From Batrachochytrium dendrobatidis JAM81 (Eukaryota; Chytridiomycota; Chytridiomycetes; Rhizophydiales), in NCBI RefSeq assembly GCF_000203795.2, contig NW_006281105.1:930001-994000 (forward strand): a DNA stretch of 64,000 nt, written 5' to 3'. Numbering within the stretch: position 1 is the stretch's first letter; every line of letters begins with the position of its first letter. Positions 1-64,000 of the stretch are shown here, piece by piece. The notes under the pieces were generated by a model. That model was not told where the DNA came from. It ran no database searches and was given only the letters and a program-made list of their open reading frames with translations. A program made the translations under genes and the position numbers.

Positions 1-787
1 TGTAATAAAATAATGATAAACATATAAACCAGACTGGCAAATTTAAAATCGACAAACGACTTACGTTGGATATATTATCAAGTCGAGTGTCTTTTTTATC
101 CATAGTCTTGATGGCTTTTTCTTTATGTTCTTCAAACATGCGAGTGCCAGCAGCCTCTTCAATCATGTTTAATATTTCCTGTGGTTTCATATTAAGAACT
201 TTGGTGATTTTGCCTTGCATGATCAAAAAATTGGGATTGTTGATATTGAGCTGAACAGACTGAAACAAATTGGCTACATCTTGCTGATTCTTATTAACTC
301 CATTCACAAGATACTTGTTTCTTCCACCAATAATAATCTAGATTAAAAAACAATGCAATCATCAGAAATAGCCAAAATAGTGAATACACAGAAACTGTTT
401 CAACCAACCTGACGAGTGATGGTGATTTTGTCATGATCATGGTATCCTGGAGGACTGGTGTCCTTGTTGATATTGTTAAAAATGACTGAAACGGAAGCTT
501 TATTGACACCGGCTTGGCCTCGTTTATACACCAAATCCTGCAGATTGGAGGCTCTTACCTGTTGCGATGAACATGATTAATTTTATTCAATCATGTACAA
601 ATCAACAGAAACAACATACATGAGCCAAGGTAGAAATGCCCAATACGAAACAGATTGCATCCAAAATGTTGGACTTTCCAGACCCATTGAGGCCAGTAAT
701 AGCATTGAATTCTGGATCCCAGTCACCAACAACAGTGCGTGTGGCATAAGACTTGAATCCATCCAGAACCAGTTCTTCCAGATACAT
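1..787 (-). CDS. SMC2: SMC2 condensin subunit, N-terminal part (partial)
   Basis: SMC2 is the ATPase of condensin, paired with SMC4, and compacts chromosomes in the nucleus. Only the N-terminal head is here. Exons are about 787-620, 558-409 and 337-65, giving about 197 residues, after which an intron runs off the left edge. The protein starts [15 protein letters not shown] and has a Walker A motif (GLNGSGKS, residues 32-39). The third exon carries the Q-loop region ([11 protein letters not shown]) and the [10 protein letters not shown] segment that leads into the coiled coil. These motifs match SMC2 rather than SMC1, 3 or 4. All three introns are GT-AG and the phases are consistent. The start ATG at 787 fits the usual SMC2 N-terminus. 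It is divergent from KRR1, with about 180 bp between start codons. Confidence 0.95.
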
Positions 788-968
788 GGTGTAGTAGATG
801 AATGCAAGATCCGGATGTCCTGAACTTGTTTAAAAAACGATTTCGGCAAGTTCGGACATTGCTTAAATTTAGCCAAAAATGGCTTAACATGCCTATATTT
901 TAATTCTATTATTTGCCCAAAAATATTCAAACTTTTTTGTTTTTAAATTTACATATACTTATAATAGC

Positions 969-2609
<1,641 letters not shown>

Positions 2610-2740
2610 GAACCCATTCAACCCTTGAAAGATTGGCTGCATTTGATGGGCAAGAGTTTGAAAATGAATAAACCAGCAAGTTCTTTTTATTGAAAATATA
2701 TTACATGAACACATCGGATCCAGTATCTCCAGACATGAAT

Positions 2741-3232
2741 AGTATACATAGGGCACCGAATGATACCAGTTTTTTAGGCGAGAGTGCTAAAACTATTCAA
2801 AAGTTGAGATTTCCTGCAATAAATTGTACGGTAAATTGATCCAAAATAAAAATGTCTGGCAATCTAAATTCTTATAGAATCTGCTTGCCTGAAATCTTTG
2901 GTCACATTCTGTGCTTAACTCATTTATGAGGGAATCATTTTTGTAGTCAGAGAAGCAGGGGTTACAGGCGGTTGAAATACTGCAAGTGTGTCGGAAAAAG
3001 TTGTTTAATCTACTCACTGGAAGGTATACCTGGAGACAATGTTACTTTGGGTGACGAATATGCAGATCATACAACAGAAATTTAAATTAAAGCTATTTAT
3101 TGAACAATGAAACTAGTCAAGACTGAATGTTTTCTCATCAAAATCCAAACGAGGATACACTCTGTTTTCCACAATAAAATTCATACCCAGGACATTTACA
3201 TCAGCAAAGTGACTATCTTTTGGGGAAATGTG
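2741..3232. repeat. Left arm of a ~490-bp inverted repeat
   Basis: This stretch is a near-identical reverse complement of 3849-4341, with only scattered mismatches (for example TAACATTG against TAAGATCG around 3045-3053 and its partner). Both arms carry the same 74-codon open frame and the C-terminal part of the aspartic protease gene. The outer end of this arm stops about 130 bp after the KRR1 stop codon. It may be a foldback insertion or an inverted duplication of the DNA upstream of MRE11. Confidence 0.92.
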
Positions 3233-3733
3233 AGTCTGAATTGCTTTTTCATTGTGAATTTTGACAAATAGAGTTTGAGGTAAATTAGAATCTTTTCCAA
3301 CCAATGATTCCATCGCTTCTTGACACAAGTAAGTAACTGGTGAACCTGTATCAACTAAAAAGATGATATTGCGAGTGGGAGAGTCTGATTTAGTTCTGCG
3401 ACGACATGCCAAATTCACCATAAGTCTGTGGTTTGGAGCCCAAATAGTTCCCTCAACCGGAAATGACCCAGGAAATGAAGCAGGACCTAAATATTCCAAT
3501 TCCATAGCTGCAGCAATGATTCGCAATTCCTTAGAGTCAATGTCGGTCAAAAGAAAGTTTTGAAGAGAAGGTTTAATGTAGCCAGGAGGGTTCATAAGAG
3601 TGTCCATTGTCATCACTTTTGGTTGGAGAGGGATCGTCGTTTGTGAATTCAGTTGGTTCGTTTTTCTGCATTGACATTTTCGAAGGAAAGTCGTTTCAAC
3701 TGAGCCACACTTAAATTTCAACCTATTATTCAT
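3113..3733 (-). CDS. Retropepsin-like aspartic protease domain protein
   Basis: This is a 206-residue intronless open frame. Residues about 125-145 read IIFLVDTGSPVTYLCQEA, which is the catalytic DTG(S) motif of retropepsin-type aspartic proteases in a hydrophobic setting. Near the C-terminus VNVLGMNFI matches the conserved second structural motif (LGxDFL-like) of such domains. There is no reverse transcriptase, integrase or gag-like region beside it, so it is a stand-alone protease-like gene or a fragment. Its last ~60 codons lie in the left inverted-repeat arm and are copied at 3847-3966. It could be a domesticated retroelement protease or a chytrid gene family. Activity is not shown. Confidence 0.6.
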   Translation of the reverse strand: MNNRLKFKCGSVETTFLRKCQCRKTNQLNSQTTIPLQPKVMTMDTLMNPPGYIKPSLQNFLLTDIDSKELRIIAAAMELEYLGPASFPGSFPVEGTIWAPNHRLMVNLACRRRTKSDSPTRNIIFLVDTGSPVTYLCQEAMESLVGKDSNLPQTLFVKIHNEKAIQTHISPKDSHFADVNVLGMNFIVENRVYPRLDFDEKTFSLD

Positions 3734-3789
3734 ATATCATGAAATTCAAGAAGATAAGGTTCATTTTATTTTAGTTATTGTTATCAATT

Positions 3790-3966
3790 AGATTTGCTTT
3801 TTGAATCAGAAATAAACCCAATAGCAGCTCCTGCAATCGCTCCTGCAGACATTTCCCCAAAAGATGGTCACTTTGCTGATGTAAATGTCCTGGGTATGAA
3901 TTTTATTGTGGAAAACAAAGTGTATCCTCGTTTGGATTTTGATGAGAAAACATTCAGTCTTGACTA
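3790..3966 (+). pseudogene. Truncated duplicate of the aspartic protease C-terminus
   Basis: Within the right arm, an open frame ending at a TAG at 3964-3966 matches the last ~40 residues of the 3113-3733 protein (SPKDGHFADVNVLGMNF onwards). Only a few substitutions are seen, for example an asparagine-lysine in place of an asparagine-arginine before VYPRLDFDE. Upstream of the match the frame reads an unrelated Ala/Pro-rich stretch, and no catalytic DTG is present. It is best read as a partial duplicate without the active site. Confidence 0.6.
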
Positions 3967-4341
3967 GTTTCATTGTTCAATAAATAGCTTCAATTTAAAT
4001 TTCTGTTGTATGATCTGCATATTCGTCACCCAAAGTAAGATCGTCTCCAGGTATACCTTCCAGTGAGTAGATTAAACAACTTTTTCCGACACACTTGCAG
4101 TATTTCAACCGCCTGTAACCCCTGCTTCTCTGACTACAAAAATGATTCCCTCATAAATGAGTTAAGCACAGAATGTGACCAAAGATTTCAGGCAAGCAGA
4201 TTCTATAAGAATTTAGATTGCCAGACATTTTTATTTTGGATCAATTTACCGTACAATTTATTGCAGGAAATCTCAACTTTTGAATAGTTTTAGCACTCTC
4301 GCCTAAAAAACTGGTATCATTCGGTGCCCTATTTATACTAC
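3849..4341. repeat. Right arm of the ~490-bp inverted repeat, abutting the MRE11 start
   Basis: This is the reverse complement of 2741-3232. The match ends only about 5 bp before the MRE11 start codon, so the arm forms the immediate 5' leader and promoter of MRE11. The central spacer between arms (about 3233-3848) holds the N-terminal part of the aspartic protease gene. Confidence 0.92.
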
Positions 4342-4345
4342 TGAC

Positions 4346-7300
4346 ATGCCTCGACAGTCATCGTTGAACAGAGAGAATGATCCGACGGAAACCATCCGTC
4401 CTAGTTCATCACAGCGTTCTTTCAACGAGAACCATGCTGACAACCACTTTCAACTGCAGGACACTTTCCGCATTCTGCTGGCTACAGACAATCATCTGGG
4501 TTATATGGAGAAAGATCCTATTAGAGGTCAGGATTCCTTCAATTCATTCGAAGAGATTCTTCAACTGGCTCAAGACAGAGAGGTTGGATTATGTTTAATG
4601 AAGGCTGATGGTTGGCATTCTTTTAGTCGGTTTACTGGATTGAAATATTGACTCAAGCTATGACTACCAAACATGCATTGATAGGTGGATATGGTGATAC
4701 TAGGTGGAGATCTCTTTCATGATAATAAACCTTCACAAAAAAGCCTTTGTACTGCAATGAGTCTGTTGCGCCAGTACTGTCTTGGCGATAAGCCATGTCC
4801 TATTGAGATCCTCAGTGACCAGAGCGAAAACTTTCCCAACAGGTGAAATCTGCATTCCAACTGCTCGAATGAGCTGTAGTATGACTAAGCATTGCCATCA
4901 CAACTTGTAGATTTGCAACAGTCAATTATCAGGATCCAAACTACAATGTCGGCATTCCTGTTTTTTCTATCCACGGAAACCATGACGATCCCTCTGGTGT
5001 ATGTATTTTATTCATGGACCAATGAACCAATGGCCTGATTGAATGTTTTGGTAGCTACATTTCGCTAATCTAGAATTTGGTTTTAGGGAGGTAACCTATG
5101 CGCATTGGAAGTACTGTCCGTGTCTGGACTCGTCAACTACTTTGGCAAACAGGCTACATTGGATGAAATTCATATCAAACCCATCCTGCTTCGCAAAGGA
5201 TCTTCTTATTTAGCGCTCTATGGTTTAGGAAATGTTCGAGATGAGCGTCTGAATCGCCTCTTTCGAGATCGTAAAGTTAAAATGTATCGCCCTAAAGAAT
5301 CACACGATATGAATGACGACGCTACTGAGCAATACATGGATGGAGCGTCTTCCTTACCATCGTGGTTTAACATGATGGTAATTCATCAAAATAGAACTGC
5401 TCATGGACGAAACAATTATATTCCTGAAGCGTACTTGGCAGACTTTCTCGATTTGGTTCTATGGGGTCATGAGCATCAATGCTTGATTGATCCTGTCGTA
5501 AACGACTCTAAAAACTTTTACGTGACCCAGCCGGGATCTTCTGTTGCCACGTCACTGTGTGAGGGAGAATCTGCTACAAAGTATGCTCTGCGTTAAATCA
5601 CTCATGAAAACATGTGCAAACTCTAAATCTCATTTCTTGATTACAAAAACATTCATTTTTGTGTATATACTTTTACTAATGTATGCGTATATAATATTCA
5701 GGCATATTGGCATTTTGAGTATTCAGGGAACTACATTTGCTGTGGAAAAAATCCGTTTAAAGTCTGTGCGTCCATTTGTCATGGACGAGGTGGTTTTGCA
5801 AAAAGTATCGCATCTATACACCAAGGATCAAGCAGCAGTAAATGAATATCTTCAACAAAAGGTTGCAGAAATGATTGAAATAGCAAGAATCAATTGGCAA
5901 GAACTGAATCCAGATGTAGATCCAGAAGAGTTTCCCAAACCATTGATCCGTCTCAAGGTTGGTAGATTTAAAGTTGTTTAACATCATCTGCTAATGTTCA
6001 TGTCTAGTATTTCCAATCGTGTCTAATTGATGAAATCACTAGGTTGAATATACAGGAGGATTCACTACATTCAATCCTCAACGATTTGGTCAATTTTACA
6101 TAGATAAAGTTGCCAACCCAAAAGAAATCATCAGTTTCTATCGTAAACGAACTGCGATAAAAGGTTCGAGTCATTCATCCTGTTTTATCACAAACCCATT
6201 TGCTATTAAACATGTCATCTTGTCAACAAATGAGTTGAATTCTCACAACACATAATATCTATTGTCATTGATGGAATTTAGCCAAACCATCTGAATTTGT
6301 CACCATAGAGCCTAATCTTCCTGGGGAACTTGACAAGCTTACAATTCAAGACCTCGTAGCACAATATCTCGATGCTCAAAAACTAGAAATTTTACCCGAG
6401 AATGAGCTTGCGGATGCTGTATTGAATCAGGTTGAAAAAAATGACAAGGATGCCATCAAGATGTTTGTTGATAAAACGCTTCGAGAAACCAAAAACGCTA
6501 TTAGAAATCGTATTGCTCCATCAAAATACAGTAATGCTGCTGAAAGAACATCACGGAACGTTGTTGAATCAAACGACATTAGACCTCAGGAGTCTAGAAA
6601 CCATATGTATGAAGAAAACGATGATGAAAGTGTAGATATCGAGAATATGGATCAACTAGATCGTGAAATTGCAAAAATCAAACTGAATCTGACACAGGCC
6701 TTTGCAGTCAAGGAACACAATATTGGTACTGCACAAAGAAACGATATTCGTCGTGAAGTGGATGCGACCCGAGCTGTTCGACATGTACAAGATGATTCAA
6801 ACGATTTTTATACAATGCAGGAAACACATGTAGCGCCAAAAAAACGCAGTACTGCTGCATCTCGTACTACTGCAGCAAAATCTCGAGCGAATACCACATC
6901 CTATAGGACTACTGTGGCATCTAGTCAGTTTGATGATGACAATGATTTTGATTTTGAACGCAATGCTGATTCGATAGCTACAAAAAGTACTGCTCGTGGT
7001 AGGTCTGAAATGTATGCAGAAGCAACAAGCAGAGGTGTACTGAAACCTCGAGGTAAATCTACTGCTATTGCAACTAGACGATCTGAGCCAAAAACAGCCA
7101 CACATTTCAAGGAGACTTTGTTTGAATCGGATTCGTTGAATTCACTTGACAGCTTTGATAAAGTGAATGCATTCAACAGTAGAAAAACACTTGGTATCGC
7201 GTCAGTATCTAAAATTGGATACAAATCAGATATATTTAAACCAACCGCTTCAGTATCAATGCTTGACGAGGTAATCTAGATTCTATTTGAATACAAATTT

Positions 7301-7747
7301 ATTTAGTTTTAATGCACCAAGATCTTGTTTATCTGATACAATTGTGGTATTTGATTTAGGTTATTCCAGAAACTCAGATCAGTCAAGAAAACGATGATGA
7401 TATTCAAGACGAGGATGCTGCACCACCACTACCGACGCAGGCAGTAGAATCTACACAAGCAAATACTGCTCCTAACACTCGTGGAAGAAAACGGTATAGA
7501 TTGGTTTGTCGGATTGAAGGAACGACTAAATGGTTTAATCGTTTTATTCAAACCTTGAATTACTAGAGAGTTGCCATCTTCGTTAAGATCTGGAAGTGGA
7601 AAATTAGCACTGGGACCAAAGAAACAGACCAAGTTACAGTTCATGTCTAGTCAACAGCTTGGCATGCCGCAACAGTCGTGTGACGACTCTGAATCACATA
7701 CATTGCGGGAATTTGTCAATAGGGACAAGCGGAGTCGCAAACGATAA
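4346..7747 (+). CDS. MRE11: MRE11 double-strand break repair nuclease
   Basis: MRE11 is the Mn-dependent nuclease of the MRE11-RAD50-NBS1 complex, which senses and resects DNA breaks. Nine exons (4346-4582, 4685-4842, 4911-4998, 5087-5580, 5702-5957, 6043-6163, 6282-7270, 7360-7493, 7567-7747) join in frame to about 885 residues. Phosphoesterase motifs are clear: [35 protein letters not shown] and LWGHEHQC, followed by the [17 protein letters not shown] capping-domain entry. The C-terminal third is low-complexity (Thr/Ala/Arg/Asp-rich). This makes it about 180 residues longer than typical yeast or human MRE11. The start is the first ATG after the inverted-repeat arm. Confidence 0.96.
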
Positions 7748-7818
7748 ACTCGATTACTTTTTAAAAACTATTTGAAATATTCATGGCAATCTAATGTGGA
7801 CGGATTGGTTGTTGGTGA

Positions 7819-7857
7819 CTGACTCGTAGTGTTTTATTTTACGTGAACACTACGAGT
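7819..7857. terminator. Perfect 13-bp hairpin between convergent MRE11 and UGP1
   Basis: GACTCGTAGTGTT is followed by a 12-base loop and then its exact reverse complement AACACTACGAGTC. It lies about 75 bp after the MRE11 stop and about 190 bp after the UGP1 stop, in a convergent gap. The loop contains TTTTACGTG, the core of the terminal sequence repeated across this window. It could act at RNA 3' ends or simply be a solo or rearranged element terminus. The sequence after it to about 8020 resembles the interior of that element (TGTACAAAAACcgaGCAAATGTTCAA). Confidence 0.55.
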
Positions 7858-8043
7858 CAAAGTATAATAAACTAGCAGTTTCATGGAATGATTGGTGTGA
7901 TCAGAGTTACTGGATCTTGTGCCCTATAAGTTTTTAGTTGATTGACTTTGTTCAATTTTGTACAAAAACCGAGCAAATGTTCAAGCCCCAACACAATGTT
8001 CAGCCCATGACATTAAATACAACTATTTAACAGAAAATGAAAT

Positions 8044-10350
<2,307 letters not shown>

Positions 10351-10459
10351 TGCAGTCAAGTGAATTAAGCGAGAAATATGCTTTGAAAGGGATAATTTGG
10401 GGACTGGACCCTATAGTATAGGGCTTGATAAGCTTGGATTCGCTCACTTGTTACTGTTC
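10351..10459. promoter_or_regulatory. Shared divergent promoter of UGP1 and the BolA-like gene
   Basis: Only 109 bp separate the two start codons, which point away from each other. The stretch must hold both 5' leaders and the promoters. It includes a short inverted piece CCTATAGTATAGGG near 10410-10423. No further elements could be assigned. Confidence 0.55.
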
Positions 10460-10948
10460 ATGCCTGTATCAAAGCAACTGCTCGAGTCGCTGCTGACTGA
10501 AAAGCTCTCTCCTTCTCATCTGGTATGTGGTCGACTCTCATCTACTTTGACACTCACTATCTGATCATCACATGTACAAAACACTGTCTATTAGGAAGTT
10601 ATCGACACATCCAATGGTTGTGGTCAATCTTTTGATGTTTTGGTAGTCTCTAGTCTGTTCGAAGGAAAGTCTGTCCTGCAACGTCACAGGTGCGTCCCTC
10701 TTGCATGATGCATACTTTCTGAAACTAACCCTTTGCTGTAATATACCGGATTTCTATTTCAGACTTGTTAATGAAGCCGCAAAAGCTGAGATTGCCGAGA
10801 TTCATGCATTCTCCCAGGTAAATGCTTGTCTCTGGCAAGCTGAGTGATGCATGTCTAACCTGTTGAATGTTCAAAGAAAACGTATACGCCTGAACAGTGG
10901 CGAGTCATGGTGGAAAAGCAAGCAGCGCAAGAGAGCGATCAGCCATAG
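10460..10948 (+). CDS. BolA-family protein, Fra2/BOLA2-like
   Basis: This is a small BolA-fold protein. The cytosolic Fra2/BOLA2 members pair with a monothiol glutaredoxin to handle [2Fe-2S] clusters and iron signalling. Four exons (10460-10522, 10595-10689, 10763-10817, 10877-10948) give 94 residues. Diagnostic residues are [21 protein letters not shown], then the RHRLVNEA signature with its conserved histidine, [14 protein letters not shown] and a short tail. The lack of a targeting peptide favours the cytosolic BOL2 type over mitochondrial BOL1/BOL3. Introns of 50-75 bp are all GT-AG. Confidence 0.93.
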
Positions 10949-11108
10949 GAATCTATATTGAATTAAACTTTGATCTCTATCGTTCTGTTTGATTCATTAT
11001 TGCTCAAATCGTCATCTTTTTAGAGTGTACACCTTATTTCTGGCTTGCCAAAAATCTATATTTCCTGTTTTACTTTTGGGTTTCTTGTTGAATAAACTCA
11101 TCAGAATC

Positions 11109-12861
11109 ATGGAGCACAAATGCAATCATGGCATACCTGATTCCGGGGAGAGCACTGTATCAACAATAACTGATCAAAAACTACTTCCTCGGCATCTACA
11201 GCCCATTCCTGCCCCTTTACCTGCTGCTTCTTTGGAAGAGGACGAATACATTGCTGGTGTTAGTACCATCATTGAAAGGGACTTTTTTCCCAACCTCCGC
11301 AAACTTAGGGTCCAGAATGACCTGCTGGATGCTGTTCAAAATGCCAACCATCTTCAAGTAAAGACCTTGAGTTCCCAACTGGCTCAATTGACTGGCAAGA
11401 CCTCTGGTAATATTTCTGTTTGATTTGCGTCACCATTATTGTGGGATCTAACATTGGCTTCAGATTATTCATCTACTCCTACTCCATATCCACACAGATC
11501 AGTATCAAAAGACACTTTGAATCTGCATGCCTCTGACTCGTTCATGGCTCCTCCAACTCCATCGGCAGCTTCATTTTCAGATTCTGCAACTCCTAACCCA
11601 CTCAACTCTATGAACCCAGCCAGTTCTGAATCTCAATCTTTGGATACTTCAATTAGTCTAGATAAATTCCAAACAAAATACACATCCGAAGACAATGCAT
11701 CTTTTTTAAACATTTTGGAACTTCAGAATGAGGCAAAGCGAGAACAGTATCACTGGCTATATGACAAGGAAAAGAAACAACTGAGGCTTAAAAATGAGCA
11801 CTCGATCGAGTCTACCAATACAGCCACTAGTGCAATGACCACCTCTGGGGTCGAATTGCTTGTCGAGACTCCCGATCGAATGATTAAGCCCATCGATGAA
11901 TGGAAATTCAAGGTATTTAAACCTTGAATTTGTCCGTTTATTTTTGAAATTATAGACTTGTATTGACTGGTTTTAGGCAAAAAATACACTCATGTACTAT
12001 CCTGATGGCGCTCCATTGACACTGGCTGACATGGGAGAATTGCGAGGACAACCAAAATCCATCACACATTCTGCAACGCGATTCAATGCTCCACACAGCT
12101 CTGAATTAGCTCGTACTTTATCATCTGGCATGTCTTCCGCATCTTCAGAATCCGGACGACTCAATACCCAACGTGTGTGGTCTCAAATGGCCAAGGCTAC
12201 TCCTGGTTTATTTCACGGAGCTGCTGGGGCACTCACTGACTCTCCCCGTGTGTCTGGGTATGGATTTGTACCAACAACTCCTACTTTTACTCCGGATGAA
12301 GACATTGATCCTTCAGAGCTACTGACTTGGGGTATGATTGAAGGCACTCCGTTGCTGGCAGATTCAGGTATGGACCATTCTGGAGGGCCTAGCTTTAAAA
12401 TTCCAGCAACGCCACGCAGAGAAGAAATTTCAATGCGATTATCCGAAAAGGCATCCAAAGCACTTAAACGACGATCAGATATTGCTGCTGGTGGATCTAG
12501 CAGTCGTGCTGCATCTCCTGCAGCTGGAAAAATGACCACGCTTGGAAATGCACAATCTTTGAAAGCAACTTCATTTCAACAACGCATGCTTTCACCTGCT
12601 GCTCAAACCTTGCTGGCAAATAGCTCATTAAGGAAATCTGGGCTACGTATTGGTAGCGACTCTTCAGGAAATTTGGATACACAATTGAGAGCATCCTACT
12701 CTGGTCCTGTATTGACACCTTGGCGAACTTCATCTCATCGCACACCTACTGCTAGTCAAAACTCTATTTCCACCCCTCACGTCACATCAGGCTTTGACAG
12801 CCTTCAATCCTCTAGATCAAAGCGAAACCTTTCTACGACGGATGATCTGCTTGGAATATAA
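11109..12861 (+). CDS. ESS2/DGCR14 splicing-associated nuclear protein
   Basis: Homologue of human ESS2 (DGCR14) and fission yeast Bis1, a nuclear protein found with spliceosomal C complexes. Three exons (11109-11406, 11464-11912, 11977-12861) give 543 residues. The N-terminal block EEDEYIAGVSTIIERDFFPNL is the family signature. TSEDNASFLNILELQNEAKREQYHWLY, KFKAKNTLMYYPDGAP and SPRVSGYGFVPTTPTF follow in the expected order. The C-terminus is Ser/Ala-rich and ends with LSTTDDLLGI, like the TDNLL tail of the family. The ATG at 11109 was chosen because the conserved block begins shortly after it and upstream codons look like leader. Confidence 0.93.
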
Positions 12862-12999
12862 TTGCTTTTATTATACTATATTTGTCTATATGAATATATT
12901 TGAGATTTTTAATTTATAACTATAAGCCATTTTTATAAGTGTTGTTTTCAACTCTAAATACGCATAGATTTTAAAAACATTTAGAATCTATTTATTCGT

Positions 13000-14181
13000 T
13001 TAATTAAAGTTTTTAAAACTCCAATTAACCATGTATTGTACTCCTGCTTTTAAACTATCAGATTTTTTGGCCAATTTTTTTTGTTGTTTAGGCTCGGATG
13101 TTTTTTCGTCAGAATTCTCAGACTCGTCATCTTGTGTATCAGTTTCCAAATGTTTGGATGCGCTATTGGATTCAGTATCTTGTGCGTCAGTTTCCAAATG
13201 CTTGGATGCGCTATTGGATCCAGCATCTCGTGCATCAGTTTCCAAATGTTTAGATGCGCTATTGGATCCAGCATCTCGTGCATCAGTTTCCAAATGTTTG
13301 GATGCGCCATTAGATTGTGAATGCATTCCCAAGTATTTGAATTCAGTCAATTGATTTTGAAGTTCGAAATCATCAAAAACATTTTGAAACCAGCTCGTTA
13401 AGAGATCTCCAAATTGATCACAACATTCAGGCGTTTGTATTTTTTCAAAATCATCATCAGAATTGCCTTCAACCAGAGTTTCTCTTGAAATAACTCTAAT
13501 ATCATCATCTTCATCAGAACTGCTGCTACGAAGAGTTTCTCTTGAGATAACTTCAAAATCGTCTTCAGAATCCTCATCTTCTGGTGTAGCTTCAACTTTG
13601 TCATTGTAGAAAGATTGACTCGTTTTAGACGTTTCTCGTTTAGAGTCACCATTCTCATGCTCCTTAAGGTTGGTATTAGAACTCGAAATTTTCCAAGCAG
13701 TCTCCGTCTTTAATTTGCATATGCTCAACACTTGATCTGAAGTTGAGGTTTTCTGAGAAGACTTGTCCTCCACGCACGCTTCAAATGAATCGAAAAGCTT
13801 TTTCTGAGCCAAAGAAATGCTGCTCTCTACTGTGCTACTACTTGATTTCGCGCAACTAGAAGTTGATGGTATATTTTCATCCGAGATTGGCATTTTCCCA
13901 ATACACGTTCTCGTTGTCTCGACGTATGATGAAAAGTCGGAATCCAAACCTTGACCAAGACATTCTGATATGGCTGATTCTAATTCCAATTCGAGTAAAG
14001 ATTGTGACGTTGACTGCGTTCTGAAATAACAACCTAATTGAGCGGGGTTTTGCGTTTGACTTTCGTGTCCTGTTGAATGCTTTTGCTTATCTTGGGGATC
14101 GTCTGATGGTTCAGGCAAGACTGGTATAGCATTTGACGCAACCACTAGCATTGAAACAATCGCAATAAATCCAGACTTCAT
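13000..14181 (-). CDS. Secreted acidic protein with 16-residue tandem repeats, unknown function
   Basis: This 393-residue single-exon protein opens with a signal peptide (MKSGFIAIVSMLVVASNA, probable cleavage before IPVLPEP). The mature protein is Ser/Asp/Glu-rich and carries several cysteines in its first half. A central acidic part repeats VISRETL twice. Near the C-terminus are four copies of a 16-residue unit of the form SASKHLETDARDAGSN, encoded by a 48-bp tandem repeat. No known domain was recognised. The composition and signal peptide suit an extracellular or cell-surface protein. Lineage-restricted secreted proteins of this kind are common in chytrid parasites, but no function can be assigned. 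Confidence 0.75.
   Translation of the reverse strand: MKSGFIAIVSMLVVASNAIPVLPEPSDDPQDKQKHSTGHESQTQNPAQLGCYFRTQSTSQSLLELELESAISECLGQGLDSDFSSYVETTRTCIGKMPISDENIPSTSSCAKSSSSTVESSISLAQKKLFDSFEACVEDKSSQKTSTSDQVLSICKLKTETAWKISSSNTNLKEHENGDSKRETSKTSQSFYNDKVEATPEDEDSEDDFEVISRETLRSSSSDEDDDIRVISRETLVEGNSDDDFEKIQTPECCDQFGDLLTSWFQNVFDDFELQNQLTEFKYLGMHSQSNGASKHLETDARDAGSNSASKHLETDARDAGSNSASKHLETDAQDTESNSASKHLETDTQDDESENSDEKTSEPKQQKKLAKKSDSLKAGVQYMVNWSFKNFN
13125..13316. repeat. Four 48-bp tandem repeats in the secreted protein gene
   Basis: A 48-bp unit starting near GTTTCCAAATG...GGATGCGC recurs four times in phase with the reading frame. The inner copies are almost identical and the outer ones more diverged. 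It encodes the 16-residue repeat and should be length-variable between strains. Confidence 0.85.
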
Positions 14182-15985
14182 ATTCAGTAGTAGTCGAGTT
14201 GTATCAGGAATAGAATGACTGGTAAAAAAGGCTAGTTCGAGCAGAGAAATGTGAGTTTGAAGCTGATCATAATATATGGTGAGGTTTTATAGCAGCAGTT
14301 GCTAGTGGCAGACTAAAGGGTTAGATTGGCCAAGCCTCCCCATTCCGACATATCAACTCGTCAGCCCTAAATAAGTTGGAAATATAAGCATTTTGTGCTT
14401 TCATCTAAACAATCAAGGCATTCTATTTGCTACCTTCCTACGGCATGGAGATAGGGTTGGTATGTCGAAGCCGTAAGCTATAGCATATGATTGGACAGAT
14501 AAACTGAATTGAATTGGAAAGTATATTAGAACAGCTCAGTTTTCCTAGCAAATAATAAGTACTGGATGAATGACTCGACTGATTGCCGTTTAATTTTTAT
14601 CTTGAATGTACATACGCTATGATTGCATACATCTAAAAGATTGGAATTTGTGCGATTTATTCAGATTATATAAGAGTGATCTCCAGTTTTTCCGTAGCAC
14701 ATGCTTGCTCTCTACTATATTTGGGCAGTGGTCCTATATTACCAACTAAAGCTTAAACAACGCATGGCTTGATAAGACCCTGTCTTCAACTTTTAGGGTG
14801 TGCTTTATGGTATAGCATTGTCCAGGTAGTTTGGACATGATTATACCAATGCTTTGGGAAAACGTTAGAATAAAGCATATGTATGATATGTTGGAATATT
14901 ACAACGGTTTGCTTGTTACATGAACATGTAAAATGCAGTGATTTTATCCATCCTGCAGAGTATTTTGCTTCGAAATAGCTAATGATTAAATATTCGTTGC
15001 GGTTTCATTTGCAAATTGACTGCTTTTTCAATGGTTACAACGTCCATCATACAATGTCCGTACAATCAAACTATCCCCTCATACCCATCTGGTATAGCCA
15101 TGCATTGTATGACCAGCAGGTTTAAAATTGAATTTATCCATTTCAATCTAAATATTGGGCTATATTGTTGACAATCCAGCCCCGACAAACTCGGATACGT
15201 TCGCGCTCTAGTCCAAGACAACGATTGCACATTTCGGAAGTTCAACTGCTGTTTCCGTACCAATCACTCAATGTTTATAGGAGAGTCGAGAGGTTGAAAC
15301 AGTATGTGACTGATTGGGAACTGTGATGTGAATACTGCTTTGAACATTCCGTTTAGCTGCTTTATACAAATGAGTATGGAAGATAAAGACCAATGAACTT
15401 TGTTGATGAGTCATAGGATGTAATGCTGTTCAGTAAATTTGGCATAAATTAGTTGTTCTGCAGACGCCCTTATTTAGTGTATCATTTTACGTGAATACGG
15501 CTGTGATTCATGGTTTACGGCCAGCGACAACGAAATGAGAACGGAGAGAAATAAGGATTTGTCAACAGCCATCATCATGTTTGAACCACTCTGATAGTAT
15601 CAAGCAGACCAAGAAACAAGAATTTCTAATAAAACTACACGATTGGTTTAGGTTAATGTATATGCTATAGATGGAATGCTGAAGATCGTGTCAGAACAAG
15701 ACCAAAAAAAGATGTTTTATAATTGAATTGAATGAGCAAACTGGCTGTTTCGAGTCAGATTGTCATCACAGCACACGACACGATCAACGATCCTGCCATT
15801 CAAATTCATCGATACTTGCAAAACAACAGTATTACTCAACAACTCATAGTGTGGTTGGATAGAACGCAAGTACTTGCAAACACATGATAACTGGTGTTAC
15901 TGCCAATTTCTCGTTGATTTTATCTTTCCATTCCCATGCCCATTGTCACCAGCCGTGATCCTGAGCGTGAACACTATTCAATCTA
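14182..15985. other. 1.8-kb intergenic region with a decayed terminal-inverted-repeat element
   Basis: No convincing gene is seen. The first ~800 bp is the upstream region of the secreted protein gene and otherwise unremarkable AT-rich DNA. From about 14985 to 15502 lies a decayed copy of the window's recurring element. It is recognisable by an ATTCGTTGCG stretch, the GATACGTTCGCGCTCTAGTCCAA segment, ATCACTCAATGTTT, CAGTAAATTTGGCA and the right terminus ATTTTACGTGAATACGGCT at 15484-15502. A 51-codon open frame at 15732-15887 lies in the leader of ATG4 and may be an upstream frame. Confidence 0.6.
14985..15502. mobile_element. Degenerate copy of the GCCGTATTCACGTAAAAT-terminus element
   Basis: Its right end matches the shared terminus exactly in inverted form (15484-15502). 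The interior aligns in order with the copy at 61938-62470, including the GTTCGCG(C/T)TCTAGTCCAA block and GAACTGTGATGTGA. The left terminus could not be found, so it is probably truncated. Confidence 0.65.
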
Positions 15986-17850
15986 ATGAGTGCTGTTGAT
16001 ACTACGGAATCTGCTGCTGCTGAAGTGAACGCAGCAAAGTTTGGACATGATACAGCATCTAATATGAGCATACATTCAATCGCAAATACTCCAGATATGT
16101 CCGCTACGAATTGTAATGAAAGCTGCACCAGTTCTACTCCATCTGATAACAACCCTAATCATGACAGTGCAGCACATGTCACTACTTGGAGCCGTCTGTC
16201 TGGCGGACTGTCCTTGCTCATGACCAGAGCTCTGCATAGCATTCAATCTCTTGATATGGCAAGTGAGCTGAGTCGTTTTACCAAGTACCATCGTCCATAT
16301 CTTTCATCGGCAGCGTCATCTGGCATCCCAACTTTGGACCCAAACAGTCCGATAGTCTTTCTAGCACAGACCTATTCGTCTCTTGCTCATCCACATTTTC
16401 TGGACGATTTTCATTCACGACTATGGATGACTTATCGTAAAGGATTCGCTGCAATCAAGCCAACTGGATACACCTGTGACAGTGGATGGGGATGTATGCT
16501 CCGAAGTGGTCAAATGTTGGTTGCAAACGCACTCTTATTCCATGAGCTTGGAAGAGGTAGTACTTGATTCTAAAGCATGGCCAATATGTTGTCTAGTCCA
16601 TTAGGAAGCTTAATTTTACAATTGTATATCATTGTATTGTCTAACACTACTGTTTGAACATTAGATTGGAGATTGGGTGATTCTAACGATAGAGATACTT
16701 GGCTGACTTATTGTAGCATCCTCACAAAGTTTCTGGATGTAAATACAAGTCCATATTCAATTCAGCGTATTGCAACTCTTGGGATTCGTTTTGACAAGCA
16801 GATTGGCGAATGGTTTGGTCCAAGTACCATATCTCAAGTTTTAAAGTAGTTTTGGATTGATTCAATGGCATAAACCACTTTAAACTCTATATCCATACAA
16901 ATCAACTCATTTATCATGTTAAATCTGTTAGGGTTCTTGTGAACGATGATCAAAGAATAAGCTTGAAAGTTCATGTTTCCAATGATGGTGTGGTATACAA
17001 GAATGAAATCAATACTATTCTATCAGCTACACGAGACGATGGAAAGACGCCTGCCGTACTAATCATGATTCCACTTCGGCTTGGCGTGGAAACCATGAAC
17101 CCAGTATATTACCCTGGAGTCAAGGTAATGCTTCATTGTGGATTTTATCGAGTGTCTAGCATTGATGTATATTCATTTAATATCATGTTGTTCTTGATTA
17201 GCACTGCTTCGCCATGTCTCATTGTGTTGGAATTGCAGGGTAAAGCTGCTAGTGATTTATATTTGTGAGCGCATGAAAATCACTTACTTGATTGATACTA
17301 TATTTTAGCGGTCGACCAAATTCATCATTATTCTTTCTTGGTGTAGATGGCGACCATTTGATATATCTTGATCCGCACCATCTTCGTCCAAGTATGCTTC
17401 ACTTTGATTTAAATATCTAGTGTATATAAAGCACGATGCTAGATTGCACATTGCATCTATTTAACCACCATCATTGTTTTATTTAAACTTGTCAGGTGTG
17501 GACAGTCGAGACATTACATCATACAAGATGGAGGTACATGTTTCCAACTAGTTGAACCAACTGTTTTACTATAGATTCTGCATGAAATTGGTATCTAACC
17601 CTAATACTTGACATGCTCAACATTCTAGGATCTTTTGAGTTATCATTGTGAAAAAGTCAGGCTACTACCGATTGCATCCATGGACCCATCACTTGTTATT
17701 GGATTCTACTGTCATAGTCTAAAGGATTTTGATGTGTTGTGTGCCAAGATGACTGAGCTAGCAACTGGCTCAGCACCGCTGTTTTCCATTGAAGAAATGA
17801 CTCCCGACTTTGATCCAGATGTGGACATTATTTCTGAATATGATTTTTAA
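15986..17850 (+). CDS. ATG4: ATG4 cysteine protease (autophagy)
   Basis: ATG4 trims the C-terminus of Atg8 to expose glycine for lipidation and later removes it from phosphatidylethanolamine. Seven exons (15986-16556, 16665-16845, 16932-17124, 17202-17239, 17309-17391, 17496-17533, 17629-17850) give 441 residues. The catalytic cysteine is in [22 protein letters not shown]. Asp and His of the triad are in YLDPHHLRP, after the typical [16 protein letters not shown]. The C-terminus has a [15 protein letters not shown] tail that resembles an Atg8-interacting/acidic end. An in-frame stop lies just upstream of the chosen ATG. The N-terminal ~60 residues are Ser/Asn-rich and variable. Confidence 0.96.
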
Positions 17851-18408
17851 ACCAAGTAGACACTTGAAACTATTTGGATAGCATAGTGCTGTTTAGTGAT
17901 TATAATTGAATTGATCATTCATTTGGTATTGTATCGCCTATTTGTAATAGATTGGGTTTAGAGTTGTGTGAATATACACGGTCAATTCAGCAAGACTGAT
18001 TTGGTACTGAATGTCAATGATCCAGCACTTGAATATATAAATTGACCAAGCTGTGTATTGAGTTGGATTAGATTCTAGTATCCAAACAAATCAAGATAAT
18101 TGATCCAATGCAACACAATACTTTGCAGTTTAATTCGAATTTTTCAAAGCAGATATTCCATGTATAATAGAACACATCAAACTAGTTTTGAATTGTAATG
18201 ATTCTTTTTGGACTTGTTCTTTCACATGTTGTTTTAATCTCATACATTTTAGTTCAAGAATGCATGCCAATCACCACGAACAATACCAACCAACTCAAGG
18301 GTTCAATAGCACAATATTGGTCAGTAAATTTGATGATTTATCAAATTTAATCTTGTATTTTTCGTGAATACAATTGTAATTCATACAAACGAATTGTCAT
18401 TGGTAATC
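17851..18408. other. Intergenic region with probable element relic
   Basis: AT-rich, no gene seen. Near its right end GGTCAGTAAATTTGATG followed by TATTTTTCGTGAATACAATTGTA (about 18319-18378) resembles the right end of the recurring element (CAGTAAATTTGGC ... TTTTACGTGAATACGGCTGTA). It may be an old copy just upstream of TAF10. Confidence 0.4.
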
Positions 18409-19022
18409 ATGGACTTGGACCAAACAGACCTGGAAGTTTCTCCAAAACTAGAATCCACATCTCTACCGACATCTGGATCAGCAGCTATAAGTTCTTCATC
18501 CATCAACCCTGCAGTGTCGTTCAAACGTAAAAAGACTTTTCATGAACAAGAGACTGAACGCAAGGCTGAAGCCTTGTCAGAGATTCTCTTGCTTATGGAT
18601 GAGTTTGCACCCATTGTAAGCACTTGATGGTTGTGGTTGATACTGGTGTATACATTGTATTGACTTTGTTTTAGATTCCTGATAGTGTAACGGATCATCA
18701 TTTGGCAAGATCAGGGTTTCAATGTGATGATGTGCGAGTCAAACGACTGCTAGCACTTGCTACACAAAAGTTTATTTCAGATATTGCTACCGATGCAATG
18801 CATTACTCTAAACTGCGACAGCAGGCTGTTCAGGGTAAAGAGCGACGTCAGACTCTCAAGGTACGTTGAAAGGGTTGACCCAACATGATGGTTCAAACAG
18901 ATCTGATTCCTAAATATTGCTCATGATGTCAGGATAAGAGAACAGTGCTTACTATGGACGACTTGGCTGCTGCCATGTCAGAACAAGGTGTGAATATCAA
19001 GAAGCCAGACTATTATGTGTAA
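18409..19022 (+). CDS. TAF10: TAF10, TFIID/SAGA histone-fold subunit
   Basis: TAF10 is a histone-fold subunit shared by TFIID and SAGA. Three exons (18409-18615, 18675-18860, 18933-19022) give 160 residues. After a Ser-rich N-terminus, the fold begins at [29 protein letters not shown]. It continues with [22 protein letters not shown] and ends [23 protein letters not shown], the characteristic family C-terminus. The length is typical of short fungal TAF10. The ATG begins an otherwise leaderless frame. Confidence 0.95.
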
Positions 19023-19070
19023 ATCCCTTTTTTCAATAAACAGGTCTGGCCATTGATTCGCTCATGTACT

Positions 19071-21099
19071 TTATTTGCTTGGATCCAATCTTTTTCCAGT
19101 ATCAATGGATGGAGTAGATTGTGGTTTCGGGTGTGATGTAGGGTGTTTGGAATGTGTCCCGAAATACTTGTGGAGAAGGGGTCCGTAGATACCCTGTGGA
19201 GCATGTGGGTAATGCTCAAGAATGATTCCTAATGTAGCCATGGCAGGAACAATCACAGCCATCTCTGCATATCTATAAAATTATTCCGACATGTAAACAT
19301 GGTTTCAATCAGTCAAGTCACTAAAAGATAGTGGAAACCCCAGTTGGATTAAAACATACTTTTTATACTTGAACCATCCAGCCTCGATAGCCATGGATAT
19401 AAACCCAGCAATGACTTGCATTGTCAAGTAGGTGTTGAGTTCAGGAAGTCGCGTCTGTTTCTCAATCAACATGGAAGGTGAAGCAATCAATCCTGCAAGC
19501 CCATATCTATTTGCAGAATAGCGACATTTATACATCAGCATGCATTTAAAAAGTAAACATCAAATCAAATTGACAACTCACAAAACCATGTAGTCTTTGC
19601 CACATATCTTGCGTAGTCTGCAAATACTGTAGCTGTAAATGAGCAGATAGATTGAAAATGCCGACACGGATCGAGCAGACGATATCAACATACGTTTTAA
19701 TGAATGAAAAACAACTAGATATGCACTATCGCGTGGATGATTGCATCCCGTTGTAACCCGTTTGTGAAAATACTGCGCGAGACTCCAAGAAAAGATGGCC
19801 TAGAGTGACCAAGCAAATCAATAAACAAATACTGACTGTAGAATACAAGTTTTAAATCTAGTACAAAAGAACTTGATCCGGCTTAGTTGTTAATGTACTC
19901 ACCGTGTTGATTACAGAATAAATCTTGAGAAGCTTGGGCAATCCAAGGACAAACACTCTCAAGGCTGCAGTTTCACAAATGGTTTCACCTGGATGGATGA
20001 CTGCACAGGAAAGTGTCGAATGGTTTCCAGATGTTCCCAAACCACCCTCACTAAACTCTTTTCTCAATCCATGCAACTTCATTAACGCGCTAGCATGTCG
20101 ATCAGTCGGTTGAACCGTCTCAAACAGGTGCTCAATGTGTGCTTTTGATGTTGACCAAAGAGGAATTTGTGCTATGGGACTATCAGATGGTTGAGTGGAT
20201 AGAAACCTTGTCAGTTCTCCCGTTCCAATCACTATATTTTCATAATCAGGTCCGAGCCGATCGCGACATGATGATAAATACAGGACAGATCTGAAATAGG
20301 AAGGCTAATGGTTGATGTTTAGATACATGCACATGGATAGACTACATACGAGATACATTTTACTGATGCAACTTACTGGAAGAAGATGAGAAGAAAGAAA
20401 CGACCAACTGCATATCCAATACGCATTGAACAACCAGACCATATACACGCCATATTGATCCAAGAGTCTCGCAAGATTAGATACGCTCTCAGACCAGAGA
20501 TGCGGTTTCAATGATTTGCTATCCACATCGCACTGTCCATTGTCATTGCCATCAACAGAATGCTTTTGATCTTTGCGAGTAGATGCTGGACGAAACTGAA
20601 AGATCCAAGCCCGAACAGCAAAATACACTATTCTGACAGCCAGCGTCAGTGCAATCTGCCTTCGGTCATTCTCCCTTTTAACTCCAACTAACCACAGACT
20701 TGCCAATGCACCTTTAACAGCTGACCATCTCCACCCATGGCTGTTCTCATTTGATGTTTTGGAGAAATAAGACGGTGTAACCAAGCCCAAGAGTTGGAAT
20801 GTGGCCGATACTGCTGTGAATATAAACGATACTCTGGCTTTATCTAATCCAAAATGACTTGATAAGAAACTGTCTGAACGGCTACGACCTTTAGACATGA
20901 TGGACATGATGGCTTGAAGTCCATAAGTGCCAGCAAAGATGGTTGATATGGACTGGAATATCTGTCTTGGACTGGATTTCAAACGGTGAATGTCTTTGTG
21001 TATCTCATCTTCACCCTGCTGATGTTCTAGCAATGGAAGGTTGTTTGTCAATGGTTCTAACGGATGACTCTGCGTTGGTATGGGTTGAATGGAATGCAT
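19071..21099 (-). CDS. Multi-pass membrane protein, TMEM135-like
   Basis: Five exons (21099-20377, 20304-19903, 19799-19582, 19506-19360, 19272-19071) join in frame to 563 residues with several hydrophobic segments. Features suggesting the TMEM135/peroxisomal-mitochondrial membrane family are a CNHPRDSAY motif followed by a hydrophobic repeat (LISSARSVSAFSIYLLIYS). After it come CRLRKICGKDYMVLYGLAGLIASPSMLIEK and a late second membrane cluster. In that family the proteins affect mitochondrial and peroxisomal dynamics and lipid metabolism. The assignment rests on motif resemblance only. The second exon starts PSYFRSVLYLSS; using the next AG gives a stop, which fixes the acceptor. Confidence 0.55.
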
Positions 21100-21193
21100 A
21101 GCTAAAAGTCAAGTTGACGATTGTAAAACCAACTCTGGCTTGTAATGCATTGATTGTTTATTGAAAGGCTTGTAGAAAGCAATCATGATCAGT

Positions 21194-24100
21194 CTATAGA
21201 AACAAGGATTGTATCTCAAACATCTCTTTCCATGTGTGTGCTTCCACTCTTTGTGGGCCTTTGGATTCATCGCGATCCATCGATTGCATACTACACGGCA
21301 TCGAGATACGTCCAATAATGTTACTAGGCGTAGCAGACGATGAATATGCATTGCCAATGCCTGATTGATCACCAGTCATTTTTATGCTTTGAGATGCATT
21401 CCATCGCAATTTCTCCCATCGATCTGCAAACCCATCCAATATAGCGCGCTGGCTCTGCAACTGTACTCGAGGGTCAAGATTCAATGGTAACCACTTTTGC
21501 ACTCTTGGCCCAGTTCCTCTTGCACTATCCTTTGTAGTCGGCTCAACAGTGGCATTTGTAAATACCGATACATCTACAACTCGACTATTAACATTGAATT
21601 CATATACATCCTTGGCCAGCTCGTCTGCTTCTATTGACAGTTTCTTGATCTTTTCGGCATTCAGTAGATTCGTGTCAATACCAGATGCATGGGTATGACC
21701 AGAATCAGAGTAACCAAACGCCGATTGTCGCGATTGTCTTGAAACCAGTTTGGTTATAGGATCACTTGGATGTAGTAACTCCATCATTTGAATCGACTGT
21801 GCTGTGGATTTAAGTCGAGCATTTTCTGTTATAAGAAACCATATTGCTGCTTTTTGCGCATCCATCTAATGATCCAAAATAAAATATAAACGGTAAATAT
21901 TCAGTAACCCTTTTTTTAAACAAGCTGTTTGGATTACCTTGGCAAGTGTATCGGCATCAATCATTCCTTGCGACTGAAATCCATTCGCCAACAACGAATC
22001 ATTAAATGGCGCTCCATTAAAAGACTGGTTTCTATCAGCTACAGGTTTGGCAGGAGATCCAGATACAGCAGACCGTTCTAGTTTTCTAATTGTCTTTTTC
22101 AGCAAAGTAATCTCCATATCAGCAGCTTCTAAATCAGCTTGCATGGTCTGAACAGCATTTTTAAATGTCGTTTCCTCTGCTTTTGCATTTTCCAGTTCAT
22201 CTTCTAATTCTTGTACAGTAGTTGACTGGAAATTAAATATTAAAGGTTTGTTACAAAAACTGCTTTGAAAATACAGTAACCTGCACGATTGACAAACTTT
22301 TAGACTTACCAATTTATCATAGTTTTCGAGCTTGCTTTTAAGAACCTCGATTTGGGCTGTAGCTTCACCAAGCATTTCTTTCTTATTAACCAATTCGTGA
22401 GCTGCATTAAAGATCTGGCTCTCAAGCTTTTCAACCTTGAGCTTCAGCATCCCATTGAGTGCAAATTCCGCTTTAAGAGTATCAGCTCGCCACGACCAAG
22501 CAGGTAAAACAGGCACAATAGCTTCAAACGCATCTTTGACTTGCAACACACTATCGAGTGCCAAAAATGTCGACAAAATATCCTGCACCCGTCGTGAAAA
22601 GGCCTCTCCGGGGTTAGATGCAAACGATCCAAGCATATCTGCTGAAAGTGTAGAAAGCAAATGTGTCAAGGCGCTATAATCAATTTCACGCCTTTTTTGT
22701 TTGAACTCATCTACCATGACTTGCAGCTTGCTTCTCAAAGTGGTAATAAATTTCGAAAGCACTTGTAAAGGCATCAAGGTGTCAAACACCTTATTGGACA
22801 CATCTATGTTTGGTGTCATGTCTTGATTGAACACTGATTGGAGACTGGCTCGAAGGCGATTGACAGCTTCTTTACAAATATCCACATTTTCAGTAGCATG
22901 GGAAAGTAATGATAGTAACTGCGTTGCTTCTAGCATATCTGAGCTTGGAGAAAAACAGTCCTCATCATTGCAATCACCTTTGGAAAAAATGTACTTGATC
23001 AGATTTGTTTCAAGCTGAATGCACTCGATATGGTGTGATGCTTCTTCCAATGCAGCCACGAGAAGCGGCTTACGAAGTGTCGGTACAGCATTGTCTACTT
23101 TGTCAATATAATGCTGTAAAAATTCAATCAACTTTTCCAAAACGTGGCACAGTTTGAAATAGTTGTCTTGGTCTGTTGGAGTGCTACTTTGAATGTTATT
23201 CTTGACCGAGTCGATTCTATTAGATACAATAATATAGAATTAAAAATAAGTATGCAAATAGTAGAATGTTGAAAATAAATAATACAATCACTTTAAACTC
23301 ACTCATGCTCAATCAGCAACAATTGGTGATACAATCGTCCAAACTTTAAATATGATGCTTCATCTGATGTGACTTCTAGAGCGCGATACAATCTTTTGGC
23401 CGTATGTTCCAATCCCAACAAAACACTTGACGAGTCCAAATACACTGCATAATGACTGAGCTCAATACTATTCTGTGCAGTAATACAATCGTTATAGTAG
23501 TTTCTGACAACGTGACTTTTAATCGCTATGCGCTGTAACAACAGCAAACATTGTACAACATCGTTGTCTGTTTTAAGATACTCGTCTGGAAGAAAAAGTC
23601 GGACTATGCTTAGTTCCTGAATAGTTTGTTCAAGCTGGAGCTGCTTGTCCTGCGCGTCTATGCGATATAATGTGGCTTGTTCAACAGCTTTTTGAAGTTC
23701 CATGTTCAAAGCTGCTGCATTCTGTACTTGCGCTTGTAAATCCAGTCGAGTTTTATTTTCAAACAATGGCTCTGATATACTGGCTTGTAGAGATCGTTCA
23801 TGGCCATCCCTGTTTATGCAAAATGGTTCAGTAAAAACAGTACCATGCACATCATAGTTGGATTGATAGTAGTGCTAATGAAAAACTTACCTTTCATATT
23901 GACCAACTAAATCACGAAACTGCTGAATAGTATTTTCACAATCAATCAGCGTATTTCGTTGATCAACCACACGACTACCAAGTTCAGCCAAAGCAGCATC
24001 CTTGATATTGATTTCATTGGTCAGCATTTTTTGAATCTCCATATGTGCTTCTTCGAGATCATTATTTAAAGTTCTAAGCATTTCTAATTCTTCAACATTA

Positions 24101-27100
24101 TTTGTCATGATATCCAGTTTCTACAATACAAAGTGATCAAACTCAATCTCAGTCATTGTTCCAGCTTTGACATCTTGATAACATTAAAATTACGTACCTC
24201 TCCAAGTGCAAGATTGCGATCGGTCAATGAATGCACTAGTTCTTCAGATCCAAGTGCATCGTCCAATTGAAGTTTCAAATCATCAATAAACTCATGAGCA
24301 TGGCCAAGTTTCGATTCTAGATCCAAAAGTTTTTGTTGCATGGTCAAGAAAGCAGATGAATTCAAGTGTGCAGATTCAATTTGTTCCTTGAGTACAGTTT
24401 CAGTATGATGCGACATATCTCTCAATCTAAATAACAAGGTTAAAGATACACATAAAGCAAGTCAGTATTTTAAATCCAAAAATAAATGACGCCAGCGTTT
24501 AAAAGTTTACTTGATAAGTGCTTCGCGAAGTCGCTCATTCTGAAGCTCAAGCTGCCGTTGATTGAATCTAGGCGTTTCTCCAGCATTTTCTACATCAAAT
24601 GCTTCACCACTAATAAGCAGTTCTTTTTCTGCCTTTATAACATCCACTTCTAGAGTCAATTCTTCAATACGATCCTGCATAACTTTGGCATCCTCTTTCA
24701 ATACATCCACATGTTCTTGCACAATCTCGTTATCCACCAGCAACATCTCCATTCTATCCATTGCGTCTGCGTTTTCAGCTTCAAGCTGATTACAATGTGT
24801 AGTCAATTCATGACATTTTTTCGAGATATCACGTAACTCCATCACAACTTTGGAATGCTTCTCTGTCAAGATTGCCAGTGATGTTTCAGTTGTAGTCCAC
24901 TTTTCTTCCGATTGACGCAAATTGGCAAGTCGACGCTTATCCTGCTCGTAAGAATTCTGCAATAGTTTAAATTCGTGCTCTAATTGATCAAATTTGCGCT
25001 TGGTGACCATGGGTTCTATTGATTCAGACAGAGCTGTGACAAGTGGAGATTCATACGGTCTAATGGGTGTCAATGCAGGTTTATTGAGTGACGCAAGCTC
25101 TGACTGTTGCAGCGCTGATGATCGAGCATGATCTGGGGTTTGAGGGATCGTTATGACTGAGCCTAACATGTAAGTTGTGTCAACCTGTCCATCATCTTTT
25201 TGAACATCAACACTGTTTTGGTTTATCCTATCCGCATTGGGTAGGTTTTGCAAAAGCCCTTGATCAAGAGCAAAATTAGACCCAGTAACACCGTTTATAC
25301 AATCCGTGTTGTTGAGCAAGGGTGTGATATTTGATGTATGCGCCTCAGTGATAGGTTTTGGACATTCTGATTCAGCCTTTGCTACAGCAATCGAAGCAGG
25401 TGTATAAGATTGCTGTTCAGAATGTTCAGGAGTAGAAGAAAGCAGTGTTAATGGCCCATTTGTTAAACTAGATCGAAAACTGCTTATGTTCTGCTGAGAA
25501 GCTGGCTCGTTTTCATATTTTTTTGCAGAAATAGAAGCGCGACGAGAAATAAGATTAGTAAAGTTCTGCAATGCATCGTGTACAGCTACAGATGAACTCT
25601 TTTTATCGGAAATATCTTTTTGCTGGGTATTTGGTAAAGCTGTTGTACTAGTATTAGATATAGTAGGAATAGAAGATCGACGAGATGACATATCCGGTCG
25701 TGATTGTGAGATCGAGTTGTGGTGAGATTGGCTAGAATCGTGAGCATTTTGATATTCATCTATACTATAGTCTTCAATAAGAGCACCAAACGAAGTACGA
25801 TGACCACAAAATGCAGGAGTAGATGAAAACTCTGAGGCAGATGGTGATACAGACTGGTACGTAGTTCGAGAAGATGGTCTATTCATAACTGGGGTATTGA
25901 TTGGATTTGAATTATTGCAGGATGGCGCCGAGTCCAATGGATGATGATTGCTTTGATCATAGTTGTCATCAAACTTCAAGTCCATGTCATCGCGAGAAAT
26001 GTCTTTAGTGGTATCAATAACGGCAGGAATATTATGCGCTTGTGAAATAAATAAAGCTTTAGTAGTAGGAGTATCATTAGATTTAGTAGCAGTATTAGTT
26101 GTATGGGAAATTGCTGATTCTGAATGGGATAGAATCTCCGACACGCTAGTGCCAGCGGTGCTTGTTTGTTTTAACGCAGTTTTTTGTTTTAAAGATGGGG
26201 ACGCCAAAGGAGATTCGGGCCTGCTGGCATTTCCGAGACTCTTACGATTGGGAGCAGAGAGTTTCAAAGAAGATTTGGATGGAGAAGCTACTGTTGAGGA
26301 AGGTCTTGTTTTTGTTTTCGAGGCAGTAGTATCGGTAGAAGGTGGAAGTGAAAGTCTAGAAAAGGCCATTTTTGTTCTAGACGAAGCTGGTAAAGAAGGA
26401 CGAGAAGCTCCCAATGAAGAGGAAGGACGACTATGTGTAGTAGAAGAATGAGTTTCAGCAGACGATGGCGACCGTGTAGATTGCGACACACGCCTATGAT
26501 CAGATGCTAGCGTAGTAGAACTCAAAGATTTACGATCCGAAGAAGTCTGAATTGAGTTGATTCATGAATGGGTGGTCAGCCAGCCATATAGGATACGATT
26601 GCACAATTGGAATGCACTTACTTTGGTTGGTGCATTTCGTACACCAGTAACTGAAGGAGATCCAGCAGATGGAGATTGAGATCGAGATGGAGAAGAGTCG
26701 GACCTTGACAAGGACGTCCGAGGCGAAGAACCGGCCGTCTTTGGAGATGAATTTTTAGGCGAGTTGCTGTTCGTTCTGGTCGCTGACCGACGTGGCGCTT
26801 GCAAGAGCGAATCTGTTCCAGCTTCGAATGGAATAACTTGCGATGTCTTGACAAACAATCCATGCGAAGCTGGACACTCAAAGTATCGAAAATCTCCTAC
26901 AGAACCGTCGTTTTTCCCACTGGGTTCGTTGAGTTCTACGCCAACCCACAAGCCAGCAGCAAATGATGTGGTTCCAATGAATCTGACTGTAGCAACAAGT
27001 CCTGTTGTAGCAAGAGTGACAGATTCTCCTACAGCGAATGCATTGGAAGTAGACAGTCGAGAGGGTTTTGGAGAGTTGCTCATGTGTAATAACTGCGATA

Positions 27101-27110
27101 TGTTCTGCAA
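21194..27110 (-). CDS. Dynactin p150-Glued (DCTN1/NIP100-like)
   Basis: The largest dynactin subunit links dynein to microtubules and cargo. Eight exons (27110-26622, 26546-24511, 24426-24198, 24120-23891, 23809-23303, 23216-22310, 22225-21938, 21865-21194) give about 1785 residues. A CAP-Gly domain is N-terminal ([35 protein letters not shown], with FVKTSQVIP). Next comes a Ser/Thr/Pro-rich linker of about 550 residues, then long coiled coils, and the dynactin C-terminal domain with [16 protein letters not shown]. The linker makes it longer than animal p150. The start could be 27110 or the ATG ten codons later. It begins only ~46 bp after the RAV1 stop, so its promoter probably lies in RAV1's 3' end. 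Confidence 0.93.
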
Positions 27111-27156
27111 TAACTCAACAAGACAAGTTGATTTTAAAGTTTTGGATTCAATTTAT

Positions 27157-30100
27157 TCAAAATCCTGATGTTGGCAAGAGCGTCCTGCTCACGGATCCAT
27201 CCACTGCACTGCTATACAACAATCCGCTATGAACGGTGAGTGATAGAACTCCGTGATGTTGCGATCCATTTGGGTTTCCATTGTTACTGTACGTTCCTTG
27301 TGTTGCAATCGTCCCTCTGGATGCACTCATAATCTCAGCATTCCCCAGTGCCTGCACATCCCATATCTATTCATTCAATTACATTAGTCTGAGCACACAT
27401 GTACGACATATCTTGAACAGTTTCTTGCCTTGATTTGTCCTCCGCTCGATCCCGATATCAACGTGTCTGTTATTGGATCAATTGCCAATGCTTTGACCGC
27501 ATGGTTATGTGCATGAAATGTATTCACCACTGACGCTCCCTGTCTTACATCAATCACATCTAATATGCATTCTTTGAGTATATCTCCTTCACCCTACACA
27601 TGACTACTTATCCACTTACATATGTATCCCCGTTTACCACCGACTATCAATAGATTATGACGGGGTGAATATTCCAATGATGAGATTCCTGCTTCCCCAA
27701 TCTGAAACGCTGTTTAAATCCCAAAATCCAAAACACGAATGGGTTGAATTAGTTTAAAATGCAATCGTACTGATGCCATCAAGTGATTGAAATATAATAC
27801 TCACACTTGATCTTAGATTTAGAGGGTGGAACTAGTGTATCCCACATGCACACGTTACTATTTATCCACATGCACTCGAGTCAGTATCATATGATTGTAT
27901 TGCATGGCACATGGTATAGTTACAATGACCTGTTATTGGTAGATATGCCTGCCGTAGCAAGAGTAGTAGTAGAGTTCATAAATACAAAGTCGTTCACCGG
28001 ACCAAGATGACACTGTCTTAAAATCAATGCAGGTCTTAATGCCGACTGAGCTGTATCAAATCGCCACATGAATAAATCGCCCTTTGTATCTGCTGCGCCA
28101 AATCGAACCCCAAAAGGATCAAAATGACATGCTGTCAATCGTAACTCTGAGGGGACCGTATATGTTACAAGCTCGGTTGATTGGCCAAATTGATAGAGAT
28201 TCACACCAGGCACATGATTACTGTTTGTGGTTGCCAAGTCTAAACACATCAACAAAATCAAATCGATTGTGAGCATCAATGTGCAAGCGTGACTATGTAG
28301 GCATGGTATATCATGGTGCTTACAATAATTAAGCGAAAGATGTGATTCGATAGCAGTCACACCAGGGATCCTTCGTCTCAAAGCCTAAATTCAGAGAATG
28401 TGCTTGGTTAAACATGTCAAGTTTAAAATATAGATGTCAATAAATGTATATACCTCTCCATTGACAATTTGCGCTCGATCATCTAATTATAACCCCACAA
28501 TTAAAAACAGTTAAAACTGCATAGGTAAGCAATTCTTTAGGTAATGTCAAGCACTCACCTCGTGTTAGTCGGTTTGATGTAAATGCTCGTCGCAGCATTT
28601 TCTGAGTAGTGCCAATTTTGGCTTGCAAACTATAGTTGACATCCGCAAGTTTCGACCCAACACCCTTGAACTCTACAATACCCAGTGGTGGAGTAGAACT
28701 CGGCGTAACGGGTGAAGCATCACCAGACAAGCCGTTGCTTGCAGCATTTGCAATATTTCCCAAAGCACTTAAATCATCCACAGAATCAACACGATCTCCA
28801 ATGCATTCTTTTGATTCGTAAAACCTACAGCTTAGTTGTAGATTGATTTCCCGAATATTCTTGTGCGTGGAAACAACCATCTCGTTCAAGTTCATCGGAT
28901 TGATGGCAAATGCAGTCACATTACTACCACTTCGAAACACAACTTCCGATCGCTCAGTACCAAAAAGTGTTGGGTTAAGCTGGGGCTCAAACACTGCTGC
29001 TGAACTCATCATCATTGCATCAGTCATTGTACTGGCTGCACTTTGAGTGGATCGTGTTGATCGCGGAGTACCCGGATCTGCCTGAGTAGTTCCTCCAGAA
29101 TGTACTTGCGTATTGATAGTCATGAGTGAAGCCGGATTCATCCCACCAGATTCATTCTCATTTGGTATGTCCAGTGTATCAGTCAAAGTGGGTGGTGCCA
29201 CATCTTGAATCATTTTACGCACATCAAATGTGTGCCTAAATAAATCCCAAAGCGGGTTCAGCTCTGTTTCGTGCAAATAACTCCTCATGTTAATCTCGGG
29301 CTTAAAATCCATGCTAGCCCATTTGGCTGTTACTGTTTGCTGCAAATAGAAAATGTATCGACTTATCCCCTTCATAACCGAATCTGCCAAGAATCCATGT
29401 GCTTGATCCATTCCAACGTGCACATTAATGACTTCTTTTACACGTTCCAGATAGTGCTCAAACACCAAACAAACTTGTCTGAGCACAAGCAGTTGTATCA
29501 GCGACTCGGCAAGAAGAACACACGGCGATCCGGCCCTATATAATGGCAGTCCAAACTCATCAAATAGCTCCTCTTCTTCGCTGTTAAGTTCGTCTTGGTC
29601 TCCATCAGGGTGCGCAATGGGTTCACGATCTGCAAGTAGATCATGAATCAAATATCCTAGCCCGCGTCGATCATTTCCCTTCAACAACACTTCAAAAAGC
29701 TGATCGCACATTCCAAGAATCCACCAAACCCGATTGTACTTTTTGAAAAACAACGACGTCATAGTCAGGATAATGAATGATGTGACAGAAGTCTGACAAA
29801 CCACAACATTCGATAAAACAGACTCGCCTGCCTTTTCATTCCAAATATCAAACGATCGTAAAAGACGAATAGATATCTGGTCTAAAAGAAGAAACTTTTC
29901 TGTTGTATCTGTAGCAAATTCTGTGAATGCAATATGTGCTAAAGTGTTGGCTTCTTGCACCATAAACTCTGACACATCCATGTTGGATTCGGCCACATGC
30001 CCATGTAAAGGTGCAAGTTCCATGAATGCAATTAATGCATTCATCTCTCTGCATCGATGACTCAGTATACGATCCATGACAGTTCCAGGCAACGAAGCGA

Positions 30101-33100
30101 TATGCCTTAGTGCAGTTATACCTTGTCGCACATACGAAAAATAGTCACTGAATACAGGTTCAATCTTTAGCGTGGCTTTATAATCGGATACAATTGTGAC
30201 TGAACTGTATATGGACTGGAGTACACGCATAACAAGAATCCATGCGTATGTTTTAATACTACGTCGGTGAAGAACAAGTTTAAGCCAATCAGCCTGCGTA
30301 AGCTGAAGTATTACTTTTTTTGTTTCCAATCCTAAAACTGGAAGACTTACGACAGGTTTGGGATCGGCTTCCTCTACAACTATATCGTCAGAAAGCTGAT
30401 CATTCAATGCTGCTAGTTCACGATCAAGCTCGTCGTCAATGTTGCTGTGAACAGGCTCCATCTCACCCCAGTCAATACCTCCAGAGGCCGCGGGTTTCGT
30501 GGATTCCATTTCGCTCCAATCAATCGCTGCGCTGGTGGCTTTAGGTTGTGTGATTTCCGGCTCACCCCAGTCAAAGTCGCTGCTCTTTGATAGTACAGGG
30601 TTACTTTCAGGCACGGTCGGATCATTTCCAGGCAACAAGCTAGCACGATTGTTTTTACTATCCACACGATCATTACTAGCAAAACCCGTATCGTTACTGT
30701 ACTCGGAAACAATTTCAACCATAGGCATATCCAATAAATTTGCAGATTGAATAACGTGCAACGCAAGAGCAGGACATCCAAGTCTCTCATACGCCTGTGC
30801 AGTAGAATAAAACAGCTCCATCTCCAGTTCAGGAGTAATACTTGGTCGTTCAATCATAAATATTGTCTTTAATCGCTCCTGTAAATGTTTATAGAGAATC
30901 AACAGCGCTGGATCGTTTACAACCAATCTATCAGGAAGGGTGCCATTTTTGATTTTAGACATACCTCCACCTGTTTGAGAACCCAATACAGATGTGTTGA
31001 TCTCATTACTACTAGCACCTGAACTTGTGCAAACCAACGTTTCAAGTGGCATCACAGTAGCATAAAATGCCAAGTCGCGTTTTTTCAACAAGTAGTACAA
31101 GATAAACACCAACCACCGATCGCCCTTTTCAATTGCATCTGGCACCAGCGTGTTTAATACCAGATCGTTTAAAACAGGTCCATCTTCACCTTCATACACT
31201 CTAACAAGCGCAATAGCAAGCTGTATATCATTCAGTTGCTTAATACAGACATAGGCAGCATCCTTGAGATTACCTGCCAAAAGAAAAAATGCTGCTGCAT
31301 ACTCATATCGCTGTTTTCCCAACAACGCAAAAGCATTCTTCAAAGCTGCTTGACGCCATCGGTCATCGTTAAAGTCGTTGGCAAGAAAACGCAGCATTGC
31401 TGCTTGTTCTTGGTGTGAAACTGCCAGTCTCCACAAACCTAGCAATACGTTCTTTTTTTTAAGAGCAAGATAAAACAGAGAACAGTTGACGGGATCTTTG
31501 GAGTCGTTGCGGCCAAGATATTGGTTACGAGCAATACATTCAAACTGAGATTTAAGCAAACTGGGGTCGGTGAGCCAAAGACCCAAACCAATATCTTTTG
31601 CATCAGACCAATAGAGTTTTCCGCCGTGAAGATTTGTAACAATTTGAACCAAAGTATCTTGACAATCGCTCATGAATGCCCATGTAATATCGCGGTTAGT
31701 AAGCCGCGGAAGTGGCAATGCATCTACATTTGAAGCGGTAGTAGGCTGCGGTTTAGAAGGCCCATCTAAAATACGTATAGCAGAAGCAGCTTCCTTTAAA
31801 GCAGCGGCAGCCAAAGCTTTGGAATGCATCAGCAGCTTCAAAAACAGCACATAACGAATACCGTTTTGATCCAATGATTGATCACATTGAGCCAGCTGTG
31901 CAAACGAGTCAATTACACCAAGCAGTATATCGTGATCATTCTCACTCATATGAGGCATACGACATGTACTGAAAAGCTTTAAAAGATCAGCAGCATCTTC
32001 AGGTGTGAAATCAGTCGACACAGTTTTATGTGGTATCTTAAACTCTGTATCAGAAAATAGATCCTCTGCAGACAATTTACGTGCAGGATAAGGACTCCCA
32101 GGCGATCCGGGAACAACAGTCGGATCCGTATCACAAAATAGCTTCCAAAGTGGAATAGGTACATCAGGAACCGGCCGACCTGCGTCAATACACAATTTAG
32201 AAAATCGATGCAGCATAGATAGAATATACTTGACGTTATCATACTGCCCCCACATCAAATACTGAATAAGAAGTTTGGGGTGATGATCAGGAAACCGTCC
32301 ATTCAATGCTGATGTCGCTTTAAACATATTCAAAGGAGGTAGATCGTGTTTATCTGAAGCAATATCAATCCACTTGCTGTAAATTGCCGAATATAGTTTT
32401 GTCGAAACAAAAATAGATCCGTGTGCAAGCCAGGCAACCGTCTGAATTTCGTCTTTTGGAAAATCTGTAAATTCAAGTTTTATACAACTGATTTGAGTCC
32501 ATTTTGGCATGTCAGCAGTAGAAGCAAGTCTTTCCTGAATGTAAATAGCCACTTTGGACTGCAGCCCAACAGCCATATGACTTTGACCATCAGAAGATAG
32601 AAACCAATCAATGCATTTGACTCGCTCATTTAATGTTTCGGACCATTCGGGGATCAAATTCAAGCCAGACGATCCAATCGACCATACGGTTAATTCAGCA
32701 GTCGATGTTGATGACTGGGTTACAGCAGCAAGTTTCCCAAAAGGATCGGCAGAAACTAGTCCCAAATCTGCATTTTTTCTCAAATCAAATTGTGAAACCA
32801 TTATCCATGACATATTTTGGCGCACGTGTGGGATATCAGGCTGAATAATAGGTAGAGTTTCTTGATCACAATGCCATCGTAATACACGGCCATCTAACAA
32901 CACCGTCTGGAATACATGTGATCCAATGGGTTGATATGGTGATTGAAAATAAACAAGTTCACTGGACACAGATGCAGAGTGGATTGGAGCATCTATTGAT
33001 AGCGAGCTTTTGGATACCAAAGTAGTTGAGATAACAACAGATTCTTTGAAAAAAACAACCCAGAGGTATACAACGCCGAGAGCTGAAACGCCAAGCAAGT

Positions 33101-36100
33101 GAATGGTAGAGTATATAGAGTGTGGGTTAAGAGCATCATTATAGTTGGAATCCGAGTTCTTTTCTGGTGGAATACGAAAAGCGTGCAGTAAAATAAGATC
33201 AAGAGAATCAACGGCATCAAGATCTAGTTTTCCAACACAAGTATATGGTGACAAGTCTATTTTAAAAAATGCTATCTCTGTAGGCGTAGTTGCCGCAATT
33301 ATGGGAGAGTTTGGCATCCAGCATACAGCTTTAGGATGAGTCCAGAAAATAGATCTTAAGAATGAAATGTGTTGCAGGCTTGGTACAGTTTGCAACCCAC
33401 GCTAAAGAATTAAGTAGTGAAAATAGAAAGTCAGATTACAATAATCAACGGTACATGGCTCTGACAAATCAAAAATACTAAAACAAGTCACGGTTTAAAG
33501 TACATACTCGAGGTGGGGATGATTTGTATACAGCGGAAAGTCCAGAGGAATCGGTAGTAATCACATATGGCAAACCAGGATGGCGAATAAATGACTCGAC
33601 TGAGCAACTGTGACCAGACCATGTATAAACCAAATGAAACCGAGGTGCTGTCCACGCATTGGTAAAGAAATCGTCCAGGTTCATGGTAAAGCATGCCAAT
33701 ACACCGTCAGAGCGACGCTGCACTAGCAAAGATAGTTCTGCTGGGAAATAAATGGCTAGCATAGTTTTTCAAAGTTAAAAATGCAAACAATCGATTGTCA
33801 TTACCAATAACTATAAATAAAATGCAACTGAAAAGCAATGATATAAAATACCTGATTTGCAAAGCGACTGCTGATCACAAAATATTTGCAATGGTCCTTG
33901 AAACAAGTCATAATCAGCAGTATTGATCGTTTGCTCAGTCCTCATAACCACAATTAATTTTGGTGTTCTTACTGGTTTGCAAGACAAGTTTTGAATTCCC
34001 CAAATAACTACTGCACCACTTTTCAAAACACAAAATAGCATGTCAGGATAATCCACCAACGTATCTGCAAGACGCTTGCTTCGTGACTGTACCACATCGA
34101 CCGGTTTTTGAGTTGAGCCCATCAAAAATCGAAGTTCAAGTTTGTCACGAAGCTTATGGGTCGTGGCCAAACCAGATCCAGTAAGCCAATGAACAGCACA
34201 TATTTGGTTTTCAGAGTCAAGATTTTCAGTTTCCATACTCTTGTTTTTAGCTGCTTCAAGTGTATCAGCTTCGGTCACGTATGAACTCACAACAGGAGAA
34301 GGTGCTGATGAAGGGATATGTAGATCCATAGTATCGATGGCCAACGACATGGTAAACAAAACAAAACCAGTAGATAGAGTTGGCAATTGAGACCAAATAC
34401 GGCAAATTCCATCCTCAGCAATAGTAAGTATAGTATTGCTATTTGCTTCCATAGCAGCTGATGAAGCTGGCCAACGCCATTCCATTGTAGAAACTGGGCC
34501 ATAATGGCACAAATACACAAAGTCCAATAATTTATCATTTGCTGCAGGAGTAGATTGTGATACGAGTTGGCTTTGCGTAAAACCAGACCTTTTTTGTCGA
34601 TAGTACCAAATCTTGGGCAGGCAATCATTCTAAAGGACTCGATAGAGTGAGATATCGATCGTTGAATATTAAATACAATACACTAATAACATAAAAAGTC
34701 TTACACTGCCGAGAGTGGAAAAATAATCGCCCTGTGGAGAAAACTGAGCAGATGCAACAGGTTGAGCAAGTTGTAGTTCTTGGATTTTTTTAAATCCAGA
34801 CTGCGATAGAATATTCTCGGTGTTCCATAAAACGACTGTTTTACCTCCAACCAGCAGCATTCCTAGTATAATTTTGGATAAGATTAAACAATGTGATTTT
34901 AAAATGGATTAATGATAGAATCTGTTACATATACATTAGATTTATATATAATATACCTTGAGAACTCCAAGAAAGAGAAGTTACTGTATCTGGATGGGCT
35001 AATGTAGAAACAATATGCCATTCGACATATTGAGGAGCGTTTTTCTCTGTAGTACTAGTAAAAGAGCCATGAGCTGATTCAGACTGCAGCAACTGATTTA
35101 CATTTGAATTGGGCAGCAGACTTGAACCGGTGGAATTTGAAGAGTGAGAATTATTTGTGGTTTGTTGAATGGATGGAGCAAAACAAGCAACACTGCTTTT
35201 GCAAGATACAGCAACCTAAGTATAGATCATATACGTCAGATAAAGTTTGAATGATAAATCAATTCCAGCCATATTCACGAAAATGAAACACCAAACAAGG
35301 GTGTTTGTAGAGCAAACAGTTGGTTTGATGAAATGACTGGTCCAGCTTACTGGACAACATTGTGCTTTTGAACTCTGACAAAATGTATTGATCTTGCTCA
35401 TTTTTGTATAAAAATACAAAACGAATATCTACATTACAGTTTCAGTAAACCCCACATTCTTGACACTTGTTCAATCTACAACTCTACTTTGACCCAGATC
35501 AAAAATTGTATGATTGGAATGAAAATGATTGTTGCACTCTTGAAATGTGCAATGATTATTCTTTTAAACTAGAACGCGAGCGTATTCAAGTTTGTAGAAT
35601 TGTGTTGAAAACAGTCAATCCCAATATCAGGGTTGTAATGGATCAGCAAGATTTCAAACTTTTCAATCGTACAATGTATGACTATACCAAGGAAGATAAA
35701 GGGTAACTATAATTGGATTGTGAGCATCGTATGATGGGCGTGTCTGGGGGAATTGAGAATGACAATTAAAGTAGTCGATTTTTAGTAAAAAAGCACAATG
35801 GATATTTAATCATTGTCCCAAAGCAGTGACTGCAAGATGGTGTTCCGTTTTACATGAAGATAGCTGTAACTTGAGCCATGAATGTTGAAATAAATATGAC
35901 AATCTGATAATCTAGATTTGAAGAAATAGCATACCCAAGCAAATTCAGGATGCACAGCAAGTGTGCTGATGTACTCTGATGATTCTATGGAATTGGCGAA
36001 TGGTTCGAGTCTCTGCAGTAGTTCAAAGTCACCAGAGCATATCAGAAGCTTGTTGCCACTAGCATAAACCTAGAGTCGAGTGAATGAGAAAGAATTCAAG

Positions 36101-36321
36101 ATGAACATTATTACTGATTAGTGGTGATGGTAACCAACACTGTATTACAATGCTTGCATTCTTACTATATATGAATCAGACCCAACAGTACAAGTGCCAA
36201 ATGTTCGTTCAGTGCTGGCAGTACGACTGCTGTCAAAGCTGTTGCAATCACACCCATTTGGACGAGGTAAAAGTAGTTGTTCTCTGACATGCGGTCTGCT
36301 TCCAAGAGGGAATGCAGTCAT
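27157..36321 (-). CDS. RAV1/DMXL (rabconnectin-3 alpha) V-ATPase assembly regulator
   Basis: Rav1 is the large subunit of the RAVE complex, which promotes reassembly of V-ATPase V1 with V0; animal homologues are DMXL1/2. The protein, roughly 2500-2700 residues, has N-terminal WD repeats from 36321 onward. The main exon (about 33401-28562) carries the Rav1 C-terminal domain: LGLWLTDPSLLKSQFECIARNQYL, KDPVNCSLFYLALKKKNVLLGLWR and FLANDFNDDRWRQAALKNAFALLGKQRYEYAAAFFLLAG. A C-terminal WD set ends SGSSGGQIKIWDVQAL. Exon 1 is 36321-36166 and exon 2 is 36069-35935. Intron 2 (35934-35216) holds an inserted element. The last intron (27428-27367) is GC-AG. A 60-bp GT-AG intron near 27560-27620 restores the GYIYVIDVRQ repeat. 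Confidence 0.9.
27367..27428 (-). other. GC-AG intron near the 3' end of RAV1
   Basis: The donor is AAG|GCAAGA, close to the consensus AG|GCAAGT of GC-AG introns, and the acceptor is GAATAG|ATATGG. Joining gives GGQIKIWDV, a standard WD-repeat end. Reading through meets a stop after about 17 codons. No GT donor fits. Confidence 0.82.
35264..35868. mobile_element. Terminal-repeat element inserted in RAV1 intron 2
   Basis: The left end AGCCATATTCACGAAAATGAAAC (35267-35289) and right end GTTTTACATGAAGATAGCTGTA (about 35847-35868) are degenerate inverted copies of the shared terminus. The interior aligns with the 60375-61000 copy (TTGTATAAAAATACA, CTTGACAC, CTAGAACGCGAGCGTAT). It keeps a 79-codon open frame (35467-35706) whose end, TMYDYTKEDKG, matches TMYDYQKEKKD in the other copies. 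The whole element sits inside a 719-bp intron, so it should be removed on splicing. Confidence 0.72.
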
Positions 36322-36654
36322 AGATACGAATTGACAATATAAACTGTTGGCAATGTATCTGCCAATATGTTGCTACTTGAGAAGGAAACTACTGACCAAG
36401 CTCGCGTTCAGCCATTGCATTGGATTATACTTTGGCAAGTTCAGATTCGATCACGTTGATATCGATTCAAACGAATGTCAGTTGTTTAATCCAGTTCAAT
36501 CTAGTTTAGTTTAAACTCGATTCAATTCGTATGAATAATAATGTGTTTAAAGCTTGCGTTAAACATATTATTCTTGTCGCTGTTTTAGCTGAACATAAAT
36601 TGAATTCACAAATTATTTTTTCTTTCCTTTATTCACATTTAAAATCATCGCATC
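36322..36654. promoter_or_regulatory. Divergent promoter region of RAV1 and mitochondrial HSP70
   Basis: 333 bp between two divergent start codons. It is AT-rich, with CAATTC/TTTAAA-type repeats around 36480-36550. No clear heat-shock element array (tandem nGAAn/nTTCn) could be picked out by eye. A second ATG on the minus strand (about 36416) opens a short frame MAEREL that does not splice in frame and is taken as leader. Confidence 0.5.
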
Positions 36655-39348
36655 ATGTACTCATCTCGCATGTCATCCATTGCTAGACAGTTGGCTGTCA
36701 AGAATGCTTCCGCTTCATTTTCTCGATCCCACACTCTCTCCTTGCGTAGTCAGGTACGATACTTTGGTTTTTATATGAGCGCAGCAAGTGCTTTGTGGTT
36801 TTGATCATCAGAATTGATCCATGGCTTGATCATCGCATCTATACTTACCATTGTTTTTATAAACCCATGTTTATAGCTGTGTGCTGCTGGCATGCCTCGT
36901 TTTGCCAGGTAATAATATTGATTCAACTGTACTTTGGTTTGAAACTGATCCACAATGACCGTAACTAACTATACTTTTCTTTTTTGATCAATTCAATCTT
37001 TGGATTATTTTTCTACATCATCACTTGGATTTCTCAATGAAAATAGTGACAAGGTTCAGGGACAGGTTATTGGTATTGATTTGGGAACTACAAATTCCTG
37101 TGTTGCTGGTAAGTTTACCCTGTTTGATTTGTAAATGATTCTTATTTCAATCACTCGAGGCTTTTCTTGAGGTTTCTTTCACATGAGCATCAAGAGTTTA
37201 AACTGATCCAATCATACTGGATAACTCTTACAAGCTCTATTTGACATTCATTGATCTCTTTTCAGTCTTGTTTTTGGATCAATCTTGATGTGTTTTTCTC
37301 GTTGATCGAAATCGAATTTCTAGATCATTTTTTTGCAATTGTTTCCATCTGATTCCTGATCAAATTCCAACTAAACTTTTGAATTAAATGGCAATCTTTC
37401 CCATCTAACTCGCTATACTTTGAACCCTATACATTACAATCATGCAGTTATGGATGGAAAAACCCCTCGTGTGATTGAAAACGCAGAAGGTGGTCGTACC
37501 ACTCCATCCATCGTTGCTTTCTCCAAGGATGGTGAGCTTATTGTAGGTACACCTGCCAAGCGTCAGGCAGTTGTTAATCCAGAAAACACTTTGTTTGCCA
37601 CCAAGCGTTTGATTGGTCGTCGGTTTGACGATGCCGCTGTCCAAGAAGACATGAAAACCGTCTCATATAAAATCATCAAGCACACTAACGGCGACGCTTG
37701 GGTCGAGGCTCGTGGCAAGAAATACTCTCCTTCCCAAATTGGCGCATTTGTTTTGCAAAAAATGAAGGAAACTGCCGACGGCTTTCTTGGAAAATCTGTC
37801 AAAAATGCTGGTGAGTTTACAATGGCTTAAATTTGATCATGACTGCATATTGACACGTAGATTTGTTTAGTGGTTACTGTCCCCGCATATTTCAACGATG
37901 CTCAGCGTCAAGCCACCAAGGATGCTGGTCAGATTGCCGGTCTTAATGTTCTTCGTGTGATCAACGAGCCTACTGCTGCTGCTCTTGCATTTGGTGTCGA
38001 CAAGGAAGGTGACAAGGTTGTTGCCGTTTATGATCTCGGCGGTGGTACTTTTGATATCTCCATTCTTGAGATTCAGAAGGGTGTATTTGAAGTCAAATCC
38101 ACCAATGGTGACACCCATCTTGGTGGTGAAGATTTTGACAACACTCTTGTGTCGCACATTGTGTCCGAGTTTAAAAAGGAATCTGGCATGGATATATCCA
38201 AGGATCGCATGGCTTTGCAGCGTATTCGTGAGGCTTGTGAAAAGGCCAAGATTGAGCTGTCTGCTACTGTCCAGACTGATATCAACTTGCCCTACATTAC
38301 TGCCGATGCTTCTGGTCCAAAACACATTAATACCAAACTAACCAGATCACAGTTTGAGTCTCTTACAAAATCTCTTATGGACCGTACTATCGAGCCTTGC
38401 CGCAAGGCAATCAAGGATGCTGGTGTTTCCACCAGTGAGATCAATGAAGTTATTCTTGTCGGTGGTATGTCCCGTATTCCCAAGGTTCAGGAAATCGTAA
38501 AATCCATCTTTGGCAAAGAACCTTCCAAGGCTGTCAATCCTGATGAGGCTGTTGCCATTGGTGCTGCCGTACAGGGTGGTGTTTTATCCGGAGAGGTTAC
38601 TTCCATTCTCTTGCTGGATGTTACTCCCCTTTCTCTTGGTATCGAAACTCTTGGAGGTGTTATGACCAAGCTTATTACCCGTAACACCACTATCCCAACC
38701 AAAAAATCTCAGACTTTCTCCACTGCTGCAGATGGTCAGACTCAGGTTGAGATCAAAGTTTATCAGGGTGAGCGTGAGCTTGTTAGAGACAACAAGATTC
38801 TTGGCCAGTTCAACTTGGTCGGCATTCCTCCCGCACCTCGTGGCATTCCCCAGATTGAGGTTACCTTTGATATTGATGCTGATGGTATTGTGAACGTGTC
38901 TGCAAAGGACAAGGCTACAAACCGTGATCAATCCATCACTATTGCAGCTTCTTCTGGTCTTTCAAACACTGAGATTGAAAACATGGTTTCCGAGGCAGAA
39001 AAGCATGCCGAAAGCGACAAGAAGCGTCGTGAGGTTATTGAAGCTAGCAACAAGGTCGAGTCTTCCATTCACGAAACTGAAAAGGCTATGGTTGACTTTA
39101 AAGACAAGATTGACAAGGAAGAGTGTGATAAAATCAAGGAGCAGATCAAGCAGTTGCGTGACCTTATGGCCAAGGGACCTGATGCACTTACTCCCGAGGA
39201 GATCAAGGAGGCATGCGACAATCTTCAAAACGCTAGCTTGAAACTTTTCCAAAAGGTGTACGAGCAAAAGAACCATGAAGGTACCGAGACTAAAAAGGAA
39301 GATGGTGCATCCGATGCTGAGTTCAAGGATGCCAAGAGCAAGGAGTAG
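36655..39348 (+). CDS. SSC1: Mitochondrial Hsp70 (Ssc1/mortalin)
   Basis: This is the matrix Hsp70 that drives protein import with TIM44/PAM and folds imported proteins. Five exons (36655-36753, 36877-36908, 37047-37108, 37448-37810, 37871-39348) give 677 residues. The N-terminus is an Arg/Ser-rich presequence ([16 protein letters not shown]). [50 protein letters not shown] and [14 protein letters not shown] follow. The DnaK-type substrate domain has [23 protein letters not shown]. There is no EEVD or HDEL end, as expected for a mitochondrial member. Codon use is strongly biased (GGT, AAG, CTT), fitting high expression. Small 5' exons encode the presequence. Confidence 0.97.
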
Positions 39349-39396
39349 ATTGAAAGTGATGTTTGACAAGATAGCAATGTTTTATCCATTGATTTA

Positions 39397-39720
39397 GAGC
39401 CGTATTCACGTAAAATGAAACACTTGTATTGATCTTGCGTTCAGAACCTCTATTTCGCTTTGGAATAAACAATATTTAAATATTCGTTGCGTTTTCCTAT
39501 TGAAAATTGATTTCAAGACATTCTCAACTTGTGGGCTTGGAATTGTCTGATGAGCAAGTCCGTTGTTATTGCTAAAGTAGTTTTTTGCAAAAATTGATAA
39601 ATAGGGTTTTACACCTTGCTGTTTGTAGAGTTTTCTCGAAAATAATTGAGCTCAGAATATGAATTACAATGTGATTGTACAGTGTACGGTTATGCAAAAA
39701 CAAAAGAAATCACTACATTT
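39397..39720. mobile_element. Element copy, one terminus visible
   Basis: The left terminus is a full match to the shared sequence. The first ~150 bp aligns with the start of the 61938-62530 copy. The right terminus is missing or merged with the next element at 39722. Confidence 0.6.
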
Positions 39721-39721
39721 A

Positions 39722-40135
39722 CAGTCATATTCACGTAAAATAAAACAAGGTCGGAATACATGATAAACAGTCAAGTCCGATTGTTGACAATCTTATTGGG
39801 ATGCATTATTTTATAAACTCATTAGTTGACTGATCGTTGTGCTTATTCTTGTACAAATATTCACATTTCTGTCCCAATACATTCCGCATCCTTGACATCT
39901 GTTCAACCTCCAATTCTCCTTTCCTCCAAAACAAATACTGGGTGACCTGCATGTAGAGTTGCATTTCCAACTGTGGTTTTGAACTATATTGCAAATATCT
40001 GATATCAGGATACAAGAGTTTCAATAGAAAAAGTAATCAATTTTTAATAACGAATATTCAATCATTGTTTATTCGGGAGCAAAATAGTCATTACAAGATA
40101 AATACAAAAGTGTTTCATTTTACGCAACTACGGCT
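39722..40135. mobile_element. ~414-bp terminal-inverted-repeat element (short form, copy 1)
   Basis: It begins TCATATTCACGTAAAATAAAACAAGG and ends TTTCATTTTACGCAACTACGGCTGTA, inverted with mismatches. It is nearly identical in sequence and orientation to 41131-41534. Its first ~280 bp aligns with the longer 60375-61000 copy, so it looks like an internal-deletion derivative. A 72-codon minus-strand frame (39806-40024) is shared with its sister copy but is not evidently a gene. Confidence 0.8.
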
Positions 40136-40288
40136 GTAAAATGTCTATTATTGAGAAGCAGCGCAGCTAACTCCTAGTAGGAATGCACGAGTATTTAACC
40201 ATTGTATATTCCAAAACAGAAAAGGTAGTTACGGCAAGATGGGTATGTGCGTTTTGTTCATATAAGCACGGCAGTAAAATATACGATT

Positions 40289-40966
40289 TTACTTGGTGCG
40301 TACACAAATGCGTTTGGTGGTAGCGGGTAGCTTGGGCACACTGACTCTTGCAACTGATTGGGTGCGATCTAACCAGGCCACCATTTCGTTTAGATCGGCA
40401 TCATTGGGAACAGCGATTTGAACCTTGATAGAGGGAGTCAGCACATGCATGGTCCGATCATGTCCTTTGTAGGATACCCCAATGTTGATGGAATCATGTG
40501 GAGTCGATGGGGGTACAATGATGGTGTATTCGTACATGGTGTCCTCGAGAGTCTTGGTGATTGTGCCGGGAGTTGAAGGAGAAGGCGGTGTTGGCAATGC
40601 CAGATCCAGTAGTGGCACATAGACTTCTTTTGGCTTTTGAGGATGTGGAGAATGTGAAGGACGTGAATCGGCCCGAACTGGCTTCTCAAGTGGCTTGGGA
40701 GGTGACTGTGTTTGCTGCCTTGGCAACGGTTCAAACTGTTTTGGCATCTGGCTAGGTTGGAACCCTCTTTGTGCATAGTTCTGCTGATAGCGCGACGGAT
40801 ACGTGCACATCTCGGCTGAGTCGCTACTATCCGAGTCAGAGTTTTGATCATACATGCAAGAGTAGCATTGACATCTTGGATGATGGAGTTGGGGCTGTCG
40901 ATAGCGGCGTCTGCCTCGCGAAGCCCATTGAGGTTGAGTCTTTGAAAAGTAGTTTGGAGAAAACAT
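40289..40966 (-). CDS. Proline-rich protein with an Hsp20-like C-terminal domain
   Basis: This is a 225-residue intronless protein. Residues 1-130 are Gln/Pro/Ser-rich with a short CQCYSCMY cluster and an acidic serine run (SDSDSSDSAE). The last ~95 residues look beta-rich: YEYTIIVPPSTPHDSINIGVSY, then KVQIAVPNDADLNEMVAWLDRTQSVARVSVPK. The final segment resembles the closing strand of small heat-shock (alpha-crystallin) domains, where P-xx-aDl-xx-A...V-x-V-x-vPK is typical. The assignment is tentative. The gene sits between two near-identical short elements in the same orientation (39722-40135 and 41131-41534). There is no signal peptide or membrane segment. Confidence 0.65.
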   Translation of the reverse strand: MFSPNYFSKTQPQWASRGRRRYRQPQLHHPRCQCYSCMYDQNSDSDSSDSAEMCTYPSRYQQNYAQRGFQPSQMPKQFEPLPRQQTQSPPKPLEKPVRADSRPSHSPHPQKPKEVYVPLLDLALPTPPSPSTPGTITKTLEDTMYEYTIIVPPSTPHDSINIGVSYKGHDRTMHVLTPSIKVQIAVPNDADLNEMVAWLDRTQSVARVSVPKLPATTKRICVRTK

Positions 40967-41661
40967 GTTGAGAGTAAATGTTGATGACTGAAAAGAACCG
41001 ATGAATTCTCGTTTTATAACTTTTCTGATTAGCTTAAATTTCTGAATTTGCCCTGAACCGCGTCGATATTGCTGGAAATGTATCGCATTTTCTAGAACAC
41101 TCGAATGCTCCGCGTCATCTCACCAAAAATTAGCCATATTCACGTAAAATGAAACAAGGTCGGAATACATGATAAACAGTCAAGTCCGATTGGTGACAAT
41201 CTTACTGGGATGCATTATTTTATAAACTCATTAGTTGACTGATCGTTGTGCTTATTCTTGTACAAATATTCACATTTCTGTCCCAATACATTCCGCATCC
41301 TTGACATCTGTTCAACCTCCAATTTTCCTTTCCTCCAAAACAAATACTGGGTGGCCTGCATGTAGAGTTGCATTTCCAACTGTGGTTTTGAACTAGATTG
41401 CAAATATCTGATATTAGAATACAAGAGTTTCAATAGAAAAAGTAATCAATTTTTAATAACGAATATTCAATCATTGTTTATTCCAAGGCAATCACTGCAA
41501 GATACAAAAAATTCCATTTTATGTAAATACGGCTATAAATTGAGCAATTTCACAAACCAAAAACTTGCAGGTTTAAAAGTGGATTGTTGAGATATAACCA
41601 AAAATATATATTTCCGCTCGCCTCTATTCCCATTGTTAGCTATAACCTCACATCAAATGTA
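40967..41661. other. Intergenic region containing one short-form element
   Basis: It holds the promoter of the Hsp20-like gene, the 41131-41534 element and the 3' flank of SPAG1. No further gene is seen. Confidence 0.6.
41131..41534. mobile_element. ~404-bp terminal-inverted-repeat element (short form, copy 2)
   Basis: It begins TAGCCATATTCACGTAAAATGAAAC and ends CATTTTATGTAAATACGGCTATA. The interior is almost the same as 39722-40135, including the conserved 72-codon frame with a few substitutions. The level of identity suggests recent spread. Confidence 0.8.
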
Positions 41662-43415
41662 TTACTCGAAAACTAAATCATCATAGTCATTATCAGCAAT
41701 CGAATCGTCCACATCAACAATATTCATAATAGGCTGGCCGCTATCTGGTCTGAAAGTATGGGAAATCTGCGCATCCTCTTCAACTTCCTCAATCTTCATC
41801 CGTACAGACTTTGTTTCCTTCCATTTAGAGATCTTGTCATCATCATTCAATCTTGCTTCAACACCATAAGAGCCACGATATATTTCAACACAGCTAGAAC
41901 GCTCAATATCAAGCTGAGAATATACAAAGGAAGTGGTTTCACAAAGCAATAGCCCAGCATCGAAATCCTCTATAGCAGCAACATAGTTGGCACGTTTGGT
42001 TCGTGCTTGTCCACGACGAAGGTAGGCCTTGGATTTAATCTCTCCTGTACCCAGCGCAATAGCATCTAAGATCAACCTATTTGGTTAGCGATTCAGAAAT
42101 ATATACCAACTGTAAATAAAAGTAGTAGAATGCTTACGAGTCGCGTCTATTTCAGCCGATTCATAATCGCAGAGCTTTAAATATGTAGCAGCACGATTGG
42201 TTAGCACCTGTGGAGTAGGATGAAGATCCAGGCTTCTGTTGTAAAATTTCAAGGCTTCCGAGAAATCATTTGTCTTGAAGCATTCGTTGCCCTTGTATTT
42301 CTCCATCACTGCCTGATACTGTTTTACCTCTTCATCCTGCGCGAGAATCGGTGAAAGCTGAGTGGGTTGTGATGGCTGGATAGGTGGTGGTGTAAGTTTG
42401 GCAGTTGGACGAATAAGCTTGGGTGCCGATGGCAATGGATGTGGGAGATCAACCTTCTCCAAAGCCTCTTCAATATTAAACTTTTCCCATGCACGGTAGT
42501 CTGAGGATTTGATCCGGCTAGGGTTTTTGCTTGTAGACATTAACGGTTTGAGATTTTCATTTGGCACTTTGAGTCGAGTATCGTTTTTTTGACAAGTGGC
42601 TACAATATCTCCTGTTTTGGATGATGCAGACATTGTGCCTCGGATGGCTGGTAGAATGCGCGTATATTCAGATACTTGAATAGCATTAGATAAACCTTGT
42701 TCATTCATTGGGTCAAGAAAGTCGTCATTTAGTGTTGTTTTGGCATCAGGACAAGTTTTTTTTCTGGCTAGCTCTGCATCTTTTACGGATATACTTGATA
42801 CCCATTCCTGTAAAATATGTCCATATCGGGTTAAATTTTGGTTTAGGTAGGGTTAAGCGTCATACAGTAACTAATTTGCGGACAACTTACTCTTAACTCA
42901 GCATCAATATTCAATGAAATAGTTGCTGATTCAACAGCAGAAAGCGGTACAATTCTAACGAATCGCAATGATTCATAACACAACTACAAGCATCAGATCT
43001 ATTACTGTTTTCGACAAGTCTGCTGCTCATAAACCATAGCGAAATCATGATACGACAGTAAAACTTACCGTTTTAGTTGCGGACACAGAGTTTCAATGCG
43101 AACAAGAATCGCTTCTTCCAATGCAGGATAAAAACCTTCTTTTCCAGACCTGAAACTCAGAGTTAGTTTAATTTTTAAACAAGTCATGATATTGGGAGAT
43201 AGACTGAACAAAACAGGCTCTAATGGGCATTACTTGAGTACTTTTAATAGCATGGACAACTCGGAAACATCCTTGCAGGTTTCAACATATGCGTAATCCA
43301 GATGCTCGACATTGTAGTCAGCGACATCGGGAACTGTATATTGATTGAGGAATTCGGATTCGTTCTTTGGGTCAACAACTTTGGCTATTTGTTGGAGGTC
43401 TCTAGGGCCAAGCAT
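41662..43415 (-). CDS. SPAG1-like TPR protein (axonemal dynein assembly)
   Basis: SPAG1 is a TPR co-chaperone that helps pre-assemble ciliary dynein arms in the cytoplasm. Five exons (43415-43234, 43149-43069, 42954-42891, 42807-42138, 42065-41662) give 466 residues. The N-terminal block matches SPAG1: VEHLDYAYVETCKDVSEL followed by LKSGKEGFYPALEEA. A DYRAWEKFNIEEAL motif precedes TPRs beginning KYKGNECFKTNDFSEALKFYNRSLDLHP. A second TPR pair is KSKAYLRRGQARTKRANYVAAIEDFDAGL, with an acidic tail. The last acceptor must be the TTAG before ATGCTATTGCG; the AG 11 bp earlier brings a stop. Its presence implies flagellated zoospores. Confidence 0.88.
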
Positions 43416-43559
43416 AATGGGTTTATTCAGTTTAAAGAGTAGTTGTAAGAAGAAAGCTATCGAATATATTTATCAACATGGTTTAAAAGAGCGGAGTTCT
43501 CGACTCGCAATTATCAGTTTGAACTCGTAGTATTCGTTTAAGCCAATTGCTAGACTTTA

Positions 43560-44769
43560 CTGCCGTATTCACGTAAAATAGACCATATCTTGCAGCGATC
43601 GACTCTGAAATAAACAATAGTTTAGTATGTGTTGTTTTTCCAGTACATATTGACTTGGATAGACGTCCTCAACTCGTTGGTGTCTGAAATTGATTGACAC
43701 AACCTCATTCTTTACTATACTCGAGTCATTTATACTGGGTTAAAAATCGACAATAGAGTAGTGTAGTGTAGCTCCAATCTGCGCGCCGTTTGTTGAATGG
43801 TTGGTAAACCATATCTGATCAAATAGTTGTTTTGTGGAATGGAATATTGTTTGGAATAACATGCGTGTTTTGGAATGTTGCATGTCATTGTTTAAAAAGT
43901 CTTGACAACTTGATCAGTTTTTAAACACACCGACCATCATAGGATACACAACCAAACTATAGTTTTAAACTAGTGTGTTACACCCTGCATTTTTGAGTTT
44001 ATGGAATCATACATTGTGCGATCATCAGATTCATACATTGCAATCCAAACATTTGTTTGGATAGTGTCGACAAAATTCTGAACATATTCATTGTTGCCAA
44101 TCTGTCCGACTCAAGAGTTGGTTTTTGTCGTAATATTATCATCAAGATCATTGACATTGTTGACTGATATTTGCGTTTGAAACGTCTCGTCATTCAAGTG
44201 TTGATGACCACAGGGTTGTTAAACCATCAATCAATCATTTGATGACAATCTATTATAAAAGATAGATATTCATACGTAAAAGGACATATTTGGATGATGA
44301 ACCAGCATAAACTGTTTGTGAACAATGGTTTCAAGAATACAATCTTGTTCAGTAAATTGGCAATAATTCAACATGAGACTGTTTATTATGCATTTTAGCC
44401 TATTTGATGCTCCCTTATGTGGATACAGCACATCACCAAGTCGTTAAAGCTATATGCTTACAAAACGACCGTTGTTAAGGGACAGCCGCTAAGCATGAAT
44501 GATTTATGCATCTATCTATTATGGCACAAGTTAGCGTGGCACTATAGAAACAGTATCAAGCGTTTGTGACATGGTGCTAGAATAGGGAGGACCAATTAAA
44601 AGGATTGCTGAAAATAGTCTGGATGAAAAGGATGGATAAGCTGAAGGGCGACTAAAGATATTGAGAATACATATTTTGAACAATAATCTTTCATCAACTT
44701 AATACCAGCTGCATCGATTGCGAGTTATACAAACTGACTGATCATACCTCGCATTCCATAATTCCTCAA
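43560..44769. repeat. Spacer of S41 unit A (element-derived)
   Basis: 1210 bp lie from the terminus to the start codon, the same length as in unit B. The first ~830 bp aligns with the recurring element: terminus, CAGTACATATTGACT, a decayed frame with GATCGCACAATGTATGA, and TTGTTCAGTAAATTGGCAATAATTCAACATGAGAC near 44340. The remaining ~380 bp is presumably the S41 promoter. A 64-codon minus-strand frame (43999-44193) recurs in unit B but is broken in unit C, so it is not treated as a gene. Confidence 0.7.
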
Positions 44770-46813
44770 ATGATTGTTTTTTTGGTAGCAGTTTTAGCTG
44801 CTGCATCTTGCATCAATGCTCAGATTCCTACAGAACAACCTGCTTTTGTTGAACATGCTTGGTCCAAGTATAGACCCATCAACCTTTATCGCGATGCTGG
44901 ATTGTTTACCTTTTTCCCATATACTCTTGAACAGCGAAATGTTCTAGTGTCAAATGCCGAAAATGTATTCAAGGCAAGTTGTCATTCCATCACAATCTGA
45001 TACCATAACCAACACAATATATTGCAGCATATTATTAACTGACCAACACATTACAATCGAATTCCAATGATTCAACATGTCCAGGCATGGGTCAATTTTG
45101 AATCAAAAATGAAACATCATGGTCAAGAGGCAAATCCGTATCCTGCTCTCGAGCATATCCGAAACAATATCGAAACCCTTACTGATAAACAGCTCCAGCT
45201 TGGGTTACTGGATGCATTCACTCGAACTCGCGATGCACATACTTTCATGACGTTAGCTGGTCCGTATAGTTGCTTTTATGTTACCACGGGAATCTTTTTT
45301 CAATTTATTGATGGTCCAGGAGATATGATCAAAAACCCAACAATCGTCGTCAGTAAACCCGTCAATCGTGAAATATTTGACCTACTACGTAATACTGCTT
45401 ATAGCCAAATTAGAGTTGGAGATCAACTTGTCAGTATTAACGGCCTCACTTTTTACCAGTGGAAAAACAAACATCGAAATGTCATTGGTGGGTCTACCGA
45501 GTCTCATAGTCAGCGTTTAGCATTAAAATATTTGACTTCCAGGCATGGATCTCATACCCCACTTCCTGATGAAGACTCTATCAAGCTTAAACTAAAATCT
45601 CGTGGCGGCATCATATACGAAGTTGATGCACTACACATGTCTAAGCATCGATATAGCTGCTGGAAGTACTCCAGTAAACTTTACAAACATTTGACAGGCG
45701 TGGTTCTCAGTATACCTCTAAAAAATACAGTTGCTGTAAAATCCAATAGTCATGCCTTGTCAACTACAACAGTCGATGATCGTACCACAAGTTCCCAATC
45801 TACCAAGTCATTGGTCACTCCTCGCCATATTCGAAAACGGGATCAAAACAGTCAATATCAAGACACAGGACGATTGTCAAAACGTGATTTACGGATTTCA
45901 TTTTATCAAACGAGTATACTCGGACTATCTTGGACAATTTGGAGACCCAACGATCAAAACATGGGAATAATCAGACTGGCATCGTTCAGCTGCACGTCCC
46001 GCACAACAAACATGCAAAATACTCTTGAAGCCATTCTTGAAGTGACAAGACTATTGAAGACAGTGCTCAAAAACACCAATTCTATTTTGATCGATGTTCG
46101 TGAAGGTGGTGGTGGATGTCCAATTTTTGCAAATGCCATTCCACAGCTATTCAAGAGCAAGCTTGAACCATTTCAAGTGAAATATCTCATAAACAAGGTC
46201 ACATCCAATATGTTTGCAAATTCACCCGAGGAATTGAAATCATCTCGTAATGCTTGGTCCAAAACACCAGCTGGAAGCAAGTATTCAGTATTGCATTATA
46301 TTATGGATCCAAAGGAATTAGGAACTTACAATCCGATTTATGATAAACCAATGGGTGTATTTACCAGTGGTAATTGCGTTTCTGCATGTGAAGTCATGAC
46401 AGAATCCGTGCAGTCATTTGGAATCGGAACAGTGTTTGGTGAAGATGTCACAACGGCAGGTGCTGGTGCAAATGGTTGGGATCTAGATCCAGAACTTATC
46501 TTTTATGATCCGACAGACTTTAAACCAATGCCATTCAAAAAAGAGTTGACATCTGATACCAAGGAAACATTTTACAACGGAATGGCTGTAGGTCATCGGG
46601 CATTTGTCCGTAATGTCAATCATAAAGAACATCCGATTGAAGATATTGGCATCGTATCTGACGNNNNNNNNNNNNNNNNNNNNNNNNNNNNNNNNNNNNN
46701 NNNNNNNNNNNNNNNNNNNNNNNNNNNNNNNNNNNNNNNNNNNNNNNNNNNNNNNNNNNNNNNTTGCAAACTATTTGATTGAAGCTGGCAAAAGACCAGC
46801 CAAAACAGTTTGA
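44770..46813 (+). CDS. Secreted S41-family peptidase, copy A (contains assembly gap)
   Basis: S41 peptidases are serine proteases with a PDZ-like substrate-binding part. Exon 1 (44770-44973, 68 codons) encodes a signal peptide (MIVFLVAVLAAASCINA) and the N-terminus. After a GC-AG intron (44974-45084), exon 2 runs to 46813. A PDZ-like segment is YSQIRVGDQLVSINGLTFYQW. The core has NSILIDVREGGGG and VFTSGNCVSACEVMTESVQ, whose SACE serine fits the S41 nucleophile. The usual following lysine (TxGK) is absent; the sequence is VTTAGAGA. Two dibasic sites (IRKR, LSKR) lie between the halves. A 100-N gap at 46664-46763 breaks the frame. Without it the protein should be ~632 residues, like its neighbours. 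Confidence 0.85.
44974..45084 (+). other. GC-AG intron of S41 copy A
   Basis: The donor is AAG|GCAAGT, the ideal GC-AG consensus, and the acceptor is GTCCAG|GCATGG. Splicing gives VFKAWVNFES in frame. Using the GT two bases later (A|GTTGTC) leads to a stop within a few codons of exon 2. The same intron is in copies B (48299-48409) and C (51598-51708). Confidence 0.82.
46664..46763. other. Assembly gap of exactly 100 N in S41 copy A
   Basis: Copy B has 66 bp between the same flanking sequences. Unit A is 34 bp longer than unit B from terminus to terminus (3325 against 3291), exactly the excess caused by 100 N replacing 66 bp. The gap length is therefore a placeholder. Confidence 0.95.
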
Positions 46814-46884
46814 AATTTTTGAAGTTCTGTAATAATCCAGTTGATTACTATAAATCGACGAGTTTACGTTACTTCAACTATTCA

Positions 46885-48094
46885 CTGCTGTATTCACGTA
46901 AAATAGACCATATCTTGCAGCGATCGACTCTGAAATAAACAATAGTTTAGTATGTGTTGTTTTTCCAGTACATATTGACTTGGATAGACGTCCTCAACTC
47001 GTTGGTGTCTGAAATTGATTGACACAACCTCATTCTTTACTATACTCGAGTCATTTATACTGGGTTAAAAATCGACAATAGAGTAGTGTAGTGTAGCTCC
47101 AATCTGCGCGCCGTTTGTTGAATGGTTGGTAAACCATATCTGATCAAATAGTTGTTTTGTGGAATGGAATATTGTTTGGAATAATATGCGTGTTTTGGAA
47201 TGTTGCATGTCATTGTTTAAAAAGTCTTGACAACTTGATCAGTTTTTAAACACACCGACCATCATAGGATACACAACCAAACTATAGTTTTAAACTAGTG
47301 TGTTACACCCTGCATTTTTGAGTTTATGGAATCATACATTGTGCGATCATCAGATTCATACATTGCAATCCAAACATTTGTTTGGATAGTGTCGACAAAA
47401 TTCTGAACATATTCATTGTTGCCAATCTGTCCGACTCAAGAGTTGGTTTTTGTCGTAATATTATCATCAAGATCATTGACATTGTTGACTGATATTTGCG
47501 TTTGAAACGTCTCGTCATTCAAGTGTTGATGACCACAGGGTTGTTAAACCATCAATCAATCATTTGATGACAATCTATTATAGAAGATAGATATTCATAC
47601 GTAAAAGGACATATCTGGATGATGAACCAGCATAAACTGTTTGTGAACAATGATTTCAAGAATACAATCTTGTTCAGTAAATTGGCAATAATTCAACATG
47701 AGACTGTTTATTATGCATTTTAGCCTATTTGATGCTCCCTTATGTGGATACAGCATATCACCAAGTCGTTAAAGCTATATGCTTACAAAACGACCGTTGT
47801 TAAGGGACAGCCGCTAAGCATGAATGATTTATGCATCTATCTATTATGGCACAAGCCAGCGTAGCACTATAGAAACAGTATCAAGCGTTTGTGACATGGT
47901 GCTAGAATAGGGAGGACCAATTAAAAGGATTGCTGAAAATAGTCTGGATGAAAAGGATGGATAAGCTGAAGGGCGACTAAAGGTATTGAAAATACATATT
48001 TTGAACAATAATCTTTCATCAACTTAATACCAGCTGCATCGATTGCGAGTTATACAAACTGACTGATCATACCTCGCATTCCATAATTCCTCAA
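46885..48094. repeat. Spacer of S41 unit B (element-derived)
   Basis: A 1210-bp near-identical copy of 43560-44769. It begins CTGCTGTATTCACGTAAAATAGA, with one base different from the outer terminus. No gene is seen in it. Confidence 0.75.
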
Positions 48095-50104
48095 ATGATT
48101 GTTTTTTTGGTAGCAGTTTTAGCTGCTGCATCTTGCATCAATGCTCAGATTCCTACAGAACAACCTGCTTTTGTTGAACATGCTTGGTCCAAGTATAGAC
48201 CCATCAACCTTTATCGCGATGCTGGATTGTTTACCTTTTTCCCATATACTCTTGAGCAGCGAAATGTTCTAGTGTCAAATGCCGAAAATGTATTCAAGGC
48301 AAGTTGTCATTCCATCACAATCTGATACCATAACCAACACAATATATTGCAGCATATTATTAACTGACCAACACATTACAATCGAATTCCAATGATTCAA
48401 CATGTCCAGGCATGGGTCAATTTTGAATCAAAAATGGAATATCATGGTCAAGAGGCAAATCCGTATCCTGCTCTTGAGCATATCCGAAACAATATCGAAA
48501 CCCTTACTGATAAACAGCTCCAGCTTGGGTTACTGGATGCATTCACTCGAACTCGCGATGCACATACTTTCATGACGTTAGCTGGTCCGTATAGTTGCTT
48601 TTATGTTACCACAGGAATCTTTTTTCAATTTATTGATGGTCCAGGAGATATGATCCAAGACCCAACAATCGTCGTCAGTAAACCCGTCAATCGTGAAATA
48701 TTTGACCTACTACGTAATACTGCTTATAGTCGAATTAGAGTTGGAGATCAACTTGTCAGTATTAACGGCCTCACTTTTTACCAGTGGAAAAACAAACATC
48801 GAAATGTCATTGGTGGGTCTACCGAGTCTCATAGTCAGCGTCTAGCATTAAAATATTTGACCTTCAGATATGGATCTTATACCCCACTTCCTAGTGAAGA
48901 CTCTATCAAGCTTAAACTCAAATCTCGTAACGGTATCATATACGAAGTTGATGCACTACACATGTCTAAGCATCGATATAGCTGCTGGGAATACTCCAGT
49001 AAACTTTACAAACATTTGACAGGCGTGAATCTTGATATACATTTAGAAAATACAGTTGCTGTAAAATCCAATAGTCATGCCTTGTCAACTACAACAGTCG
49101 ATGATCGTACCACAAGTTCCCAATCTACCAAGTCATTGGTCACTCCTCGCCATATTCGAAAGCGGGATCAAATCAGTCAATATCAAGACACAGGACGATT
49201 GTCAAAACGTGATTTACGGATTTCATTTTATCAAACGAGTATACTCGGACTATCTTGGACAATTTGGAGACCCAACGATCAAAACATGGGAATAATCAGA
49301 CTGGCATCGTTCAGCTGCACGTCCCGCACAACAAACATGCAAAATACTCTTGAAGCCATTCTTGAAGTGACAAGACTATTGAAGACAGTGCTCAAAAACA
49401 CCAATTCTATTTTGATCGATGTTCGTGAAGGTGGTGGTGGATGTCCAATTTTTGCAAATGCCATTCCACAGCTATTCAAGAGCAAGCTTGAACCATTTCA
49501 AGTGAAATATCTCATAAACAAGGTCACATCCAATATGTTTGCAAATTCACCCGAGGAATTGAAATCATCTCGTAATGCTTGGTCCAAAACACCAGCTGGA
49601 AGCAAGTATTCAGTATTGCATTATATTATGGATCCAAAGGAATTAGGAACTTACAATCCGATTTATGATAAACCAATGGGTGTATTTACCAGTGGTAATT
49701 GCGTTTCTGCATGTGAAGTCATGACAGAATCCGTGCAGTCATTTGGAATCGGAACAGTGTTTGGTGAAGATGTCACAACGGCAGGTGCTGGTGCAAATGG
49801 TTGGGATCTAGATCCAGAACTTATCTTTTATGATCCGACAGACTTTAAACCAATGCCATTCAAAAAAGAGTTGACATCTGATACCAAGGAAACATTTTAC
49901 AACGGAATGGCTGTAGGTCATCGGGCATTTGTCCGTAATGTCAATCATAAAGAACATCCGATTGAAGATATTGGCATCGTATCTGACGTTGTAATCCGAC
50001 CACGGTTGGAAGATATTCTTTCTGGCGGAACGATTAATTCGCAGTACAATTATATTGCAAACTATTTGATTGAAGCTGGCAAAAGACCAGCCAAAACAGT
50101 TTGA
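48095..50104 (+). CDS. Secreted S41-family peptidase, copy B (mosaic)
   Basis: Exons 48095-48298 and 48410-50104 give 632 residues with the same signal peptide, PDZ-like segment, VREGGGG and TSGNCVSACEV core as copy A. The first part of exon 2 matches copy C (RYGSYTPLPSEDS, RNGIIYEV, WEYSSKLY, LDIHLEN). From about VAVKSNSHAL onward it matches copy A almost base for base (DDRTTSSQSTKS, VREGGGGCPIFANAIP). This is what gene conversion or unequal crossing-over near 49045 would leave. The C-terminus is complete (NYLIEAGKRPAKTV) and gives the expected sequence of the gap in copy A. Confidence 0.9.
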
Positions 50105-50175
50105 AATCCTTGGAATTCTGTAATAATCCAGTTTATTACTATAAATCGACGAGTTTACGTTACTTCAACTATTCA

Positions 50176-51393
50176 CTGCTGTATTCACGTAAAATAGACC
50201 ATATCTTGCAGCGATCGACTCTGAAATAAACAATAGTTTAGTATGTGTTGTTTTTCCAGTACATATTGACTTGGATAGACGTCCTCAACTCGTTGGTGTC
50301 TGAAATTGATTGACACAATCTCATTCCTTACTATACTCGAGTCATTTATGCTGGGTTAAAAATCGACAATATAGAGTAGTGTAATGTAGCTCCAATCTGC
50401 GCGCCGTTTGTTGAATGGTTGGTAAACCATATCTGATCAAATAGTTGTTTTGTGGAATGGAATACTGTCTAGAATAATATGCGTGTTTTGGAATGTTGCA
50501 TGTCATTGTTTAGAAAGTCTTGACAACTTGATCAGTTTTTAAACACACCGACCATTATAGGATACACAACCAAACTATAGTTTTAAACTGGTGTGTTACA
50601 CCTTGCATTTTTGAGTTTATGGATTCATACATTGTGCGATCATCAGATTCATACATTGTAATCCAAACATTGAATTTGTTTGGATAGTGTCAATAAAATT
50701 CTGAACATATTCATTGTTGCCAATCTGTCCGACTCAAGAGTTGGTTTTTGTCGTAATATTATCATCAAGATCATTGACATTGTTGACTGATATTTGCGTT
50801 TGAAACGTCTCGTCATTCAAGTGTTGATGACCACAGGGTTGTTAAACCATCAATCAATCATTTGATGACAATCTATTATAGAAGATAGATATTCATACGT
50901 AAAAGGACATATTTGGATGATGAACCAGCATAAACTGTTTGTGAACAATGATTTCAAGAATACAATCTTGTTCAGTAAATTGGCAATAATTCAACATGAG
51001 ACTGTTTATTATGCATTTTAGCCTATTTGATGCTCCCTTCATGTGGATACAGCATATCACCAAGTCGTTAAAGCTATATGCTTACAAAACGACCGTTGTT
51101 AAGGGACAGCCGCTAAGCATGAATGATTTATGCATCTATCTATTATGGCACAAGCCAGCGTAGCACTATAGAAACAGTATCAAGCGTTTGTGACATGGTG
51201 CTAGAATAGGGAGGACCAATTAAAAGGATTGCTGAAAATAGTCTGGATGAAAAGGATGGATAAGCTGAAGGGCGACTAAAGGTATTGAAAATACATATTT
51301 TGAACAATAATCTTTCATCAACTTAATACCAGCTGCATCGATTGCGAGTTATACAAACTGACTGATCATACCTCGCATTCCATAATTCCTCAA
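50176..51393. repeat. Spacer of S41 unit C (element-derived)
   Basis: A 1218-bp copy of the A and B spacers with several substitutions and small insertions, for example an extra TGAATT around 50672. The 64-codon minus-strand frame of A and B is broken here. Confidence 0.75.
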
Positions 51394-53403
51394 ATGATTG
51401 TTTTTTTGGTAGCAGTTTTAGCTGCTGCATCTTGCATCAATGCTCAGATTCCTACAGAACAACCTGCTTTTGTTGAACATGCTTGGTCCAAGTATAGACC
51501 CATCAACCTTTATCGCGATGCTGGATTGTTTACCTTTTTCCCATATACTCTTGAGCAGCGAAATGTTCTAGTGTCAAATGCCGAAAATGTATTCAAGGCA
51601 AGTTGTCATTCCATCACAATCTGATACCATAACCAACACAATATATTGCAGCATATTATTAACTGACCAACACATTACAATCGAATTCCAATGATTCAAC
51701 ATGTCCAGGCATGGGTCAATTTTGAATCAAAAATGGAATATCATGGTCAAGAGGCAAATCCATATCCTGCTCTCGAGCATATCCGAAACAATATCGAAAC
51801 CCTTACTGATGAACAGATCCAGCTTGGGTTACTGGATGCATTCACTCGAACTCGCGATGCACATACTTTCATGACGTTAGCTGGTCCGTATAGTTGCTTT
51901 TATGTTACCACAGGAATCTTTTTTCAATTTATTGATGGTCCAGGAGATATGATCCAAGACCCAACAATCGTCGTCAGTAAACCCGTCAATCGTGAAATAT
52001 TTGACCTACTACGTAATACTGCTTATAGTCGAATTAGAGTTGGAGATCAACTTGTCAGCATTAACGGCCTCACTTTTTACCAGTGGAAAAACAAACATCG
52101 AAATGTCATTGGTGGGTCTACCGAGTCTCATAGTCAGCGTTTAGCATTAAAATATTTGACCTTCAGATATGGATCTTATACCCCACTTCCTAGTGAAGAC
52201 TCTATCAAGCTTAAACTCAAATCTCGTAACGGTATCATATACGAAGTTGATGCACTACACATGTCTAAGCATCGATATAGCTGCTGGGAATACTCCAGTA
52301 AACTTTACACACAGCTGACAGGCGTGAATCTTGATATACATTTAGAAAATACAGTTGCTGTGAGAGCCAATAGTCATGCCTTGTCAACTACAACAGTCGA
52401 TGATCATACCACAAGTTCCCAATCTACCATGTCATTGGTCACTCCTCGCCATATTCGAAAACGGGATCAAAACAGTCAAGATCAAGACACAGGACGATTG
52501 TCAAAACGTGGTTTACGGATTTCATTTTATCAAACAGATATACTCGAACTATCTTGGACAATTTGGAAACCTGACAGCCAAAACATGGGAATAATCGAAT
52601 TGACATCGTTCGGGTGCACGTCTCGTAAAACAAACACGCAAAAGATTCCTGAAGGAATTCTTGAAGTGGAAAGACTATTGAAGACAGTGCTCAAAAACAC
52701 CAATTCTATTTTGATCGATGTTCGTGAAGGTGGTGGTGGAAGTATGGATTTTGCAAATGGCATTCTACAGCTATTCAAGAGTGATATTGAGCCATTTAAA
52801 GTGAAATGTCTCATAAACGAAGTCACATTCAATATGTTTGTAGAATCACCCATAGATTTGAAATCGTCTCGTAATGCTTGGCTCAAAACACCAGCTGGAA
52901 GCAAGTACTCACTATTCCATGATTTTACGGATCCAAAGGAATTCAACACTTACGATCCGGTTTATGATAAACCAATGGGTGTATTTACCAGTGGTAATTG
53001 CGCTTCTGCGTGCGAAATTATGGCAGGAACTGTGCAGTCGTATAACATTGGAACAGTGTTTGGTGAGGATGCCACAACAGCAGGTTCCGGTGCAGTCGTT
53101 TGGAGTTTAGATCCAGAACTTATCTTTTATGATTCGACAGACTTTAAACCAATGCCATTCAAAAAAGAGTTGACATCTCATACCAATGAGGAATTTTACA
53201 ACAAAATGGAGGTAGGTCATCGAGCATTCATCCGTAATGGCAATCGTAAAGGACGGCCGGTTGAAGATATTGGCATCGTATCTAATGTTGTAATCCGACC
53301 ACAACTGGAAGATATTATTTTTGACACAACAGATAGTCCACAGTACAATTTTATTGCAAACTATTTGATTGAAGCTGGCAAAAGACCAGCCAAAACAGTT
53401 TGA
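51394..53403 (+). CDS. Secreted S41-family peptidase, copy C
   Basis: Exons 51394-51597 and 51709-53403 give 632 residues. Exon 1 encodes the same peptide as in A and B. The C-terminal catalytic half is the most diverged of the three. It has VREGGGGSMDFANGILQLF, TSGNCASACEIMAGTVQSYNIG and VFGEDATTAGSGAVVW in place of the A/B residues. The SACE serine is kept and the lysine of the classical S41 dyad is again missing. The dibasic sites IRKR and LSKR remain. It is the oldest or fastest-diverging copy, or the one least touched by gene conversion. Confidence 0.9.
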
Positions 53404-54101
53404 AATTTTTGAAGTTCTGTAATAATCCAGTTGATTACTATAAATCGACGAGTTTACGTCACTTCAACTATTCACTGCTGTATTCACGTAAAATGGAGTT
53501 TGCATTTATCTTGCAGCAATCGACTTGTTGGAATAAACAATGTTTGAATACTTGTCGTTTTCGTACATAAATCGACAATAGAGTAGTGTAGTGTAGCTCC
53601 AATCTGCGCGCCGTTTGTTGAATGGTTGGTAAACCATATCTGATCAAATAGTTGTTTTGTGGAATGGAATATTGTTTGGAATAACATGCGTGTTTTGGAA
53701 TGTTGCATGTCATTGTTTAAAAAGTCTTGACAACTTGATCAGTTTTTAAACACACCGACCATCATAGGATACACAACCAAACTATAGTTTTAAACTAGTG
53801 TGTTACACCCTGCATTTTTGAGTTTGTGGAATCATACATTGTGCGATCATCAGATTCATACATTGCAATCCAACATTTGTTTGGAAACTCTTTTCTGTTG
53901 TATCCTGATATTAGATACGCTTTAGTTCAAGAAACCCAAGATTCCAACTTGATACAATCACCAAAAGATTAACAGAATTCAATATTGACCAATCACTTTA
54001 TGAGATTGCGTATTTGACTCTTATTTAGTGTTCTATTTTACGTGAATACGGCAGGATAAAGCCATTGTATTGATAACAGTCGAAACTCGATACCAAGAGC
54101 A
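53404..54101. repeat. Truncated fourth S41 spacer and array right end
   Basis: The terminus at 53475-53497 (CTGCTGTATTCACGTAAAATGGA) is followed by a partly deleted spacer. AAATCGACAATAGAGTAGTG onward (about 53567-53885) matches the S41 spacers almost exactly and then stops at CAACATTTGTTTGGA. About 145 bp of other sequence leads to the inverted terminus at 54032-54054. No fourth peptidase gene is present. Confidence 0.75.
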
Positions 54102-57100
54102 ATGGATTCTTCGTATAACGACCCATCAGATCTATCTATTCAGAGCCATTCTGACACTGCTCACACTTCTTTATCCACCTCATCTGATATCTTTACTCCC
54201 GAAATTCCCAGCACTTGGAATACTCGAAACCAAGCTCAGTCTGACCAGCCATTCAGTCCAACTAACACAACTGACTGCAGTAGTGTGTCCATTGGTCGCT
54301 CGGTCAGAAACAGTGCTGATGGTGACTCTCTTTCAGCTCCCCATTTGGTATATTGTTTTGTCTTGCCCGAATCATTGCTACGATCCATTTATCCTAAATC
54401 ATGCTGGGCTATTGGCTTTTTGCATTGGTGTTCAACTGGATCTAGAGTTGGGTCAATGTAATGATCAATCTTATTGGAGTTTAATAGGATTATATAGGCT
54501 CGCCATTGTACTGTCCTAATTACAAAACATCCATCATGAGTAGTATCAGGACATCTGCAAGAGGTAATCTTGTACTCATTCAACTTTATTCAATTCAGTG
54601 TCGAGTCTAATCTTTGTTTTACAAATCAAGTACTTGGATTGATAGAAGAGCTTGCCCAAGAACAGTATTCACAACAGCATAGTCTACCAAAACGTAAACC
54701 ACATAGCAAGTATTCTTTTAGCACCATTTCTCAGCATAAACTAGATCCGTTGCAGGACTTGGTCTCCATTGATTCCATCAAAAAGCGATTAATGGCTCAA
54801 ACCGAGACTATTATGGAGGGCATGGTAGCAGATATGACGTCGACTCGTGTTGTTCGGTGAGGTTTACTGAATAGATGTGTTTTAATTTCTGACCATCCAA
54901 GTTGAATGATCGTTTACTTATGCTATTGTCAACAATGTCAGATTTTTTGGGTTTGTTGTACAAAACATTCTGGCTAGAATGTATCATCGTGGTGTACACA
55001 TTAACGAGGCAGAGATTGCAAGGGTAGTACACGTAGCTCAATCGAAATGAGACCTATTAGTATCGTGATATTTACCTACCCTGCCTTTAAAATACTTGAT
55101 AGTTAAAACTGGTTGCTCAGGATGCACAAAACAGAGGACTATCGTTAGTATTTCTTCCATGTCACAAAAGTCACATTGATTATTTAGTTGTCAGGTGAGG
55201 TTTTATTCATGCTGTTGTCCATCGAAACCACTCAATCTTGGATCCGTCAAATAAAATCTAATATGGCTTAATGGAAATACATAGCTATATTCTGTACCGT
55301 CTTGGGTTTGCGTTGCCGCATATTGCTGCAGGAGATAATCTCAATATGCCGTTTGTGGGATGGCTACTTCGTCACAATGGAGCTTTTTTTATTCGTCGCC
55401 AGTGGGGAGACGATCGACTTTACAACGGAATCATGAAAGAATACATTGAAGTAAGTCTTGATATGTATGTCATCTCAACTATTAGAAATAATTGACATTT
55501 TTTTCAAACCACACTCATGCTAGATTCTTCTTGAACGCGGTTACAATATTGAAGCGTTTGTTGAGGGTACACGCAGTCGTACTGGTAAACCTCTCCAGCC
55601 TAAATTTGGAGTTCTTAAAATCATTTTAGATGCAGTGTGGAATCAACGTGTGAGCGACTTGATTATTGTACCTGTAAGTATTGGCTACGACAAGGTGATT
55701 GAAACGCCATCTTATGCAGATGAGCTTCTCGGTACACCTAAACAGAAAGAATCACTTGTACAGTTATTGAATAATGTGAATATTCTCCAGGTAATGTTGC
55801 ATTTTTAACACAGGATGTTTCGTTTTTAGAAAACAGATTGAGCTTGACTTTTATACTTTACTATAACACCATGTAGCTCAAGTGGGGCCGTATTGATGTG
55901 CGGTTTGGTGAGCCATTTTCTCTCAAGGAATACATGCATCGTGAGGGACTACGTCGTGGGTAAGTTCATTAATTGGTTGTATTTGAATTTCATAAAACAA
56001 CTCACTTGCTATTGTACTATTTTATAAATATGTGGTTTTGTGACGGTAGATTTGAGGTTGGCAAGTTTGGCAACGTATACGATAAGGCGATTGTGTTGCA
56101 GTCACTTGGGTATAAAGTCCTTGGTGACGTGAATAGAATTAGTGTTGTTATGCCTACTGCACTGGTTGGTACGACTCTTTTGACGCTCCGTGGTCGTGGT
56201 GTAGGTCGTAACGAGGTAATCAAATCAGGCTGTTTGTTTTTACTACCAAAACTAGTTTATTTTAATCAGCTCTATTTTGGAAATCCCATATATAAATGTT
56301 CTAGCTGATTCGTAAAGTCAACTGGCTAAAAAAAGAAATCGTTGCCAAAGGTGGACAAGTGGCCGAGTTTGGCACCACACCATTGAGTGTTATTGTTGAT
56401 CGGTAAGTATAGCCACTATTCTCTGCACTGGAAGTGTATTAAACAAGTTTGCTTGCGTATTGAATCATGCAACTTAGTGCTCTCCACGTTCTTGGCGATC
56501 TTACGGGAAGGCGGAGCGAATTGCTCGAGCCAGTGTACTACCCTGCCAAGCGATTTGAACTAAGTTTTTATCGCAATCAAGTCATTCATTTGTTTGTTTC
56601 CGAATGTAAGACATACCATTATGATAAAAATTGGCTTTGGCCAAGAGTTTAGTTTATTGTTTTGCAGTTTATAATATGCTTGTTGATAAAACTGTAAATT
56701 ATTTTTATAGGTATTGTTTTGGTTTCCATGTATGCAACCATTAAGGCAGGCGGACCCGTCAAAGCACAACGAATACCTATTGTACCTCATTTAACCGACG
56801 ACGTATCTTTTCTCTCTCAGCTTCTCAAAAACGAATTTGTGTATGGCGAAGGTGGAATGGGCAAAAATCTTCCACTAACAATCACGAATCTGCATGCGGC
56901 AAACGTTTTGGAGGTTGGTAAATTTGAAATTAGTGAAAATGCATCAGCAAGCTCGCAAGAATGGGTAACTCTTTCTACGGAAGAACGCCGGATTGGGAGA
57001 GAAACGTTTGATTTTTATTGCTTTCTCATGTGGCCTTTTGTTGAAACGTACTGGCTGGCTTGTGTTTCGTTGTATACGATTGTACCTAGTGCAAAGGTCG

Positions 57101-58076
57101 TTGGTGCAGGACAATTGCAACTTCATTGGGTTGATGAACGTGTGTTTTTAAAACGATGCCAGCACTTTGGAAGGACATTGTATAGCGAGGGTGATTTATC
57201 CTACTTTGAAGCAGTGAATAAGGAAACGTTACAAAATGCTATTCGGAGACTGATGGAAATGGGTGTTGTGGTGATTCGAAAAGGGGCACATCCAGATACA
57301 GGTTCTGCGGTATTGCAAAAGGAGGCAAAGGATGATGGTATAAAGGAGAAGGGGGTTAAAGAAGGCGGTGGATCGTGGATTGCGCTGTCGTTAACCTGGA
57401 TGCCTACCAACTCTTTTCCTGAGCCCGAGCTAATTGTGGAGCCAGAGGTACTACACGTTGAAGAAGTTTGCCGCGTATCTGCCAATGACAATGCCCCAAG
57501 TAATGTTTCCGAGTATGCCAAGCCTTTGCGTAGACGGAAATGGGGAGGACATATGGAAGGGTTTCAAGTTTTTTCATCGACTCAACAGCCATCCAATGAT
57601 GCGAATTCTGGTATGTTTAGGATTTGGTAAATGTGCCGAGTATACATTGTAGTGTGATTTAACAGTTTTGGATACTTTTAGAGTCAGATTTGAACACATT
57701 GTCACAAGGGACTAGTGAGCTAACTGACAAGATTTTGCCAGATCTCGATACCACGCCTATATCTACACATCATCTAAAGCCTCAAGCCCAATCGCAGCAA
57801 CATCGCTCTTTTTACAAGCCCAAAGCATCACCACCAGTTGAGTCGGAATCATACAATGCACTGTTGGATTCATGGTACCAACTCAAACCAACGGGAAAAC
57901 TGTGGGATTTGTGTGAGCAAATTGGACGATACAGACGGGAGGGTAAAAACCGACGGGACACAAATGCAGTTGCAGTGAGAGTGCTACGGCTTGCAAGGAT
58001 TGCATCCCAATGGACTGATGGGAGTGGATCTAGTGGGCCAAACGATCGTAATTCCAAGCAAAGAGCCAAAATCTAA
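54102..58076 (+). CDS. Glycerol-3-phosphate/DHAP acyltransferase (PlsB/GPAT family)
   Basis: The family acylates glycerol-3-phosphate or DHAP at the first step of glycerolipid synthesis. About twelve exons give roughly 950 residues, starting at ATG 54102. The second exon boundary (about 54598) is uncertain. Exon 55121-55194 carries the catalytic HX4D motif in VFLPCHKSHIDYLVV. HIAAGDNLNMPFVGWLLRHNGAFFIRRQWGDDRLY follows, with FVEGTRSRTGKPLQPKFG (block III) and IIVPVSIGYDKVIE (block IV). It resembles animal mitochondrial GPAT and GNPAT more than yeast Gat1/Gat2. The C-terminal ~430 residues (from 56711) are the long helical PlsB-type tail. The start codon lies 48 bp from the right terminus of the S41 block, so its promoter may be affected. 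Confidence 0.88.
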
Positions 58077-58282
58077 CCAATGGATAATGAGTGGGAAATA
58101 TAATTTCATTTGAACACTGCTGGTATTAGTACAGCACTATAATTGTATCCATTGATCAGACAATTCAGATTTGTTGTATTAAACTACTTGAGCAACAGAT
58201 GATTTCAGCCAAGCGATTACATCTAGACCAAGACCGTCCTTGACTTGGTCATGATAACAATATAAAAGCAATATGAATTTAT

Positions 58283-58608
58283 TTAAAGCTTCTTGGAAAA
58301 CCACTCAGGATATTGCTTGAGCTGAGATGCGGCAGAGTCAATCACCCAGTCACCATAGCGTAGATATGAAGTCAAGATCATTCTAGCAGTGTCATTTTCA
58401 ATCTTTTTCTGGTCGAGTTCTAATCAATGCATGTCAGAGTTAGCAGTGGCTTTAGTCCAAAGCGAAATGAGGCGATACAATGACTTGTAAAGTGGGAGTA
58501 GTTTGTTAGTGAATGATAGTTACCTATTCCAGCAGCACGCTGAGAACCGGCAGCAACAGCAGCGACTAGCGTGACATCAACACCGACTTGGAGTAGTCTT
58601 CCTAACAT
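58283..58608 (-). CDS. Mitofissin (Atg44/DUF1748 family)
   Basis: A small two-exon gene (58608-58524, 58419-58283) encodes about 73 residues. The N-terminus MLGRLLQVGVDVTLVAAVAAGSQRAAGI and the C-terminus TSYLRYGDWVIDSAASQ fit the fungal DUF1748 family. These ~70-residue mitochondrial intermembrane-space proteins include Atg44/mitofissin, which drives mitochondrial fission for mitophagy. The splice (ATAG|GTAACT, TTAG|AACTC) restores AGIELDQKK in frame. The single 94-bp intron explains why no long frame is visible. It is convergent with the acyltransferase, 206 bp apart. Confidence 0.75.
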
Positions 58609-58743
58609 GACAGAATACGATGGATAGTTGGTCTAGATGGGCAACATTTTGCTGCTCTGCAATAGAATCGAGTCACGTGGAATGAGGTTGTTTAAATTGC
58701 ATCGATTCCAACCTGCAATTTGAAGCGATTGGAAGTAAGCACG

Positions 58744-60391
58744 ATGGATCAGAGTGTCAGAGGATCTGCTACTACTGAGCAAGGCTCGTCTCATACAGTA
58801 TCTAGTTCCCCTTCATTCACTACTGATTCCTTCATCTTTATTTCTCCAACTGGTTCTCCCATCTTTATTTCTCCAACTGCTTCTTCAGCTTCGGTTGCAA
58901 TTTCGCCAACGGTAAGTTTATTTGCCATCATGAATCATTCGAATTTACACTTGTTTATCTCTGTTTTAATATATATATAATCTTGTTTAGTCTATAGTCA
59001 GCCATCCTAATACAACCCAGGCCAAAAATTCTAGTCCAGTTCTGTTTATAGGTATTGGCCTGGCCTCCCTAATTGCACTAGGAATGGTTGCTCTTTTGCT
59101 GTATTACATTTTAAAACATCGATCTCTTGCCAAGAAGCACGAAAAAACCCAAAATACCAGCCCTATTTCAAAGGAATCTTATGATGGCGGTGAATTTTGT
59201 ATTTCGAATCAACACCATAGTCGTCAACTTCATAAGCAACAAAAATCACCACAACCACTGTCATTGGATCCATCATTATTTCAAATTCAATCTCGACAAT
59301 TAAAAATGAGTACTCTACCTAGACTTGAACTGCCAGAGTCATCGTATAGTCCCCTGTCAGTTACATTTATCAACGGCTTAGCCTCTCCTTTTGCTCTGTC
59401 GCTTAGAGACGACACATCAACTTGCAATGCACTCAAACTGCGCGACTCAATGTATGCACCGCCACATGTAATATCTGCCTATCCACATACTCCAACCAAC
59501 TGCCTCGGTGTTAATCTTGACCAACCCTCAGTTTCACTAATTACTCCCCCGGACTCGTCCAAACTCCAACAGGCTACTCCCGATCTTTATTGGGAGCGTG
59601 CATACTATTTTGATGAAGATCCAAACTTTGATGGGTACAATGGTGTTCTTGTGCCTGGTCATACTGGGATTCGTCATTCACAGATTTCATTACAAGATTC
59701 ATCCAACCTGGATATGGCTGTACTTTCTAGCATGGTCACAGTCAATGTCCCTATCAATGATTCATTTGCAAATCTCAGTCCCAGACTTGGCTCAATCATG
59801 GCTTCACCAAGTAAACCATACCTTGCTTTTCCCCTTGCTGAAAGCTTAGAAACTGCGCTACATTGCTCCACACAAATATCATCTTCAGAGCGCAGCACAA
59901 ATCAGACCCCTCATGACTCAAATCCAGATGCGGCCTACAATCCAAAAAATGTACCCAGCCAACCATCTCCATTGTATACACCTTCGGTGCATCAAATAGA
60001 ATTGAACCCCAACAATTATGACATGGATCGATCTGCTGAAAGTATAAATTCTGACTCTAGCTCTACTGCAATGCCATTTACCTCGACTGAGTGGGCTGCA
60101 TCTCTTTCTCGAATGGCTTTCTCGCATCAATATATTTCGACTATGCAAACCACCAAAAATAGCGCTACATCTATGCCTTTTCAACATCAGAATATGCAGC
60201 TGAATTTTGCAAGTAATGATACTGATATGAACGACTCGTACACGAATATAGAACATGCAATCTTTACTCGTCCTGTCTCATTTTCCAGCAAATCTTTTGC
60301 ATCAAGTGCATCTGCTACCTCGAATAACATATGGTTCGATACTGATTCAAAGACAGACTCTTTACATGATTCCACTGCCGTATTCACGTAA
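58744..60391 (+). CDS. Single-pass membrane protein, unknown function
   Basis: Exons 58744-58911 and 58991-60391 give 522 residues. The first ~80 residues are Ser/Thr/Pro-rich, with FIFISPTGSPIFISPTASS repeats. One transmembrane segment follows (VLFIGIGLASLIALGMVALLLYYIL) and a basic KHRSLAKKHEK stop-transfer. The ~420-residue cytoplasmic tail is Ser/Thr/Asn-rich without a known domain. No N-terminal signal peptide is visible, so topology is inferred from the basic flank. The final codons and TAA lie inside the terminus of the adjacent element (GCC GTA TTC ACG TAA), so the original C-terminus may have been replaced by the insertion. Confidence 0.7.
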
Positions 60392-61000
60392 AATGGATCA
60401 CTAGATATGCCAAGATACATAGTAAACGGTCAGTTTCATGTTTGATTGGTGCCAAATTTACTGGGAAACAACGTGCTCTCTGGACCTCCTAATAAGGTTC
60501 ATTGATCTTTATGCCCATTTTTGTACAAAAACAGCAAATGTTCAATACAGTGTTTGTATCTGTTCCAATAAACTCCATATCCTTGACATTTTTAACCTCC
60601 AACTTCCCTTTGTCCATACCAAACATTGAGTGATTGAAATGAAAACAATTGTCACTCCTGATTTACAATCATTGTTTTGTTGGACTAGAACGCGAACGTA
60701 TCTGATTCCAGAATACAAGAGCGTGTACAGAGTTGTATTGACAACATCAACAGTCCAATTCAATATGTGCAGTCTAGTGTACAAGTATGGTTTAAATTTG
60801 GCGATTGTACAATGTATGACTACCAAAAAGAAAAAAAGGACAACTATAGTCTGATTGTGCCTCATATAATGAACGTGTTTGAAGAATTGAGAATGTCTAT
60901 TAAGAAGCAGTCAACTCCCAATAGAAAAACGCAACGAGTGTCCAGCCATTGTGTATTACCAAGAAAATACAAGTGTTGTATTCTACGTGAATACGGCTGT
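60375..61000. mobile_element. Terminal-inverted-repeat element (long form), copy 1
   Basis: It begins CTGCCGTATTCACGTAAAATGG (60374 on) and ends TATTCTACGTGAATACGGCTGTA near 61002. The interior has a frame of ~75-125 codons starting MIEMKTIVTPDLQSLFC at 60630. It is shifted by one base in a poly-A run (near 60829) relative to copy 2, where it stays open to the terminus. The left terminus supplies the stop codon of the upstream membrane protein gene. Confidence 0.82.
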
Positions 61001-61398
61001 AAAAAGGACGCGGCAGATTGAAAACATTTCGATCCTGACCAGTTTCACTTTCACGTAAAAACTCTTTTATCAGTACAGCATATTACCTTTGCCAAATAGA
61101 TATCCATATTGAAACTAACAATATATTTAAGACGGCTTCGATTTTTCAACACCCTATATCAGTGGCAGACAAAAAGGCAGAGCTTTGTTGCTGTTGTTTT
61201 GTTTGAAAACGCAAGATATTTACCACGTCATATTACAGATAGGACCAAACCAATTTCGAATCCAAACAAGGGTTGGCGCACTGGCTTACTTGCATTATAT
61301 ATTTTAAAAAGTTGCAAGTGTGCAGCCATTAGCTTGGCTGATACTAAACCCACTTTTAGCACTCCAGTTAAAGCAAACCTCACTGTAGGAGAAAAGCA
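60392..61398. other. Intergenic region: element plus 7-TM gene upstream
   Basis: The first ~610 bp is the element above. The ~395 bp left (61004-61398) is the upstream region of the 7-TM gene and contains another weak terminus-like piece, TTTCACGTAAAAAC, near 61050. A 128-codon frame at 61109-61495 overlaps the 7-TM start in another frame and shows no recognisable domain. Confidence 0.55.
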
Positions 61399-63906
61399 AT
61401 GTCAATCTTTTTCAATACAGCATCATCAAAACTTATTCAACCCATCATCACATTTCAAGACATTGCTGAGACACCATATTTTATCATTGGTCTGATTCTC
61501 ATCGTGCTATCTTTAACGACAACGCTCACACTATCGGTGCGATATCTAACGCGTGCATTTATAGCCCAAAGAAGATCTGCATTGGGATGGTCATTGCTTA
61601 TCGTCAACGTGACGTCATTTGTTTCCACATTTGCCGAGACTCTTAATACCTATGTGACCAACTCTGTCGCCATGACAACTATTCGAATTTGGTGCTGGCT
61701 GATCACAGCTATGCAACTTAATTTGTTGAGTATCGATATTATGCAAGTGTATAGTTTAGTTTTAGGATTGGAACCATTGTATGCTCGAATTGGTATAGTC
61801 AAAATTGCTGCCTTTGGCATACACATTGCTATTAATGCGCTGTTGTACTCATCAAGTCTATTTGATTTTAATCCGGATTTAAACAAGGTACGTTTGAAGT
61901 ATCATGTGTGCGGTATTAAATCTTGAAATGCATTTACAGCCGTATTCACGTAGAATACAACACTTGTATTTTCTTGGTAATACACAATGGCTGGACACTC
62001 GTTGCGTTTTTCTATTGGGAGTTGACTGCTTCTTAATAGACATTCTCAATTCTTCAAACACGTTCATTATATGAGGCACAATCAGACTATAGTTGTCCTT
62101 TTTTTCTTTTTTGGTAGTCATACATTGTACAATCGCCAAATTTAAACCATACTTGTACACTAGACTGCACATATTGAATTGGACTGTTGATGTTGTCAAT
62201 ACAACTCTGTACACGCTCTTGTATTCTGGAATCAGATACGTTCGCGTTCTAGTCCAACAAAACAATGATTGTAAATCAGGAGTGACAATTGTTTTCATTT
62301 CAATCACTCAATGTTTGGTATGGACAAAGGGAAGTTGGAGGTTAAAAATGTACGATTTACTGGAACTGTGATGTGACTGTTGCTTTAAACATTTGTTCAG
62401 TTTTACACAAAAATAAGCAAAGAGCATAATGTTTCCCAGTAAATTTGGCACCAATCAAACATGAGACTAGCTATTTACTATATATTCCAACTCCACTAGC
62501 TAATGCTTTACTTTACATAAATTGTAATGTACACTTTATGTAAAACTAACCAAGTACACAAAACCCAGTATTTAATCGTTGCCTTTAGTTGATGATTAAA
62601 ACTTGGCTAATAGGATTAAATTTGTTTTAAATGCCATCAAACTGCAAAATAAATCAACGCCATGCCACGTATAATCCAGATCGCATTAACCATGTCAGGA
62701 GTATATACCATTTTTGTATCGCTTTTCAGCACAATCATGAATATTGTTATCGTAACAACATTTCAAAAACGATTCCGTCATGCAATACAAACACCTCCAG
62801 CAACTAAACCCAAACTTGTTCAAAACTGGCTGACACGATTATTCAAGGCAGATCCTCAAATCAACGTTAAAAGCCGTAAGGCTATTTCATTAGTGACCAA
62901 ACCGTACAAAATACACACTCATCAAACTCTTGTCACTCTGGCAGCATCATCCATTATTCTTTCTATTGGAAGCCTGGCTGGATTGATTGTGATGCAATAT
63001 AGTCTTTCGACTACAGGCGATAGAAAGTCGATGCTGATGATTGTGCATATGCACCAGGTTAGTTTGGGGCTATTCTGTTTGTATACAGCGGGTCAGACAT
63101 ACTTGTTTGAGATGATCAAGCATACACACGAAAGTATAGCACTGGGAACAGGAATGAATCATGGGCTAGCTAATATCTCTGGAAGCTCTGGAATGGAGTC
63201 TGCTGTTGGCTCATATACATCTGGCGGGCTACATCGAGGCGTAGTTAATTCAACCACGGGGATATCTATTGCAGGTATTTTACTTCGTCCATCAGAATCG
63301 CATCCTATTCATTCCAGCAAACGCCGAGCACCCATTGACGAGTTTCTACGTGACACGCGCAGCATCAGCACTGAAGCGTCCTTATCAAGCAGTATTAACA
63401 AGCCTCAAGCCATTACAACTAATACATCGTCCAAAAGTAGCTCATCTGAAGTAGTAATGGGCAGTTTGAGATCTAATGGAGCCATACCAACAAATGGATT
63501 GATTGGCATACCTTTCAGTGCAAGTCGAACACGAATCGTATCAAGTGATTATGTCGAAAATCATATTTTGCCATCTGGAGGTGAACAGCCAACTTTGATA
63601 TCAAAAACACTGGCATGTAGCCATTCAATTGGTCAAGCAGAGTTATCGACTTCTTCAGTCTTTGTCTCACTTAATGCTAAGCTACCATCACTTGAATTCA
63701 AGAATATAGTGGAACTTCCAGGTACAAGTCTAGGTAATCTTGAGCCGCCTGATACAATACTTGCGCAAAGAAGTAGACCTAGATCGTCTTCTTGCGGATC
63801 AAAACCGCACTCGAAAACTAGCATAGATTTCAACTCTAATGGGAAAATATTTCATGACCTAAACAATACTTTAGACGATGGTCATTTGAAAGCACTACCA
63901 AAATAA
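61399..63906 (+). CDS. Seven-transmembrane protein, orphan receptor-like
   Basis: Exon 1 (61399-61887) and exon 2 (62680-63906) join in phase 0 (DLNK|IALTMSG) to 571 residues. Four hydrophobic helices are in exon 1, beginning FIIGLILIVLSLTTTLTLSV, LLIVNVTSFVSTFAE, WCWLITAMQLNLLSI and VKIAAFGIHIAINALLY. Three more are in exon 2, beginning VYTIFVSLFSTIMNIVIV, LVTLAASSIILSIGSLAGLIV and MHQVSLGLFCLYTAGQTYL. A long Ser/Thr-rich cytoplasmic tail of about 250 residues follows. The topology suits a GPCR-like or other 7-TM sensor; no family motif was recognised. The 792-bp intron contains an element (61938-62530). The ATG inside the intron end (MPRIIQ) is not the start. Confidence 0.7.
61938..62530. 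mobile_element. Terminal-inverted-repeat element (long form), inverted copy 2 in the 7-TM intron
   Basis: It starts GCCGTATTCACGTAGAATACAACACTTG (about 61939), the reverse complement of the right end of copy 1 including its TAGAAT variant. It stays almost identical to copy 1 in opposite orientation to about 62470. On the minus strand it keeps an open frame (62307-61879) that reads through the terminus as CCILREYGCK. The distal terminus is degraded (TTTACATAA / TTATGTAAAAC near 62510-62545). Confidence 0.78.
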
Positions 63907-64000
63907 TCCTGACAGTCTTTATAGTGCCAAATGTATTATTTTAATCGAGTTAGTATATGTAGTCGTGTCATCTTTAAATAATATATGCATATGTTGTTTC

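What the first reader, a model, noticed from the sequence alone, without database searches (positions are those of the whole stretch)
43560..54054. A secreted-peptidase array is enclosed by a perfect 23-bp inverted terminus
The 23-bp ends at 43560 and 54032 are exact inverted copies, and each internal unit starts with a one-base variant of the same sequence. A repeat unit of [element + S41 gene] amplified in tandem inside outer element ends suggests that element-mediated recombination or transposition built the expansion. S41 expansion is a known theme in Batrachochytrium; a mechanism tied to a short element would be new.
Basis: partly seen in the sequence, partly recalled or inferred. Interest (0 to 1): 0.85.

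Follow-up and report, generated by a model that had tools for sequence, protein, structure and literature searches.

The report
Transposon-relic-sandwiched S41 peptidase gene array
In the frog chytrid fungus, three tandem peptidase-family genes alternate with relics of a very common Tc1/mariner-like jumping element, and the array likely grew by unequal recombination between repeated copies rather than by jumping as one unit; the idea would tie one species-specific gene expansion to ordinary transposon debris.

Summary
In detail: an exact 23-bp inverted pair (43560-43582, 54032-54054), with one-base variants at 46885 and 50176. But the 23-mer is a common transposon end: 1168 genome copies within 3 mismatches of its degenerate form, reversed control 0. 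It bounds elements of about 290-1100 bp, mostly with TA outside, related to DDE_3 (Tc1/mariner-type) transposase sequence. The two outer copies end two different elements, and no matching target duplication encloses the 10.5 kb (TA left, GA right). Three S41 genes alternate with four same-way elements; two other arrays also hold n genes and n+1 elements. All 13 copies of this ~580-aa S41 clade carry the terminus just 3' of the gene; 0 of 14 other S41 genes that could be checked have a close copy within 3 kb. Gene 3 is a hybrid: 5' half like gene 2, 3' half old, switching at 52531-52547. Best reading: an S41 gene caught between direct-repeat transposon relics, amplified by unequal recombination in relics and later in genes. 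Composite transposition is not supported. The clade was found only in Batrachochytrium dendrobatidis. A 100-N gap in gene 1 leaves the copy number open.

The parts
43560..43582 (+). left terminal inverted repeat (TIR) of element A1; TTTA outside
43560..44433 (+). element A1, about 874 bp, transposon relic; decayed right TIR at about 44414-44433 (position by eye)
   Evidence: stand-alone copy C31:614343-615215 with the same left edge and nearly the same right edge; 79% identity over 164 bp of A1 to the DDE_3-bearing element
44770..46813 (+). S41 gene copy 1; start and first exon by eye, end by comparison with copy 2; frame interrupted by the assembly gap
46664..46763 (.). 100-N assembly gap inside copy 1
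46885..47758 (+). element A2, TIR one base off; S41 3' flank runs up to its first base (right end by projection)
48095..50104 (+). S41 gene copy 2 (main ORF 48392-50104, 570 aa; start of first exon by eye)
50176..51057 (+). element A3 (right end by projection)
51394..53403 (+). S41 gene copy 3 (main ORF 51691-53403, 570 aa; start of first exon by eye), hybrid gene
52531..52547 (+). interval of the switch from copy-2-like to old (other-locus-like) sequence in gene 3
   Evidence: 257 of 297 sites fit one switch, 0 of 2000 permutations reach it
53475..54054 (+). last element, 580 bp, chimeric: B-type left end, A-type middle, own right end
53569..53885 (+). A-like segment in the last element, 99.4% to A1
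54032..54054 (-). right TIR of the last element, exact inverse of 43560-43582; GA outside

Best explanation
Three S41 peptidase-family genes alternate with four same-way relics of a Tc1/mariner-like transposon, and this array was likely built by unequal homologous recombination between direct repeats. Shown: the 23-mer is the terminal inverted repeat of a high-copy element family; all 13 copies of one ~580-aa S41 clade have an element starting 52-73 bp after the stop codon (12 measured; the first copy's frame is broken by the gap) and element sequence lies just upstream of the gene at all 8 loci; three arrays hold n genes and n+1 elements; gene 3 and the last element are hybrids. Inferred: an ancestral S41 gene was caught between two related elements lying the same way; a first unequal exchange (its junction falls within the ~20-bp terminus shared by the upstream A-type and downstream B-type element, or a whole element was converted) made an S41-A repeat unit; later exchanges used long homology, including the gene body. 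The perfect inverted pair at the outer edges is then only the left end of the first relic and the right end of the last.
For: TIR nature: 1168 copies, 565/603 by strand, reversed control 0/0; conservation is confined to the terminus and about 4 bases outside; neighbour pairs facing 20, back-to-back 8, same-way 4; TA directly outside 46 of 74 distinct copies against 6.3% TA in the window. Transposase link: L075 has TIRs at 1213(+) and 1946(-) around a DDE_3 match; A1 is 79% identical over 164 bp to the DDE_3-bearing stretch of L078, and the 1098-bp TIR-bounded element in L060 aligns with both. Sandwich: terminus 3' of 13 of 13 clade members; element sequence 5' at 8 of 8 loci, at C33 by a similarity hit alone. 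n+1: window 3 genes/4 elements, C31:671-679 kb 2/3, C13 3/4. A-copies abut four different left contexts at the same place. C13 unit homology ends at TIR plus TA. Hybrid gene: 257 of 297 sites, 0 of 2000 permutations; w2+w3 rejected in the 3' half, AU p 1e-9.
Against: The gene-3 switch lies in the gene, so no crossover has been mapped to an element in that step. Gene conversion could give the same mosaics without crossover. In the 3' half, holding w1-w3 with b1, b2 as one clade was not rejected (AU p 0.135). The edge of C15a/C15b homology lies inside the 5' element, about 244 bp from its left TIR, not at the TIR. The 13 of 13 count is not 13 independent events: paralogues inherit the element. 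TA outside is missing at 28 of 74 copies and at both sides of the window's last element; no empty site was seen. The gap in gene 1 may hide units.
Confidence: 0.66

Rival explanations
1. Composite transposition: transposase acted on the outermost ends and moved element-S41-element as one unit, which then amplified.
For: Exact outer inverted pair. Left edges of the window array and of the C31:671-kb array lie at the element's end in unrelated flanks. C9 has TA on both outer sides if the weak TIR at 6668 is real (score 2.4). Among the matches scored, copies of A at 93% or more are all on contig C31.
Against: Window flanks TA/GA do not match. The second array has CA on its left and a decayed right end. 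The right TIR of A is decayed in all 7 copies aligned. The last element of the window is of another kind than the first.
Confidence: 0.12
2. Circle re-integration: recombination between direct elements looped out an S41+A circle that re-entered at a solo A copy elsewhere on the chromosome, giving A-S41-A at a new place.
For: Explains n+1, direct orientation and edges at the element's end at two loci about 300 kb apart without target duplication; a solo A exists at C31:614343.
Against: No circle was sought or seen; segmental duplication of the region explains the same facts.
Confidence: 0.12
3. Passenger: the elements are inert debris inside a gene unit that was duplicated by processes unrelated to them, and the edges coincide because elements are dense.
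For: Elements are dense here (18 termini in 64 kb). One recombination is mapped to the gene. The other S41 genes expanded without a nearby close copy (0 of 14 checkable).
Against: Arrays start and end with an element at three loci, with edges at the element's end in several cases.
Confidence: 0.22
4. Functional 3' end: the element was kept because it supplies the polyadenylation signal of the S41 gene, and the arrays reflect selection on the whole unit.
For: AATAAA lies 49-57 nt inside the element in 13 of 13 copies, and in 11 of 13 no AATAAA was found before the terminus in the stretch examined.
Against: No transcript data were used; AATAAA is part of the family's common subterminal sequence, also away from S41 genes (seen by eye). 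Two copies have another AATAAA before the terminus.
Confidence: 0.2

Closest known systems
Tc1/mariner (IS630) superfamily transposons and their non-autonomous relics/MITEs
   Same: Terminal inverted repeats, TA outside in 46 of 74 copies, DDE_3 transposase sequence inside one TIR-bounded copy. That CAG ends and TA targets mark this superfamily is recalled, not looked up.
   Different: No intact transposase was seen; A is an 874-bp relic with a decayed right end; no empty site was available.
LINE-flanked M36 metalloprotease expansion in B. salamandrivorans (PMC9926174)
   Same: Protease family expanded next to transposon copies; its authors name ectopic recombination between repeats as a possible cause (abstract text and passages seen).
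   Different: There a LINE upstream of M36 genes in the sister species; here a DNA-transposon relic on both sides of one S41 clade in B. dendrobatidis.
S41 family expansion of B. dendrobatidis (PMC3207900, 32 S41 genes)
   Same: Same gene family and species; largely species-specific duplications (passages seen).
   Different: The passages seen give no unit structure and no element.

Membership tests
Tc1/mariner (IS630) superfamily | short terminal inverted repeats in facing pairs | tested here: met
   20 facing, 8 back-to-back, 4 same-way neighbour pairs within 1300 bp; the sample is loci fetched for other reasons, and L060/L061 are copies of one element
Tc1/mariner (IS630) superfamily | TA target-site duplication | tested here: inconclusive
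   TA outside 46 of 74 single ends, background 6.3%; TA on both sides in 9 of the 20 facing pairs, counted by eye from the rows; no empty site
Tc1/mariner (IS630) superfamily | DDE_3-type transposase inside the same termini | tested here: met
   L075, match 1501-1800 between TIRs 1213 and 1946; 24 DDE_3 matches in the genome; at score 9 or more 1 of the 6 loci looked at has facing TIRs on both sides of the match
Tc1/mariner (IS630) superfamily | intact transposase with full catalytic triad | not tested
Composite transposon (10.5 kb unit) | matching target duplication outside the two outer ends | tested here: not met
   TA left, GA right
Tandem array by unequal exchange between flanking direct repeats | n genes with n+1 same-way repeats, arrays beginning and ending in a repeat | tested here: met
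   3/4, 2/3, 3/4 at three loci; the leftmost repeat at C13 is a 102-bp mini-element
Tandem array by unequal exchange between flanking direct repeats | hybrid copies at exchange points | tested here: met
   gene 3 and the last element; conversion not excluded
Peptidase family S41 | PF03572 over its cut-off | tested here: met
   37 and 52.1 bits for copies 2 and 3, cut-off 24; 34 matches in the genome over the cut-off

The most novel reading that the evidence does not exclude
A short transposon end is the engine of one species-specific protease radiation: an S41 gene locked between two direct Tc1/mariner-like relics became a self-propagating cassette that multiplies by exchange at the relics, spreads to new sites by leaving and re-entering at solo relics, and uses the relic's AATAAA as its own 3' end.
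Probability: 0.15. Interest if true: 0.75.

Novelty: new member of a known kind. Interest (0 to 1): 0.45.

Why it matters
Gene families for proteases are a main genomic mark of the amphibian chytrids, and how they multiplied is open. Here one S41 clade, found only in B. dendrobatidis in the protein search, can be told from the other S41 genes by a DNA-transposon relic at a fixed place. That gives a concrete, strain-testable route for copy-number change and a warning: such arrays may be miscounted in assemblies, as the gap in this one shows.

Tried and rejected
Rejected: the outer inverted pair as a special boundary. The termini are dense, and the two copies belong to different elements. Rejected: a terminus common to S41 genes in general. 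Of the S41 matches outside the clade on contigs C1-C20, 0 of 14 (of 21 in the genome) have a copy within 1 mismatch in 3 kb, against 6 of 6 clade members there; M36 0 of 19, aspartyl protease 1 of 53. More decayed termini would be missed. Five 3' flanks of the larger class (about 400 bp beyond the stop) have no terminus at score 4 or more. Considered: a regulatory or terminator motif instead of a TIR; set aside because of the facing pairs, stand-alone copies and transposase sequence, though a secondary role in 3' ends stays open. Tried without use: the all-N pattern (error); literature searches, whose listings show no paper that names this element in title or abstract. The weighted model of the terminus was built from 58 copies that include this window's own, so its scores there are partly circular; the reversed control is not. 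One search scored 40 of 195 candidates and one search scored 40 of 408, so their lists of copies are partial. On re-check, the distance from stop to terminus was 52-73 bp in 12 copies; copy 1 cannot be measured through the gap.

Full report
Setting. The window lies at C31:930001-994000 of a 23.49-Mb genome in 33 contigs. Protein neighbours of the S41 genes are named Batrachochytrium dendrobatidis, and two of them, labelled JAM81, lie on contigs of 561733 and 1702824 bases, the lengths of C9 and C15 here. The genome is therefore very likely that strain's.

The observation. The 23-mer at 43560-43582 and its exact inverse at 54032-54054 are real, as are the variants at 46885 and 50176 and a fourth direct copy at 53475. 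A 100-N gap interrupts gene 1.

What the 23-mer is. Within 3 mismatches of its degenerate form it occurs 1168 times in the genome, about equally on both strands, and never in the reversed control. In this window a weighted model finds 18 copies and none in the reversed window. Among 64 distinct copies conservation runs from about 4 bases outside through about 26 bases and then fades. Among 74 copies with different outer flanks, after 11 S41-type copies were set aside and 2 repeats of the same flank dropped from 87, 46 have TA directly outside, against 6.3% TA in the window. Neighbouring copies face each other 20 times, stand back to back 8 times and point the same way 4 times; the facing pairs are 286-1099 bp long. 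These are terminal inverted repeats. DDE_3 finds 24 places in the genome; of six loci looked at, at score 9 or more, L075 has facing termini on both sides of the match and L078 and L079 one just behind it. Element A1 of the window is 79% identical over 164 bp to the DDE_3-bearing stretch of L078, and a 1098-bp TIR-bounded element in L060 aligns with both. A1 is thus a relic of a Tc1/mariner-like transposon.

Element A. Seven copies aligned (three here, three at C31:671-679 kb, one alone at C31:614 kb) start at the same place, the first bases varying, in four different left contexts: the flank here, two others, and the S41 3' flank. They part company on the right within a decayed terminus. Of the matches scored by the genome search (40 of 195 candidates), those of 93% or more are all on C31; elsewhere longer matches are about 68-79%, and 143-bp pieces reach 90-91%.

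The S41 clade. PF03572 has 34 matches; 13 have open frames of 578-585 aa and 21 are of other lengths, mostly 814-868 aa. All 13 have the terminus just 3' of the gene, 52-73 bp after the stop in the 12 that can be measured. All 8 loci have element sequence directly 5', at C33 by similarity alone and at C13 and C21 as a 102-bp mini-element. Of the other matches, 0 of 14 on C1-C20 have a close copy within 3 kb, against 6 of 6 of the clade. In the protein search 28 proteins were found; the 18 at 64% identity or more are all named B. dendrobatidis, and B. salamandrivorans reaches 38%.

How the arrays look. Window: element-gene three times, then a last element, 3 genes and 4 elements. C31:671-679 kb: 2 genes and 3 elements. 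C13: 3 genes and 4 elements, the first a mini-element. At C13 the repeat-unit homology ends at the terminus plus TA. In the A-type units the S41 3' flank passes into A within the terminus: up to the shared ~20 bases it is like the B-type loci, from base 21 it is A. That junction marks either a crossover in the terminus or conversion of a whole element.

Hybrids. Gene 3 is 95-100% like gene 2 over its first part and then about as distant from it as from the other loci. Of 297 informative sites 257 fit a single switch between 52531 and 52547 (left 165 against 7, right 92 against 33); 0 of 2000 permutations reach that. In the 5' half it groups with w1, w2, b1, b2 at 100/100; in the 3' half those four group without it at 100/100, and w2+w3 together is rejected (p-AU 1e-9). 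Holding all five together in the 3' half is not rejected (p-AU 0.135). The last element is B-type for 95 bp, then 99.4% like A1 for 318 columns, then something else. So exchange between copies is shown; whether by crossover or conversion is not.

Against a moving unit. The flanks of the 10.5-kb stretch are TA and GA, the first and last elements are different kinds, and the right end of A is decayed in every copy aligned. Composite transposition is not needed and not supported, but no empty site could be seen. The homology of C15a and C15b begins inside their 5' element, not at its end.

Print. Passages of PMC9926174, PMC12204190, PMC5364385 and PMC3207900 were seen by term search. PMC9926174 ties M36 genes of the sister species to LINEs and does not hold S41 as a whole word; the terms MITE and mariner do not occur in the main text of PMC9926174 or PMC12204190, mariner not in PMC5364385. 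The listings of searches show no paper on this element; supplements were not searched.

Verdict. A sound observation with a simpler meaning: transposon relics around one gene clade, with real signs of recombination between copies. Known kind, new case.

Noticed in passing
window 39722-40136, 41131-41535, 60375-60999: Three further TIR-bounded elements of the same superfamily, 405-625 bp; the first two share their left subterminal sequence.
   Followed up: partly
window 46934-46939 and equivalents inside the 3' elements: AATAAA 49-57 nt inside the element behind 13 of 13 S41 clade genes, possibly their polyadenylation signal.
   Followed up: partly
C12:5499-6859 and 16 like it (L078, L079): A 1.36-kb DDE_3-bearing stretch occurs in 17 full-length copies at 96-100% identity among 40 scored candidates, several near contig ends; it looks like a subtelomeric repeat.
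   Followed up: no
C3:842104 (L009): An exact copy of the 23-mer lies 1.1 kb from an aspartyl-protease match in a cluster at C3:840-891 kb, the only one of 53 such places entered that has a close copy within 3 kb.
   Followed up: no
C13:65.1-66.5 kb and C21:1526.4-1527.8 kb (L072, L063): The 5' flanks of the C13 and C21 S41 loci are 97% identical beyond the mini-element, a segmental duplication.
   Followed up: no
window 44974-45084: The S41 intron appears to begin with GC rather than GT, joining a 68-codon first exon in frame to the main ORF (by eye).
   Followed up: no
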